This document shows positions 1-64,000 of a DNA stretch of 64,000 nucleotides, piece by piece; the first letter of the stretch is position 1; each line of letters opens with the position of its first letter. This stretch comes from Viridothelium virens (lineage: Eukaryota; Ascomycota; Dothideomycetes; Trypetheliales; Trypetheliaceae). A program made the translations under genes and the position numbers. Under the pieces are notes generated by a model. It searched no databases, had not been told where the DNA came from, and was given only the letters and a program-made list of their open reading frames with translations. The stretch covers positions 186,001 through 250,000 of the forward strand of contig ML991795.1 in assembly GCA_010094025.1 (NCBI GenBank), given 5' to 3'.

Positions 1-11
1 CTGAAACTCCA

Positions 12-3000
12 ATGAGTGCAAGTACTCTAGGTCACGAAATGAGTGATGAGTTGAAAACAAACCCCTCAGAGGTTGACACGAATCCTGATTTGGACCGTCA
101 ACAAATTTCTAGAGCCAATGCAAGCAAGCAAGAGGCCAGTTCAGTGGTAGTTAGCAGTGTAAATGGCGCTGGTGACGGAGTGCAGGGAGATCAGGCCCCG
201 CAGGTAGTGACCAAACACCGCGTGAAGCCGTCACTATCTGGACTCAATGTCGAAGCGAAAGAGTTCAGGTTCAATCCAAGCGCGTCCTTTCAACCTGGCA
301 ATTTCTCATTTTCTGGCGCAAACTTCCAGCCGCCGCCTACTGCGAAGCCGCCGCAGCCAAATTACAGCAGGCCCTTCCCTCAATCTCAACCTGAAAAGAG
401 CTCCTTCAACATTTCGGCCCCGGCTTTTAATCCGAAAGGATCCTTCGGAAGCGGTCCGTCGATTCAGAGCTTCAACTTCAGCGCACCAAGCTTCAAACCG
501 GGTGCTCCCGAATTCAAGCCTTCTGCTCCTATCGAAGAGCCAACAACATCTGGTGGAGAACAGCCTGTTGCGGACCGGATTTTTACCACCTTATCTACAG
601 CTTCGTCCGAGGATGTTGTCAAGCAGCCGAAGAAGAACAAGGCCGTTCAAATTGTCAACCCCAATCTACTGCCAAAACCTGCTACAGTCCGGGAGACGAT
701 GGCAGAAGATGAGTCCGGCCGCCTCGCGCGGGAAGACGATCGTCAAAAGAGAGCTCGAAAATACGATGACGATGGGGACGAAGTGCCGCAATTTGCATTT
801 CCCACACATGTTGAAGCAGACTTGGATGCTGCGACGATACACCCAGCACCAATTGTTCCCAGCAATGACCTCGTCGATAAATTTGAAGAAGTCTCCCTTG
901 GCGCCCACCGCATCCGGACGCCACCAGCAGCGGCTGCTCTTCATGACACGCCTACGCCTGTCCCTTCAAATGCCCCTACAATCGATGAGCTACGACGGAG
1001 GGCACTGGATTCAATACCGAAGCAAGAAGAGCAAGCCAATGTAGCCATTCAGCCGACTACAACAGATGATCCTCGCCAGATGTCGCCAGCGCAAGCCGCT
1101 CTGCATGCTGTCCTTGGTGGCAAGAGACACGGACACAAGAGTTCGCTCTCCGCTACTGCAAAGCCGTTCGAATTCAAGCCCTTAAGCAGCGATACCGATT
1201 TTCCAAGCTTCAGTGGCAGGACCAGTGAGATCATTGACAGTCAAAATGACAGCTCGCAAATCCTATCGAGCCCGACTCAGCCCTTGGACAGCAGCATTGC
1301 TACAACATTCCGCCCAAGCGACTCTTTCTTTGACCAAACCGCTTCTGATCCTAGCAAGCGGCAGCAACCAGGCCTTGCGCCTTACCCTACGTCCGACAAT
1401 GGCGTTAGTTACGATGACTTTGAGCAGCCCTCTCTGGCTGAGATTGACAACGTCATGAGGCAATTGAACGAGAATGACGATCTTGGTGTCGAAAAAGAAG
1501 AGCCACCATCATGGGAACCTCCGAGTCCTCCGTTCCAGGCCGATCAACCGCTGCTTCAGCCATGGAAAAACATGCGTAGCGATGCACCCAGTCCGAGTCC
1601 CAACCGTCCCCGTCCAACCGTTGAGACTGAAAACCTGGAGGATGAGACTGCAAGTCACGATCCGTTCAGCGATAGTCATGCGGCCGTCGTGGATCAATCT
1701 CCTGTCCGTCGTCTCAACAACGAGAGGGACGTTCCAATCAGTGACTGGGACGATGCCTTTTCATCGAGCGATGAGCAGAAACTGAAGGCACAAGTGCAAT
1801 CGCGCAGCATCTTCTTTGAGCCTCACGTAGAGAAGGTGGTCGCTAAGGCGTTTCAAACCAAGATGGATCCTATGATGACCGCATTGCTGCAGTTGCAGGA
1901 TTCTATGGCGACACTGACAGCGAAGAACACTGTCGAGCGACGGAGCATGTCCGCTAGTGTAGGAGCCGAGAGCGATGCAGACGACGAAGATGATGATGAG
2001 GTACAGAGACCACCTCGCTCGCGTTCAAGAGCGAAAGCTTTCCCAACTCCAGAACTCCTCAATCCAGACAAGATTAAGTCGGTCATGCTTGAGGCTCTTC
2101 AAACATACAATACTCCCCCGACCCCACCAGCGCCTGGCGTTAGTGAGTTCCATGAAGCACTAGTTAGCTTGAAGTCAGCGGTCGCCAGATCTGATGCTGA
2201 GAAGATGCAACTTGAGGACATCAGAGCTGTTATGGAAGAGACACTTCATAGGCGGGATTCTGCGTTGGTACCTCATGCTCGCGCGCAGATGCCATATCCT
2301 GAGGATGATGGTCAGGTCATGCAACTTGACAAAATGCTACAAGATGCGACTGTACGTGCTGCCGAGGCTGTCAATCATCGCAATGAGATTGAAGACCGCG
2401 CTGCTGAAACGAGGAAACTTCTCCGGCTCGCGGAAGAAGAGCTCAGTCTCTATAAAGAACTGGATAGTGACAAAGAACACTCGCTTCGGTCAGTCCGTGA
2501 TGAGCTATCAGATCTCAAGGAGCATCTTCATGACGTCCAAGAGCACCGCATTGCTGCGGAGAAGGAGCATCAGAGCTTGACTGCCAAAATATCGTCTCTG
2601 GAGGAAGAGCACACAGCGATGGAGTCCACGCTTGAAGAGTATCGCGAATCAAAGCGGGTATGGCGACAAGAGATTGATGATCTTATGAAGGAACGTGAGG
2701 CGCTCAAGTCGGATGTGGCCATACTGACGAGCCAAGTCAAGGAAGGGGTGGAGAAAAGGGATGATATGCGCGATAGACTTATCAGACTTCAAGAGGACAT
2801 GGCGAGATCGGCTGGGCAGATGGCAAGTGCAAAGGCACATTGGCACCAGCAGGATCTTGCGCACCAAACTCGAGCTGAGTTGCTTAGCGTTCGGATTGGC
2901 GACGAAGCAAGAACTCGTGAGCGGCTAGAGAAGGAGATTGAACGTCTCGAGACGCAGGAGAAGGAGCACATGAAGTTGAGAGTGCTAGTGGACCACACTC

Positions 3001-4829
3001 AGCAGGAGAACACGAGACTCGAAGACATGGTCACGACCGTTAAGAAGGAGCTCTTCGAGCAACAGCAGCTTGCGGCTCGATTTGAGCGTGAATTCAATGA
3101 TGCACGTGAGACGGCTCGAGTAGAGGTCCAACGCACGAGGACATCAATGGAAGCGGACATCGAAGCTGCCCACCAACAGGCCGACCTTGTCAGGGCCGAT
3201 CTCGAGGCAGATTTTACGAGCATGCGCAATAGGTGGGAGGGCGAAAATTCGAAGTTACGGACAGAGCTTGATAATATTAAGATGGACGCCGATACGGCAA
3301 AGGAGAAGCACGCCCTCCTGCTTGAAGAGGCAGCAGATGCCAAGCGTGATGCACTACAGGGGGCTCACGACTCACGATTGAATGCTATCAACGAATTGCA
3401 ACAATCTCACGAACGTCGCATTGCGGAACTTCAAGCCAATCACAGCCGCGTCATTGGCAACGCCAATGAAGACAAGGAGCGTTCTGAGAAGCTACTAAAC
3501 GAGCGGCTTGGTCTTGCAGATGCTAAGCTGGAGCACTATCAAGATAAAATAGTGCATCTCGAACAGAAGCTCGAAGTTGCCCAATCCGCTGCTCAAGCTG
3601 CCGTAAAGGCTGCCCAGTCCGCGAAGGCTGCTCCGCAGATCGCTCACGCTGCTGTCACGGCTGCACCAGCCGCAGCGGTCCCGACATCAACAGCCCCGGT
3701 CCCCGAAAAGGTCTCCCCACAAGCCCTTCGCGAGTCTATCATGGTTTTGCAGGAGCAGCTTCAGGAACGAGAGTCCCGTATTGAGCACCTCGAATCCGAG
3801 CTCAAAGCTACTGATACCGATGCCCCGACAAAACTGAAAGAACGTGAAACCGAGATCTCCTGGCTTCGAGAGCTCCTCGGCGTGCGCGTCGACGACCTCA
3901 GCGATCTCATCAACACCCTCAGCCAACCCGCCTACGATCCAGACACCGCCCGTGACGCCGCCATTCGCATCCGCACCAACCTCAAAATGGAGCAGCAAGA
4001 GAAAGAACGCCTCATCGCCGCCAACATCGCCCCGGGCCAACCCCTCCCCGTCACCCTCACCGGCCAGCAAGCCCTCGCCTCCATCTCCAACTTCGCCTCC
4101 CCAAAAGCCGCCCAGCTCGCCGCCGCCTTCGGTAACTGGCGCAAAGGCAACGGCAACAACACCAACCCCTCGCAGCTATCAACCAGCCGTCCAGGCACGA
4201 GCAACAGCAACAGCAGCACTCCGCTCCCAGCTACAGCTGCCGCCCGCCGCTCCTCCGCCACACCTCTCCGCCGCCCGGGCTCCAATGCCAGCACCGGCAA
4301 CGCCCAGCCTGGCTGGATGTCTGGCCTCATGACGCCGCCGACGTCGAACCTGCGGAAGACGCCGACGCCGACGCCGAGCGTCAGGACGTCGCCGGAGAAG
4401 CCGCGCACGCCGCAAAGGCAGATGGCGGGTGCGCTGGGGGGCGCGAGGAGGTCGACGTCTTCATTGTCACGGTCTCCGCAGACGGGTCGGCGGCAGCAAC
4501 ACCAGCAGCTTACGGCGCGGCAGTTGGGGAAGCAAAGGGTTTATGCTGATCTTGATGGTGATGTTGAGGCTGGTGAGGACGATGGGTATGATGGGGTTGG
4601 GGGGGAGATGGCGGGGTTGCGTCATCCGGTCACGCCGCCGTTGATGCGGAAGGCGAGCTATGATAATGATGCTGAAGATGGGGAGTACAGTACTGCGGGG
4701 TTCGAAGGGTTCGACGATGATGAGGAAGGGGAGGGGGAGCATGTCGACGGGGTTGCAGAAATGGGAGAGCGGATTAGCCCGGAGCCGCCGCGGCTGAAGC
4801 TCGATTTTGGGGCGCCGATTGGTGATTGA
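12..4829 (+). CDS. Large coiled-coil protein with N-terminal PAM2-like motif array (possibly 5'-partial)
   Basis: Single uninterrupted frame of 1605 codons. The frame stays open upstream of this ATG to the window edge, so the true start may lie outside. Residues 1-760 look disordered (Ser/Pro/Asp-rich). Residues about 765-1210 are a long heptad-rich coiled coil full of E, K, R, Q and L. The last 300 residues are Ser/Thr/Pro-rich with an acidic tail. Residues 78-87 read LNVEAKEFRF, close to the PAM2 motif that docks on the MLLE domain of poly(A)-binding protein; degenerate copies follow (98-107, 132-141, 154-163, 161-170) and one stands at 379-390. Fungal homologues are often labelled 'myosin class II heavy chain', but no motor domain is present. 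A scaffold that binds RNA-protein complexes is inferred, not shown. Coding sequence is C-rich around 3870-4310 and G-rich after that. Confidence 0.9.
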   Translation: MSASTLGHEMSDELKTNPSEVDTNPDLDRQQISRANASKQEASSVVVSSVNGAGDGVQGDQAPQVVTKHRVKPSLSGLNVEAKEFRFNPSASFQPGNFSFSGANFQPPPTAKPPQPNYSRPFPQSQPEKSSFNISAPAFNPKGSFGSGPSIQSFNFSAPSFKPGAPEFKPSAPIEEPTTSGGEQPVADRIFTTLSTASSEDVVKQPKKNKAVQIVNPNLLPKPATVRETMAEDESGRLAREDDRQKRARKYDDDGDEVPQFAFPTHVEADLDAATIHPAPIVPSNDLVDKFEEVSLGAHRIRTPPAAAALHDTPTPVPSNAPTIDELRRRALDSIPKQEEQANVAIQPTTTDDPRQMSPAQAALHAVLGGKRHGHKSSLSATAKPFEFKPLSSDTDFPSFSGRTSEIIDSQNDSSQILSSPTQPLDSSIATTFRPSDSFFDQTASDPSKRQQPGLAPYPTSDNGVSYDDFEQPSLAEIDNVMRQLNENDDLGVEKEEPPSWEPPSPPFQADQPLLQPWKNMRSDAPSPSPNRPRPTVETENLEDETASHDPFSDSHAAVVDQSPVRRLNNERDVPISDWDDAFSSSDEQKLKAQVQSRSIFFEPHVEKVVAKAFQTKMDPMMTALLQLQDSMATLTAKNTVERRSMSASVGAESDADDEDDDEVQRPPRSRSRAKAFPTPELLNPDKIKSVMLEALQTYNTPPTPPAPGVSEFHEALVSLKSAVARSDAEKMQLEDIRAVMEETLHRRDSALVPHARAQMPYPEDDGQVMQLDKMLQDATVRAAEAVNHRNEIEDRAAETRKLLRLAEEELSLYKELDSDKEHSLRSVRDELSDLKEHLHDVQEHRIAAEKEHQSLTAKISSLEEEHTAMESTLEEYRESKRVWRQEIDDLMKEREALKSDVAILTSQVKEGVEKRDDMRDRLIRLQEDMARSAGQMASAKAHWHQQDLAHQTRAELLSVRIGDEARTRERLEKEIERLETQEKEHMKLRVLVDHTQQENTRLEDMVTTVKKELFEQQQLAARFEREFNDARETARVEVQRTRTSMEADIEAAHQQADLVRADLEADFTSMRNRWEGENSKLRTELDNIKMDADTAKEKHALLLEEAADAKRDALQGAHDSRLNAINELQQSHERRIAELQANHSRVIGNANEDKERSEKLLNERLGLADAKLEHYQDKIVHLEQKLEVAQSAAQAAVKAAQSAKAAPQIAHAAVTAAPAAAVPTSTAPVPEKVSPQALRESIMVLQEQLQERESRIEHLESELKATDTDAPTKLKERETEISWLRELLGVRVDDLSDLINTLSQPAYDPDTARDAAIRIRTNLKMEQQEKERLIAANIAPGQPLPVTLTGQQALASISNFASPKAAQLAAAFGNWRKGNGNNTNPSQLSTSRPGTSNSNSSTPLPATAAARRSSATPLRRPGSNASTGNAQPGWMSGLMTPPTSNLRKTPTPTPSVRTSPEKPRTPQRQMAGALGGARRSTSSLSRSPQTGRRQQHQQLTARQLGKQRVYADLDGDVEAGEDDGYDGVGGEMAGLRHPVTPPLMRKASYDNDAEDGEYSTAGFEGFDDDEEGEGEHVDGVAEMGERISPEPPRLKLDFGAPIGD
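243..521 (+). other. PAM2-like motif array within the coiled-coil protein gene
   Basis: Encodes residues 78-170. Five segments fit the loose pattern [L/F]-x-x-x-A/G-x-x-F-x-[P/F]: LNVEAKEFRF, FSFSGANFQP, FNISAPAFNP, FNFSAPSFKP and FKPGAPEFKP (the last two overlap). The first is nearest the canonical PAM2 core (L-N-x-x-A-x-x-F-x-P), with F where the final P is usual and NP just after. A sixth copy, LSATAKPFEFKP, lies at 1146-1181. FG/FxF-type low complexity is an alternative reading. Confidence 0.55.
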
Positions 4830-5720
4830 GAGGGGAGAGGAAAGAGTAAGGGGTCCGCACGGAGAAGGCAGCTACGCCATATGACATGACCACAATTGTT
4901 CTAGGACCGCATCCCTCAGACTGCTTGTGGGGAGGATGTTGTTTTTCCCTTGTCACTCGTTTGTCCATCATTTGTGGTGTTGGGATCTGTCTCTGCCTAT
5001 TGGCTCTGCACATAATTTCTGGAGATTTTAGCGTTCTTTTCCTCATACTTTGATGATACCCGGATAGCGGATAACAGATTGATCCTTTGGGGACGACATG
5101 GGAAGTGAGGGAATGGCTGAGCAGCCACGGAAGAAGATATTAGATTGGACATTACTCAGATTCATATCACTATTTCCTTTGTCAATGATTTGGATAAAGA
5201 GAGGTGAGGCTAAGGTGGAGACTAGCGGGTGTAACTATTCATTTGCGCTATGAATAGACCATGCCTCTAATGTGCTTTTCAAGTCTTCCTTAATATCGTG
5301 ACACGAAAGATATATTATAAGATGCCAGCTACATCTAACGCGACAATACCAAGTATTGAGACGCCAGATCGCACCCTTATTCCCTTCCCTCTATCATTCC
5401 ACACTCATCCGCAGTCCATCCAAACTACTTGGTTATTCCTTCTGCGGGTCTTGATTGAAGTTATCCATCGTACTCTTGAACAGTTCATTCTCCTGCCGCA
5501 GAACTCGCTTCCGCGAGACTGCTCTATTCTATATTACCCTGCTTCTTCGGCCGGTGCCATGGACCACTGTTAAGCTTGTCCCGGACGTCTCTCCACACAA
5601 AAGAACTCGTTCGCCACCTGCGTTCACTCATGACGACTGGCCAGTTCTAGCACGTCTTGCAACCGAATAACTGACAAGCCAGAGCCACCTCTTCGTAAAA
5701 ACCCCATGTTCGTATCCACT
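4830..5720. other. Convergent intergenic region, no gene recognised
   Basis: Lies between the 3' ends of the coiled-coil gene and MON2, which point toward each other. It should hold both 3' UTRs. Short open frames here show no family resemblance and no splice structure linking them. Confidence 0.6.
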
Positions 5721-8700
5721 TCACCCCGGAACCACAACCCCAAACCCGCCTCCCACCTCCTCTAGAAGCGCCCCCAATTCCGCCAACACTTCATCGTCCG
5801 CGCCTCCCGGCACTCTCCCCGCAACCGCCAACGCCTTCACTACCAATGGATACAGCACGAGTAGATGCCTCTTTGTCGCCTTGATCCCAGCTCCACCTCC
5901 GCCCGCACTTGTCCCACCTCCCCCAACAGCAGAGTCTGGTATCGCATCTGGATCAGACTCCAGGGCCTTCATCGCCCGCAACACGAAGAGCAGCTCCTGC
6001 CGCTGAGGTTCTGGCTGCGGCATGCGGCCACGGAGGGGTTGGTCGGCGATGTAGGCCTTAAGGGGGAGGGCGGCGCGGGCGAGGAGGTGGGGCGCTGCTG
6101 CTTGAGCGAGGGTAGCGTGCTTTGGTTCTGAGGGTGCTACGCCGTTCGCGGAAATGGGAGAGGTGATAGAGGGACCGGCTCGGACGAGGTCGAGGAGGAA
6201 ATTGAGGCAGAGGTAGGACAGTTTGCGGCGAGGAGAGGGCGCGGGGTCGGAGGTACGGCCGAAGCGAATTTGGTAGATGGTTTTCAGTGGCGAAGAAGTG
6301 GGAGGGATTTCTTCGGGTTCTGGGGCGTGGATGATAGAGTTATGGAAGAGGACTGATGTGTAGGAGGTTCGAATGGAGTTCGGCACAGTTGGAGCACCGA
6401 GATAAGATATGATGAGGTCGTGGAGTGCTGTGAACGATTCGATGTCGAATTCAACGTCCTTTTGCACCTTCTTGCGGGAAGATACGTAGGACAAGTCTGC
6501 GTGAGCAATACTACTTGCGATACGTGTAGCATGCGACAAGATCTCGTGCAAGCTTTCGTTGGTGCTCGAATACCTCGCCTTTGGTAGGATAGTCTGAAGG
6601 ACATGAAGAGCCGTTGATGTTGCCAGCTGCCAAGGAGGAGGCGGCTTGTTGCCTTCCAGTCGCCACTTGTACTTTAACTCAATTGGCTGAGTGAGACTAT
6701 CGAGGACACAATTGAGGGTATCATCTGTATAGATCTCCTGTTCACTAGAGTGTTGATGGACAAAGACCCCCAAGCTACGCATCGCCGCTTTCGAGAGGGC
6801 GACAAACGTGAGGGTCGTTTGGTAAACGTCATCTTTCTCCTTGTCAAAAGCCATACTAGCTAATGTGGCCATGAACTCCAGAATAATGGAAGGGGCACCT
6901 GCAATATCTGTCCGAAGCTGTTCCACGATATCCAAGACTTCTTTTTGTAAAGGTGTTAGGTAGTCGGCATCCACAGAATATAATAATGCATCTGATTCGC
7001 GGACACATTGCTCCAAGTTGTCAGCGATGGTATTGACTTGGTTTGATGTCACCTCCCTCTGCGTGAGCCGGTACAATTCCTTCAAAGTACTGATATACGC
7101 CAGAAAAGCCTCCTGCTTTCCTTCAGCATTATCCGCCGGACCACCTTCAGGTATTTTGTTAGCCCAAATGCTACCAACCCTATTCAAGGCAGGTTTTCCA
7201 AGGATTGAGGTTTCTTCCGCTTTGGACATGATGGTTGACAGAGTTCGAAAGACAGATGCGTTAAGTAGGTGGGACTGGAAGCTCAAATAGAACTCAAGAT
7301 AAGCCATGAGAGTTTGCCAATGGGTAGAGAAGTCTGCAGTTTGCGTGATGGGATCTAGAAATGTGGAAAAAATGCTGGCAATACCACCCAGGATGATGTC
7401 GCTACTTCCGTCCCAAACTCCGTCTGATGCCTCCTTGGAGCGAGCCCGGCGCTGGGCTTCAATGTTTGTATCCACGAGTCTGAATAAAACCGAAGCAATG
7501 AGAAGAGACCAAGCCGGAGCAGATAGAAGCTCCCCATAACGATCAAAAATAGTAAGTATTGTACGCACTGCCGTATTCCGCACCTCGGCTCTATCGTCAT
7601 TGGCGATGGTCGTCAGGTGGCGGAGAAGCGACAGCCAAACGGCTGACACTCTTGCTTGAGCAGACTCTTTTATCACAACTGTAGGAGATTGGTTCTCGGC
7701 ACTGACTGCACTTTGCAAAGTCTCTAACTCTGATAATACAACTTGCTTTTGTAGAAATTCTGAAACGTCTTGGAAGATAGAAATTGTCTGTGGGATTCGT
7801 TAGCCATGGTCTTCAATTTGCTAACCACTTGAAATCGAACGTACCGTTAAAGACATGTTAAGGTCGTTGAACTGCAAAGCAAACAACAAAAGGGTATCAC
7901 TTAAAACTGACAAGAATCGGGGGGGAAGGGAAAGCCGGCATTCCGAATAGACAATCTGCGCCGAGGAGAATGCTAACCGTCCAAGTTTTCCAGATACTAG
8001 CCGAACCATACTCGGTCGATGAGAATTAGCATGAAATTGTGTGTCGTTCAGGTTGGTGTCATTAGTACGCTCGAAAACGCTCGATATGATCTTGAAGACA
8101 GAGTCCCACCCATCAAGAAGAGACTCCCCACACGCGTCCAGTACATCTTTCAATGTTTCGAGGATTGTCTCATGGACGTAATAGTCGTTCTCTTTCATAT
8201 GTCGACCGTCTTCAATCAGGGCATCAAGCTCTGATTGTAACGTGGAAAGGACCCTTCGTTGAATTTCGCGTCGCGTTGTCGCATCTTCCTTTCTTGTGGC
8301 ATCCGCCGAGGCGAACAGACGCTCCCGAAGGACATCAGCGGCCAAGCTGCGGACAGAATGGACAGCCGTCATTGAAGTTGAAATCTTGATTAATTCCGAG
8401 GTCAAAAATTCCCAGCCGCTCTCTTCTGGCTCATGCGCAGCCAGTCGCAAATGATTGGCACGGGCAATTTCACGAATCTTTGTTAACGCCAATGTGTACT
8501 CCTGGGATTGTATATTGACTGAAGCAGGTAAATTTGAAACGCTTCCCACTCTCCTAGGTGGCAGTGGAATAGGTTTCTGAAATTCCTCGGCAGCAGGGGA
8601 AGTGGGTTGTGAAGCGATATGTTTTCCAAAGAACACTCCGAAGGATGCCTTCAACACCTGCACAAATGCGTCATCGGGATAATCGCTAGTATTGTCGAAC

Positions 8701-11066
8701 ATTCTCGAAGCAGCAGCTTGAACAGCTTTGATCTCGGTATTAAGATTAGAAGCAGACGAAGGGTCGATTTCATTCTTGGCACCCAGTTGTGGACTCGATC
8801 GGTAGTCTCCCAGAGCAGGTTTGGCACTAAAGGCAGCAAGAACTATATCCGCACTTTGAAGAGTCTCAAGAACAATGCTCCACGCAATGTCAAGCGTTGG
8901 CCCCAACGCGATCGCAAGATTAATCAAGGCGCGTAAGCACAATAGGTTCCGCGTTGTTAAATTCGGGGATTCAGCTTCAATTGAGACTGATTGTCGTCTT
9001 TTGTTCTCCATTGAGAGACTCGAGGCCTGGCTAACAAAGCTATCGACACTGAGCAGACCTTTTGCATTGGTGAACACCCTGGGTGCATCCCCGTTCGCAG
9101 TTACTGCTGTCGAGACGATAGCACTTGTCAAATTTGGTGGAACAGCAGCTTTTCCCAATGTAGTCAAGAAAGCGTCTCTTGGTGTCGACAGACGCAAGAC
9201 TCCTGCGGCCTGTGTAAACTTCTGAACCGAGCGTACTAAAGCATGATAATATTCCGCATCGAGGGCAGCGTACAAGAAAGTCGAGCAAGTAGCAAGGACC
9301 GCAGGCCAGCATTCTTCGATAATCGATGCAGCGATTTTGACCATAGAATATGACGAGCTCGCAGTCAGTTCGAGTGGATTGACGGGAACTGAGCGCTTGC
9401 GATAGGACATAGATCTTGTCAGTATTGGCCTTGTTTGAGGCTCTGTGGATCTGGTCTCTGGATCAGGAGAAAGAGGCGAGTCTTCTGCATCACCCGTCGG
9501 CTTTGGTTTTTTTCTCCTCCTTTCCTTGCTGACTTGATGGATACTCAGTGGCAAGACACACTTTGCCAGGCCATCTGCCACGCTATTTAGGCATGTTAAA
9601 ACAAGGCTATAGACGTAAGTTTCGGGCACGGCAGGCGCTTCCATCTTGTCTAGCTGGTCCAAGCAAGGTGTCTTCAACGAGCTTAGCTGTACGGAAATGC
9701 CCGGGACGTTAACTTCAGCGACACCAAGCCCGCCAGATCCGATCACGCCAGCAACACCAGCTTCAACAGCAGCTTGGTCAATTGAGTTCTCACCATCTGT
9801 GCCTGATTGCCCAAGCGGTGCTGTAGATTGTTGGCCAAGTCCAATCTTAGCAGGCTTTTCTGTTGCGAGTCGTACGAAAGCCGCAAAATTATCTTTGAGA
9901 ATGGGCTTCCGATCCTCGACAGCATCGTATTCCGCGTATAGTTGCAAGAACAATCTTGGATCTGTATATACAGAGCGGAATACTTCCATGCAGAGATTGC
10001 GCTTCCAGGAAGGAACTACATCTCCATCGAGCATGTGGTTGAGCAAGCTCAGAGGAATTTCGCATTCCGTGGATAATTCCGAGACATACTTCCGCAGTAC
10101 GACAGACAGAATTCGGAATATACGAAGGGTTACCGTGAAAGTTAGCCTCTCAGAAAGGCAGCGCGTAATCATCGGCAAAATTCGCAAGCGCAGGATTGCC
10201 TTTTGTTCCTCGTGCGTAGAGAAGATGGGAGAATGAGAGGTCAGTATTGACTCAATTATTTCCAAGCAAGAAGCCTGCGGCAGTGCCGAGAAATGGACAA
10301 ATTGTGGCTTTTGTCCTTCCGCTAGGAGGCAAAGGTCGTCGAAGCTCTAATAGAGTCATGAATATGTTGGGGATAGACTCGGTCAGCAAACGCACCTTGT
10401 AAGCATCGCGAGAAGCTGCACGAACTGCAACGGCGCCCTCTTCGGTGGACACTTCGTCTATGAAGGGTCCATCTGGATCGGCAGCTAATTTTGTCAACAT
10501 GACAAGCATACTCCAGGTCTCTTCTAATGCCTACCGTCTTCCTTTGCTACCTTCTCGTAAACTGCGGTGAACAATTGCTGTAGAGTTGCCGCAGCTGTGT
10601 TGCTCACGGCCGCACTCTTTACAGTCTGAAGTATCGAGCATACCTGCAAGGCGCTTGCCAGAAGGTCCCCTTCGAGTTCATCTGCGTAACTCTGTAACAA
10701 GGGCGGCAGAGCTTGTAGGATCTTCAGTTGCACATCTAGTCCCAATAAAGCGGACTCTTTGAAAGCCTCAAGAACCTCTTCAAAGCGATCCTTTGGCAGT
10801 CCATGAGAAGCAATAAGACGTTGCAAGCAGCTGACACCAATTCCGGCCAGGCGAGAATTGCGCGTTCCACACGCCAATAGGAAAGGAGAAATGAAATGAG
10901 ATTTCCGAACCAAATCTGCAGCTAATTGCTGTTCTGAAGTCGACGGAAGAGCTTTCAAGTCTTGCAAAGATTTGTCCGCAGCATTTCTCAATTCCGTATT
11001 CTTTCTTTTAGATTCGGAAATGAGGTTGTTTAATTCATTGCTAAGGATTTGAGATGTCATCTCCAA
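5721..11066 (-). CDS. MON2: MON2 homologue, Golgi/endosome trafficking scaffold
   Basis: Exons (minus): 11066-10535, 10484-10396, 10346-7845, 7787-5721, giving 1729 aa; introns are 50, 49 and 57 bp with GT-AG ends, and every join keeps frame. The N-terminus starts MEMTSQILSNELNNLISESK and continues with the DCB-type helical repeats of the Mon2/BIG/GBF family; the whole protein is alpha-helical (HEAT/ARM-like) and has no Sec7 domain. In yeast, Mon2 acts at the trans-Golgi/endosome with Dop1 and the flippase Neo1, and binds Arl1. ATG at 11060 (MTSQ) is an alternative start. The extreme C-terminus is Gly/Val-rich and the coding strand turns G-rich in the last 250 bp. It shares a 475-bp upstream region with MMS2. 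Confidence 0.93.
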
Positions 11067-11541
11067 CGAGAACCATCCGCGAAGGAGAAGAGGATGCTCG
11101 ATATAGCCTGAGGAGCGTGGTCGTATCCAAACATATCATCGTCGGTGATATCTCAAGAAAATGATGGTCGTTGGACCGTTGCGTGGCATGACATGGGTCG
11201 AAGTCCTGGCTCTGGCTTCCTCTTCCTTTCAGACAGTTCAGGGTCCATTCTGCCATTTTGGCGGTGGCAGTCACTGCAGTGTGGTGGTGTTTCATCCCGC
11301 TGTGACCGCCTTTCGGCAGAATTCCCCACGCCAAGCCTCGAAGTGGGATGTTTTGACATGAGGCAGTCACTCTTCAGGCTTGCTCGTACAACTCGTAAAG
11401 CAACTTAGGAGACTTGTACCACTTGTGCCCGTCTCCGCAGGTATTCTCACAAATTTAGTACTCTACAATCTATTTGAGATTCTTCTGAAGACTTTCTACG
11501 GCCGCAGGCTACTTTGGAGCTCGTTGAGCACTGTTACGGGC
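11067..11541. promoter_or_regulatory. Shared divergent promoter region of MON2 and MMS2
   Basis: 475 bp between two start codons facing away from each other. It must contain both 5' UTRs and promoters. No specific factor site could be assigned, and the short open frames inside match nothing recognised. Confidence 0.5.
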
Positions 11542-12171
11542 ATGGGTGCAAAAGTTCCCAGGAATTTCCGTCTGCTCGAAGAGCTTGAGAAGGGCGAAAA
11601 GGGCCTCGGTGCAGGTATTTGAGCTCCATCGCCCCCAGATTGCAGTATGCAGTTGCTGAGAAGATATCAGAAGCATGCTCGTACGGTCTAGAAAATGGTG
11701 ATGACCTTCTCATGTCTAACTGGCAGGCTACCGTTCTTGGCCCACCACATGTTAGTACTACGTTTGTCCCACGTTTGCTATAGCTGACACTAGTCCATGC
11801 AGAGCGTGCATGAGAATCGAATATATAGCGTGAGGATCCACTGCGGCGAGGCTTATCCCGACGTACCTCCAGAAATCACCTTCATTTCCAAGATTAATCT
11901 GCCATGTGTCGATCCGAGAACCGGTAAAGTAAGCGTGGGAGTATATCGGCGTAGAGCCAAGTCTAAAAACACGGCAGGTTGAACATGCAAGACTTCCTTG
12001 CCTTGCTCAATGGAAACGCGATTTCAACATGGAAACAATTCTCATTGAACTCAGAAGGCAATTAAGACTAAACAAATCTTCTGTGGCACATACTGATTAG
12101 GCAACAGGTCGATGGCTCTGCCGGCCCATAAGAAATTACCTCAGCCTGCGGAAGGTTCGACGTACAGTTAG
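11542..12171 (+). CDS. MMS2: Ubiquitin-conjugating enzyme variant MMS2 (UEV)
   Basis: Exons: 11542-11614, 11671-11750, 11803-11928, 11978-12057, 12108-12171; 140 aa. The protein begins [20 protein letters not shown], contains [20 protein letters not shown] and [12 protein letters not shown], and ends [14 protein letters not shown], all hallmarks of Mms2/Uev1. UEVs have the E2 fold without the catalytic cysteine and pair with Ubc13 to build K63-linked ubiquitin chains in error-free DNA damage bypass. Introns are 56, 52, 49 and 50 bp. The fourth intron (12058-12107) starts with GC, not GT; this is the only join found that restores the conserved ELRR-x-MALP sequence in frame. Length equals the family norm. 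Confidence 0.95.
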
Positions 12172-12609
12172 CTTGGGTTGACCAAAAATAAGGAGAGGAT
12201 ATATCCTTTGCATTGGGAGAGGACAATAGTTTAACACCGCCTTAAAGGATCTCCCAAACTTCTCAAATCTCATTTCATGATTACGCAGGCAAGCGACTCT
12301 TGGGGCGAGTATGCATCACGACGGCGCTTTAAGGTTGATCCTGCCTGGAGTAAGTGTTCTCTTGGGGCAATACTGAAATAACAAATATTCAAATTAGCAT
12401 ATCAAGCAGCTGAACAGCTCTTCTCCTACGGCCAGATTTCATGGGGTAGATTGAATGCCCATATGACCGTTAGGGTTGTATCCCTGCCCCGGTCTTTGAG
12501 TTGAGGTGAAATGCCTATGCACGTGACGGCGCGAGACTCAAACTTCGCGGTCCTCGCCCAATCTGCCGAAGGCCATCGCAACATTGAAATAGATGGCTTG
12601 TTGCGATTG
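12172..12609. other. Intergenic region between MMS2 and the LYR-motif gene
   Basis: Holds the 3' UTR of MMS2 and the upstream region of the next gene. An open frame from 12511 runs into the start used below, so a longer N-terminus for that gene is possible. Nothing else recognised. Confidence 0.5.
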
Positions 12610-13555
12610 ATGCCACGTTTCTTAGTCCCAGGACACCATGGGCCCCATCGAAAAGCTGGTAGGGTCATTACATCACGTTCGCTGCTTCCATTTTTCAACG
12701 ACTTATCGACATAAATAGCCATTGCTCTTTATCGAGCCCTCATTACTCAAAGCTACGCAGTAGCACTTCAGCGGGAGGAGCGCGATGCTCTCCAAAGCAT
12801 TATTCGAAACCGATTCAAGGCTCATCGGGTCCTGACTAGCGAGCGTCTCCTACGAAATGCCTTTTGTGCAGGCTACAAGGTAATGCATCCAACTTACTCA
12901 AATGCGTTCAATCTAATTCACGATGTAGGCTTTGGATCATCTAGACGCTGCTGTTCATGGCGACGAACGCAGTATAGCTAATCTACATGAGCTTCTCCCC
13001 AAAGTTCCCCAGAAATTTCGGGATACTACACACAGACCACTTGTGCAGACTAAACGTTATGAAGTGCCATTGCTACCTCTCCACACCGGTCCATCTGTCC
13101 TTGATCGTCCCCTCACAAGAGAAGAAATCAAGGGCCCAAGAAGACCTGCTACGCTGATCTCCGCGAACAGCATACCCTTCCTGCGATTCAAGAAGCCACA
13201 GCCTCGTAATCTCTCTAACCTCCTTCATCAACGGCTCAAACAACGAGCGTCCCGTATTTTTCGCCTAGAAGAAGGCTATGAGATGCTCCTGGTAGCGACT
13301 CAGGAAGACCAATGGGATCAGATTGTCGAAAAGGAATTCAATCTCGGAAATATGCCAGGCCCGGATAACAAGTACCCAAGGCTCACATGGCGTCACGTGT
13401 GGTATCGGCAGATATGGATGATGAGGAGACTTCATGAAGAGGAGAAGGTCAAGAATGCGCTGATGGCAGCAAAAATGCACGATGTTGTCATCAAAGAGCA
13501 GAAGCTAGCAGATGATGAAGCAATGGAGATGAGTGCGAGAAGTAAAGTTAGTTGA
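12610..13555 (+). CDS. Complex I LYR-family protein, probably mitochondrial
   Basis: Exons: 12610-12658, 12719-12879, 12929-13555; 278 aa; introns of 60 and 49 bp. The N-terminus MPRFLVPGHHGPHRKA runs across the first junction into AIALYRALI, which carries the LYR tripeptide at residues 20-22 followed by a basic helix (IIRNRFKAHR). LYR proteins are small matrix adaptors that dock acyl-carrier protein and help assemble respiratory complexes, Fe-S targets or the mitoribosome. The remaining 200 residues are fungal-specific, rich in R, K and W, and end in a charged helix. The basic, Arg-rich start fits mitochondrial import. Which complex it serves is unknown. The start is the ATG that gives the correct phase into the LYR exon; an in-frame upstream ATG exists at 12511. 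Confidence 0.75.
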
Positions 13556-14135
13556 GAAGGCGATAGAACCAGGAGACAAAGCCCGACTCAGCTGGTCTCT
13601 GCTGTGACTGTGAAGATAGCTTTCAATAGCTGCCCCTTCGTGATCCGGGTATGCAACGAAACCTGCCTAAAAAAGTTTGGTCGTCATCTTCGTCATCCAA
13701 AACTCGGGTCAGCGGGTCCAATCTCAGCAGATTTCTAATTCAATGCTCCTTGAGTTCTTTTAATTATTTCACAACTCTTATCGTCCGAGCAATCATCGCA
13801 ATGCACAAAGAAATCAGATGGCTTTGTCATGTGGAGTGTCGGAGTTTACTCCGCAAGTGAAGTATCTGTCTCCAGAGCAGTACTCCGAGGAAGTAGTGGC
13901 AGAGGTCATGCTTCAAACTGAACGAAATATTGCAACACTGCTTCAATTTATCTTTACGGCCTTCACTAGTCAGAATCAAATGTCAGCAAGTCACTAGCAC
14001 CATCTCAATCTACAAAGTCATGACGTCGTAGTTTAGCCACTGTTCCCGCAACCTACTCAGCACCTTTGGCGGTCCACGCTGAAGAGTGATCCTTTACTTT
14101 CGTCTCAACTTATTTTGGATTCCAAATCCATTACA
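13556..14135. other. Intergenic region, no gene recognised
   Basis: About 580 bp between two plus-strand genes. Short open frames only, none with recognisable motifs; probably 3' UTR plus the promoter of the NTF2-like gene. Confidence 0.5.
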
Positions 14136-14779
14136 ATGTCCAATGCAGAGCAGATAACCCAAAATTATGAGCAGCGTCCCGATCCTCAGCTACTCACCGG
14201 CGATAATGAGGGTCAAGTCGACTATGAGCCCCATCCCAATCAATCCATTTCGGTATCGCAGGAGCATGAGCATATTGTAAAGTGTATTACAAATCTGTAC
14301 AGTGGTAGCGCGAGTGAGGAGGACATGAAGGTTTATGCAGAAAAGGCAATTTATGATGATCCGTGGAGTTACTGCGATACCAGGTACAAGATTGCTGGAC
14401 AGTGGTACGGTAGGTCTTTCTACACTGCAATAATTCGCTGCGCTCTATTTGTCGTGTTACTGTTGTTCAATCATTGATGTTGGATGAAGGAATCCCAAAG
14501 GTCATGGCTTCGTCCAGGACATTAGCGACAGAAATTGTGGAGGACTCCCCGACCTCAATCAAGTTTAAGCTTCAACAAGAGTACAAGCCCAAAGTGCTGC
14601 ACATCTCGAAGCCGGTCAACAGTTTGGCGACTCTGACGCTGGATGATGAGGGAAAGGTGAAATACCACAAAGACATGTGGAATGAGAAGGATTACAGCCA
14701 TGAGGGTCTAGGAAAGATTTTCAAGACGTTAAATGGTGACTACCTTACCGGTGTAACGAATCCGCCTGACAGTCTATGA
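14136..14779 (+). CDS. NTF2-like (SnoaL-type fold) hypothetical protein
   Basis: Exons 14136-14409 and 14490-14779 with an 80-bp intron; 187 aa. The ATG at 14136 is the first in frame. After a disordered 45-residue start, the segment EHEHIVKCITNLYSG, then EDMKVYAEKAIYDDPWSYCD and KIAGQWYG resemble the small alpha+beta NTF2/SnoaL-like proteins common in filamentous ascomycetes, where a helix pair is followed by a curved sheet. The second exon supplies the remaining strands (TSIKFKLQQEYKP, LATLTLDDEGKVKYHKDMW). No catalytic residues can be assigned and no pathway is implied by the neighbours. Family assignment is by pattern only. Confidence 0.75.
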
Positions 14780-15111
14780 CCCGAGTCTCGCTGGGCGGCA
14801 AAAACATGTATATCCATAGAATATGTTGTAATATAGCGTAGGAGTTTTTCACGGGGTTCAGGAATATTGAGATCATGTGAATTCGGCCGTTAAACCTGAA
14901 TGCCGAATATTCACTCGCTTATCGTATTTATTCTCATCATAAGTAATCAGTCCTTCACCAAAAGCGCAGTGGATTTGAATCCTGCCTTCAGCCTAGCATT
15001 AGACAGAGCAGCAGACACATACGGTTTTCCGACAGAAGCGTGGATAACCTGACTTAGGAGTGCTACGCACACCACAAAATCCCACATACTGCCAGATACC
15101 ACTCTTGACCT
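14780..15111. other. Convergent intergenic region
   Basis: 332 bp between the 3' ends of the NTF2-like gene and GIR2. AT-rich near 14800-14950, as expected for 3' UTR and polyadenylation signals. No gene recognised. Confidence 0.5.
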
Positions 15112-15972
15112 TCATTCCCCACCCACTTTCAACCCCTCCATACCCGCCAACGCATCCTGCCCTTCCTCCACCTCGTCCTCCTCCCCCTTCCCCACCAACC
15201 CCCTCTCCCACAGCTGCCTCCCCGTCAACCTCTTCTCCTCGCCCCCCGCCCCCTTCCCCTTCCTCCTCTTCTCCTCCACCTCACTCTCCTCCCTCCGCCG
15301 CCTCTCCTCCTCCTCCCTCACCTCGCCACGAAACCTCTCGCGCCACTCCAAGAACCGGTCTCTTGTGACCTGCGTCCCCTGGAACTTGCGATTCTCCTCC
15401 GCCTCCGCGGCGCGGCTCTCGACCTCGCGCTGCGCCGCGATCGCGTCCCGCCGCTCGGTGATGAGCAGCTCGGCAGAGTCTTTGAGCGTCGAGACGAGGG
15501 TGAAGATCATGGCGATGCCGAGGTTTTCGTCGATGCTGGGTTGGAGGGCGGAGAGCAGGCGGGGCTTGTCGGACTGGAGGTCGAGATGGGGGTGTTTGGG
15601 GGCGTTGGGCGGGGTGGAGAGGTCTAGGTAGGGGGCTTCGTCGGGGTAGGCATCTGGGTAGCGGACTTGGAGGATGAGGGTCGCTGGGGAAGGTTGTGAG
15701 ATTAAATGGCCTAGGAAAGAACTTGAGGTGGATGCTCACGAGGTCTTGATTCTGAGTCATCGTCATCAGAGGCGACGTCAAGTGTTATTGATATCCGGTA
15801 TTCGGTTTCTGAGATGTCTTTTTGTGGTCAGCCTGGCTGGTCTGGCTTGCCGCAACAAGATTGTGTGAAGTACGATTGTCCCGATTTCGAGATATAAAGA
15901 CGGACCTTGGATCTCATCCGGAAAAATCGAGTCGAGCACCTCCCGCTCCTCCTTCTGCTCATCTATGCCCAT
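15112..15972 (-). CDS. GIR2: RWD-domain protein, GIR2/RWDD1 (DFRP2) homologue
   Basis: Exons (minus): 15972-15906, 15808-15740, 15683-15112; introns 97 and 56 bp; 235 aa. It opens MGIDEQKEEREVLDSIFPDE, the classic RWD start, and includes LILQVRYPDAYPDEAP with the YPxxxP signature. After the RWD fold (about residues 1-120) comes a charged helix with DRFLEWRERFRGEV, typical of the DRG-family-regulatory region, then a Lys/Glu-rich tail. In yeast, Gir2 binds Gcn1 and the GTPase Rbg2 on translating ribosomes. It lies head-to-head with ACL4, 215 bp between starts. Strong G-rich bias of the coding strand in the last 250 bp. Confidence 0.88.
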
Positions 15973-16187
15973 GTTTTCGAAGTGGTGAGATTAAGGTGGG
16001 ATGTAAATATTTGTGCCTTTTCGGGAATAGCGCCGTAATTTTGGAGCTTCATTAATTTAATTCTCTTGTGCGGAGCATCAGATTTAATATTTCCATCACC
16101 GAAAATATTTACGCAAATAAGGAGCAAGCTACACCATAAAAGGTCAAAATCCTGGCCACAATCAGATGTTCATAACCTCAAGATAGC
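15973..16187. promoter_or_regulatory. Shared divergent promoter of GIR2 and ACL4
   Basis: 215 bp between the two starts, AT-rich compared with the flanking exons (several AATATTT tracts near 16085-16115). Two translation-related genes share it. No binding site assigned. Confidence 0.5.
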
Positions 16188-17430
16188 ATGCAGGCGAGGA
16201 AAGTATTCAAGATGGCAAAAATAAAACCCCAGCACAAATCACCATCTTCCAAGCGAAAAAAACAAAAATCGCAAAAGCGACAGCAAGACCCAGCAGAGCT
16301 CTACGCTCAAGCACTGAGCCTGCTCCAGACTGGACAGCCTGAAGAAGCTTTTACGATTGCTCAAAAATTACTCAAAGTCGTCACGCCAACACCAACTTTC
16401 ACATTAGCATCCTTGCCTGCTTTAAGCTTATTAGGGGAAATCTCTATCGAACTTGGCGATGCAGAACAATCGCGCACATATTTCACTGATGCGGCAAAGC
16501 TGGATCCTGAAGGTCAGATTAAAGAAGATGAGGGTGGTGGCGCGGAGAAGTTTCTCTGGCTCGCGCAACTGTGTGAAGAAGGAGGCAAGGAGAGCGTCGA
16601 GTGGTTTGAGAAGGGCGCAAAGGTGTTGCGGCAAGACGTCGCTGAGCTCGAAGATGCAGCGAGGGATGAGACAGCGCAGATGATTCTGGAGGAGAAGAAG
16701 AGGAGGCTGGCAAACGTGCTTTGTGGAGTTACTGAGGTTTACATGACTGATCTATCGTACGTTCCGACCTGAGATAGGAGAGACCTGTTACTGATTTAAC
16801 AGATGGGAGGACGATGCGGAAGCGCGTTGTGAAGCTTTAGTGACCGAGGCTTTACTGGTCTCGCCTGACAATCCTGAGGTGTTGCAAACCTTGGCATCTG
16901 TTCGAATATCTCAAACACGGGTAGAGGACGCGAGATCGGCGTTGCAGAGGGGTCTGTCCCTGTGGAAGGATCTGCCACCGGAAGATACAACAGTTCCAGA
17001 CTTCCCAACGAGGATATCGCTTTGTAGGTTACTCATCGAGGCTGGTTTACAGGACGATGCCATGGACGTGCTGGAAAGACTGGTGCTCGAAGATGATCAA
17101 AGCGTCGAAGCATGGTACCTGGGCGGCTGGTGCCAGTTCCTGATCGCTGAAGCACAGAAGGAAGACGCCAATGTCACTTCGAACGGTTCAGCCAATGGGG
17201 AGCAATCAGCACTTGAAGACGTCATGAAGTCAAGCCGGAAGTGGCTTCTCAATAGCTTGAAGCTCTATCAACAGCTTGACTACGAGGATGAACGACTAGG
17301 CGAACATGCAAAGGAACTGATAGCTACACTGAACAACACTCTCGGCCCTCCAGTGGAAGACGATGGAGCCGACGATGATGAATGGGAGGATGAGGAAGCC
17401 GAGGAAGATCATGAAATGGAGGCGAGCTGA
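16188..17430 (+). CDS. ACL4: TPR protein, assembly chaperone of ribosomal protein L4 (ACL4-like)
   Basis: Exons 16188-16756 and 16803-17430 with a 46-bp intron; 398 aa, or 390 if the second ATG (16212, MAKIKPQHK) is used, which is more typical. A Lys-rich start is followed by TPR helices (AELYAQALSLLQTGQPEEAF; DAEQSRTYFTDAAKLDPEGQ; NPEVLQTLASVRISQTRVED; DAMDVLERLVLEDDQSVEAW) and a very acidic tail (DDDEWEDEEAEEDHE). This order matches yeast Acl4, which captures nascent uL4 and carries it to the pre-60S particle. The acidic tail probably shields basic regions of uL4. Divergent neighbour GIR2 also works on ribosomes. An open frame that overlaps the stop codon downstream is judged to be 3' UTR. 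Confidence 0.88.
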
Positions 17431-18142
17431 TGAAGCGGGAACAGCCCAAAAATAGCGTATATCAGCACACAGACGACATTTCTATACCTGAAAGTGGTCC
17501 TGCAGGGATCCTCCTCCGGGCGTTGAGGGCACGAGCATACGTGTCAAACGGTCGAATGGCTCATCCTAGCTGCACCAGGAGGACTGGCATGCCGCGTTCC
17601 AGACAGACTCGCTATACATCCTGCGGGGTGGGCTTGACCAAAAAAAGAGCCGGTACGGAAGCCTTTCGCGATTCGACCAAGAACGAGTACCGCTCGGAAA
17701 AGTGTCTGTCACCATAACCTTTTTCGTAGTTTGAGGTAGCAGCAAAGCCTGCCAGCAAGTTTGCCAACCTTCGCGGTAGCATACCTCTAAAGGGACTTTC
17801 TGAAAGAAGCTGGTGAATCCATCGGGCAAATAAGGTTACCTAGGGAGCTTTAGTATACCAGACACCGCCAACATAGGCAAACGATACTTGGAACTGCTAT
17901 GCACAAGCTGCAGACATCCTTCAATGCGATGACATTTGATACACAGAGGCCGGTAGATATACTTGAATTTTGAACATAGTTCGAAAATGATGCAATCTTG
18001 ATATTCGCTAAAGAAACCGCCACTCTGAAGATTGTGAAAATCTCCATAACTTAGAAAAAACGCACTTCAAAATGCATACCAAGCAAGCGCTCTTCTTCCA
18101 CATCCCTCAACCCTTTACGACTCCCTTCAAAGTTCTCTCCCC
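17431..18142. other. Convergent intergenic region
   Basis: About 710 bp between the ends of ACL4 and the P450 gene. Contains only short open frames without recognisable motifs. Confidence 0.5.
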
Positions 18143-19913
18143 TCATAGATCCCTTGTCCTCTCCTCGCTCTCCCCAATCCACTGCTCTAACGCGCCCAAA
18201 TCCCTCACCTTCGCCCTCACGCGAAACCTCTTCGGGTCCATCGTCAGCGACGTCGGAATCGCATTCGCCTCGATGCAATCCAGCACAGGCCGCTGAGTCG
18301 GGTCGCCGCTTTCGCTGAGCTCGAACGCAACGATGAGACGCAGGAATGCGGTGTAGAGCTCGCGGTTGGCGAGGTGCGACCCGGCGCACATGCGAGAGCC
18401 TGCGCCGTAGCCGTAATGCGGAGTCCCTGTGAGGGAAGGCAGCGAGGAGGAGGTGTCGGAGAGGTAGCGGGTTGGGTCGAAGGTCGTAGGGGATTTGAAG
18501 TGGGTGGGGTCGTAGTCTGCGGCGTAGGCATTCTAAGAGGCGGTGGGGCGTTAGAGATTGCATTTCGGGTTTCTGACGTAATTGTGGTAAGGGAAGCGTG
18601 GGAATGGGGGAGGCTTACCATGTAGAAGGTTGTCCCGGCGGGGATCACTGCGCCGTCGTATTTGATGTCCTTGACGCTGACGCGAGGAAGGCAGATGGGG
18701 ATGACGGTCCAGTAGCGGAGGGTCTCTTTGACTAGGGCGGTGATGTAGGTGACTTTTTCTTCCACGAGACATTTCTCCCAGGCATCGCCGTCGGGATAGA
18801 CTTTCAGGATTTCTTCGTAAGCGCGCTTCTGAATCTCTTGGCCTTCGGGTGAGGCAAGGAAGCCGACGGTCATGATGATATTCCCGGGAACAGTATCCAG
18901 GCCAGCGGAAACCATGGTCAAACCTATGGATTTGATCTCGGCTGTGGCGAGGTCAGACACTTATTCTGGTCGACAGGTCCCATGCGAGAGGATCATACCT
19001 TCATTTAGCTTAGCCTCGGGATCTTTCAGGATATTTCCTGTGATGCACGGCTTGTCTGTCCCATTGGCGATTCTCTCCTTGAGCATGTCTAGTAGCTTCG
19101 TCATGTAAATATCTCTTCTCGCGCGGTATTCCTTGGCTTCCGTGCTGCTGCTAGGCCACAACCTCATCAGGGGAATGTAGTCCTGCCAGTTATTGCTCGT
19201 GCTCCTGAAATTGCTAATCACCCTCTCTACCCAAGTGATTTCCTTGAGCATCTCATCTTCGATCGTCCCTTCGATACGGAATCCATAATTCAGAGTTAGG
19301 CTCGTGTTAAGCGCAAACCTCTGGAAGTAGCCATTGACATCGATCTCCTTTTTCCCTTCGTCCGAATTTTTCAGCATCTCCTTGATGCTGACGGTAGATT
19401 CGAGGTCGATGATTGGCATATAGGATTGCACGGCTGGACGATTCAGTGCAGTAGCTGCGGCTTTACGCCGTTGCTTACATGACTCATCCCATGGTGAAGT
19501 GCCAATTGTGAAACCCTGGGAGCTGGACACGACTGAATGAAAAGTGTGAAGTGTCGGGCGAGATATAAGTGCGGACTGATTGTTGATCCAGAGTTGCTTC
19601 ACTGAATCAAAAGAGTTGGCAAATACGATCCTCTGTTGACTGGGTTAGACCCGAGTGACCAACATAAACGCTACAGAAGTCACCAAATGCATACCCTGTT
19701 ACCCAATCTCGCCTGAAAAACAGGGCCATGTTTCTCTGCCCATTTCCGGGCAACCACAGCATGCTTATTTCCTAATTCGAAGAGGCTTCCGAAGACCGGA
19801 TATCCAGGAACCTCAGGTAAACCTTTGATTTTAGGGACATCCGTACGGCTAAGAAATCGAATAAGTAAATATATTACAGCAATGGCGGCGAAGCTGTAAA
19901 CTTGAGTTGACAT
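18143..19913 (-). CDS. phacA: Cytochrome P450, phenylacetate 2-hydroxylase type (CYP504A)
   Basis: Exons (minus): 19913-19695, 19632-18999, 18941-18619, 18532-18143; introns 62, 57 and 86 bp; 521 aa. An N-terminal membrane anchor (FAAIAVIYLLIRF) precedes the Pro-rich hinge. The I-helix reads SAGLDTVPGN, the K-helix KETLR, and the haem loop YGAGSRMCAG with the axial cysteine at residue 441. Segments such as SALISRPTLHTFH and QGFTIGTSPWDESCKQRRKA match, as I remember it, Aspergillus PhacA, which ortho-hydroxylates phenylacetate so that the ring can go on to homogentisate. The neighbours are fumarylacetoacetase and homogentisate dioxygenase, the later steps of the route, which supports the call. 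The related CYP504B (3-hydroxyphenylacetate 6-hydroxylase) is the main alternative. Confidence 0.9.
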
Positions 19914-20412
19914 CGTAATGAGCAAATTGTGGTAGCTCTGACTGGTTCTTGAGGGATCAATTGTGGACAAAGGACAAATGGACTGTGCTATGGTTTGACT
20001 ACCTCAGAGATAAAGGCCTCTGGGTTCTTATATGAAAAGGAAGGTTCAGATAAAAGTGAGCAGAATACGGAAAGAATTATGCTTAGCCCGGCCAAGCTCT
20101 CTACGCTTTGTTTGAGTAGAAAACTAGAGCCGATGTTTTCCGGCTGACCCTGTTCTACAGAACGATCCCCGTGCCGCTCCTAGAGGGACTACATTAGAGC
20201 GTTAGTGTGTGCCGCAGAGTTTCGTGTGGATCGGGAGGTATACCTTAGGGCTGCAGGTATTGGAGTCCGACAGACTACGAAGAGCGGAAATGATGCCGCA
20301 CTTCATGGCCCGTGAATCCGGCAAGCCCTACAAGGATTGTAATATATGTGCAGCTTTCGAAGATCAAATGCAGGGTAGCTTTCCAACTTAAACTCATTAC
20401 AAACTTTGGAGA
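19914..20412. other. Promoter of the P450 and 3' region of fumarylacetoacetase
   Basis: About 500 bp upstream of the P450 start on the minus strand. Likely carries its promoter and the fahA 3' UTR. No gene recognised; phenylacetate-responsive elements cannot be identified by eye. Confidence 0.45.
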
Positions 20413-21723
20413 CTATCCAATATGGGGCTGAAGATTGATAGCCGCTTCAATTGTCCCAACACATTCTCCAAATCCCACTAGGCTGTCCTCATTATTTCCG
20501 CAAACACCTTTGATAGTAACAGTGTCCCCATCTTCAAGGAATGTCCGCTCTTCGCCACCTTCTAGCCTAATCGGATCTTTACCATTCCATGTCTGTTCAA
20601 TTAAAGCTCCTCGCTCAGTGGGCTCCAATCCGCTGATTGTGCCGGAGCCCAGAAGGTCTCCCACGTTCATCGGACAGCCAGTAATGGAATGGTGAGCCAG
20701 CATTTGGGGGAAAGAAAATAGCAAGTTCTTCGAGGAAGTTGTTGCAATTGTTGTGGTCTTTCCCGATTCGGGAGTTAGATTGACTTGGAGCCTAATATCG
20801 TACATATTCTCTTTCCTCTTCTCTCGTAGATACGGGAGAAGCTCCGTTTCCTGCGATAACCCCTTAGTCATGAAGGGCTCCAATGCATCAACCAGCACTA
20901 TCCAAGGCGATATTGTTGTACCGAAATTTTTCGCATTGAATGGACCTAGTGGCACATATTCCCATGCCTGGATATCTCTTGCCGACCAATCATTCATCAG
21001 AACTACACCAAAAATGTTTTCTTCTGCTGCACTTATCGTGATGGGTTCACCCAACTTGTTTGGTTTGCACACTAAAGCCCCAAGCTCTAGTTCGATATCG
21101 AGCTTCTTGCAAGGGGAGAAAATGGGCTGCTTAGGCGTCGCTACTGGATTTTCAAGAATTTGCCCTTGGGGACGGCGTATCCGTGTACCCGAAACAACGA
21201 CAGAAGAAGCCCGGCCATGGTATCCTACTGGAAGATGATTGTAGTTTGGCTGTAATGCATTGTCTTTCCCTCTGAACATAGACCCAACGTTGAATGCGTG
21301 ATTCCTCCCAGCATAGAAGTCTGTATAGTCTCCAATGTGCATCGGTAGATGTGTTTTGACCTCCTTGAGCGGAATTAGTACTTCTCTTTGAAGCGAAGTA
21401 TTGGATTTGAGTATTTCCGAATGAGGGGTGTTCTCGGAGAAGACGCTTTGTATGTACTTGCGCACGACGCTGTGTATAGGACGGCCAAGGGCAGCGAAGG
21501 CGTTTAGTGTAGTCTGAGAGAAGACTGTCTGATGAGGCTGGATGATTGAGCACGCGGAGAATCCATTTTTTGCAGTGAATGCTTCAAGATCCAGTGCGTA
21601 GTCGCCAATCGCTACCGCAGGCCGGGGCTTTGGCGAAGCATCTGTCGAGATGATGCCAAAGGGTATGTTAGCAAGGGAGAAGTGAGACCCCCTAGGGATC
21701 GATAGCCATGATCTCAGAGACAT
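20413..21723 (-). CDS. fahA: Fumarylacetoacetase
   Basis: Single exon, 436 aa, starting MSLRSWLSIP at 21723; the frame is open further upstream (to 21774), but this start matches the family length. It has the N-terminal SH3-like FAH domain and the C-terminal catalytic FAH domain. Recognisable active-site blocks are HIGDYTDFYAGRNHAFNVGS, PVGYHGRASSVVVSGT, KLDIELELGALV and VVLMNDWSARDIQAWEYVPL, which hold the metal-binding Asp/Glu residues, and the late PMNVGDLLGSGTISG. The enzyme splits fumarylacetoacetate into fumarate and acetoacetate, the final step of Tyr/Phe/phenylacetate breakdown. It is divergent from hmgA, sharing a 551-bp upstream region, as expected for co-induced genes. Confidence 0.97.
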   Translation of the reverse strand: MSLRSWLSIPRGSHFSLANIPFGIISTDASPKPRPAVAIGDYALDLEAFTAKNGFSACSIIQPHQTVFSQTTLNAFAALGRPIHSVVRKYIQSVFSENTPHSEILKSNTSLQREVLIPLKEVKTHLPMHIGDYTDFYAGRNHAFNVGSMFRGKDNALQPNYNHLPVGYHGRASSVVVSGTRIRRPQGQILENPVATPKQPIFSPCKKLDIELELGALVCKPNKLGEPITISAAEENIFGVVLMNDWSARDIQAWEYVPLGPFNAKNFGTTISPWIVLVDALEPFMTKGLSQETELLPYLREKRKENMYDIRLQVNLTPESGKTTTIATTSSKNLLFSFPQMLAHHSITGCPMNVGDLLGSGTISGLEPTERGALIEQTWNGKDPIRLEGGEERTFLEDGDTVTIKGVCGNNEDSLVGFGECVGTIEAAINLQPHIG

Positions 21724-22274
21724 TCTTGATCGTGCTTCCGGAGAGCTTCGGGTCTGCTTTGAGACAATTCCCAATGAAGATTGTTCGTCATGTCGGAGGT
21801 CGCGAGGGCTTCCTCTGTTTGACGAATCTCCAGGTGGAAGGAAAGGCCAGGGTCAGAATGGATGCACAATGCACTTTAACGTCACTGTTTGAAAAGGTGG
21901 TGGAATTAGTTCCGCGGACGGAGCCTCATAACTCTTCATAGGATTCCGCGCCTTTTCCATGCTTCTCCGCATTTGTGCTACATGTTCCGCCAATACCCGT
22001 GACAAAGTCGTCGTACTATGCATTTTTGGAGCTATTACAGCGTGCTTGGTATACACCTTGTCAATTCTCGGCCTTCAGCTCAAATTAAAACCGGAGCAAT
22101 GGAAACGGAGGACAGGCACTTCGCCAGAGCAAAACATTCTCGGAAGGAAACACAACACCTATATGTGTGAAATCTAAAAAGGACTGTATTAAAGGAAGTC
22201 TATCTCGAGGAAGACATCGTCGACTCAAAGAATCGTCAACGCCGTAGATATTAGTAAAGACGACTGGACAAAGT
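21724..22274. promoter_or_regulatory. Divergent promoter of fahA and hmgA
   Basis: 551 bp between the two starts; the only region that can co-regulate both genes of homogentisate breakdown. Short open frames inside show no family match. No regulator gene is adjacent and no binding site can be assigned by eye. Confidence 0.55.
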
Positions 22275-23764
22275 ATGCCTACGACAAACTTCTCTACAGC
22301 AGAAAAGTATCGCTACCAGAATGGCTTCAATTCTTACCATGAGTAAGTTGGCAGCTTCGGACACTTTGATATGATCGCTATGTCTTATCATTCCGTAGGA
22401 CTGAAGCTGTTGAAGGAGCTCTTCCAATAGCTGCAAACTCGCCTCAGAAGCCATCATATGGACTCTACAATGAGAAGCTCTCTGGGACAGCCTTCACAGC
22501 ACCACGTAGCGAGAACCAGCAGACATGGCTGTATAGGATCCTTCCAGCATCCGCTCATGCCTCATTTGAGCCAAGGGAATCCGCTACCTACAACACCAAT
22601 CCAGAAAGCAAGCCTCATGAGAAGCTGCACCACATTCCCAACCAGCTACGATGGGATCCCTTCGACCTCGACGAGACAGTGGATTGGGTACATTCATTGC
22701 ATTTGGTAGCAGGAGCAGGTGATCCTACTATGAAGCACGGAATTGGTATGTTCATCTTTGCAGCTGGAAAGGACATGGACCCCCACGAAGCTTTCTATTC
22801 TGCCGATGGAGACTTCCTCATCGTCCTTCAACATGGTGTACTCGACATTCAAACCGAGCTTGGGAAACTTCTTGTGAGACCCAATGAGATCTGCGTCATT
22901 CCAAGAGGTATCAGATATCGAGTTGCTCTTCCCCAAGGTCCTGTCCGTGGCTATATTCTTGAGCTCTACCAGAATCACTTTACACTCCCGGAGCTTGGTC
23001 CTATTGGATCCAACTGTCTCGCGAATGCGCGAGATTTCCAGGTACCCATTGCTTCCTTCGACGAAGACACCGACACTCCCTGGACCCTTCTCTCCAAATT
23101 CTCCGGACATCTCTTCGCCGCCAAACAGAACCACACTCCCTTCGACGTTGTTGCTTGGCACGGAAATTACTATCCATACAAATATGACCTCGCACGCTTT
23201 AGCACTATCGGTAGCGTCTCCTTCGACCACCCAGATCCCAGCATCTACACTGTTCTTACTGCGCAGTCCGACCACGCTGGCACCGCTGTAGCCGATTTCG
23301 TCATTTTTCCACCACGATGGCTCGTTCAAGAAGACACGTTCCGTCCGCCGTGGTATCACCGGAACACTATGTCTGAGTTCATGGGGCTCATTCACGGTCA
23401 GTACGATGCCAAAACCGGAGGCGGATTTCAACCTGCTGGCGCTAGTCTCCACAATGTGATGAGTGCACACGGTCCGGACGCGACAACACATGAAAAGGCA
23501 TCCAATGCTGAGCTAACGCCTGTGAAGGTTGGGGAAGGGAGCATGGCGTTCATGTTTGAGAGTTGTCTAATGGTAGGTGTGACGGAATGGGGGTTAAAGA
23601 AGTGCAAGAAGGTGCAGGAGGACTACAATGCCGAGAGCTGGGAACCTTTAAGGCCGCATTTCAAGTTGCCGGAAGGAAAGAAAATCAAGAACGATTTACC
23701 GGACGTGAAGGGGACAAACGGGACTGTTGGTGATAAGAGGCAAGTGCCACACTGGACAAGTTAA
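22275..23764 (+). CDS. hmgA: Homogentisate 1,2-dioxygenase
   Basis: Exons 22275-22342 and 22399-23764; intron 56 bp; 477 aa. The start [20 protein letters not shown] joins in phase to [20 protein letters not shown], the conserved N-terminus. The cupin core includes [18 protein letters not shown] and [16 protein letters not shown]. Iron ligands are visible: His343 and Glu349 in [11 protein letters not shown] and His380 in SAHGPD, equivalent to human His335, Glu341 and His371. The enzyme opens the homogentisate ring to maleylacetoacetate. The C-terminus is somewhat longer than in the human enzyme and Lys/Gly-rich. Maleylacetoacetate isomerase, which often sits in this cluster, is absent here. 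Confidence 0.97.
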
Positions 23765-24110
23765 TTGTGAGCATGAGCTCGGGTGTTGAAGGATGTTTAA
23801 ACGTATGCCCCACGTGGATACCCAGCTGGAATTTATTTATGGGTAATTCTTTGATTACCTGAAAGATCAATAGTTAAGATAAATTGCCTTAACCAAAAGA
23901 CCTCGGCGAGGCGGGGCTAGGTACTCTAAATTTCACGGCGCTCCCCGCAATTTCTTCCCCGGATTTCCTAAATCCGTCCAGAGCTTGACCTATACATCAG
24001 CCGCGTTGACAACGAACGCACGACAGATTGCCTAATCCCTATCATGTAGCTTTTGAACTACTATCTCCACTCTCTCTGTCCTCTAGACGTTGTCCATCGC
24101 AGCAGTTACA
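23765..24110. other. Intergenic region between hmgA and the acyl-CoA dehydrogenase
   Basis: 346 bp, AT-rich in its first half. Probably the hmgA 3' UTR and the acyl-CoA dehydrogenase promoter. Confidence 0.5.
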
Positions 24111-25730
24111 ATGACCTCTCCGACCCCAATCCCCTTCTCCGAGCCTCCCTACCTCTCCGGCCTCCCTTCGCCTTATTACAACGACTCCCACCGCAAATGG
24201 CAAAAATATTGCCGCGAGCTCGTCGAGAAGCATCTCCTCCAGCATGCCCTCGAATGGGAGAACGAAGAAACTGTTCCCGACCATGTCTTCCACACCTTCG
24301 CCGCTGCCAATATGCTCATCCCAAATCTACCCTCACCGCTCCCAATCGAATGGCTTGAACGCCTCGGCATTCACGAGATCGGAGGAGTCGCGATCAAAGA
24401 GTGGGACTATCTACATACGCTGATCTACGTGGACGAGATGGCGCGGAGTGGGTTGGCGGGACCACCCGGGAGTCTGACAACGGGGTTCGCGTTCGGGATA
24501 CCCCCAATCTTGAAGTTTGGGAGTCGAGAGCTGCAAGAGCGAGTATGTCCCGAGCTGCTGACGGGGAAGAAGAGGTGCTGCATTGCGATTACAGAGCCGG
24601 AGGCTGGTACGTACTTTTAGGACATCTTCTGCTGCCATCTTTGCGTACATGGCGTGGGCAGGAGAGAGCGCAGGCTCAACCCACTGCATTTAAAAATAAT
24701 ATGGACGAAAACCTATACTGACACTCATTTTCACCCATCCAGGCAGCGACGTCGCCAACATCCACACCACCGCGACCAAATCCCCCGACGGCCGCTCCTA
24801 CCTCGTTTCCGGGCAAAAGAAATGGATCACCAACGGCATCTGGTCAGACTACGCCACCACCGCCGTGCGCACCTCCGGCCCAGGCGCCAGCGGCCTCTCA
24901 CTCCTGCTCATCCCCCTCAAAAACACACCAGGCGTGACGACGCGCCGGCTGCGTGTCGCGGGCCAGCGCGCGGCGGGCACGACGTTCATCGAGTTCGACG
25001 ACGTCGTCGTGCCCGCGAGCAACCTGATCGGCGTCGAGGGCGCAGGCATGAAGTACGTGATGACGAACTTCAACCACGAGCGGCTGCTGGTGGCGATCCA
25101 GGGGGCGCGGATGGCGCGGGTGGCGCTGGCGGCGGCGTTCGAGTATGTGATGCGTAGGGAGGCGTTTGGGAAGGCGCTGGTGGAGCAGCCGGTGGTGAGA
25201 CATCGGTTGGCGGGCGCGGGGGCGCAGCTTGAGAGCTTGTGGGCGTGGTTGGAGGCGTTTACGTATCAGATGACGCGGTTCGAGAAGGAGGTCGCGGATG
25301 TGGAGTTGGGTGGGTTGACGGCGCTGGCGAAGGCGCAGACGGGAAGGGTGTTGAGCGAGTGTGCGAACTGTGCGGTGCTCTTGTTTGGGGGGAATGGGTT
25401 TACGAGGAGTGGAGTTGGGGAGATCGCTGAAAGTAAGTGGCTCGCCTTTTTCTCTGCTATCCGTTGCGGGTAGGATGCTTCGAAAAATTGCTCTCCTTAC
25501 TTTTCGGGGCCTATGGAGCTAATGTGTTGAGATAGAAATCTACCGTGAAGTGCCAGGCCTTAGAATCCCAGGAGGCTCTGAGGACGTGATGCTCGATCTA
25601 GCCGTCAGTATTATTGCTGTGTGAACCCAAGAAGCCAAGGCTGACGTCTGCGTAGGTGCGGCAACTGGTGAAGAACTACAAGAACAAAACGAAACATCTT
25701 GAGCGACCAAGCGGCAGTTCGAAACTATGA
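24111..25730 (+). CDS. Acyl-CoA dehydrogenase family flavoprotein
   Basis: Exons 24111-24606, 24743-25432, 25536-25603, 25656-25730; introns 136, 103 and 52 bp; 442 aa. Family signatures in order: AITEPEAGSDVANI (FAD/substrate loop, split by the first intron), SGQKKWITNGIWSDYA, NFNHERLLVAIQGARMARVA, REAFGKALVEQPVVRHRLA, LLFGGNGFTRSG and REVPGLRIPGGSEDVMLDLA (C-terminal helix). It would oxidise an acyl-CoA with FAD; the substrate is unknown. No N-terminal cytochrome b5 or targeting peptide is obvious. Position beside the aromatic catabolic genes may be chance or may point to a related degradation step. Coding GC content is very high in exon 2, first C-rich and then G-rich. Confidence 0.9.
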
Positions 25731-27411
25731 GAACCGCCCACATTTGATGCGACAATTGCGAGAAAATCCAGCCCCACCAATTTGCTTCCGGGCATCGCCG
25801 AGATCATGACTGTACCGTATCTAATCTCCATTAGAAGCTACGGTTGTGTACGGAGTAGTGAGAATACTGTTCGGGCTTCGGAGATGATGGAACGATCACA
25901 AGCGCGGAGGTCGCCGACATGTTGAGAACAGACAAGGTTCTGATTAGACCTTCTCTTGTTAGGGCTCGCACTGTGCACTCGGACCACGAAGAAGAATACT
26001 CGGAATCTGGACCTCGTGTTAAGTGCGCGCTTATGCAGACTTGCCAGAATTTGGAACCTTCCACGAGTGGCTGAAGACGTAGGACCATTCACGTCTGGAT
26101 TCGCCGTCATTTACGGCCTGTAGTGAGGATTGCTTCTAGGCAATCTATGTCACTCCGACCTGTTTGACGTCTGAGGCCGCGACGCTCGGATATGCCGTCC
26201 GGGCGTCGTACATCTCGTAGAAGTTGTCGGGACCATTTGTTCGTTCCCCAAGATCAGACAGCAGGTTTATATCACGGTGAATTTTGGAACTTGTGCAATG
26301 GAGCCAGGACACAGCCATTCGGGTTCAGCCACGGTACTTTGCTACATCCATCGGCCCGCTGCGTGCAGCCTTCTTGCGGCGCCACCAGCACGTTTTTTGA
26401 TTACTTCGTGTATGTGTTAGTTTATTCTGATCGAAGGTCCTCAAAAAGCGCCAGCATCAGCGTCGGTTGGATGAAGGCTACAATCATTTTGACCTCTATC
26501 TTGATGAAGTAGTTTTGAGCCTACCCAGATAAATCTGCCAGGAAGGTCATCTAGCAAACGACTGGATGAAGATCCGGACAAGAGCGTTTTCCAAATCCTT
26601 TCGTACGCACGAGATATTTTACCCCGGTTAATGTGCAACACAAGGCTGCCATGAGCATCGTTGCACAAGACTGCAACCAAACATTCCTGAGCCGCTGGAT
26701 CCCAATCCTGTAATGCGTCAGCTAGCTCAGGCAGACAAGTAGTTTGCACCGTCTCCAGTTTCACTTCTGCGAGATACTTCACGTTAGTATCTGGGAATGA
26801 GGTGATCTCTGGTCGCATCCGATGCGATTGTGCATAGTGCCTATCCAAGATGCACATTTCCGGATGTTCGAGACATGGGGAAACGAGCAAAGATGATCCG
26901 GTAGGTCGAAATAATATAAGATCAGGATAACGATTACAATTTCTGTACCTGCTTCGGAACGGGTGGGACCTTGACGACGCTCCACTTTGTCTCTAAGTTA
27001 CCGTTGAGCATGCCACGCATCCAGAGGAAGGAATGAAAGCGGTTTCAGGCCTGTGGAGCTGCAAATTGCTTGGCTGCTCGACCTGAGTATGTAATGACAA
27101 AGATCCTAGATGAGGAGTATATAATCCGGCGTAGTATACCAATTCAGAGGGGGAATTAATCTGTTCAAGCCAAGACTATCAATTGACCACTTCAAGTAGC
27201 CATCTTGCGTCTCCGTCTCTTCTCATCCTTGCCTCCTGACTGATTCAAGTCTAATTAATGACAGCTGCTCTTCATTGCAGACTAACAATCATTTCATCCA
27301 GCGGGTGATCGACCACAAACGTTCAGTCATCTTCAAAGGCGTACCAATTCGAAGCAGATATCCCGACGAGAGATCCGTCTAGATTCCAAGGATCCAGACT
27401 CACGATAAACA
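25731..27411. other. Gene-poor region, 1.7 kb
   Basis: No convincing gene. A 149-codon open frame on the minus strand (26890-26441) and a pair of overlapping minus-strand frames (26110-25831) have no recognisable motif. A 9-bp word TACGGAGTA occurs at 25849-25857. No terminal repeats or transposase remnants were seen by eye. Confidence 0.5.
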
Positions 27412-27636
27412 ATGTGCAAATTCTACGCACATACCCATCCTTGTGGACATACGAAGACTGTCTGGGCGGCATATTGTCCAGCAGGCCAGATGGTGCAACG
27501 CCAATGCTCGAGCGGAGAAATATGGCAAACTTTGCGAATGGAACATGCTTGTCTTGAATGCGGTGGTGAAGAAGTGACGTCTGTCTCGAAACGCATAGTG
27601 AAAGGTCAAGCAGGAAGAAGAGCTGAGAGGAAGTAG
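27412..27636 (+). CDS. Small Cys/His-rich fungal protein (74 aa)
   Basis: Opens MCKFYAHTHPCGHTKTVWAA and continues with further cysteines (YCPAGQ, QRQCSS, HACLECGG), giving seven Cys and several His arranged like a small zinc-binding fold. Proteins of this size with an MCKxxxHxxPCGH start are, as I recall, widespread and uncharacterised in filamentous ascomycetes. No intron, signal peptide or membrane segment. The tail is basic. Function unknown. Confidence 0.6.
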   Translation: MCKFYAHTHPCGHTKTVWAAYCPAGQMVQRQCSSGEIWQTLRMEHACLECGGEEVTSVSKRIVKGQAGRRAERK

Positions 27637-27892
27637 CATGGAGGAGATCAATGAAGGCTGGTCGTGCATGCTTTGAGTATTCCGCGAAAGCATGGCGCTG
27701 TGGTTCCTCGAACGTGTTTTTCTCCGCGCGCTGGACGATTTTAAGCTCGATTTGTACACTAGTTTTGAAGAAAATGGCCTGTTTTACCGATGAGTGTCGG
27801 GCTCTTTAAATGGCAACCGTAGTGTTTGGCTTTTCATAGGTTCTTCATGACCCTTCTCCAAACAGAGCCATTTCCGGTGGACTCCAGACAGT
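27637..27892. other. Convergent 3' region
   Basis: 256 bp between the ends of the small Cys-rich gene and the prolyl-tRNA synthetase gene; nothing recognised. Confidence 0.45.
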
Positions 27893-29996
27893 TCAGGTGA
27901 TTGCAAGTGGGCCAGCCTTTTGTACGTAAGCCAAGAGACGCTCTTCCACGTACTCGACTAGATCCTCCGCTGCGACTAGATCATTGCTTTCTAGTGCTGG
28001 GCATTTAACCTCTGCCAGCCTGTCACTGCTCCAAGCCTTTCCAAGTAGGATCGATACTGGATATCCAATCAAGTCAGCATCTTTCAGCTTCCAGCCGAAA
28101 TGCTTTTTCCGGTCGTCGATTACAGGATCGATGTAGGGTTTCCCTGGTGCTATAACTTTTGATACTGACCTACCGCTAGAAGACTCGCCAATAGTCTCAT
28201 GACCCAGGTGGCCGTCTTCTAGATAGTCCATCGTTTGCAGACTCGATTTGATGTTGCAGGTTCTGAGAGCATCGTAACACCACGTGATATCCTCTTGAAT
28301 ACCTAGTCCGTCCATGGGAACAATGATAACCACGTCAAAAGGTGCTATAGCCCGTGGCCATCTTAAACCAATCGAGTTTGACGAGGCGGCCGCCACTGCA
28401 CCTATCAATCGAGAAATTCCAATGCCGTGGCAACCCATCTGCATAGAAATGGCACTCTGCGTTGGCGTTGATACTATCGCATCAAGCGGTTCACTATATC
28501 GAGTGCCGAGATAAAAAGTATGCCCAACTTCTATGCCTCGTTGAATCTGGAGAGTACCCTCAGAGCAATGAGGACAGGCATCCCCTTCTTTTATTTTTAC
28601 AAGGTCAATGGAAATACCTTGAGAGCCCCGCGCCACCATCTCGTCCACTGATACGGTACGCGAATATAACTTACGAAGATCCGAAGGAATCCAGGATTCT
28701 TCCTTGCTTACTCGTAGTCTAGCCGTTATGTCTGCCGAGAGTCGTGTGTCATAGATGTGTAAGATACTCTGTGGCTCGGTGGGCCTATTTGAATTCACCG
28801 TGGTCCACGACTGCACTGGATCCTCGATGCTCAAGTCGATATTCGGCACAAGCTTCTCCACCGAACGCGGATTGATGGAGTCCGGGGAACTTTCTTCTCT
28901 AGCCTTTTCGGAGCTTTTAGGAAAGAAGACGAGAACAAGAGTCCTTCTATCCTTAGAAATGGTGGGCCAAATGCCTAAGTCCTGTATGCTTAGTGTAGTA
29001 GACACGGAGAGTCCTTGAGGATCTCTTTCAGCAACTTCTTCGTTGGCAGTATATGTGCAATGGGTACAGGATACAACATTGTCCTCTCCTCGCGGTGTCA
29101 GAAAATGGTACTCGTGACTCAGGTTGCCACCCATATTTCCGGAGTCTGCCGCTGCGACGGTATAAGGGACTTGTAGATCTTTGAAAAAGGCCCCATAAGC
29201 TTTCGTGACGTCTTCATAAGACTTTTTCGCCTCTTCTTGAGTTACATCGAAAGTATAAAGGTCTTTCATAAGGAACTCCTTTGTACGTAATAGGCCTTGG
29301 CGTGGACGAAGCTCATCTCGATACTTGCGGCCTTTAATCCTCTAAAGTCAGCTACCTAGAATTTATTGACCAGAATGATGTCTTCACCAATTTGATAGAG
29401 CCGCAATGGCAAGTCCTTGTATGATTTAACAGTACCCTTGATAAGCGTAGTAATTTCTTCCTCATGGGTCGGTGACAGTAGATAACCACTGTTTCTACGG
29501 TCCTGAATTTGAAGAAACTATGGAAACTTGTTAGCAGTATTAATTTACATGGTATTGACAGCCTACTTCAGTTGATGTCTCATCTAATCTCCCAGTCTTC
29601 TGCCATAGCTCCGATGAAGAAACTGACGACAGAGAAAGTTTGGAAGCGCCTTCAAGCTGGATGAGAGAATGCAGCCACCGTATGAGAGTGATCACATACC
29701 AATTGATCTCATGTGGTGATCGACCAGGTCTTGCAATTTTTCTTGGACCCTCAGGCCCAGCGGTAGCAGATGGAAGATGCCAGTATATGCCTGTCTTAGA
29801 AATCCAGCTCGGATCAAAAGAGCATGAGGGTCATCTTGTTCTGACGCTATAGGGGTGATGCCTCCGGTGGGAACCCAGAAACTCGATAATCGATTTCTCA
29901 ATACTTATTGGAAGTTCGTCAACTCAAGGTCTGATCATCTTGGGAAAATCACTGACACGGAGGAATCCTTGTCAGACTGCCTCTGATCGAGGCCAT
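27893..29996 (-). CDS. Prolyl-tRNA synthetase, bacterial-type, probably mitochondrial (AIM10-like)
   Basis: Exons (minus): 29996-29957, 29903-29700, 29649-29567, 29517-29388, 29331-27893; introns 53, 50, 49 and 56 bp; 631 aa. Every join keeps frame. The first exon gives MASIRGSLTRIPP, a basic amphipathic start suited to mitochondrial import, and uses an unusual GTCAGT donor. Class II core: IRAGFLRQAYTGIFHLLPLG (motif 1), SPTHEEE, then RPRQGLLRTKEFLMKDLYTF (motif 2), and QMGCHGIGISRLIGA (motif 3). The C-terminal anticodon-binding domain follows (about residues 520-631). It charges tRNA-Pro, here presumably in mitochondria. Divergent from NOC1 with 280 bp between starts. Confidence 0.92.
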
Positions 29997-30276
29997 TTGG
30001 GGTCAACACCATGAAACAAGAATTCTTTGCACCCGCACAACTCTAAAGGCCCTGCATGGCTCTCCACACCCAGCAGACAATGCAGTAAGGGTTTCCAAAG
30101 AGATCGAAAGCTTGACGCGGTCACGGCAAGACGCGTTCTAAGAGAGCCGGAATCGGCCCGAGCCTTCTTTGACCGATGCGGCAGAATATCAAAAATTCAA
30201 GCCGACGATGCGGTGGATGAAAGCTCAAATTTTCCCCATAAGAACTTTGGCTTAATTGGCCCAATGATAAGCCAAG
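29997..30276. promoter_or_regulatory. Divergent promoter of ProRS and NOC1
   Basis: 280 bp between two starts of translation-related genes. Contains a CAAATTTTCC stretch near 30228 that only partly resembles the RRPE element of ribosome-biogenesis promoters, so it is not claimed as one. Confidence 0.45.
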
Positions 30277-33073
30277 ATGGGGAGGAAGCGTAAAGCATCT
30301 GATATGAGCAATGGCTTTTCCGACAAGTCACCAAAGCCAAAGGGCGATCACTTTCATACCAAGAAAGGTCTCGATAGCAAGCCCACCAAGACCGGAAAAC
30401 AACAGAAAGGAACGCCGTTGGTGAGAGCCCGTACTTATATCTGTGTGACGCTGTTGAGCCTAACATGATGACAAGATATTCAAGCCTCGACCTGACTGGC
30501 ATGCCGTCGAAGTGCCATCTGTGCCAGTCTCGGCATCCCTCCACCCTCTTCCAGATCAAACGCTTAAAAGCATTCAAGAATATGCAATATCGCTGCTGGA
30601 AGCTGATAATGTTACATACAGCACATCACAGAATTCATCCTCTTCATCACATAAATTCCTTGGAACCATAATGACGTCTGGAACTTGGGAGGATAAAGTA
30701 TCAGCACTTACGCTACTGGTTCAAGAATCACCTCTGCATAATACAAAGGCTCTAGAAAATCTACTAGGTCTCGCAAAGAAAAGGAGTCGCAATCAAGCAT
30801 TACTGGCAATCCAAGCCATCAAGGATCTTTTCGCACAAGGAGTCGTATTGCCGCCAGACAGAAAGCTACGTCCTTTCGGGAGACAGCCTGCCCTCTTGAC
30901 CGCTTTCCAAGGCAAAGCAGCAACCTGGCAGGCTGGGGAACCTCTGCCCAATGGTCTGGAAAAGGTACACTTGATATATTGGGCATACGAGGATTGGTTG
31001 AAGAAGACATATTTTACGCTTCTGACAATAATCGAATCCTGGGGTAACGACGAAGTAGAGTTCTCTCGTAAGAGGGCCATTACAATTGTGTACGAGCTTC
31101 TCAAAGAGAAGCCGGAGCAGGAAGAGAATCTGTTGAGGCTACTGGTTAATAAGCTGGGTGACAAGGAGAAGAGAGTGGCCTCTCGAGCATCCTACCTACT
31201 TCTGCAACTCCAGAGTGCGCATCCTGCAATGAAGCCTGTAATAGTCAATGCGATCGAATCAGATCTCTTGTGGAAACCTGGCCAAACGTTGCATGCCAAG
31301 TACTACGCTATCATTACTCTCAATCAAACCGTTCTCACGATGAAGGAACAAGAGGTTGCAAATCGACTGCTGACTATTTACTTCAATTTGTTCTTCGTAC
31401 TGCTCAAAGAGCCAGAGAAGGGCAGGAATCCGTCAGCGCACCCAAAGGCCAATGGCGTTCAAGGCGGTGGTGGAAAACCTGGTAGAAAAGCACGACAAAA
31501 GGCCAAATCTCAAGAAGCTGCTAATGCTTCGGAGATTGAAATGAACGATAAGCTCATTGCTCAGGTCTTGACTGGTGTTAACAGAGCATATCCTTTTGCA
31601 AACACGGATGACAGCGTTTTCGAAAAGCATCTGGACACTATGTTTCGAATTACCCATTCTGCCAACTTTAACACCAGCATCCAAGCTCTCATGCTAATTC
31701 AACAGATCTCGTCCGCCAAGCACTATTCCGCCGACCGATTCTATCGCACTCTATACGAATCCCTCCTGGATTCACGTATATTGAACTCATCAAAGCAGGT
31801 CATGTACCTGAACCTCCTCTACAAGTCTCTCAAAGCCGACGTTAGCATCCGCCGAGTGCAAGCCTTCGTCAAGCGCCTCCTCCAAGTCATTACCATGCAC
31901 GAACCTCCCTTCATCAGCGGCGTCCTCTTCCTCATCTCCTCCCTCGAAACCACCTTCCCCAGCATCCGCGCCATGTTCACCCAACCCGAGGAGCTCGACC
32001 CCGGCGACATCTCCTCACCACACCCTCCCGACAACAACCCCAACAACCCCAATAACGCCAACAACTCTACCTCACACTCCAAACCAGCCCCGACGCCCCA
32101 GACCCCCCGCTACGACCCCCGCAAACGCGACCCGGAGCACGCCCATGCCCAGCACACCTGCCTCTGGGACCTCCTCCCCTTCCTCACGCACTACCACCCG
32201 TCCATCTCGCTCGCAGCCTCGCACCTACTCTCCGGCAAGCCCGCGCCCTCCCACCCAGACCCCGCGCACTACACGCTGATCCACTTCCTCGACCGGTTCG
32301 CGTACCGGAGCGCGCGGACGAAGGCGGCGGCGCCGAAGGGCGCCTCCATCATGCAGCCGTTGGCGGGGGCGGAGACGGCGGATCGGTTAGTGGGGGCGAG
32401 GGGCGGGAGAGGGAGAGGGGAGGGGGTCAATAGTGAGGCGTTTTGGATGCGGAGGGTGGAGGATGTGCCGGCGGATGAGGTGTTTTTTCATAGATATTTT
32501 GAGGAGAGGGGGAAGAGGAGGGAGGGGGCGAGGAGGAGGAAGGAGAGGAGGGGGAGGAAGAAGGGGGCTGGTGAGGGGAGTGAGAGTGAGGAGGAGGCGG
32601 GTGATGAGGATGAGATTTGGAAGGCGTTGGTGAGGAGTAGGCCGGAGATGGAGGGTGGGGACGAGGAGGATGAGTTTGAGGAAGATGGGGAGGAGTTGGA
32701 GATGGAGGATATAGCGAGTGATGACGATGATGACGGTGGTGTGGATGTGGAAGGTGGACTTGGAGAGGAGGAGGATGATGATGATGATGTGGAGATGAAT
32801 ATGGTGGATGAAGACGAGGATGGAGTCTTGGACGGTGAAGTGCCGGACTTGGAAGATGACGATCAAGAGGCATTTGTGGGCAGCGATCAAGAACTGCCTT
32901 CTGACTTCGGGCAGTCAGAAAATAGCGAGGAAGAGGAGAAGGAGGAGCTAAAGAATGAGCCACATGAGAAGAGCACACGGTCGAAGAAACGGCGGAAGTT
33001 GAAAAGTCTGCCGACCTTTGCTTCCGTCGATGATTATGCAAAATATCTCGAAAGCGAAGATGAGGGAGTTTGA
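30277..33073 (+). CDS. MAK21: Ribosome biogenesis protein NOC1/MAK21 (CBF domain)
   Basis: Exons 30277-30420 and 30476-33073; intron 55 bp; 913 aa. A Lys-rich start (MGRKRKASDM) leads across the intron into LIFKPRPDWHAVEVPSVP, the conserved N-terminal block. The helical repeat region includes KVHLIYWAYEDWLKKTYF, LVNKLGDKEKRVASRASYLL and the CBF/Mak21 core (FRITHSANFNTSIQALMLIQ; FYRTLYESLLDSRI). The C-terminal third is extremely acidic (runs of D/E, about 32580-32930), followed by a basic patch and FASVDDYAKYLES, a typical ending. Noc1 pairs with Noc2 in the nucleolus to build early pre-60S particles. Coding strand shifts sharply from C-rich (31850-32290) to G-rich (32330-32820). Confidence 0.94.
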
Positions 33074-33364
33074 GTCCAACTCCTTGAAGTACATGAAGTA
33101 TTCGAGATTGCCAATTTTTACTTCGGCGGTCGTTCACATGCATGAAGGATGAGAGTAAAACTGTGGATTCTTTCAAACTTCAGATACCCGGTGCTAGGAT
33201 TTCGGCAAATCTGTTACAAGCTTCGAATCTACCCGCTACATTGCCTGATGTGAACTCAGATCTCGATACTAAGTTGTTGACCGGTATTGCCCAAGCCTTT
33301 TGGCTCCCTCCCCAGTCCACAGCACATTCGACGCCACTGCCATTCCTGAGGTCGACTCGGATTT
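33074..33364. other. Convergent intergenic region
   Basis: 291 bp between the ends of NOC1 and OLA1; no gene recognised. Confidence 0.5.
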
Positions 33365-34997
33365 TTACCCCTTCGCAGCTCCCGCCTTCACTAGCATGAT
33401 ATCCCCATCGCTCATCTCATAATCCTTCCCTTTTGTCATCACCTTTCCCTTCGCCTTCACTGTCGCCTCATCCCCTTCCTCTTTCAGGGTCTCGTAATTG
33501 TAGATAATCGCCTGGATGAATGTCTTCTCAAAATCGCCATGAATTACACCCGCCGCCGCAGGCGCTTTCGTTCCCGGTATCCGAATCGTCCACTGCCTGA
33601 CCTCGTCGGCACCGGTTGTGAAGAAGCTACCAAGACCGAGCGCCTTCCGCATCGTCATGATAACCTTAGGAAGTGCGGATTTGGCGCCAACGGCTTTGCA
33701 TTCTTCCTCCGCGGCAGCGTCGTCGGGGAAGAGGGTTAGGCGAGATTCGAAGGCGACGGAGATGGGGATGATGGGATCACCATCGGCGTTGTCTTTGACC
33801 CATTGGGCAATCTTGGGTAGATTCTTGTTCTTTTGTCGGATATAATCTTTCTCGGAAAGGTTGACGAGGAAGACGACAGGCTTAGCAGTGAGAAGGAATA
33901 GAGGGTTTATGACCTCGACCTGAATATGCTAGTCAGTGAAATTCGAATATTGCCGATGAATAAAACAATTGTCGTTGATCGGGAGGGATCAGGGTTGGAC
34001 GACATCTCAATATGCCTCTGTTGGATTGTGGTGAGACATTCAAAGAGCTGGGATTAGATCGAGCTTGTAGCTCTTGTTCATCATTGTAGCGTAAACTGCA
34101 AAGAAATTGTCGGAACAGTCGCATACCTCCTTCGGTTGCCAGTTATTTTTTCGGACGTCTTTCCCTGCCTTCAGATGCTCCAGAATCTTCTCGATCGTTG
34201 CTTGCTCCTCCAAGAGCTTCTTCATCTCTAGCGATTGGCCGCCCCTTCGTGTCTGCTTGACGAGATTCTCGTGGGCTTTCTCGACGAATTCAATATCCTT
34301 TATACGTAGCTCTTCGCCAATGATTTCGAGATCCCGTATTGGGTCTACATCGCCTTCGACACTATGGATGATGTAAGCTTCGCGGGGATTCGAAAGGCAC
34401 GAAGATGAACTCACTGTGTAATTTCGCTATCCTCGAACACTCTCACAACCTGCAAAATGGGATTAATACTTAGAAAACCTACGCCGAGCTGCTCGAATGG
34501 CCCATTAACACGAACCTGGAAGATGGCATCTACTGCCCGAATATGCGACAAGAAAGCATTCCCCAAGCCCGCGCCAGTGGAAGCGCCCTTCGTCAACCCT
34601 GCAATATCATAAACCGTCATGTTTGCAGGGACTCGCGATTTGGGCTTGTATTGTTCGCATAGCCAGTCAAATCGCTCATCTGGAACTATGACCTTCGCCT
34701 CTTCAGGATCAATTGTTGCATAGGGAAAATTTGCAGGGTTTCCAAGAGAGCATTTCGTGATGGCTTGAAAAAGAGTTGATTTGCCCACGTTAGCGAGTCC
34801 GACCTGGAAAATGTATCAATGCTGGATCTTTTGCTGGAAGGAGTTGTAATTTAGGTTGCCTACGCACGATTCCGCTCTTGAGATTGTTTCCTGGACGTCC
34901 AAGGAGGACCTTTTTCTCTTCCTATTGCATTCGTCAGTGCTAACTGAGCACAGAAGCACCGCGCTTTTTATCTGACCTGCTTCTTTTTTGGAGGCAT
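33365..34997 (-). CDS. OLA1: Obg-like ATPase OLA1/YchF
   Basis: Exons (minus): 34997-34977, 34921-34868, 34803-34516, 34449-34415, 34361-34127, 33919-33365; introns 55, 64, 66, 53 and 207 bp; 395 aa, the family's normal length. Starts [21 protein letters not shown]-loop GLANVGKST, switch block [20 protein letters not shown], and NLSE in the G4 position, where true GTPases have NKxD; this explains the ATP preference of YchF proteins. A coiled-coil hairpin follows, and the C-terminus is a TGS domain ([20 protein letters not shown] ... MLVKAG). It binds ribosomes and acts in translation and stress response. The fifth intron is four times longer than its fellows. Confidence 0.96.
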
Positions 34998-35529
34998 TTT
35001 GCGTTTCCTGCTTGCGAATGTCCGGTAGATAGGAGAGCAGGGAGAGGTTAGAGATCTTCCGAGGTGGAAAGACACAAGCCTGAGAGCAACAGCAGATCCG
35101 GCTGCTTTTGATGAAGAGTGTGAGAGAGAAGCGAAAAAGGTGGGTATAGTAAGATGGAAGCTCGTGATGGGTGAGGAGGCGCGAGTGGCCCTTTGACTGC
35201 CACTCTCACCAGGTTGAATGCCTGGATGAGGGTATCTTCGGTGAATAATGTGCTAGGACACAAGCTCAAAATTTAGCTAGTCGGAGTGTTGCTTGCAGGC
35301 CTATGTCGGCATTCTATCCCGCGGTTTCTCCGCCCCGCTATAGATGGGCTTCAACCGGGATGCTGGGAGCGCGGGCCAGATCGTCATCATTGACACAAGG
35401 CGAGTACATTCAGCTCTGCCAACACTACCTTTCCGTGCTTTCCTATGTACTGTATTTATAGAAAATTTCCATTTCTCCTTGTTCCTTCGAATCCTCTCAA
35501 CCCACAGCATCTATGTTAATGTTGGTTTG
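34998..35529. promoter_or_regulatory. Divergent promoter region of OLA1 and the PPPDE gene
   Basis: 532 bp between starts. The frame of the PPPDE gene is open from 35344, so part of this could be coding if an earlier start is used. No sites assigned. Confidence 0.45.
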
Positions 35530-36552
35530 ATGCCATCCAGCTCCTCATCCTCGTCACTCTTGTTTCCTGCCGCCGAGAAACCAGGCCCGAAACGCGGCTC
35601 CTCCTACTCTTCTTTCCGTTCAGATACTCCGCGTACGCCGATCGACGAAAACACGCCTCTAATGAGTGCACCACAAGCAGCCAAAAAGCAACGAAGCAGG
35701 AAGTCTGCCGCAGGCCGGCGGTCTACCGGGCAGTTGACAAAGACTGAAATACGTATCAATGTCTACGATTTGCTACCACCGTCGAGAGTGTCATCCATTC
35801 TCTGGAGTCTAGGAACTTCCCTTCTGCATTCCGGCGTTATAATTGGGGATAAAGAATATGCATTCGGTGGACATGATCAACCTGGCGTTAGTGGCGTATA
35901 CTGGACAAGACCACGACTAGAGCCTCCCGGCGGAACATTCAAGCTCGAGATTCTCCATGGCTTTTCCTATTTACCAGTCGAAGATATCGAGGGAATCGTC
36001 CGTGAGGTAAAGCGTCCAACACTCCTCGAATCTGTTCCGAAGCAATGCTGACACAATCTCTCTCCTTAGGTTTCTCAGAAATTTCAAGGTCCCTCCTATA
36101 ACCTCCTAACCAAAAACTGCAACCACTTCACATCTCACCTTTGCCACCGCCTCACTTCGCGTCGTGCTCCTTCATGGCTCAACCGTGCAGCCTCCATCGG
36201 CGTCGCACTCCCATGCCTCGTTCCCCGCGAATGGACCGATCTCGAACCCCCCGACCATGACACCGCAGCCGGTGAACTGCTCGACGAGGAGTCCGAAGAA
36301 GACAGCCACGATGAGCGCGCACCGATGATACGAGGGAACGAGAGAGAAAATTCGGGCGATGAAGAGCCTCGTAGATTATTAGCCGAGGAGGACATAAGCG
36401 AGGAGGAAGATGAAGAACATGAGAGGCGGCGGCGGAAGAGTGCAGCACTCAGCGCAGATAGGTTAAGGAGGGTGTCTTTTGCCAGAGACACAAGTGGAAG
36501 GGAGATGCCTGCTGCCGAGAGGGCGCCGCCGCCGACTATCAGGATCAACTGA
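35530..36552 (+). CDS. PPPDE-domain peptidase (DeSI-type desumoylating/deubiquitinating)
   Basis: Exons 35530-36006 and 36070-36552; intron 63 bp; 319 aa. The frame is open upstream to an ATG at 35344, but the start at 35530 (MPSSSSSSSLL) gives a more usual disordered N-terminus. The PPPDE domain spans about residues 75-195: INVYDLLPPSRVSSILWSLG, LLHSGVIIGDKEYAFGGH (catalytic His100) and LLTKNCNHFTSHLC (nucleophile Cys176), with both catalytic residues intact. The intron falls between them. The C-terminal 120 residues are acidic then basic and disordered. Such enzymes remove SUMO or ubiquitin by isopeptide cleavage; the substrate here is unknown. Confidence 0.9.
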
Positions 36553-36909
36553 AATGGAACTTTATCTCTGCGAGGGCTCCGAATGGCCACCTTCAGAAGC
36601 ATAGCGTGGGACATAGTCTTTCAGGGCCTTGGTGCACATATTGCAGCATAGGAGTTGTATTTATACAGTACTATACGGTGGAATTGCATCATGGCATTCC
36701 AAGATGGCCACGAGTTTTTGCTCGATCTTTAAGGCTGCATACAAAGACAGCCTATGACTCGTACCCTACTAATACGCAAATGTTTTGTTGGTACATAAAC
36801 ATGCGATGCTGTAGGCTTCTCACCTGGGGATGATGCAAACTGTTCCAAACGCAATCCCCCAAATCTTCCCCTGTCTCCTGAAGCCCATGCAAATCTCCAG
36901 AACACCCAC
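36553..36909. other. Convergent intergenic region
   Basis: 357 bp between the 3' ends of the PPPDE gene and uS11m; nothing recognised. Confidence 0.5.
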
Positions 36910-37734
36910 TTAACCCAGCCGCCTAGGTTTCGGACTCCTTGTCCCTCCAAACTTCAACCTCGTCGCATCCGTCACCTTATTGATCTTCCCCCTCACCCAC
37001 CGTCCCTCGCTCCCCAAAAGCACCTTGCTCACGGCCTCCCGCCCCGGCCCAAATCCGCGCAACACCACCTCCAGGTGCTCAATCTTTCCCATTATCCCTT
37101 TTTCCTGCAGTGTCTTGAGCATGTACGCCGCAAGCTGGTACGCTGCATCGTACGACCCTCTGCCGGCCTTGCGGAACCCGATGTTCCCCGCCGAGAGCGA
37201 GAGGATTGGGTTGCGCTGAGGTGAGGTGAGGGTGATGTGGGTGTTGTGCTTGGTGGCGTAGATGTGGAAGTGGTGTCGCATGGCTTCTGCTTGGGCCATA
37301 GCAGCGCCAAGGTTCGGGGGTGGCTCCGATCTCCTGCGGTTCAAGGCGTCGAACATTTCGCTGGTGAATGATTTGCTTGAGGAGCTGGGAGCGGAAAATT
37401 GCTGAGTCTGAGCGGAATCGTAATTGGGGTTGCTCATGCGGCGGTTGTATTCGTTCATGAGGGAGCTGGCCTCCCAGACGTTATTGGGTTTCTTCTGCTG
37501 ACGGTCGAACTGCTGCCCAAGACTATTAAGGCCTAGAGAAGCCGACAGAGGCGTTGCTCTCAGATTTCTGGGGTTTTCGGTGCTGTGCTCGTTATTATTG
37601 AGAGGTTGATCTTCCGCGCATCGAAGAGAGCTGGTCGAGAAAGGCTGCGAATAGCGTGATAGAAGATCACGGTGGTGGCGGCATGATGGACATATCCAAT
37701 AACGAGACAGACGTTGAAGTATTGTTTTTGTCAT
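36910..37734 (-). CDS. Mitochondrial small-subunit ribosomal protein uS11m
   Basis: Single exon, 274 aa. The N-terminus MTKTILQRLSRYW is basic and amphipathic, with FSTSSLRCAED nearby as a likely presequence cleavage zone. The C-terminal 125 residues are the uS11 domain: HITLTSPQRNPILSLSAGNI, FRKAGRGSYDAAYQLAAYML, LEVVLRGFGPGREAVSKVLL and TDATRLKFGGTRSPKPRRL. Between them lies a disordered linker of about 100 residues, as in other fungal mitochondrial S11 proteins. It binds the 3' domain of small-subunit rRNA at the platform. Head-to-head with TIM44, another mitochondrial gene, 259 bp apart. Confidence 0.93.
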   Translation of the reverse strand: MTKTILQRLSRYWICPSCRHHRDLLSRYSQPFSTSSLRCAEDQPLNNNEHSTENPRNLRATPLSASLGLNSLGQQFDRQQKKPNNVWEASSLMNEYNRRMSNPNYDSAQTQQFSAPSSSSKSFTSEMFDALNRRRSEPPPNLGAAMAQAEAMRHHFHIYATKHNTHITLTSPQRNPILSLSAGNIGFRKAGRGSYDAAYQLAAYMLKTLQEKGIMGKIEHLEVVLRGFGPGREAVSKVLLGSEGRWVRGKINKVTDATRLKFGGTRSPKPRRLG

Positions 37735-37993
37735 TTCGGTAGGCGGAGAACAGAAGCGTGCTGGGCAATTGAAAAAGAGTGCAGATAGTCATATTCAAGA
37801 GAGACCCGGCAGAGGATGGACGGAAAGTTTGGACGCGGAACTTTCCGACCGGGATGATCTCAACCTTCCTTTCGCAGAGGACTTTCAGCGAGCAACCTTT
37901 TCAGTGCCCCCCAACGAAACGTCAATCTAGAGGCATTTTTACGCTTTCTTGCTCCATTTCATTATACTGTTCTGGTCGTCTGCGGAGAGTAGC
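37735..37993. promoter_or_regulatory. Divergent promoter of uS11m and TIM44
   Basis: 259 bp between two nuclear genes for mitochondrial proteins; no specific site assigned. An in-frame ATG at 37949 for TIM44 would shorten it. Confidence 0.45.
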
Positions 37994-39804
37994 ATGAGAG
38001 CGCTCTTACAGGGTGCTGTGTCCGCCGGAACAGCTCGGTCTTTCGCCTCATCAGCCACTTCATCTACTCATGGCCGAACTGCAGCTTACAGACGGTTACA
38101 CACTGCGCTCATAGCCTCTGACCGCTCCCAGACTTCTTCATTTTCTTCTCGCTATCCGGGAGCAGATGCCATACGTTGCGAAAGCGCTTTACGTTCACCT
38201 TTCCTACCGCAATCCTTACTTCCTTCGCTCACCCACGCACCCACGAGAAGATGGATATCTTACCGAGATCTAAAGAAAGATGCAGGATCTAGTGAGGAGG
38301 AGAAAAAGAAGGAGCCCAAGCCAAAGGCAAGAGCACAGACAGAAGCTCGGAGCGAGCCTTCCAAATCAGAAACTGGACCGAAAGCGGCTTCTGCAGATGA
38401 ACCGTCTGAAGCGGAAAAGCTTTATCAAAAGTTCAGGGCAGAGGCTGATGCCGAAGAAGCCAAGTGGCGAGCAAAAAGCAAGAAGGCAGAGCCTGAGCAG
38501 GAGGAAGGCGAGGATGGAAATGAGAATAAAAAGGAGGAAGAGAAGAAAGCTCCGCCACCTCCACCTCACGGGAACAAATCTCCCTGGCAGGTCTTCACAG
38601 ACACTCTATCGTCCGAGTTCAAGGCTTCAAAGGAGTGGAATGAGTCTACAAAACAGTTGGCATCCTCGGCGCATGATTTTACTCAAAATGAGACTGTCAA
38701 ACGAGCACGAGATGCATACAAATCGACTGCGGATACAGCAGGTACAGTCACATCGGCTGTCCTCGGTGGTACCGGAAAAGCCATTGGCAAATCAGCTGCA
38801 TGGACTTGGGACTCGTCAGTAGTTCGAGGCTTGCGAAAGGGCGTAGGTGCTATGGGTGATGGCATAGAAAAAGCAACTCGCCCATTACGAGAGACCGAGG
38901 CTTACCAGAACGTCAAAAACACCATTGATGATGGCAGTTCCTCGAGATACGGAGGATGGTCAGACAGGGAGGAACGGAGAGCAAAGAGAGAGAAGAGGGA
39001 GCTTGAGGAGGCAAGGAGGACTGGCCGGCCACCAGGTCGACCAGCTGAAAAATTTGAGGAAGATCCAAAGTGAGCTTTCTACTTCATATTGTCATCTTTC
39101 ACAGAGGGCTTTAGCTAATTAATGTCAGTGCTGGTACGAACATCACGCTCCACAAAGACGCAGCTTGGAAGGAGTCCTGGCGTGATTTCCGTGATTCTAG
39201 CCGTCTCATGCAATCTCTCTTCTCCCTTAAATCTACCTACAACGAATCCGAAAATCCCCTCATCTCCACAGCTCGCGGTATCACCGATCGTGTTGCGGGC
39301 TTCTTTGCTGAAAATGAGACGGCTATGGTCGTGAAGAAATTTCGAGAAATGGATCCTGCATTTCAGCTCGAGCCTTTTCTCCAAGAAATGCGCGAGTACA
39401 TCCTCCCCGAAGTCCTCGAGGCATACGTTACGGGGGATGTGGAGACGCTCAAGCTTTGGCTTTCGGCAGCGCAGTATCAGGTGTATGCTGCATTGATGCA
39501 GCAGTATACGATCGCGGGGTTGAAATCTGATGGACGGATTTTGGATATCCGTAATGTGGAGGTCCTATCCGCCCGGATGCTCGATCCCGGGGAAATTCCA
39601 GTTTTCATCTTGACCTGTCGCACGCAAGAAGTGCACGTCTACCGGAATGCCAAGTCGGGTGACCTTGCTGCAGGAATGGAAGATAAGGTGCAGCAGGTCA
39701 CTTATGCCATCGGTGTGACGAGAATACCCGAAGATGTTAACAACCAAGAAACTCGAGGATGGCGATTAATCGAGCTTCAGAAGAGTGGGAGAGACTACAT
39801 TTGA
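37994..39804 (+). CDS. TIM44: Mitochondrial import motor subunit TIM44
   Basis: Exons 37994-39069 and 39129-39804; intron 59 bp; 583 aa. Residues 1-90 are Arg/Ser/Ala-rich without acidic residues at the start, a mitochondrial presequence; RRWISYRDLKK marks its end. A charged Lys/Glu linker (residues 95-185) leads to SPWQVFTDTLSSEFKASKEW and the Tim44 membrane-associated region. Exon 2 encodes the C-terminal Tim44 domain: FRDSSRLMQSLFSLKSTYNE, ENPLISTARGITDRVAGFF, FREMDPAFQLEPFLQEMREY and VEVLSARMLDPGEIPVFIL. Tim44 tethers mtHsp70 to the TIM23 channel on the matrix side. An earlier in-frame ATG at 37949 would add a hydrophobic stretch and is less likely. Confidence 0.96.
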
Positions 39805-40289
39805 TTCAGACTTGTCGTATTTTTTGGTCCTCGACGTTCTACTCTTATCGAGCGGCTTCTTCGTGTACCTTTTGGCATAAGGCGGCGTTCTGTCAACATT
39901 TCGGCTTCCGGTCGATCCTTGTTCTATTACTATTCTTCTAGATATTCGACGATACAGCCAGAGGGCTGTAAGTGAGGGTGATACCACGCGAAGTCCTGCA
40001 GGGTGGACAAAACCACTTTACTCCGCTCATGTAATATACATGTCAGACATATGAAGACTTGGTCGAAAGACCAAGTTTACCATTTTCCCCATTATCTTGC
40101 AGTTTTCCATAGTGATATCACGCCACGTCGGGAATATGCAGATCAACCTACAGATGTATCCGTTATGATCTAAAATATCTACCAAAAGCGTGAAGAGACC
40201 GGGCCAACTGAACGTAAGGGAATCACCGTATCAATGCCATGCTGAGCAGTGTCAGGATTAGGCGACAGCCATCAACGAATGCTCTTGTA
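39805..40289. other. Convergent intergenic region
   Basis: 485 bp between the 3' ends of TIM44 and SGT2; no gene recognised. Confidence 0.5.
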
Positions 40290-41591
40290 TCATTGCCCAC
40301 TACCTCTTCCCGCACCGCCCATTCCACCCATTAAATTTCTCGCCCTGTACACCACATGTTAGTTGGCCATTGAGGCAGTGTAAAATAATTCAAAAGGGAA
40401 CTTACAGTTCAGCAACACTGGGGTCGCTCATCAAACTATTCAAATCAGGCATGCCACCTCCTCCACCCCCTTGGCCACCTCCACCAAAGCTACTCGCCAG
40501 CTCCCTCAGGCGCGGATTACTCATGAGATTATTCATCGTCTCAGGATTCTGCATCACATTCTGCGCCATCTGCCTTAACATCGGATTATTCATCATCTCC
40601 GCAAAATTCGGCATGCCGCCTCCACCACCTGCACCTCCCGCTCCACCCCCTCCCATCCCCCCCAGCAAACTACTCAAATCCGGCATCCCACCACCCGCAG
40701 CACCTCCTGCTCCCTCCGCCACATCCGGACTCCTCGCCCTCGCATCCCCATCATCCACCGGCCCCCCCTCCTCCTGCACCCTCCTCCTCGCCGTCTCAAA
40801 CCCCTTCTTCATCGCCTCACTCCCCCCACTCCCCTCCTCCTCAATCCCCCTGCGATACGCCTCCATACTACCCTTCGCATCGCCCATCGCGAACCTCGCC
40901 AGCCCAAGCCGCGACCATGCCTTCGTGTAGTTCGGGTCGGCGGCGGTCGCCATCTCGGCGTCCTGCGCGGCGAGCGCGTGCTGCGCGGTTGCGCTGTACG
41001 CGGCGGCGCGGTTCGAGAGGTAGATGGGGTTGAGCGGCGAGAGGGTCAGGGCCTGCGTGTAGAGGTCGATGGCGCGGGAGGGGTCTTTTGCTTGCATCGC
41101 GGCGTTGCCTTGGGATTTCAGCTTCTCGGCTTCCGGGTTGGTGCCTTGGCCTGCGGCGCCGCTGCCGGGGGTGCTGCTGGTGGCGCCGGTGGAGGAAGAG
41201 GAGGTCCCGGGGGTGGTGGTGCTGGGGTTGGGGGAGGAGGATGGGTTGGAGGAGGTGGTGTCTTTGCCTTTGAGCTTTTCGTAGACGCCGTAGATGCTGA
41301 GCAGGTTTTGGCCGCCGAGGGCTTCTTTTATGGCGGCTGGGTCGGATGGGTCGATGTGGAAGCTCTCGGCGATGCAATTTTGGGCGATCTCGATGGATTC
41401 GCTCTCTTCGGGGCTGAGTGTGCCATCTTTAAGGGAGGTGGAGAGAAAGTCGTGGATTGCGAGGGCAAGGCGTTTCTGTGAGTCGGTGGGTGGCTTGAGG
41501 CAGAATGTTAGCTTAGAGCTGAGCTGTTTAGGGCCGTGGGAGCAGAGTCTATGCGAAATTGAGAATACGGATTGGAGAGACTGCTTACCAT
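40290..41591 (-). CDS. SGT2: TPR co-chaperone SGT2/SGTA
   Basis: Exons (minus): 41591-41589 (the ATG alone), 41475-40406, 40344-40290; introns 113 and 61 bp; 375 aa. After the lone ATG, exon 2 starts KRLALAIHDFLSTSLKDGTL, the N-terminal dimerisation domain that binds Get5. Three TPRs follow (AEKLKSQGNAAMQAKDPSRA; YLSNRAAAYSATAQHALAAQ; YTKAWSRLGLARFAMGDAKG), which bind Hsp70/Hsp90 tails. The C-terminal half is Gly/Met-rich (MPNFAEMMNNPMLRQMAQNV), the groove for transmembrane segments of tail-anchored proteins. The last exon adds ARNLMGGMGGAGRGSGQ. No other ATG precedes the dimerisation block in frame, which supports the ATG-only exon. Divergent from TMA20. Confidence 0.93.
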
Positions 41592-41839
41592 TCTGAAGTG
41601 TGAAGGGCGCTGTATGCGCTCCTAGGCTAGGTGTCGACGGATTGGAATGTGAGGAAAGGATGGTAGTGGTTTGAGGTTTGAGACTCGAGCAAATTCAGAA
41701 TGTTGTCACTGTGGCTGGAGCCTCGTGGGCAAGCCACTTTGGAAGATTCCCCGCCTCACAGTCGATTTCATGGTAGTGGGGCAAGTGCGAGCGTTAAAAG
41801 ATTCGTCCAAGATCCCGTCTCTGTGAACCCATCAACAAG
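41592..41839. promoter_or_regulatory. Divergent promoter of SGT2 and TMA20
   Basis: 248 bp between starts of two genes acting at or near the ribosome; no sites assigned. Confidence 0.45.
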
Positions 41840-42558
41840 ATGTTCAAGAAAGAGTGCGTAAACCGAGTTTCCAAGGAATCGCGATTGCTTAAACCTCTCA
41901 CAGCATACAACCAGGCGCGAAGACGAAAGTCAAATCCTCCGTCCAACGCGGCATCCGTGCCAAAGTCCTAGAGACGTACCCTCTCCTCGAACCCCATATT
42001 GAAGAAATCTTGCCCAAAAAATCACAAATTGATCAGACCAAGCTGTAATTGTTTTCCTTACTGAAGCTATCCCCACCTTCCCACCGAGCTGGTCGTCTGT
42101 CTGACAATTCTCTCTCCATGACTTTCAGACCAGATCGAGTCACCCTCTACACTCTTCCCTCCACCCCATTGTTCTGGCAACACATGGACGACCCGATCCT
42201 CCCGCACCTCACCCTTGTCCACAAATATCCGCACGCCTTCCACCGTCTACGCGTCGACCGTGGCGCCATCCGATTCGTGCTATCCGGCGCGACGCTCATG
42301 GTTCCTGGTCTCACGAGTCCTGGGGGAAGATTACCAGGAGAGGCGAAAGGGGGTGAGGGTGATGAGGAAGGGAGATGGGGAGAGAAGGACCTGAGCGAGG
42401 GTGAGATAGTGGTCATTGAAGCGGAGGGCAAAGAGAGTGCATGCATGGTGGGGGTGCTGAAAAGCGGGACCGGGGAGATGAAGAAGGTGAAGAAGGGAGT
42501 TGCGGTGGAGGGAGGGCACTATCTAGGGGATGGGTTGTGGAAATTACATCTGGACTGA
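41840..42558 (+). CDS. TMA20: Translation machinery-associated protein TMA20 (MCT-1, PUA domain)
   Basis: Exons 41840-41853, 41904-42044, 42129-42558; introns 50 and 84 bp; 194 aa. The 14-bp first exon encodes MFKKD and joins to IQPGAKTKVKSSVQRGIRAK, the conserved N-terminal domain; exon 2 ends with PKKSQIDQTKL. Exon 3 carries PDRVTLYTLP, FWQHMDDPILPHLTLVHKYP and the PUA domain (VDRGAIRFVLSGATLMVPGL ... GLWKLHLD). With Tma22 it removes deacylated tRNA from 40S subunits after termination. A Gly/Glu-rich insertion of about 20 residues (after SPGGRLPGEA) is longer than I expect for the family. Confidence 0.94.
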
Positions 42559-42787
42559 GAATACGACAATTTGAGAAAAGGTTAAGTGAGAAAGTCAGAG
42601 TTCTCTACTAGAATCTTGTGAAGCGGATAGAAGAGATTGAGACCATGATACCCAGCAGAGCTGTTCCGTCCGTGGTGAAATTGGGTAGACCATTTACGCC
42701 TTTGCCTGAAGTGCAAATCTATTGGCAACGCCCATCCCATGCGCCTTTAATACTGTTACCATCCCTTGTTGGTGGAAACTCGTCGCG
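42559..42787. other. Convergent intergenic region
   Basis: 229 bp between TMA20 and the CK2 beta gene ends; nothing recognised. Confidence 0.45.
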
Positions 42788-44657
42788 TCACACTTGCACC
42801 AATCGACCTTCGAACATATCGTCAATCCCCTCCTCTTCGCCCGGCGCAGCATCATCCTCCTCCATCTCCTCTTCTTCCTCTTCTTCTTCCTCAAAACCAG
42901 TATCCACCCCTGCGTCCCTTAATCGCTTACACATTCTCACTCGCTCCTCCTCCTGCCATCTCCCCAACGCCGCGTGCGCGTGCACTTTAAATCCAAACAC
43001 GCGTGGTTCGTATCTGCGGCTGCTTTTTGGTGGTAGCATGGCAGGATAGACCTGGAACATGATGTTGTGGAAGCTAGTACCAAAGTATGCGCCATCAATC
43101 GAGGCGTGGCGGGAAGATTTCGGGTTATAAAGGTCTTCGCATTTGGCGCAGTAAAGTTTCACAGTCGAGTAGCCGGGTACATCGTGTTGGCCCATGGGAA
43201 GGAGCGGTTGTTGATTGCAGAGAACTCGGGGGCATCTGCCAAAGTCATACTTTTTGTATTTTTCCATCTGGTTCCCGTGATTAGTGCCCCAAATGAAGGA
43301 GTAAAATACGAAGATGATTACCATTTTCGCTAGACCACGAGTAGTGACAATGTACCGTGCATGCACGAGACCATATAAGTGTCGTGCGGACTTTTCAATT
43401 TGTGCCCGCATGTCATCATCACACTCGACATCAAACACGTCTGTGACGAGGTCGAGCGCATGATTGTAGTGCTCGACTTCTTGGTTGAGACCGGTAAGGT
43501 TGAATCGATCGGTGAGGTAATCTTCGTCAATCTCGCAAAAGTACTCGTTGCCTTTCGAGGAAATGAACTAAGCAGAGCCGATGTCAGTAAATATCGCTGC
43601 TGTATCCACAAACACAAGAACAGAAGTAACATCTTGATCAATTTGCAGAGAGTCGATCAATTATCTGGCGTTCGAGGAGGCTTCACTTTGAATATGTACT
43701 CAAAAAACACCGGAGACGGAAGACCAGTAAGGTTATTCGCAAGCCGCTCCTCAAATTGAGAGTATGATCTCTTGGACATTTTCTTCTAGGTTTCGGGATG
43801 ACTGAAGGACAAGACGAACAAGTACTTTGACAGAGGTTGACAGTCGCACTTTCCAATCAGAGTAGCCTGAGCCGATTAAAGGCGGAAGAGCCATCACCGT
43901 GGACACGTGAAATTTAGGCGACATGCCGTGAATTTTTATGATGACAAAAAAAGTCACCTTTGCCGCACGTGTAGGCTGGAAAAAACCCCGCTTAGAGGAG
44001 CCTCTTTATTGATGCGCTGGTGCCTGGCAAGCAAGCGAGCCAATTTCTGACAAGAATTGACGTCTCTTCATGGTCGCCTGTCTGCGTAGCAGCTCAAGTG
44101 TAGTTTGAGTTATTGGGAAGTTCTCAATATCATCTCAAAGACTCGACGTTCTAGAATCTTTCGTCGAGGGTAGCGTATTCAAGTCTCGCGCGCGACCACC
44201 GCAAAGAGGCGTCTCCTTAGTTTTTGAGTGTCTGCATTCCCCTGAGTCGCAGTGTTCGATCGAGCATCGTCAGTGTCTTCGGTAGGTGCAGTAGCCTCTA
44301 ACATAGCATAGGAAATTATTCGTTTGCTTCATCACACGAGCTATCCATCGTCTTGATCTTCCCAGGAATAAGATTATATCCGTTCCAGTCCAAGGCGGAA
44401 GTACCCTGTTTTCCGGGAAATGTTCCAAATGGTGGACTCCGGCAGTGTTGTCGATGTCGTGCTTTCCTCCAGATACCATCTTGCTCAGAATGATGACGAC
44501 GAAAATGAGCTTTAGTGCCCTTTCTGCCCAATAGCCCGACCTCTTCTCATGGCGTATTTTGAATATAGATAGAAGTAACGAAGAAAATGTTTGTACGTAC
44601 CCAATCCCTCCAATAACTCGTGTAGTCCGAGTCAGTATCACTATTAAAGTCGTCCAT
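42788..44657 (-). CDS. CKB1: Casein kinase 2 regulatory (beta) subunit
   Basis: Exons (minus): about 44657-44601, 43567-43322, 43267-42788; 260 aa. Exon 1 encodes MDDFNSDTDSDYTSYWRDW, the conserved acidic start and Trp block, and joins in phase to FISSKGNEYFCEIDEDYLTD in exon 2. Exon 2 continues DRFNLTGLNQEVEHYNHALD and ends GLVHARYIVTTRGLAKM. Exon 3 has the zinc ribbon cysteines (CPRVLCNQQ ... YCAKCEDLYNP) and the dimer signature SSRHASIDGAYFGTSFHNIM, then an acidic Glu-rich tail. The subunit dimerises through the zinc ribbon and directs the CK2 catalytic subunit. Intron 1 is about 1.03 kb, far longer than any other here; intron 2 is 54 bp, in frame and without a stop. ATG at 44744 is an alternative start adding 29 residues. 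Confidence 0.9.
43568..44600 (-). other. Exceptionally long first intron of the CK2 beta gene
   Basis: Begins GTACGT and ends TTAG on the minus strand; about 1033 bp. It holds short open frames on both strands with no recognised product, and no terminal inverted repeat or poly-A tail was seen. A tRNA-like stretch near 44071-44198 does not fold convincingly. Confidence 0.75.
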
Positions 44658-45388
44658 GTTCCCCAACAGGGTATCGAGCTTCTCAGTGACGCTGGAAATG
44701 GCGTCGTCCTTATCTTCAAGGACGGTGCCAGAGACACTGGGCATCCGAAGGAGGGAAGATCACATGAAAGAGAGATACTTGTTTTCAGTCAGGGATACGC
44801 GCCGTCGCAGTGTGGCACACAGCTGAGGAGGAGGATTGGCGGTTTGCAGCGATATGATTCGTGGTCAAGGTGAGTGGGGCGCTCAAGTTGAGACCATCGC
44901 ACGTGACCTGCAAATGATGAATTGGGGAGGCTGCTGAGTTACGGTAACAACATACCTCACAGTTGGTAACACCAATCAATGTTAGCGGGGCACTCGCGGA
45001 GATTGACTTGACAGTCAGTATTGCAGCTTGACTATCTGGATACGTACATGTATACACGGACCCGTCAAAGATGACGAATAGATCCGTGTTGTCATCGTAG
45101 CACATGATCAGTTATTCATCTTCTCATCGTGGATCACTAGTTTAGTGCCTTATCGATAATCTGATGGCAGTGCAAGAGATTGTGGCGTTCGTGGCTATCC
45201 TTGGTCATACGTCATCAGAGCGCCATCACGCTTCCTATCAAATCTTGGTTCTTTGCCTAAAAGACGCGTGGATTGCTGATGCCTAACTTCGACTTAACAT
45301 TCCTTTCTTAAAATCTTCTTGTCCGAAGAAATCTTCATTTCTGCAAGTCGGCCTACTCAGTCATCTTCTAATATTTCCCCTTCTCAAG
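44658..45388. other. Upstream region of CK2 beta and of the I78 inhibitor gene
   Basis: 731 bp between divergent starts. A 106-codon minus-strand open frame (45105-44785) matches nothing I recognise and may be 5' UTR or an unannotated small gene. Confidence 0.45.
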
Positions 45389-45752
45389 ATGCCTCTTGTC
45401 GACCCCGTTACTATGGGTACTGGTAGCAAAGATCTTGCAACTCGATGGTTAAGTCAGGTTGCCGGGAAGAAGATTGGCAATGTTACCGATGAGACTGTCA
45501 GTTTCCCATTCTTGTGCTCTGGACTTCCAGCGATGTTTACAGTTTTAATATAATCAGACCTTTGCCAAAAGCGAACTTCCCAAAGAACATCGCATCCTTA
45601 AGGAGGGAGATATGGCTACTATGGATCACAATCCCGACAGGTTCGTTCCCTTGCTACTTACTGGCTGCGAGGATAAGCGCTAATAGTGTCTATGCAGGCT
45701 CAACCTCCACGTTGATAACGATGGGACAGTCAAGAATGTAACTGCAGGTTAA
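45389..45752 (+). CDS. Peptidase inhibitor I78 family protein (81 aa)
   Basis: Exons 45389-45496, 45558-45640, 45698-45752; introns of 61 and 57 bp. The joined protein begins MPLVDPVTMGTGSKDLATRW, has AGKKIGNVTDETTFAKSELP, and closes with GDMATMDHNPDRLNLHVDND followed by GTVKNVTAG. The MDxxPxRLNLxxD block is the signature of the I78 inhibitors, small single-domain proteins that block elastase/subtilisin-type serine proteases. There is no signal peptide, so it probably acts inside the cell, perhaps on vacuolar proteases. The first intron uses a GTCAGT donor. The gene is too short and split to be seen as one open frame. Confidence 0.88.
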
Positions 45753-46538
45753 ATGGCCATCCTCTCCGCATATCCTTGTTCGATAGCATGATTTTAGTAT
45801 TTTGACGTCTTTAATGAAGCACAAGAAATTGAATGACCAGAACGACTTTCTGAACTTTTAACCTCGATTAATGTCGTCTAAATCCATGGTGCAGTCTTCT
45901 TGACATAAAGTCTAGGCATTGGCCAGCAAGTGGGAGAAGTATTGAACATCATTCGTGACAATACTGTGCTAGTTGCAGGTCCAGCTCGACGTGCAAGGCA
46001 CGCTGGGCTAATCGTGAAGCAACCAATACTTCCCACAGCTACCAATGTCCTCCTATGATGTCGACAATATCATCGCCCGAGCCCAGTCGTTGGCGCACCT
46101 GCTCTCTTTGACTGAATTCGAGCCCCTGCTGGACGCGGACGCTGAATGATTTGAACTCGTCGCCAATTCGATGGTTTGGTAACTGTAGGTAAGGTAGGTA
46201 CGAACTCCTTGGCGGTTGCAGTATAGAGTAACTCCAGGGGCATGGGCGATCTGCAAGGGATCTCCAGTGAGCAGGGGACCCTAGCAGTATGACATGCTCA
46301 CATGAAAGCTTCTAGCTGCATATAGCAAATTCCCCCTCACTATTTTTGGCTTCGACATCTTCGTAATTTCGTCAAGATAGACTAATTTCCATTACCTAGC
46401 CTCTCTGAAGACTGGAATAGGTTCAATTAGGTAAACCAACACTCTTAAGCAGCATAACCACTTAAACATAAGGAGCCTCGAAGGCATCTTGGAGAAAAGA
46501 AATATTATTCTCCGAATCAATCCGAGACAATTGAAAAC
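45753..46538. other. Intergenic region, no gene recognised
   Basis: About 790 bp between the I78 inhibitor and the methyltransferase, AT-rich around 46310-46500. Short open frames only. Confidence 0.5.
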
Positions 46539-47608
46539 ATGGAGAAGTCAGACGCAGAATCAGAGCTCAAGGCCATACATGACCGAAAGCCAACCTTTCA
46601 CAACTCCGATCAGCCATACATCCTACCAAACGAGTACTACTACCCCAAAATCCCCAACTTCTCACCAACCATGCAACTAACCCTCCCAGCTCCATCGAAC
46701 AATCCCGCCTCAAAAAACAACACAATGCCATCGTCTCCCTCCTCCACAACCGCGCCACCACCGCCCCGCTCCACCACCCCTCCACCCTCATCGACATCGG
46801 CTGCGGCACCGGCCTCGTCACCACCCTGCTCGCCTCACAGCACGCCTCCGCCTCCCATATCTACGGCATCGACCTTGTGCCCGTCCCCGCCTCCACCGCC
46901 GCCCTCGCAGCGACCGACCCGCGCCTCGAGTTCATCCAGGGCGACATCCGGTCCCTGCTAGCGTCGGACCCGCGTCTGCGTCCCGGAAGCGTCGATTTTG
47001 CCTTCAGTCGGCTGCTGCTGTATGGGATGACGGATTGGCCGGGGTACGTGGCGTCGCTGTTTGAGTTGGTGAGGCCGGGGGGGTGGGCGGAGTGTCAGGA
47101 GTTTTGCGATCGGTTTTTCTATGAGGCGACCCCGTCTGGTGCCGAGCGCAAAGTCGGAGTTGGAGGGGAAGGGGGAGGGGGAGAGGGAGGGGAAAGGGAA
47201 GGGGAGAAGGAAGAGGCGGTTGATGTGCTGGATTGGGAAGGTTGGGAGTGGCTGCGAGCGTATCGGGAGGGGTCGGCGCAGAAGGGGCTGGATCTTGATT
47301 GTGGGATGAAGGTTGCTGGGTGGATGAAGGATGCTGGATTCGTGGATGTGAGCGCGCAGGAGTATCGGATGCCGTATTGGAAAGGAGCGGCGCAGGAAAT
47401 GGGGCGGCCGGAGTTGAGGGAGGTGGCTGACTTGTTGGTGGGTGACCCGGATGGGATGTTCTACCATGCATTTCCGAAGACGGTAGAGGGACTGGACATG
47501 GGGAAAGAGAAAATAGAGGAGCTGAGGAGGCAGATGATGCGGTGTTTGGGGGAGGAGAGGGGTAAGTTCCAGACCTACTGGGTTGTAACTGGGAGGAAGC
47601 CGGAATGA
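46539..47608 (+). CDS. SAM-dependent methyltransferase (LaeA/UMTA-like class I)
   Basis: Exons 46539-46633 and 46690-47608; intron 56 bp with a perfect CTAAC branch site; 337 aa. The intron restores the family hallmark YILPND joined to SIEQSRLKKQHNAIV, which reads across from exon 1. Motif I is LIDIGCGTGLVTTLLASQ, followed by IYGIDLVPVP, FIQGDIRSLL and the post-motif block VDFAFSRLLLYGM and LVRPGGWAECQEF. Such enzymes in fungi methylate small molecules or act as LaeA-type regulators of secondary metabolism. A Gly/Glu-rich insertion (47160-47220) interrupts the C-terminal half. Coding strand is C-rich to 46980 and then strongly G-rich. A damaged terpene cyclase gene lies 1 kb away; a functional link is only suggested. 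Confidence 0.85.
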
Positions 47609-48611
47609 GATGAGAGCTTGACAAAGAGCATCCTGTGTATAATTATCTCCCTTATATGAGTGCTTCCTTCCATAGAATTAGCAAGCTGAAGCCTATAAAA
47701 CTCATCTTAATGATGTTCCAGAATTCAGACGTTCACAGACCTGTGGCCTCATCAGCTGCCTTCCCCAGCCCCATATCGTACCTCCTTCAAATGCTTTACG
47801 AGGATTATTGATGTAGTGGAATGAGTTGGTTAGGAGTGTTAAGCTTTCAATGACGCTGTACTAGAATTTGAATTTCATAGACCTATTTAACATAAGGAAA
47901 ATGCAAAGGCCCTTGATGAGGATGTCAGCTATCAGGAATGCAAAGCTGAGGTTGAAACTGGCGAAATTAGAATGATATACTACACATAATCCAATATTCA
48001 ACTCCGATGAGAGTCATGATGAATGGGCTCAAGCAGCAATTGCCAGTTTCGTTATCGAGGGCGTTGGATCTGTCTCTGCCTCTTGCGCTTGACATTTCCC
48101 GAGTATTCTGCGTACGTAGAGGTCTTCGTCTTTACATCGAGCATCTATTTAGCGGAGACTGTTTCCCAGTTCGACACAGGCAATCCATCCCATGTACGAA
48201 ACAGACGCAGATTATGGTATTTATCCTCCTAGCTTCAGATTGTCTTGATGTAGAATGTCAGATAAGGTTATTGATACTGAAATTACATTTCTAGATCGAC
48301 AGTCGTGAGGTCTTCATGAGAAGTCGTAAGTTGTGAAAATATCTTTCGTTGATGATTGAAATTCTTCATTGAGACTCAATAAAATCCTGCATTCGACGAG
48401 CCTTGGCAACCGCAAAGTCAAAGCTTCGTGCCAAGGAGAGAAAAAGCCCATGGCGCTCCGGCAACACGAAAGTAGAAAAGCAAAGAGGCTTTACGATAGT
48501 CGTAATATACCTTTTCGATGACCGTATAGAGTGTGGAAGACAATTGGATTCGATATCTTGTTTGGAGACGCCTATTTTCATTTCGGTATTGTCGTAAGAT
48601 CTTCCAAAGCA
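47609..48611. other. Intergenic region, 1.0 kb, no gene recognised
   Basis: AT-rich stretch between convergently placed genes. No open frame with family resemblance, no repeat structure visible by eye. Confidence 0.5.
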
Positions 48612-49481
48612 TTATTCCAACCTCTTATTACTCTTAGAGTTCACATACTTCCCATCAATCTTTCTTCCATCCGGCAATATATTCTCGGTCTTGCTGATAC
48701 ACCACAGTGCGTAGGGGTAAGCGCTATCACAGATCACACTTGTTCCCCACAAGAAGATAGCGAATGGCGACATGACATATCCGTGAGCCTCCCTCCAAAA
48801 ATACCATTCCCAGCCACAGAGAAGGTAAAGTCCAATGACCGAGCCAAATGCTCTAGTGCCCCTGTCGTTGCAATTAGCAGCATGCTAGACAAGGAGATCC
48901 GTGAGAGCCAACCAAATTGTCCAGTTTACGCCGCCAGAGTGCTGTCTTACGACAAGCTGGCATAAGCTAGCGGTAGATAAATACGATTGACAAAGTATGG
49001 CGCTCCAAAATCCCAATTCTGTCATATCGGGTCCAACGACACCTTTGTAGAATTTCCCATCTCGTTTCCCGATCTCGTTTTCAATCCACCACTTCGCGAA
49101 GGTCCAGTGGCCGAACGTAGCACCAATGACCATGACAGCGAGGATAGATCCTATATTATGAGCAATCTTCGGCGAATGAGTCCACTCATATTTGGCGTAT
49201 TTAAGCGTATTGTACACCATGCCACAGTCAATAACCAACCAAAGCGTGAAGACAAATTTCTCGAGCCTGGTCTCGGTGACATAGAGCGCGTAGACTATTT
49301 CCCAAGAGATGTTTAAAGCAAGGGCGAAGAGGGGCATGCCATATGAACGTGACCGAAAAGATTCGCGAACATAGAGCATATAACTGACAGTCCAAAGACC
49401 ACCACCAATCTGGAGAAAGAGGCTACAGAGGGGTACAACGTGGGCAGGAACATGGGGGGGGGGAATGTCGTTAGACACCAT
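48612..49481 (-). pseudogene. Integral-membrane terpene cyclase, PaxB/Pyr4-type, apparently broken
   Basis: Reading from MVSNDIPPPHVPAHVVPLCS, the sequence has the multi-helix topology of the small membrane terpene cyclases (about seven hydrophobic segments). Family marks are NISWEIVYALYV, holding the conserved acidic residue after Trp, KYEWTHSP, and a late segment WEWYFWREAHGYVMSPF. Such enzymes cyclise epoxidised prenyl chains on aromatic or polyketide cores in meroterpenoid and indole-diterpene pathways. About one interruption separates the N-terminal two thirds from the rest, so the gene looks like a recent relic unless the interruption is a sequencing error. No prenyltransferase, epoxidase or synthase gene lies in this window, so the product is unknown. 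Confidence 0.7.
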
Positions 49482-50489
49482 TATCGATGCGAAAAGAAGT
49501 ATTCCGTGATGCTACAATGAAAGAAGTGAGACTGATCGATTCTTTAGGGGATCAGTCTTGTGCTAGTCTGACCAAGGCTGCGCGGGGTGATCTCACGGAG
49601 ACGAACGAAATCTGTGAAGTCCACTATCATATGACACTTGTCCCATGCTAGATGACTGATTATGCCCTCCGCTGCCACGTTTGAAGTACATGCGTCTCGA
49701 TACGTGTACCGGCCTGAGGCCATTGCCTGGAGACTTTCTACTCCATAAGTACGGCCCCCACGCCTACTCACCGGAATTTTCGCTCACTAAGAAGGTTTAG
49801 CGCGCAAACGTCTCAACGACGAGAGCAGCTAGAAATGTAGAAACTGCAGAGAAATGTCATGAGAACCATATGAACAACCCAGTTTAACATCTTCGTTCTG
49901 TGACGGTCGACCTTAAGCGCAAACGCGTCGTGTTTGAGAGCACGTTGTGTACTTCTTGATGGACCTCTCTTTGCAGAGAGTTGGATGTTGCAATAATGAA
50001 CTGAGCGAGAGGTCCAAATTGAGTACTTAGACCATTCTCTTCACATAGTGCATCGTGTTGAGCATCGCTGAAGATGGCTGCGACCAAGGGTGGCGGTCGT
50101 TGCTAGCCTGTGACTCTGTGCATTAGATGTCTACCTCTTAGGTACTCCGTATGCAGAGAGAGGGTAATAGAGTGCATGTCAGCAAGTGCGAGAGCGAGAG
50201 TAAGCGGTGGCGGGCCTGATCTGCGCAGAGACTGATCCGATGATGAGCCGGATAACAAAAGCTTCAGTGGGTTCTTAAGAACCGTAAATGGCGCGAACAC
50301 GTACCTTGACCTGATGGGTTGCTTCAGGTACCTTAGACGACTTCCTATACCTAGCTGCCGTACAGGTCCTGGATAAACACTACTACCTCCGTAGCCCAGC
50401 TTTTCACCTCTCAATGAGAATTATAGCAACCTTTTCATAGCCGGGATCGACTACTGCCCTACGTGCTGTAGCTCGAAACTGATTCGGAT
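49482..50489. other. Intergenic region, 1.0 kb, no gene recognised
   Basis: Lies between the divergent terpene cyclase relic and TRM11. Contains one copy of the 9-bp word TACTCCGTA (50143-50151), reverse complement of that seen at 25849. No gene supported. Confidence 0.5.
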
Positions 50490-52033
50490 ATGGAATACTT
50501 AGTGCGCTTCGCGCAGGTTCACACAGGTTTTCACGCAGCAGAACTGGAATCTCTTGCTTCGTTGAATGGCATTGAGCTGGAGATCCTGAAATACAGCGCA
50601 AATGTAAGATGAATTTAAGAGTGGAGGCTTTGGGGCTGGGTAAGGCCGGTATCAGAGTCAGAAAGCACTTGATTGCAATCCATTGCCTTCGAATCAACTC
50701 GTCTTTCCATTAATCTTTCTATCCTCATGTGACCCTCAGTCTGCCTTTTGAAAATGCTCTTCCGAAAGTTCTCCGAACCTGGTACCAAAGCCTCCATTCC
50801 CTACAAACGGATACTTTTGCTGACAAATAGTTCTAGTCTCCGTTCTGTATAGTCTGGCTTGCCTCAGAAGAATCCGCTCGTCGGCTGATATCACGTTCCA
50901 TTCTTGCGTCTGGCATCTATGAAGTGTGGGGATCAGGCAATGATTATGCTACTCTGCATGAAGATGTACTCTCACGCACGTCCCAAATTCGTCCCAAGTA
51001 CCGAAAATCGTCTTTCCGGTTCACAGTCGACGGCTATCAGGGTAAACGGAGTCAAGCTTCTCAGAGAGCCCTTATCGAAAGCTTCAGTTATCTGGGCTTT
51101 GACGGTCCGATACGAATGCACAATGTTGAGCTCAACATATGTCTCTTCGAGGAATACCAGGCCCATGCCCCAGAGCCTGAACGTGTCTTCCTCGGCCGAT
51201 GGCTTGCTGAGAGTTCTCGGGCAGCAGTGACTAAATACGACCTAAAAAAGCGGCATTACATCAGCACTACGTCCATGGATGCCGAAGTCGCACTTGTCAC
51301 TGCCAACATGGTACAGGCTCAGCCAGGAAAGCTTGTCTATGACCCATTCGTTGGGACTGGGAGCTTGCTCATTGCCTGTGCACATTTCGGCGCTGTGACA
51401 ATAGGGAGTGATATTGATGGACGCTGCATAAGAGGCAAGGCTGAAAGGCACATCGTCAGCAACTACCAGCAATATCAGTTGCTACACCGGTACCTTGATG
51501 GCTTCATTTCGGACTTGACCCATTGTCCACTACGGCAGACAAGATTACTTGACGGCATTGTGTGTGATCCACCGTATGGAGTTCGTGAAGGGCTCAAAGT
51601 TCTGGGTACCAAAGACGGGTCTGGCAAAGAGGAAGTGATCATCGATGGAGTGCCAGCACATCTTCGACCGAATTTTATCCCGCCAAAGAAACCCTATAGC
51701 TTCGAAGCAATGCTCGATGACGTTCTGGAATTTGCTGCAAGCTCGCTTGTCGAGAGTGGCAGACTTTGCATGTGGATGCCCTCGGCGAATGAGGATGAAG
51801 TCGAGCTTGAGATCCCGACTCACCCAGCTCTTGAAATCGTGGCTGTATGCGTACAGCCGTTTAATAAGTGGTCACGAAGGCTACTAACCTATCGCCGGCT
51901 ACCCGACGCGGATATCAGAGACGAGACCCCACGTGCAAAAAAGGAACAAGCAGTAGGCGCCCATGCAGATGAGTTGAACCGATTCCGTAAGAAGTACTTC
52001 GAAGGTTTCAAGACAACCTCGAAGGACATCTAA
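50490..52033 (+). CDS. TRM11: tRNA (guanine-10-N2) methyltransferase catalytic subunit TRM11
   Basis: Exons 50490-50603 and 50837-52033; intron 233 bp; 436 aa. Exon 1 encodes MEYLVRFAQVHTGFHAAELE and ends ILKYSAN; exon 2 begins SPFCIVWLASEESARRLISR, restoring the conserved THUMP-like N-terminal domain. The methylase domain has DPFVGTGSLLIACAHFGAVT (SAM site) and GIVCDPPYGVREGLK with the DPPY catalytic motif. With Trm112 it forms N2-methylguanosine at position 10 of tRNA. The intron is long for this region; shorter alternatives within it did not give a better N-terminus. Confidence 0.92.
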
Positions 52034-52470
52034 AGGCGATCTGGATGTTTGAAGTAATTTCGGCGAATTTATTATCTTTGGACATCGAACGGGGTAAATG
52101 GGCCAAGAGAGAACGCGGAGATACTGTGTGCGACTCATACGGCAGTGCAGCGATAGATAGGAGTGGACGTTCAAAGGATTGTTGTATTAGGACCTTGGCC
52201 TATCTAGGGAGTCGTTAGCATTCACGTCAGGGCGTGAACGGAGAGGAGCTCAGACAAGCTGAACCCCGCTGATGTCGCGGGATAGCCAAGTACTATACCC
52301 AAGGCGACAGCTTTTTTATGTACGATATGCACATATCTCGTAGCCCCTATGTACTCCTCCCTCCGTCCCTCCGTCCCTCCATCCTCCTCTACCTCCCTCT
52401 CTTTCAACCCTAGAAGCCCCCCTATTACTGCTCCTCCTCCTCCAGCCCCAGCCCCTCTCCCTCACGCCAC
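52034..52470. other. Convergent intergenic region
   Basis: 437 bp between the 3' ends of TRM11 and the reductase gene. Contains a pyrimidine-rich tract with repeated TCCCTCCG words (52355-52385). No gene recognised. Confidence 0.5.
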
Positions 52471-53990
52471 CTACTTCTTCGCCGGAATCCCCAACGCCGT
52501 CCCCCCAATATCCCAACCCGCCCCCTTCCCCTCCACCTCAAACTCACGCACCTGCATACACATCCCCTCCAACGTCGTACACACACCCCGATACCCCAGC
52601 CCACCCTGCTCGACCGCCCTCTCCGCCTGCGCCCCCGACGCAAACTGATGTATGCAGCTACTCATCATCGTACCCGGCTGCACCAACGCAATCAGCCCCG
52701 TCGGCTCGCGCAGCCCCAACACGCGCCCCAGGAACGGCAGCGCGTGCAGCGTGAGGATGTACGCTTCGATGCCGTGCGCGAGCAGCAGCATGAGGATCGG
52801 AGGGAGGGCCGTCGTCTGGCACCTGCGCAGGACTTCGAGGAGGTGGTAGATCGAGTTGAAGGTCGGTGGCGGGTTGGGGTCGGTGATGGCGAAGGCGCGG
52901 CCGCTGGGGGGGGTGGAGGTGGGAGAGGGGGGAGGTGGGTGGGCGAGCGCGGCTTCGTAGAGGAGGTGGGCGAGCGAGATGTTGGCTGCGTGGACGGAGT
53001 TCTGGGTGCAGTGCGCTATCCAGCTGGAGGAGGGGGAGGGAGTTGTTAGTGGGGGGATTGGAGAGGGTGGGGATGGGATGGGATGGGATGGGATGGGATG
53101 GCGACTCACGATTCTATCTTTCCGCGGTCCATGTGGAAGCTTATACAGAGGTCGTGCCGGTTACCGTAAACTTGGCAAGCGGGTCGTATGACGCCTGTTC
53201 GGAATGAGGGTTCGTTGGCTTTCAGCACCAAGTCTTCTGCTTGGGCTTTCGTCATGGCATAGTTGGCGAAGTAGGCGCCATGAGGTCGGATATTCTGGTC
53301 CTGATCGGGATCCTTGAAGACTTGGACATAGTTGTCGGGCATCTTCTTCCATGGCGGTATCCAGAAATTGACAGGACGGATTGAAATAGATCCAGAAGAT
53401 GTCGCTACCAAGATATCCGCCCCGACCTTCTTTGCTGCCGACATTACATTCTCAGTCCCAGTCACGTTGACCTTGGACACTCGATTGATGAGCGATATAC
53501 TGCGCTCGCCTGGCCGAATTGCAGCTGCAGTGTGAAAGACGGTCAGAGGCAATGACGCGACCTTGGAAGGCCATGGCTTTTCGAATGCCGCAGTGGTAGA
53601 TTCGATAGACGTGATGTCTGCTTGAGCAAATTGCACATCTTTAGCATTCCCCCTGCCCAAGTCTGTTCGAACCGGCTTTCGGAAGTCGACAATGCGAATG
53701 CTTTCGGGTGGCTGGCCCCGAGCCAGTAGATGAAGAACGATGAAGCCACCGACGAGACCAGATCCACCAACCACAACATAACGCCGTTGCAGTGCTGGTG
53801 GAAGGTGCGCTGTAAAGTCAATGGGGTTTTCACATACCTGTCTATAGGTCCTGCGGATTTGTTCATCAGTCCACTCAGGAGCAGACAACTTTCGAGCTTC
53901 CTCCGGAACGTGCTTAAGACCGTTGTTCACGTGCCATAGGTACAAGATCAGTAAGACGAGGAAAACGCCGATCACATATGGTGTAACCAT
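52471..53990 (-). CDS. NAD(P)-dependent 3-beta-HSD/epimerase-like membrane reductase
   Basis: Exons (minus): 53990-53110 and 53023-52471; intron 86 bp; 477 aa. Residues 5-22 (YVIGVFLVLLILYLW) form a membrane anchor. The Rossmann fold starts at YVVVGGSGLVGGFIVLHLLA (GxxGxxG), followed by SIRIVDFRKPVRTD and TVFHTAAAIRPGER; the active-site pair is in YFANYAMTKAQAED (YxxxK), and VIRPACQVYG is the substrate-side strand. This is the extended SDR type of 3-beta-hydroxysteroid dehydrogenase/C4-decarboxylase relatives (Erg26-like group). Its substrate is unknown; a sterol or a secondary metabolite is possible. The intron carries six tandem GGATG repeats next to the donor site. Confidence 0.87.
53071..53100. 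repeat. GGATG pentanucleotide microsatellite (6 units)
   Basis: Six perfect copies of GGATG on the plus strand (CATCC on the gene strand), starting 10 bp inside the intron of the reductase gene, right after its GTGAGT donor. Length is probably variable between strains. Confidence 0.9.
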
Positions 53991-54723
53991 GGCACAGAGG
54001 GTGGAGGATTACGAAGCGTCCTAAGGTGACACAGGGCAGCCGCAAAACTCATGCATTGAAGAAATTGTTCGCTCAAACACTGATGGATCAAGAAGGATTT
54101 AGAGAAATCTGGTTCGGCCAGCTGGAGTGCTAACTCAAGGCTATGGTTGGTGTTGGCCAAATGGAAGAGAGGACCTAATTAATGACCAATCAGAGACAGC
54201 CTTTTTCTTTATTTAGATCTGCCTCACGAAGATATTCTCTGTGCATTTCGCATTCGCTGTCTAACCTTATTGCAGGAGTAGTAGCCCATTCTGCTAAAGT
54301 TGAAGATAATGAAATAGACATAGCGGTCGACGGTTGCATAGCAGATTGTTGATGATAAGGTAATGTACAATATAATTCTACATAGAAAAGGGACAAAAGT
54401 GCCCGTAGTCGACCAACGCTTACGCTTTAACGCTATCAATCGAAGTTTGGTATCATACCTCGCCACTCATACTGGACGGGCTAAGGCCACGTTATTCCTC
54501 CGCGCGTCTCCGCGACACCGGAAGACGCTTACCGGTATTCCAGGCATGCAACAGCCCTTGGACATTTGATTTCCTGGTCAGACATCCAAATCTAAGGCTG
54601 TGCACCGGCAATTTTTGGCGCGGGTATCTTCTCCATGTCTTGTGACGTTGGGATGTCAGGCTGCCAGTACAGCGCTTCGTCTGTATCCATAATCGGATCA
54701 CTTCATCACAATTCCCGGGACCT
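53991..54723. other. Intergenic region, no gene recognised
   Basis: 733 bp between the reductase start and the GT90 gene end. Short open frames without recognisable motifs. Confidence 0.5.
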
Positions 54724-56617
54724 CTACACCTTGCCTTGCGAGTTGTAAGCCGTCAACCTGTTCGTCATGTATTAGCCTTGTCTCGGTGAAGTATGGCTCA
54801 ACAGCCGATCCTGAAAGGTTGAGACTCACATGAACAGCTCCCACGTAACCCCATTCCAGACCTTCTCCTCCCACACCTTCTGGTCCTTCCCTTCTCCCTC
54901 GCTCTTTTGCTCCACTGTCCATGGCTTAGGCTCCCAGCTCTGTACCTTTGCCCATTTCTCAAACATTTTACGCCAATAGCATGCCTGCGCCGCGGGTGTC
55001 AAATAGCGCTCTTTGAGTAGCTCTTTCGCGTTGCGGGCAATATTCTCCGAATCCTCAGGGTGTGAGAGGTGGTGTGACATGACGTCCGGCAGCGTGACGA
55101 AGCCATCAAGTTCGATGACGTTTTGGTCAGGGCCAGATGACTGCAGAAGGTGGGTAAAAGTTTCAATCCAGTATGGACGTCGCATGAGGACTACCGAGGC
55201 GCAGTTGAGGATGTATTTAAGACGGCCGGAGTAGCTATTTCCTATAGATGGAATGTGACTTAGCGCTTGTACTCTAGAAATAGACAGGACAGAATTCTTC
55301 TTTTTGAAGAGAAATTCGAAACTTTATTGGGTGTTTGGATGTTGTCGCTTGAACCGGATCACTGTAAGAGACATGGTGCACAGTGTGGGAAACAAGCCTG
55401 CTGTACGCTTTGTACGTATAACGCGGCATAAGGGAAATGTATCCGAGCAAGAATACGAGTTCGCAGAAAGTGACTACAACGAAGGAATGTTTTAAGTACG
55501 TACCTTCGGTCTGGACCAGATATTGGTAGTCGCAATGGTCGACCATACGAGTGAAGTTCCCTGGACGACCCCAGATGATGGCCTCTATATCTGCCCATTC
55601 GTGTCCTTCGGCAGCTCTGAGAAGGTCGTGCCTCTCTTCATTTGAATCGGAGCCTCTCCAGAATGCTAGCTGCTTCTTTTTTGAGAAGTCCGACTTGTCC
55701 TCCAGTTCTCGCACGAACTGCTGATAGGAACCGACAATTTTATTATCCCATGCCCAATAACCAAAGTCAGGCATCACCCAGTGAGATTCATCTTCCGGAG
55801 CACGGCAGAGTGTCCAAAACGGCGCGGGATTCCATTCAGCATCAGCAAGAGAGAACACAAACTCAACATTAGGGATGGGACCCTGGTGAGCAACGATGAC
55901 TCGGTGAATGGAGCCCAGGATGGCCATCATGCGGGGAAGATCGAAAATGCCAGGCTCAACGGTAATATGAGTCTGCATGATGTAAAGTTGATGATCATAA
56001 ATCATTGCTCGGACAACATTTCCTCTTTCTGTTATGTTCATGTCATCCTCAGAGATGCCTCTATCCTTGTAATACATGGCCGCTCGATCGATCTCCGCGT
56101 AATAATCGGGGAAAGCATTGTCGCATTGCGAGTCGGAGAGACTGTAGTCGAAGCTATCTCGCGCTGGGTCAAATTTCCACTCCGACTGACCGCTGACGTG
56201 AGTATTTGAAGAGTGCAAGCCGGTCGAATGGCTACCTGGCACGCGATGCTTTGAACTATCTTGACTGTTCGATGCAAGCTCATCCCGCAACGGAGGAAGT
56301 GCACCGGCAAGGGTTGCGGAGGGCGTGCAAGCACAGGTCGATGCTGTGCCAATAGCGGAGGATCCCTTGATCATCGAAACAACGCTGCTGTCTTGGGGAG
56401 ACATTGTCGCTAATCTGTCACCGTTTATTCGATCTTTCCAGTCGCCATTATTGTAGCGCGACTTTTGCCATGAAGATAGGGTGTACATGCGCTCATAATC
56501 CCACGATTGAAAAGTACCCATGCTCAATACCATGAGAAAGAAGAAAGCAACGATGAGACAGCATGATAAAACAGCAAATTGCGCCTTTTGCGTCGACCTT
56601 GGACTACCGAGCAGCAT
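54724..56617 (-). CDS. Glycosyltransferase family 90 (CAP10-like) type II membrane protein
   Basis: Exons (minus): 56617-55504, 55241-54830, 54757-54724; introns 262 and 72 bp; 519 aa. Residues 13-35 (FAVLSCCLIVAFFFLMVLSM) form a signal anchor, so it is likely a Golgi type II enzyme. A Ser-rich stem leads to the GT90 domain: VEFVFSLADAEWNPAPFWTL, QLAFWRGSDSNEERHDLLRA, then across the intron QTEGNSYSGRLKYILNCASV and VVLMRRPYWIETFTHLLQ, with SENIARNAKELLKERYLTPA near the end. CAP10 of Cryptococcus, the family prototype, acts in capsule xylosylation; in ascomycetes the acceptor is unknown. The last small exon is uncertain: without it the protein ends at ...WELFM. Confidence 0.85.
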
Positions 56618-59465
56618 GATAAAGGTAAAACCGTCCGAGCTAGCAGTCGAGAATCGATTCGTCGACGTCCCCGAATGAATGCAAACCAGAACACCGTCCC
56701 TTTCGTGACGGGGCGAGTCAAGGACTATCTAGGTATTAGTAGACATAAATCCCATCACTGCTCCATTCCAAAGCCTCTTACTTGTTTTCAAGGAAATGCA
56801 ACAATATGAAAAATCTTTGTTATATGTTCTGTTCTTTGACCAAAACTAGGTATCCTTGTGAGGGTTGGCGAGGGTGTGGACGTCAATGAGTATTGTTGGA
56901 GCGGTTGTAGACGTGTTGCAGTTCTGGTCTCCCAGCCCACTGAAAGGCTGGACGGACAACTCTTGCTTCCTTCTACGATAATGTTTTTTTTTTCTTTTGA
57001 GGAACTCACTTAGGAGCTAAGATCTGTAGGGATAGAAGAAGAGAAGGAATGGACTGAGCGACGCGAAGAAAATTCACAGATAGTATAGGACTAACGAATG
57101 AGGGGATGTTACGAGTGATAAGATGTACGAGTTTTAGTTGGCTGCATAAGGGGCGAATGGTAGAGAGGCTTGGAACAGGACGTAAGGTGACATGGATGAT
57201 GGAATTTTGACCCCGGTGAGGGCTTACCTAGACGACCAACAATACTGACCAAATACTTGTCATCAGGTAAGGCCACGGCTTCCGCCAATTGTGTGATGCA
57301 TGGGGCAAATATAGATGGTTTACCTACGCTTTCCTTCATCTGGAGGCTGAGTGATGGCTGTATTTCCTCCTTAAAGGAAGTAGCCGTAAGCGAGACGGGA
57401 AGTGCATGATTTCTGGCCTCTTGCATGATCTGGGCAAACACAGTACGCCGCTGCCAGAGACTGGCGCCTGATTTGGAATGGATACCTCTTCGAAGGTCTG
57501 AATTACTCAATCTTTCAGATCCTCACTCGGCATCCTGATGAGCTTCATGGAAAGGTATTGTGAGAAGAGCGAGTGGCAGTGGCGAGCTGAGCAGAGCGAG
57601 GGTGTGAAAGTCAGCGGCGCAGAGTGCCAAGTTCCCTGAAAGTGCCAAGCATAATCGGCTTCATCCGTTCTAAACCTAATCAAGACTAGGCGCTGGCAGT
57701 ATGTGAGGTAGCCACAAAAAGTGCCTTGCATGTTACAAGGATGAGCGATCAACCGTCGGTGAGGCGCACAGAAAAGATTAAGTGCTGCTTGCGAAGGCTT
57801 GTTAAGGCTTGCTGTAATGAAAGTCAAATCCTTCCATAAGCAGCATCATGGTCCGAGATGAGCTGGCTGCACAAAGCCATCCCTGGCCCACTCCTCCCTC
57901 CACCTGTGACAGCCTACATAGCGACCACATCCAATCAACTCAGAACGCCATCTGCTGTGCTGTCGCATCCCATCAAGTAGGTCAACTCGTGACGATGCAA
58001 TACGCGTGCCAAATCACACTCCCACCTGCGCAGGACCCCATCCTGGCCTCAATGACGTGCTCGAGATGGGCCGTAATTCTGCTCGCTCAAGGCGCTCCAG
58101 AAAGCTATTTTGGGTGGTTAGACTCCAAAAACGATCTTAGCATCTCATCCGTGGAGAGGGCGCCTTGAAACGCGGCAGGTTTCTCTGATTGGTCTATTCT
58201 TGTGTTTCCGGCTGGACTGCGCCACCCAGTAGAGTAATAATCTCACTCGAGTACGGAGTACGGGGTAATCAGTACCGTAATACGGGACGCAGAGAAGGAC
58301 GGGGGGCGCATGGATCAAAGCTTCTGTATCTACAAGCCTAGCCAGATACGAGATTACCGCGCATGATGTGCACAATAAGGTAGTACCCGTGTTGTTGGGC
58401 CATGCACGCTACGCTGACCCAAAATTGGTGGTTGGCCCTCGAGACGGCATGGACTGCTGGCAGCCGCCCCCCTGCTCATTGTGGCTAACTCTTCCCCAAG
58501 CCCTATCCTTCGAATAGCTTCTCGCCTTTTCGTTCCACAGCAGATGGGAAATTGGCATCGACACTCTACCTACAAACTGAACGGAACCCTCGCGACGCCA
58601 TGAATATGTGGGCGCATGCTCTTCATGCCGTGACACGCCAGACAAATCATCATCGACGGATGCATAATCGACGCTACGGTGCAAACAGTTGGAGAGATCT
58701 GGTTGACTGGACGCCGTCGATCCAAGATCTGGACGCTTTTCCCTGGGCTTTGTTTTCCAGAAATTCGACGAAATTCGTCCCGCCCGCTGACCATGGGATT
58801 GTGGCCCTTGTCACTTTACAGACTGGAAGGAACTAGTTACCGGAAGTTGACACGGTTATGATGACCTAGAATTCCGGCCAACTGTACAAAACATCGCTCA
58901 GATTAAGGTATCCGCATAATCCTGAACGCATAAATCACCGTGATACTAGTTGACAACCTCATTATGATTCAATTTCGTGGTCAAGAGTCTCATTTAGAAC
59001 TCGGGCAAATTGCCCAACCTGGATGGTTTGACACATCTGCGTGGAGCTTCCTGGTCGAAGACTCCACATCCACTCGTCATGTGCAATTCGTGATGATTTT
59101 CCACAGCCGACAGGACGGCATAAGGACCCTCCTTGAGATGCGCTTTCTACCATTGTTCAAACATTTGTTAGCCTCGCACAAAATCACGCGAAGTGGTGTA
59201 TGCGTCACACCTTCACGGCTAGTTGATACAGAAGGAACTTCTCTAAGATTTGGCCTCTAAATCACTGCATTGTCTATCAACTCCTAACAAACCCACAGTC
59301 TCCAAGGTATCGCAACTCTCTTTGCGATGCATTCCTGCTAGTTGCTTGCCTTGGAACTCCTGCCTCCCAGTCTCATATCTAGAAACCGTCCTTTATCCCT
59401 GACTTTGAGGGTATTTGACCCTTTCTATGAGGTTCGGCATGTCCAGTCTGCAGACTCGCTTCCTT
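56618..59465. other. Gene-poor region, 2.8 kb
   Basis: No gene could be assigned with confidence. One open frame at 57510-57109 (listed separately) looks coding-like. TACGGAGTA occurs at 58252-58260. The frames at 57848-58168 and 58940-59260 show no motif. No transposase or reverse-transcriptase blocks were seen. Confidence 0.5.
57109..57510 (-). CDS. Hypothetical protein fragment, coding-like open frame
   Basis: 133 codons, with a well-mixed composition that looks protein-like (GASLWQRRTVFAQIMQEARN; SLTATSFKEEIQPSLSLQMK; ALPDDKYLVSIVGRLG). A GTAAGC donor directly after VGRLG suggests the coding part ends there and continues in another exon that I cannot find. A possible upstream exon near 57548 would need an intron under 30 bp, which is too short. 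I do not recognise the family; it could be a gene remnant. Confidence 0.25.
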   Translation of the reverse strand: MSNSDLRRGIHSKSGASLWQRRTVFAQIMQEARNHALPVSLTATSFKEEIQPSLSLQMKESVGKPSIFAPCITQLAEAVALPDDKYLVSIVGRLGKPSPGSKFHHPCHLTSCSKPLYHSPLMQPTKTRTSYHS

Positions 59466-60626
59466 TCATTGCCACCGCTTGCGTTTCTTACGGGGAGATT
59501 GATCCACGACCTTGGTCGCTTGCAATTTATCGTTCAAATGGCCTTCGTCGTCAATTTCCAAAGGAGCAATTTGCACAGGAGCAGTTTGCACAGGAGCAAT
59601 TTCCTCACGGGCAGATTGCGCAGTGGCAAGATCCTCAGTAGCGATTTCCAAAGGATCAAATAACGAAAGAGCAGTTTTCAAACCAGGAGAGCCCGGATGA
59701 GTGGCCTTTCTGGCCTGTTCATTCTTGATGGCCTCGGTGAGCACGGGAAGATGTCGGCTTCGAATCTGAAGAAGCGCGTGAAGGCGCATGGTATTCCAAT
59801 CCGAAGGCGCGAGAGTATCCTCGGGGAGGACACCGATGCAACAACACAGATTCCAATATGTTACCGTGCCGCTTTCTGTGCTGTCGTCTCTGGGAAGTGC
59901 ATATCCCCGCTGCAACAATGGTTACTCTCAAGGTCATTTCAATGCAAAAGGCAGCTCGCTTACAAAATCAAGAAAGTCCTCCGCGAGCCTGAGAGTTACA
60001 TCATTGCCATTCAAGCGATCCTTGTATGCTCTATAAGCGAGACTGTAGTTCTCTGCACTGCGATATGCACGCGTCGGATCCAAAAGCTGTAACGTAGAGA
60101 TTTTTTCTCCTCTACATGCCTCGTTCCTCAAGCAAACAAGAAACCAGTGGCCTTGCCAGTGATGATGTATGACGAGGACCATTCTAGCAGTTCCAGCGAA
60201 GGCGTCAAATTTCTCATCCTTGCCGCCTCCAGACTGCTCTGAACAATGGTCTAACACGACCTTAATGTCATCTGGTATGGAGAGAGAAGCAAGCACATAT
60301 TTCCAGAAGTTCATTGACCATGGACGTCCCGGACCAGTAGCGAGGGAATGCGAATGAAGCTTTTCTTCTCCAGGAAAAAGCACAGAATCTTGGGTCTGGA
60401 GCCTAATATTGCTCTCTGCTATGAGGTGTTCTACAGAAGCATTGATTTCTTCTTCCAGACTTGACTTCTCAAGTCCGCCTAATACCAAAGTGTTAGCGGG
60501 TCAGTGTTTGAAGACGCGGTTGAGATGGTGATTACATTGGAAGTACTTATGCTGCAAATCTTGCACTTGAATGCGTTGCTTATTGAGGTCAAAGTACGGA
60601 CCAGTTTTTGGCGCAGTCGAAGCCAT
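59466..60626 (-). CDS. Ulp1-like (C48-type) cysteine-peptidase-fold protein, catalytic Cys possibly replaced
   Basis: Exons (minus): 60626-60536, 60478-59964, 59909-59466; introns 57 and 54 bp; 349 aa. Starts MASTAPKTGPYFDLNKQRIQ and crosses the first intron at KYFQC-GLEKSS. The centre resembles a Ulp1 catalytic core: WSMNFWKYVLASL, then VIHHHWQGHWFLVCLRNE (His of the dyad) and TLQLLDPTRA (Asp). Where Ulp1 enzymes have D-C-G, this protein reads DDSTESGTVTYWN, with Ser in the Cys place. The C-terminal 100 residues are not catalytic and contain degenerate pentapeptide repeats ending in a basic KKRKRW. If the alignment is right it would be an inactive SUMO-protease relative. Fold assignment is by eye only. 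Confidence 0.6.
59562..59681. repeat. Degenerate 15-bp tandem repeat inside the Ulp1-like gene
   Basis: About eight units; the first three (aggagcaatttgcac, aggagcagtttgcac, aggagcaatttcctc) are nearly identical and later units drift. On the gene strand they encode five-residue repeats such as APVQT, APVQI, APLEI. Unit length is a multiple of three, so changes in copy number keep the frame. Confidence 0.8.
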
Positions 60627-62648
60627 GGTTTCTTTCACCCGTGGCTATGGGCTTCTTCGCTTGCAAATATCACAAGATATTGACCCGAGAGAGAATGAGA
60701 TGAGGGACTGGTCAAGTATTGGCGTTGCGTATCGCCTGGCAATAGATCACCGTATCTATAAAGAGAAGATCAAGTAAAGCGAGGATGAAGTTTTGGATGA
60801 AGTTTACAAGGAGAACTAAGCGAGAAGTGAGAAGGCTTTGATCTCGTGAGTGCTCCTCGAGCCTTCAGTTTCAGGATACGCAAGCTGGTTTTTGGAGCTG
60901 ATTGAGCCCAAAGTGAGAAGGTAATAATGCTGATAACTGACATGTCTTGGATGATAGGCAGCTTCAAGGACCTTTGGAATCACGATTTGACAAGATTGGT
61001 GCAAAGCCCGTATAGAGCTGACAGTACGCTATTTCTCAAACAGCAGTTGATGTCCAACCCTCGCAGTATGATAAGCACTCTCGAGTAAACTAATCAAAGC
61101 GCTCAATAGGAAGGATGTTCTCATAAGCCGCTGCACCCATTTCAGAATATGGCTTCCCAGAAGAAACGAGGTATGCCTTTGCATGTACTTGGTCAGATAA
61201 CTTTGTTAGCAGTTACTGACATGAAATCAGAGAAGAGGATGGATTCTCTAGAATCTAGGTAGTAGCTGAAAGCTATATACACCTAGCGAATAGGGATGAA
61301 ACTGCCTCCTCTCGTCCCTGGTAACTGCTTGCCTCCAGACCAAACTGTGCTCCACCTGCCAGAATCGATAGCATCGATGAATCACGTAACAGTTACTCTG
61401 AATGCATCAATTGCTATTTGATTCTTATTGAAGCAAACAAGTATTCGCAAACGACTTCGGTCACATTCAGCAATTGAGCATTCTTAATCCCTTCACAGAC
61501 AGGCGGACGGATGATGAGCACGACAAAAAGCAGGAGCGGACTTGATATCGAGTCCCAGGCCACTTACGGCGATGTTGCAAATGACTACACGAATCTTTAC
61601 CTGGAATGGACTTCAACAAGATGGACTGAGATATCGAAAGCACGCGTCCACTGCTTGTATCTACTCTGGACGGCTATTAGAAATTGTTCTGCTTCGATAA
61701 GTGAAAAATTGACTCGTAGGGACTTTCGAATCGGGCAATGCCACAAAGGATCGTGGTGATCCCGCACGAACGCTTGACCAAAAGCGCCGAACCCAGCTTT
61801 GCGCGAGCACGCGTCAACTTATGGCTCTCGCTGGCTGCAAAGCGACATTGCCCGGATTCTCCTCAGTCTTACACGGTGGGGGCGAAAAGCAAGCTTATCG
61901 TACCTTGTACCAGTTTCCTTCGGTTCGATAACAATATTTCGATACCAGAATCTTTGTATGGCTCACCGGTCAATGGTTTATGCTGCAGATAAGAGGCAGT
62001 TTTGTGTCTTTTCTTATCAATCAACAGTCATCGGGAATCGAACTGTATTTTCTTGTATCGATCCAAACATACTCAGGCATGTGGAAGAAGGTCGGCAGAC
62101 ACAGATTGCTGTGCTTCAATATTTACCGTAAAATCATGTCTATAATTAAAGATGGCTCAGCTCCGTGCTAAAATCAACGAGAACGGGGTTTCAGACCATG
62201 CGAGACGCCTGATCATCCACCATCAAACCTTCACGATTGGATCAGCCTTATTCGTCGGCGTGTCTTCGCACCGATCAGGCTGATGGTTCAGTATTTCCAA
62301 GGTCAATAGGTGGCGTTGGAAGGTCCTGGGCTGAAACCATCCCTATTGCAGCTCAAGGAACCTGTCTCAGCCGTGGCGGCATGTGCACCATTACTGCGTT
62401 GTAAAATCTCAGTATGTCTCTTCCAAGTAGCTTCGGAATTTGTTATTCCCAGACTACTAGCAAAACGGGCACAAAGTCTTCAGTCGTATCCCTTTTCTAA
62501 CTTCTTTGTCTTGCATCGCGAGCTCGATGCTGGACAGGAGCGAACTTAATCTCAAGACGGATGGTACACAGGCCAGCATGGGTGATCAGACTTTTCTACA
62601 AGCATGGAGCTTTGAGGATCCGGATAAGTATGACTTTTGCCTCCCAAC
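60627..62648. other. Gene-poor region, 2.0 kb
   Basis: Several short open frames (for example 61511-61759 and 61799-62131 on plus) without recognisable motifs. No RNA gene or repeat seen. Probably intergenic. Confidence 0.5.
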
Positions 62649-63821
62649 ATGCGTTATCTCTCGCTCATATCCAGCTCCAGTCCTCTAAGCAGGGCATCCG
62701 CGACGAGAAGTAGAGAAGACGTCTTCGCCACAACGGCCATCCTGGATACTGCACTACGGCGTATGACCGAACGTGATATCCAAGTAAGCGCAACAATGAC
62801 AACAGCCTGGAGTCCCACTCTTCCCAAGGGCACCCCAAGAAAGCGGCAAACTACCAGACTTTTTAGTCTTGTTGAGAGGCCTGCTCTTCCGCTCACACCC
62901 GAAACTGCAGCAGTATCCCCTATCGCTACTATCCAGGTTGGCACCACTTCGTCAACGGTTTTCGTCACACTCACTTCTGTCACGCTTACTTCCGTCTCTA
63001 CTGTGGTTACTCTAAGCTCGACAGTAACTCCTACTTCTATCAAGCAAGCCTGCTCTCAGTCATCTTGTAGCTCAACTCCAGCACCAACACTTTCACAGCC
63101 AACAGAAACGTCGAAACCATCGTCAGGACTATCCAACGGCGCTACCGCTGGTATCGTGATTGGCGTCTTCTTCGCTCTTAGTATGTTATTCTGTCTCTTT
63201 TTTTGGTGGTGGCGACGTTCTGGACGGACTCGTCGCACTTCGCCCACCAAAAAGGGATGGTACAGCGGGATTCTCGGCACTGTCTCGCCGCTCGACAATA
63301 GAATCAACGAGAAGCCCGAGCTTGATGATACCGGGACCATGACTGCCAAAAAGGCTGAACTTCATGGGGATGCGATGGTACTCGAATTGCCGTCCACCCA
63401 GACCCCAATGAATCCTGTCGAGCTCCCTGAGGACACCGTGGAAAGGGAGAGTGGGCAAAGTTCTTCTGGATGTATAGCAGCCCAAAGGCCGCCTCAGCGC
63501 AAGCAGAGCTCGACTTCGTCGACCAGACACCCTTGGCCTGCTAAAATGAAATCGCTACCGTCGGCGATCCCGACTCCTGACTTGCACTCGATGGGTTCGC
63601 ATGATGAGTTACAAGGTAGAACTCTAGTACCTGCAGTATCTTCGGACCTAGTGGAGTCGGGCAAGCAACAAAGCACAATTGAAGGGAAGACGGGAGAATT
63701 AGATAATGAAGAGGCGAAGAGACGAGAAAATTATCCAAAGATCAGGACAAACCTGAAAGACAGGGCAGAAAAGACAGCTTCAAGAGGCATGGGCAACTCT
63801 CTACGCACGATCGCAAGATGA
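62649..63821 (+). CDS. Single-pass membrane protein with Ser/Thr-rich ectodomain (Mid2/Wsc-like layout)
   Basis: About 390 aa from the ATG at 62649 (MRYLSLISSSSPLS). Residues about 70-160 are very rich in Ser, Thr and Val (TSSTVFVTLTSVTLTSVSTV), as in O-mannosylated cell-wall sensors. The membrane segment GIVIGVFFALSMLFCLFFWW is followed by the stop-transfer cluster RRSGRTRR and a 210-residue charged cytoplasmic tail. No clear signal peptide is present at this start, so an upstream exon may be missing. The layout matches fungal Mid2-type proteins that sense wall stress, but no Wsc cysteine domain is seen, so the role is inferred only from shape. Confidence 0.65.
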   Translation: MRYLSLISSSSPLSRASATRSREDVFATTAILDTALRRMTERDIQVSATMTTAWSPTLPKGTPRKRQTTRLFSLVERPALPLTPETAAVSPIATIQVGTTSSTVFVTLTSVTLTSVSTVVTLSSTVTPTSIKQACSQSSCSSTPAPTLSQPTETSKPSSGLSNGATAGIVIGVFFALSMLFCLFFWWWRRSGRTRRTSPTKKGWYSGILGTVSPLDNRINEKPELDDTGTMTAKKAELHGDAMVLELPSTQTPMNPVELPEDTVERESGQSSSGCIAAQRPPQRKQSSTSSTRHPWPAKMKSLPSAIPTPDLHSMGSHDELQGRTLVPAVSSDLVESGKQQSTIEGKTGELDNEEAKRRENYPKIRTNLKDRAEKTASRGMGNSLRTIAR

Positions 63822-64000
63822 GAGGCTGAAGATAGAGTAGGCCGAGTAAGATGTATCACGGAATGAGGATTGCTCCACGAATTGTAGTATACAGACCAAA
63901 AACGCCCTAAAACCCCCAATACTTATTTGTACAAGGTATCATAGCCAAACAGTGCGGAAGGCTTCTGGCTTATTTCGTTCACCATGAATCTATTACGACG

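What the first reader, a model, noticed from the sequence alone, without database searches (positions are those of the whole stretch)
243..1181. Array of PAM2-like motifs on a long coiled-coil protein: candidate mRNA-transport scaffold in an ascomycete
The N-terminal 170 residues hold one good PAM2-like motif (LNVEAKEFRF) and about four degenerate copies, with another at residues 379-390, ahead of a coiled coil of some 440 residues. PAM2 motifs dock on the MLLE domain of poly(A)-binding protein. In Ustilago maydis, Upa2 combines several PAM2 motifs with a long coiled coil and carries mRNPs on endosomes; no such scaffold is well established in filamentous ascomycetes as far as I know. Proteins of this kind are commonly mislabelled as myosin heavy chains.
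Basis: partly seen in the sequence, partly recalled or inferred. Interest (0 to 1): 0.75.

Follow-up and report, generated by a model that had tools for sequence, protein, structure and literature searches.

The report
PAM2-motif coiled-coil protein, probably PxdA
A filamentous fungus gene encodes a long coiled-coil protein carrying several docking motifs for the protein that coats mRNA tails; it looks like the known endosome tether PxdA, and the motifs suggest that this tether may also carry mRNA along hyphae.

Summary
One open frame (window 3-4829, +, 1608 aa, running off the left edge) carries five matches to the PAM2 signature, at residues 79-173 and 380-391. Scored by a published PAM2 definition, four windows meet at least 5 of 7 features; shuffles average 0.08 (0 of 5000 reach four). 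Pfam's PAM2 model finds M1 and M2 just below its cut-off (18.7 and 17.4 against 20 bits, short segments). A 444-residue proline-free coil (767-1210), a linker, a second coil (about 1239-1341) and a tail follow.

The protein is most likely the orthologue of Aspergillus PxdA, the early-endosome tether for peroxisome hitchhiking. The order of parts agrees, and a March 2026 preprint says in one sentence that PxdA's N-terminal disordered region has PAM2L motifs. No PxdA sequence could be obtained, so orthology is inferred. It fails Upa2's GWW test. The motifs have PAM2 spacing (FxP), not PAM2L (FxxP), so Pab1 is the predicted partner.

An mRNA-scaffold role is plausible, untested and already hinted at in print. 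Ascomycetes are reported to lack Upa2 and Rrm4, yet Sordaria moves Pab1 with GUL1, most likely on endosomes; this protein could fill that gap.

The parts
3..4829 (+). Coding frame of the coiled-coil protein, 1608 aa visible, 5' end off the window; probable PxdA orthologue
   Evidence: Pfam names no domain above its cut-off
237..272 (+). PAM2 motif M1, SGLNVEAKEFRF: 6 of 7 published features, F instead of P at position 12
   Evidence: (segment 222-320, Pfam PAM2 E=0.0013, 18.7 bits)
297..332 (+). Degenerate copy M6, GNFSFSGANFQP: lacks the required Ala at position 7, not counted as PAM2
   Evidence: no Pfam match for the segment 282-359
399..434 (+). PAM2 motif M2, SSFNISAPAFNP: 5 of 7 features
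   Evidence: (segment 378-455, E=0.0034, 17.4 bits)
465..500 (+). PAM2 motif M3, QSFNFSAPSFKP: 5 of 7 features
   Evidence: (segment 453-545, E=0.22, 11.7 bits, two stretches)
486..521 (+). PAM2 motif M4, PSFKPGAPEFKP: 6 of 7 features, overlaps M3
   Evidence: same Pfam segment as M3
1140..1175 (+). Weak PAM2-like motif M5, SSLSATAKPFEF: 4 of 7 features
   Evidence: no Pfam match for the segment 1119-1199
2301..3632 (+). Coil 1: proline-free stretch, residues 767-1210; helices 769-820, 825-938, 946-1206 in the model
3633..3716 (+). Ala/Pro-rich linker between the coils
   Evidence: low confidence, no secondary structure
3717..4025 (+). Coil 2-3, residues 1239-1341
   Evidence: heptad signal; helices
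3834..3911 (+). Candidate for the 26-residue stretch conserved in PxdA CC3 (LKERETEISWLRELLGVRVDDLSDLI, residues 1278-1303); assignment inferred from position only
   Evidence: (offsets) against coordinates in PMC9882315
4026..4826 (+). C-terminal tail, rich in Pro and Gly, probably disordered; no GWW, a single GW at residue 1437

Best explanation
The gene encodes the Pezizomycotina-specific endosomal tether PxdA (inferred). In A. [quoted passage not shown] I infer the same here. The long N-terminal arm carries an array of canonical PAM2 motifs, which most likely dock on the MLLE domain of Pab1 (inferred from sequence; not shown). Several weak sites on a self-associating coil (self-association inferred) would give avidity for poly(A)-bound Pab1, so the same tether that moves peroxisomes could also hold mRNPs on moving endosomes. 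Likelihood by step: PAM2 motifs real about 0.9; PxdA orthologue about 0.75; Pab1 binding about 0.65; a role in mRNA transport about 0.4.
For: PAM2 array beyond chance. Pfam PAM2 near-threshold matches at M1 and M2, none in five locally shuffled copies of the same 399 residues. M2 and M3 share 8 of 12 residues, yet 5 of those 8 use different codons, so this is not recent DNA duplication or slippage. Order of parts agrees with PxdA as published: N-terminal arm without Pfam domains, coil 1, break, coil 2-3, tail; coil start to C-terminus is 841 residues here and 770 in A. nidulans. [quoted passage not shown] PxdA was found in all 15 Pezizomycotina and no other clade among 33 fungal species (PMC9882315, passages); the window looks Pezizomycotina. 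Pab1 shuttles with GUL1 in Sordaria although Upa2 and Rrm4 are reported missing in ascomycetes (PMC7550108, passages).
Against: No PxdA sequence was available, so orthology rests on order of parts and motif type, which other coiled-coil proteins could share. The neighbouring gene Mon2 is AFUA_4G12070 in A. fumigatus, whereas PxdA is Afu1g11450, so the two are not neighbours there. From the candidate conserved stretch to the C-terminus it is 305 residues here and 178 in PxdA. The preprint calls the motifs PAM2L, but here strict PAM2L-like cores are not above chance ([DE]F..P: 2 observed, 500 of 5000 shuffles reach 2; F.[YF]P: 1 observed, 521 of 5000 reach 1). Whole-protein Pfam PAM2 is weak (E=1.2, 9.5 bits). 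M1 and M5 lack the final Pro; M5 has no Pfam match. One window in the Mon2 frame also meets 5 of 7 features. In U. maydis, mutating the PAM2 of Upa1, or all four of Upa2, left Pab1 shuttling or mRNA transport intact, so even real motifs may be dispensable.
Confidence: 0.7

Rival explanations
1. An ascomycete coiled-coil protein other than PxdA, with PAM2 motifs, that scaffolds Pab1-mRNPs: a convergent or diverged counterpart of Upa2.
For: Multiple PAM2 motifs plus long coil; the locus is next to Mon2, unlike PxdA in A. fumigatus.
Against: Upa2's C-terminal GWW is absent. Upa2 is reported missing in ascomycetes. PxdA explains the same anatomy with a known protein.
Confidence: 0.2
2. PxdA, but the FxP-rich arm is a low-complexity spacer or binds something else; the PAM2 resemblance is incidental.
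For: The arm has nine FxP sites; Pfam scores stay under the cut-off; there are no binding data.
Against: Local shuffles that keep the composition of each 40-residue block do not give the array. A at 7 and F at 10 recur with N at 4 in M1, M2 and M3. M2/M3 codons differ while residues agree.
Confidence: 0.25
3. The motifs are docking sites for translation or mRNA-decay control (as in ataxin-2, eRF3, PAN3) rather than for transport on endosomes.
For: The motifs are of the PAM2 type used by those proteins.
Against: No LSm, GTPase, kinase or RNA-binding domain is found by Pfam in the visible 1608 aa; the coil-plus-arm build suits a scaffold (inference).
Confidence: 0.1

Closest known systems
PxdA (A. 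nidulans AN1156; A. fumigatus Afu1g11450)
   Same: N-terminal arm without Pfam domains, CC1 then CC2-3, C-terminal tail; PAM2-type motifs in the arm; Pezizomycotina.
Upa2 (Ustilago maydis)
   Same: Several PAM2 motifs plus a dimerising scaffold build; scaffold for endosomal mRNPs (passages). That Upa2 has a long coil is taken from the finding and recall.
   Different: No GWW motif; reported absent from ascomycetes.
Upa1 (Ustilago maydis)
   Same: Carries a PAM2 motif for Pab1 and acts on endosomes.
   Different: No FYVE, ankyrin or RING domain in the visible part; no PAM2L above chance.
eRF3 overlapping PAM2-N/PAM2-C
   Same: Two PAM2 motifs overlap in sequence, as M3 and M4 do.
   Different: Overlap register differs: the shared Phe sits at position 3 of M4, but at position 1 of eRF3 PAM2-C.

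Membership tests
PAM2 motif (PF07145; definition of Kozlov and Gehring 2010) | A at position 7 and F at 10, with L/P/F at 3, N/S at 4, P/V/T at 5, E at 9, P at 12 | tested here: met
   Four windows meet at least 5 of 7, none meets all 7; 0 of 5000 shuffles give four such windows
PAM2 motif (PF07145; definition of Kozlov and Gehring 2010) | Pfam gathering score 20 bits | tested here: inconclusive
   18.7 (M1), 17.4 (M2), 11.7 (M3/M4), none for M5 and M6 as short segments, 15.8 for the 399-residue arm; 9.5 for the whole protein. All under the cut-off
PxdA | Coil region in parts CC1 and CC2-3 after a long N-terminal arm without Pfam domains | tested here: met
   against PMC9882315
PxdA | Conserved 26-residue stretch in CC3 (2033-2058) | tested here: inconclusive
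   A candidate lies at a comparable offset (511 against 567 from coil start), but its letters are not in the text seen
PxdA | PAM2L motifs in the N-terminal disordered region | tested here: inconclusive
   PAM2-type array present; strict PAM2L-like cores not above chance
PxdA | Reciprocal best BLAST hit to AN1156 | not testable with these tools
   No fungal proteome held; scans of held collections found no relative
PxdA | Early-endosome localisation and peroxisome hitchhiking | not testable with these tools
   Needs microscopy
Upa2 | C-terminal GWW motif needed for endosomal binding | tested here: not met
   No WW in 1608 aa; one GW at 1437; definition in PMC9249222
Upa2 | Four PAM2 motifs | tested here: met
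   Four windows with at least 5 of 7 features
Upa2 | Dimerisation | not testable with these tools
   Only a long predicted coil
Upa1 | FYVE, ankyrin and RING domains | tested here: not met
   Pfam finds none in the visible part

The most novel reading that the evidence does not exclude
PxdA is the Pezizomycotina stand-in for Upa2: one endosomal tether that both drags peroxisomes and, through an array of canonical PAM2 (not PAM2L) motifs, binds Pab1 directly and carries poly(A) mRNPs, explaining how ascomycetes move Pab1 on endosomes without Rrm4 and Upa2.
Probability: 0.35. Interest if true: 0.75.

Novelty: new member of a known kind. Interest (0 to 1): 0.5.

Why it matters
Long-distance mRNA transport on endosomes is worked out in the smut U. 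maydis, where Rrm4, Upa1 and Upa2 act, but ascomycetes are reported to lack Rrm4 and Upa2 while Sordaria still moves Pab1, most likely on endosomes. A PAM2 array on what is probably the known ascomycete endosome tether gives a concrete candidate link and a simple test. It could also help explain why pxdA loss disturbs light-responsive development and sterigmatocystin production while loss of the peroxisomal partner AcbdA does not, an observation of PMC12991151 (passages). The distinction PAM2 versus PAM2L predicts the partner: Pab1.

Tried and rejected
Orthologues were sought and not found: whole protein in viral contigs (12 stretches matched a pattern, none confirmed) and genome contigs (32, none), C-terminal segment in genome contigs (227, none) and viral contigs (35, none), N-terminal segment in viral contigs (8, none), plasmids by tblastn (no match). 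None of these collections is meant to hold fungal genomes, so absence says nothing. No own genome is held.

PDB sequence searches with motif segments gave nothing for M1 and, for M2-M4, two CD276 chains (E=0.0069 and 0.0076 for the whole sequence, but 31 and 33 per stretch) and a Pol II CTD repeat (E=3.7), which I take as low-complexity matches. A second organism check, on the MAK21 homologue, gave only 8e5t_5 and a Noc3 homologue and did not help.

Rejected: Upa2 membership (GWW absent), Upa1 membership (no FYVE, ankyrin or RING), true PAM2L motifs (not above chance). Synteny with Mon2 does not support PxdA; a search for papers naming the neighbours of PxdA found one paper, used for the Mon2 locus name.

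The AlphaFold model of residues 747-1348 (one sequence only, mean pLDDT 69.1, pTM 0.25) was used for helix limits only; no fold search was made. Papers not held: Jankowski 2019, Muller 2019, Salogiannis 2016 and 2021, and a recalled DOI for the journal version of the Woronin-body preprint. Statements on Upa2 and PxdA therefore come from passages in other papers; no paper was read whole.

Full report
What is there. Window 3-4829 (+) is one uninterrupted frame of 1608 aa that runs off the left edge. It converges on Mon2 (5721-10346, -). Pfam finds no domain above its cut-off. The visible protein has these parts: an N-terminal arm of 766 residues, mostly proline-rich; coil 1 (proline-free 767-1210); a linker; coil 2-3 to about 1341; and a tail of about 265 residues. 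Heptad periodicity exceeds the 95% level of shuffles in most coil windows, but not in the three windows covering 1009-1176; two windows just before the coil and one in the tail also pass the 95% level. The AlphaFold model (residues 747-1348, single sequence, mean pLDDT 69.1) gives helices 769-820, 825-938 and 946-1206, then 1239-1269 and shorter ones to 1341, with an unstructured linker.

The motifs. The published refined PAM2 definition is a hydrophobic residue (usually L, occasionally P or F) at 3, N or S at 4, P/V/T at 5, invariant A at 7, E preferred at 9, invariant F at 10, usually P at 12 (PMC2854688, passages). Of ten windows in the protein with A at 7 and F at 10, two meet 6 of 7 features (M1 and M4), two meet 5 (M2 and M3), two meet 4 (M5, and PLDSSIATTFRP at residue 427) and four meet 3 or 2; shuffles average 0.08 windows with at least 5. 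Residue and dipeptide shuffles, and local shuffles that keep the composition of each 40-residue block, agree. Pfam's PAM2 model matches M1 at E=0.0013 and M2 at E=0.0034 when short segments are given, under its cut-off; choosing the segments makes these E-values optimistic, and the first 399 residues give E=0.011, the whole protein E=1.2. None of five local shuffles of those 399 residues gave a PAM2 match, and none of 20 of the 26 other frames of at least 220 aa did, at E up to 1.

Is it just FxF low complexity? Two facts speak against it. Local shuffling destroys the array. And M2 and M3, alike at 8 of 12 residues, use different codons at 5 of those 8, so the likeness is not from recent slippage or duplication; selection on the peptide is the simplest reading, though an old duplication is not excluded. 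The stronger test, conservation across orthologues, could not be run.

PAM2 or PAM2L. In U. maydis, Pab1 MLLE binds PAM2 (FxP) and Rrm4 MLLE3 binds PAM2L (acidic run, FxxP, extra Tyr) with strict specificity (PMC9249222, passages). All four good motifs here have FxP or FxF and no acidic run. [DE]F..P occurs twice, which 500 of 5000 shuffles reach. Pab1 is therefore the predicted partner, and Rrm4 is in any case reported missing in ascomycetes (PMC7550108, passages).

Identity. Searching the literature for endosomes, Pab1 and Aspergillus led to PxdA. A. nidulans PxdA has 2236 aa: N-terminus 1-1465, coils 1466-2115, conserved stretch 2033-2058; homologues were found in 15 of 15 Pezizomycotina and in no other clade among 33 fungal species (PMC9882315, passages). 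An earlier review names orthologues in Magnaporthe and Neurospora and none in U. maydis (PMC5176036, passages). The protein here has the same order of parts; from coil start to C-terminus it is 841 residues against 770, and a 26-residue candidate for the conserved stretch lies 511 residues after the coil start against 567, but 305 residues before the end against 178. [quoted passage not shown] maydis (PMC12991151, passages). A joint search for PxdA and PAM2 counted 3 papers and listed 2, one of them this preprint; the other is a review of mRNA transport of which I saw only the listing. So the idea is in print as one sentence; in the passages I saw there was no experiment on it and no motif list. 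The identity remains an inference: no PxdA letters were available, and Mon2 and PxdA lie apart in A. fumigatus going by their locus names AFUA_4G12070 and Afu1g11450.

Organism. A mitochondrial uS11 homologue in the window matches 6yw5_KK (6.6e-48) far better than the next chains, 8ux4_q (5.9e-25) and 5mrc_KK (8.9e-25). That 6yw5 is Neurospora and 5mrc yeast is recalled. This fits Pezizomycotina.

Mechanism. A. [quoted passage not shown] I infer the same for this protein. The arm offers several weak PAM2 sites; on a self-associating coil these would capture Pab1 on poly(A) tails by avidity (inferred). Redundancy is likely: in U. maydis, loss of the Upa1 PAM2 or of all four Upa2 PAM2 motifs left Pab1 shuttling or mRNA transport intact.

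Verdict. What is added here: the motif inventory with controls, the assignment to PAM2 rather than PAM2L, the likely PxdA identity, and a direct test for how ascomycetes without Upa2 move Pab1.

Noticed in passing
window 5721-10346, -: Mon2 homologue (Sec7/BIG1-like HUS and HDS, Mon2_C) in two frames separated at about 7800-7820, perhaps by an intron; it converges on the coiled-coil gene.
   Followed up: partly
window 20413-23764: Fumarylacetoacetase (-) and homogentisate 1,2-dioxygenase (+) side by side and divergent: looks like a piece of a tyrosine-breakdown gene cluster.
   Followed up: no
window 18244-19644, -: Cytochrome P450 split over two adjacent stop-bounded frames; intron or broken gene, not decided.
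   Followed up: no
window 465-521: M4 overlaps M3, recalling the two overlapping PAM2 motifs of eRF3, but in a different register.
   Followed up: partly
window 792-803 and 1419-1430: Two FxxP sites near acidic residues (FAFP at residue 264, FEQP at 473) faintly resemble PAM2L; not above chance.
   Followed up: partly
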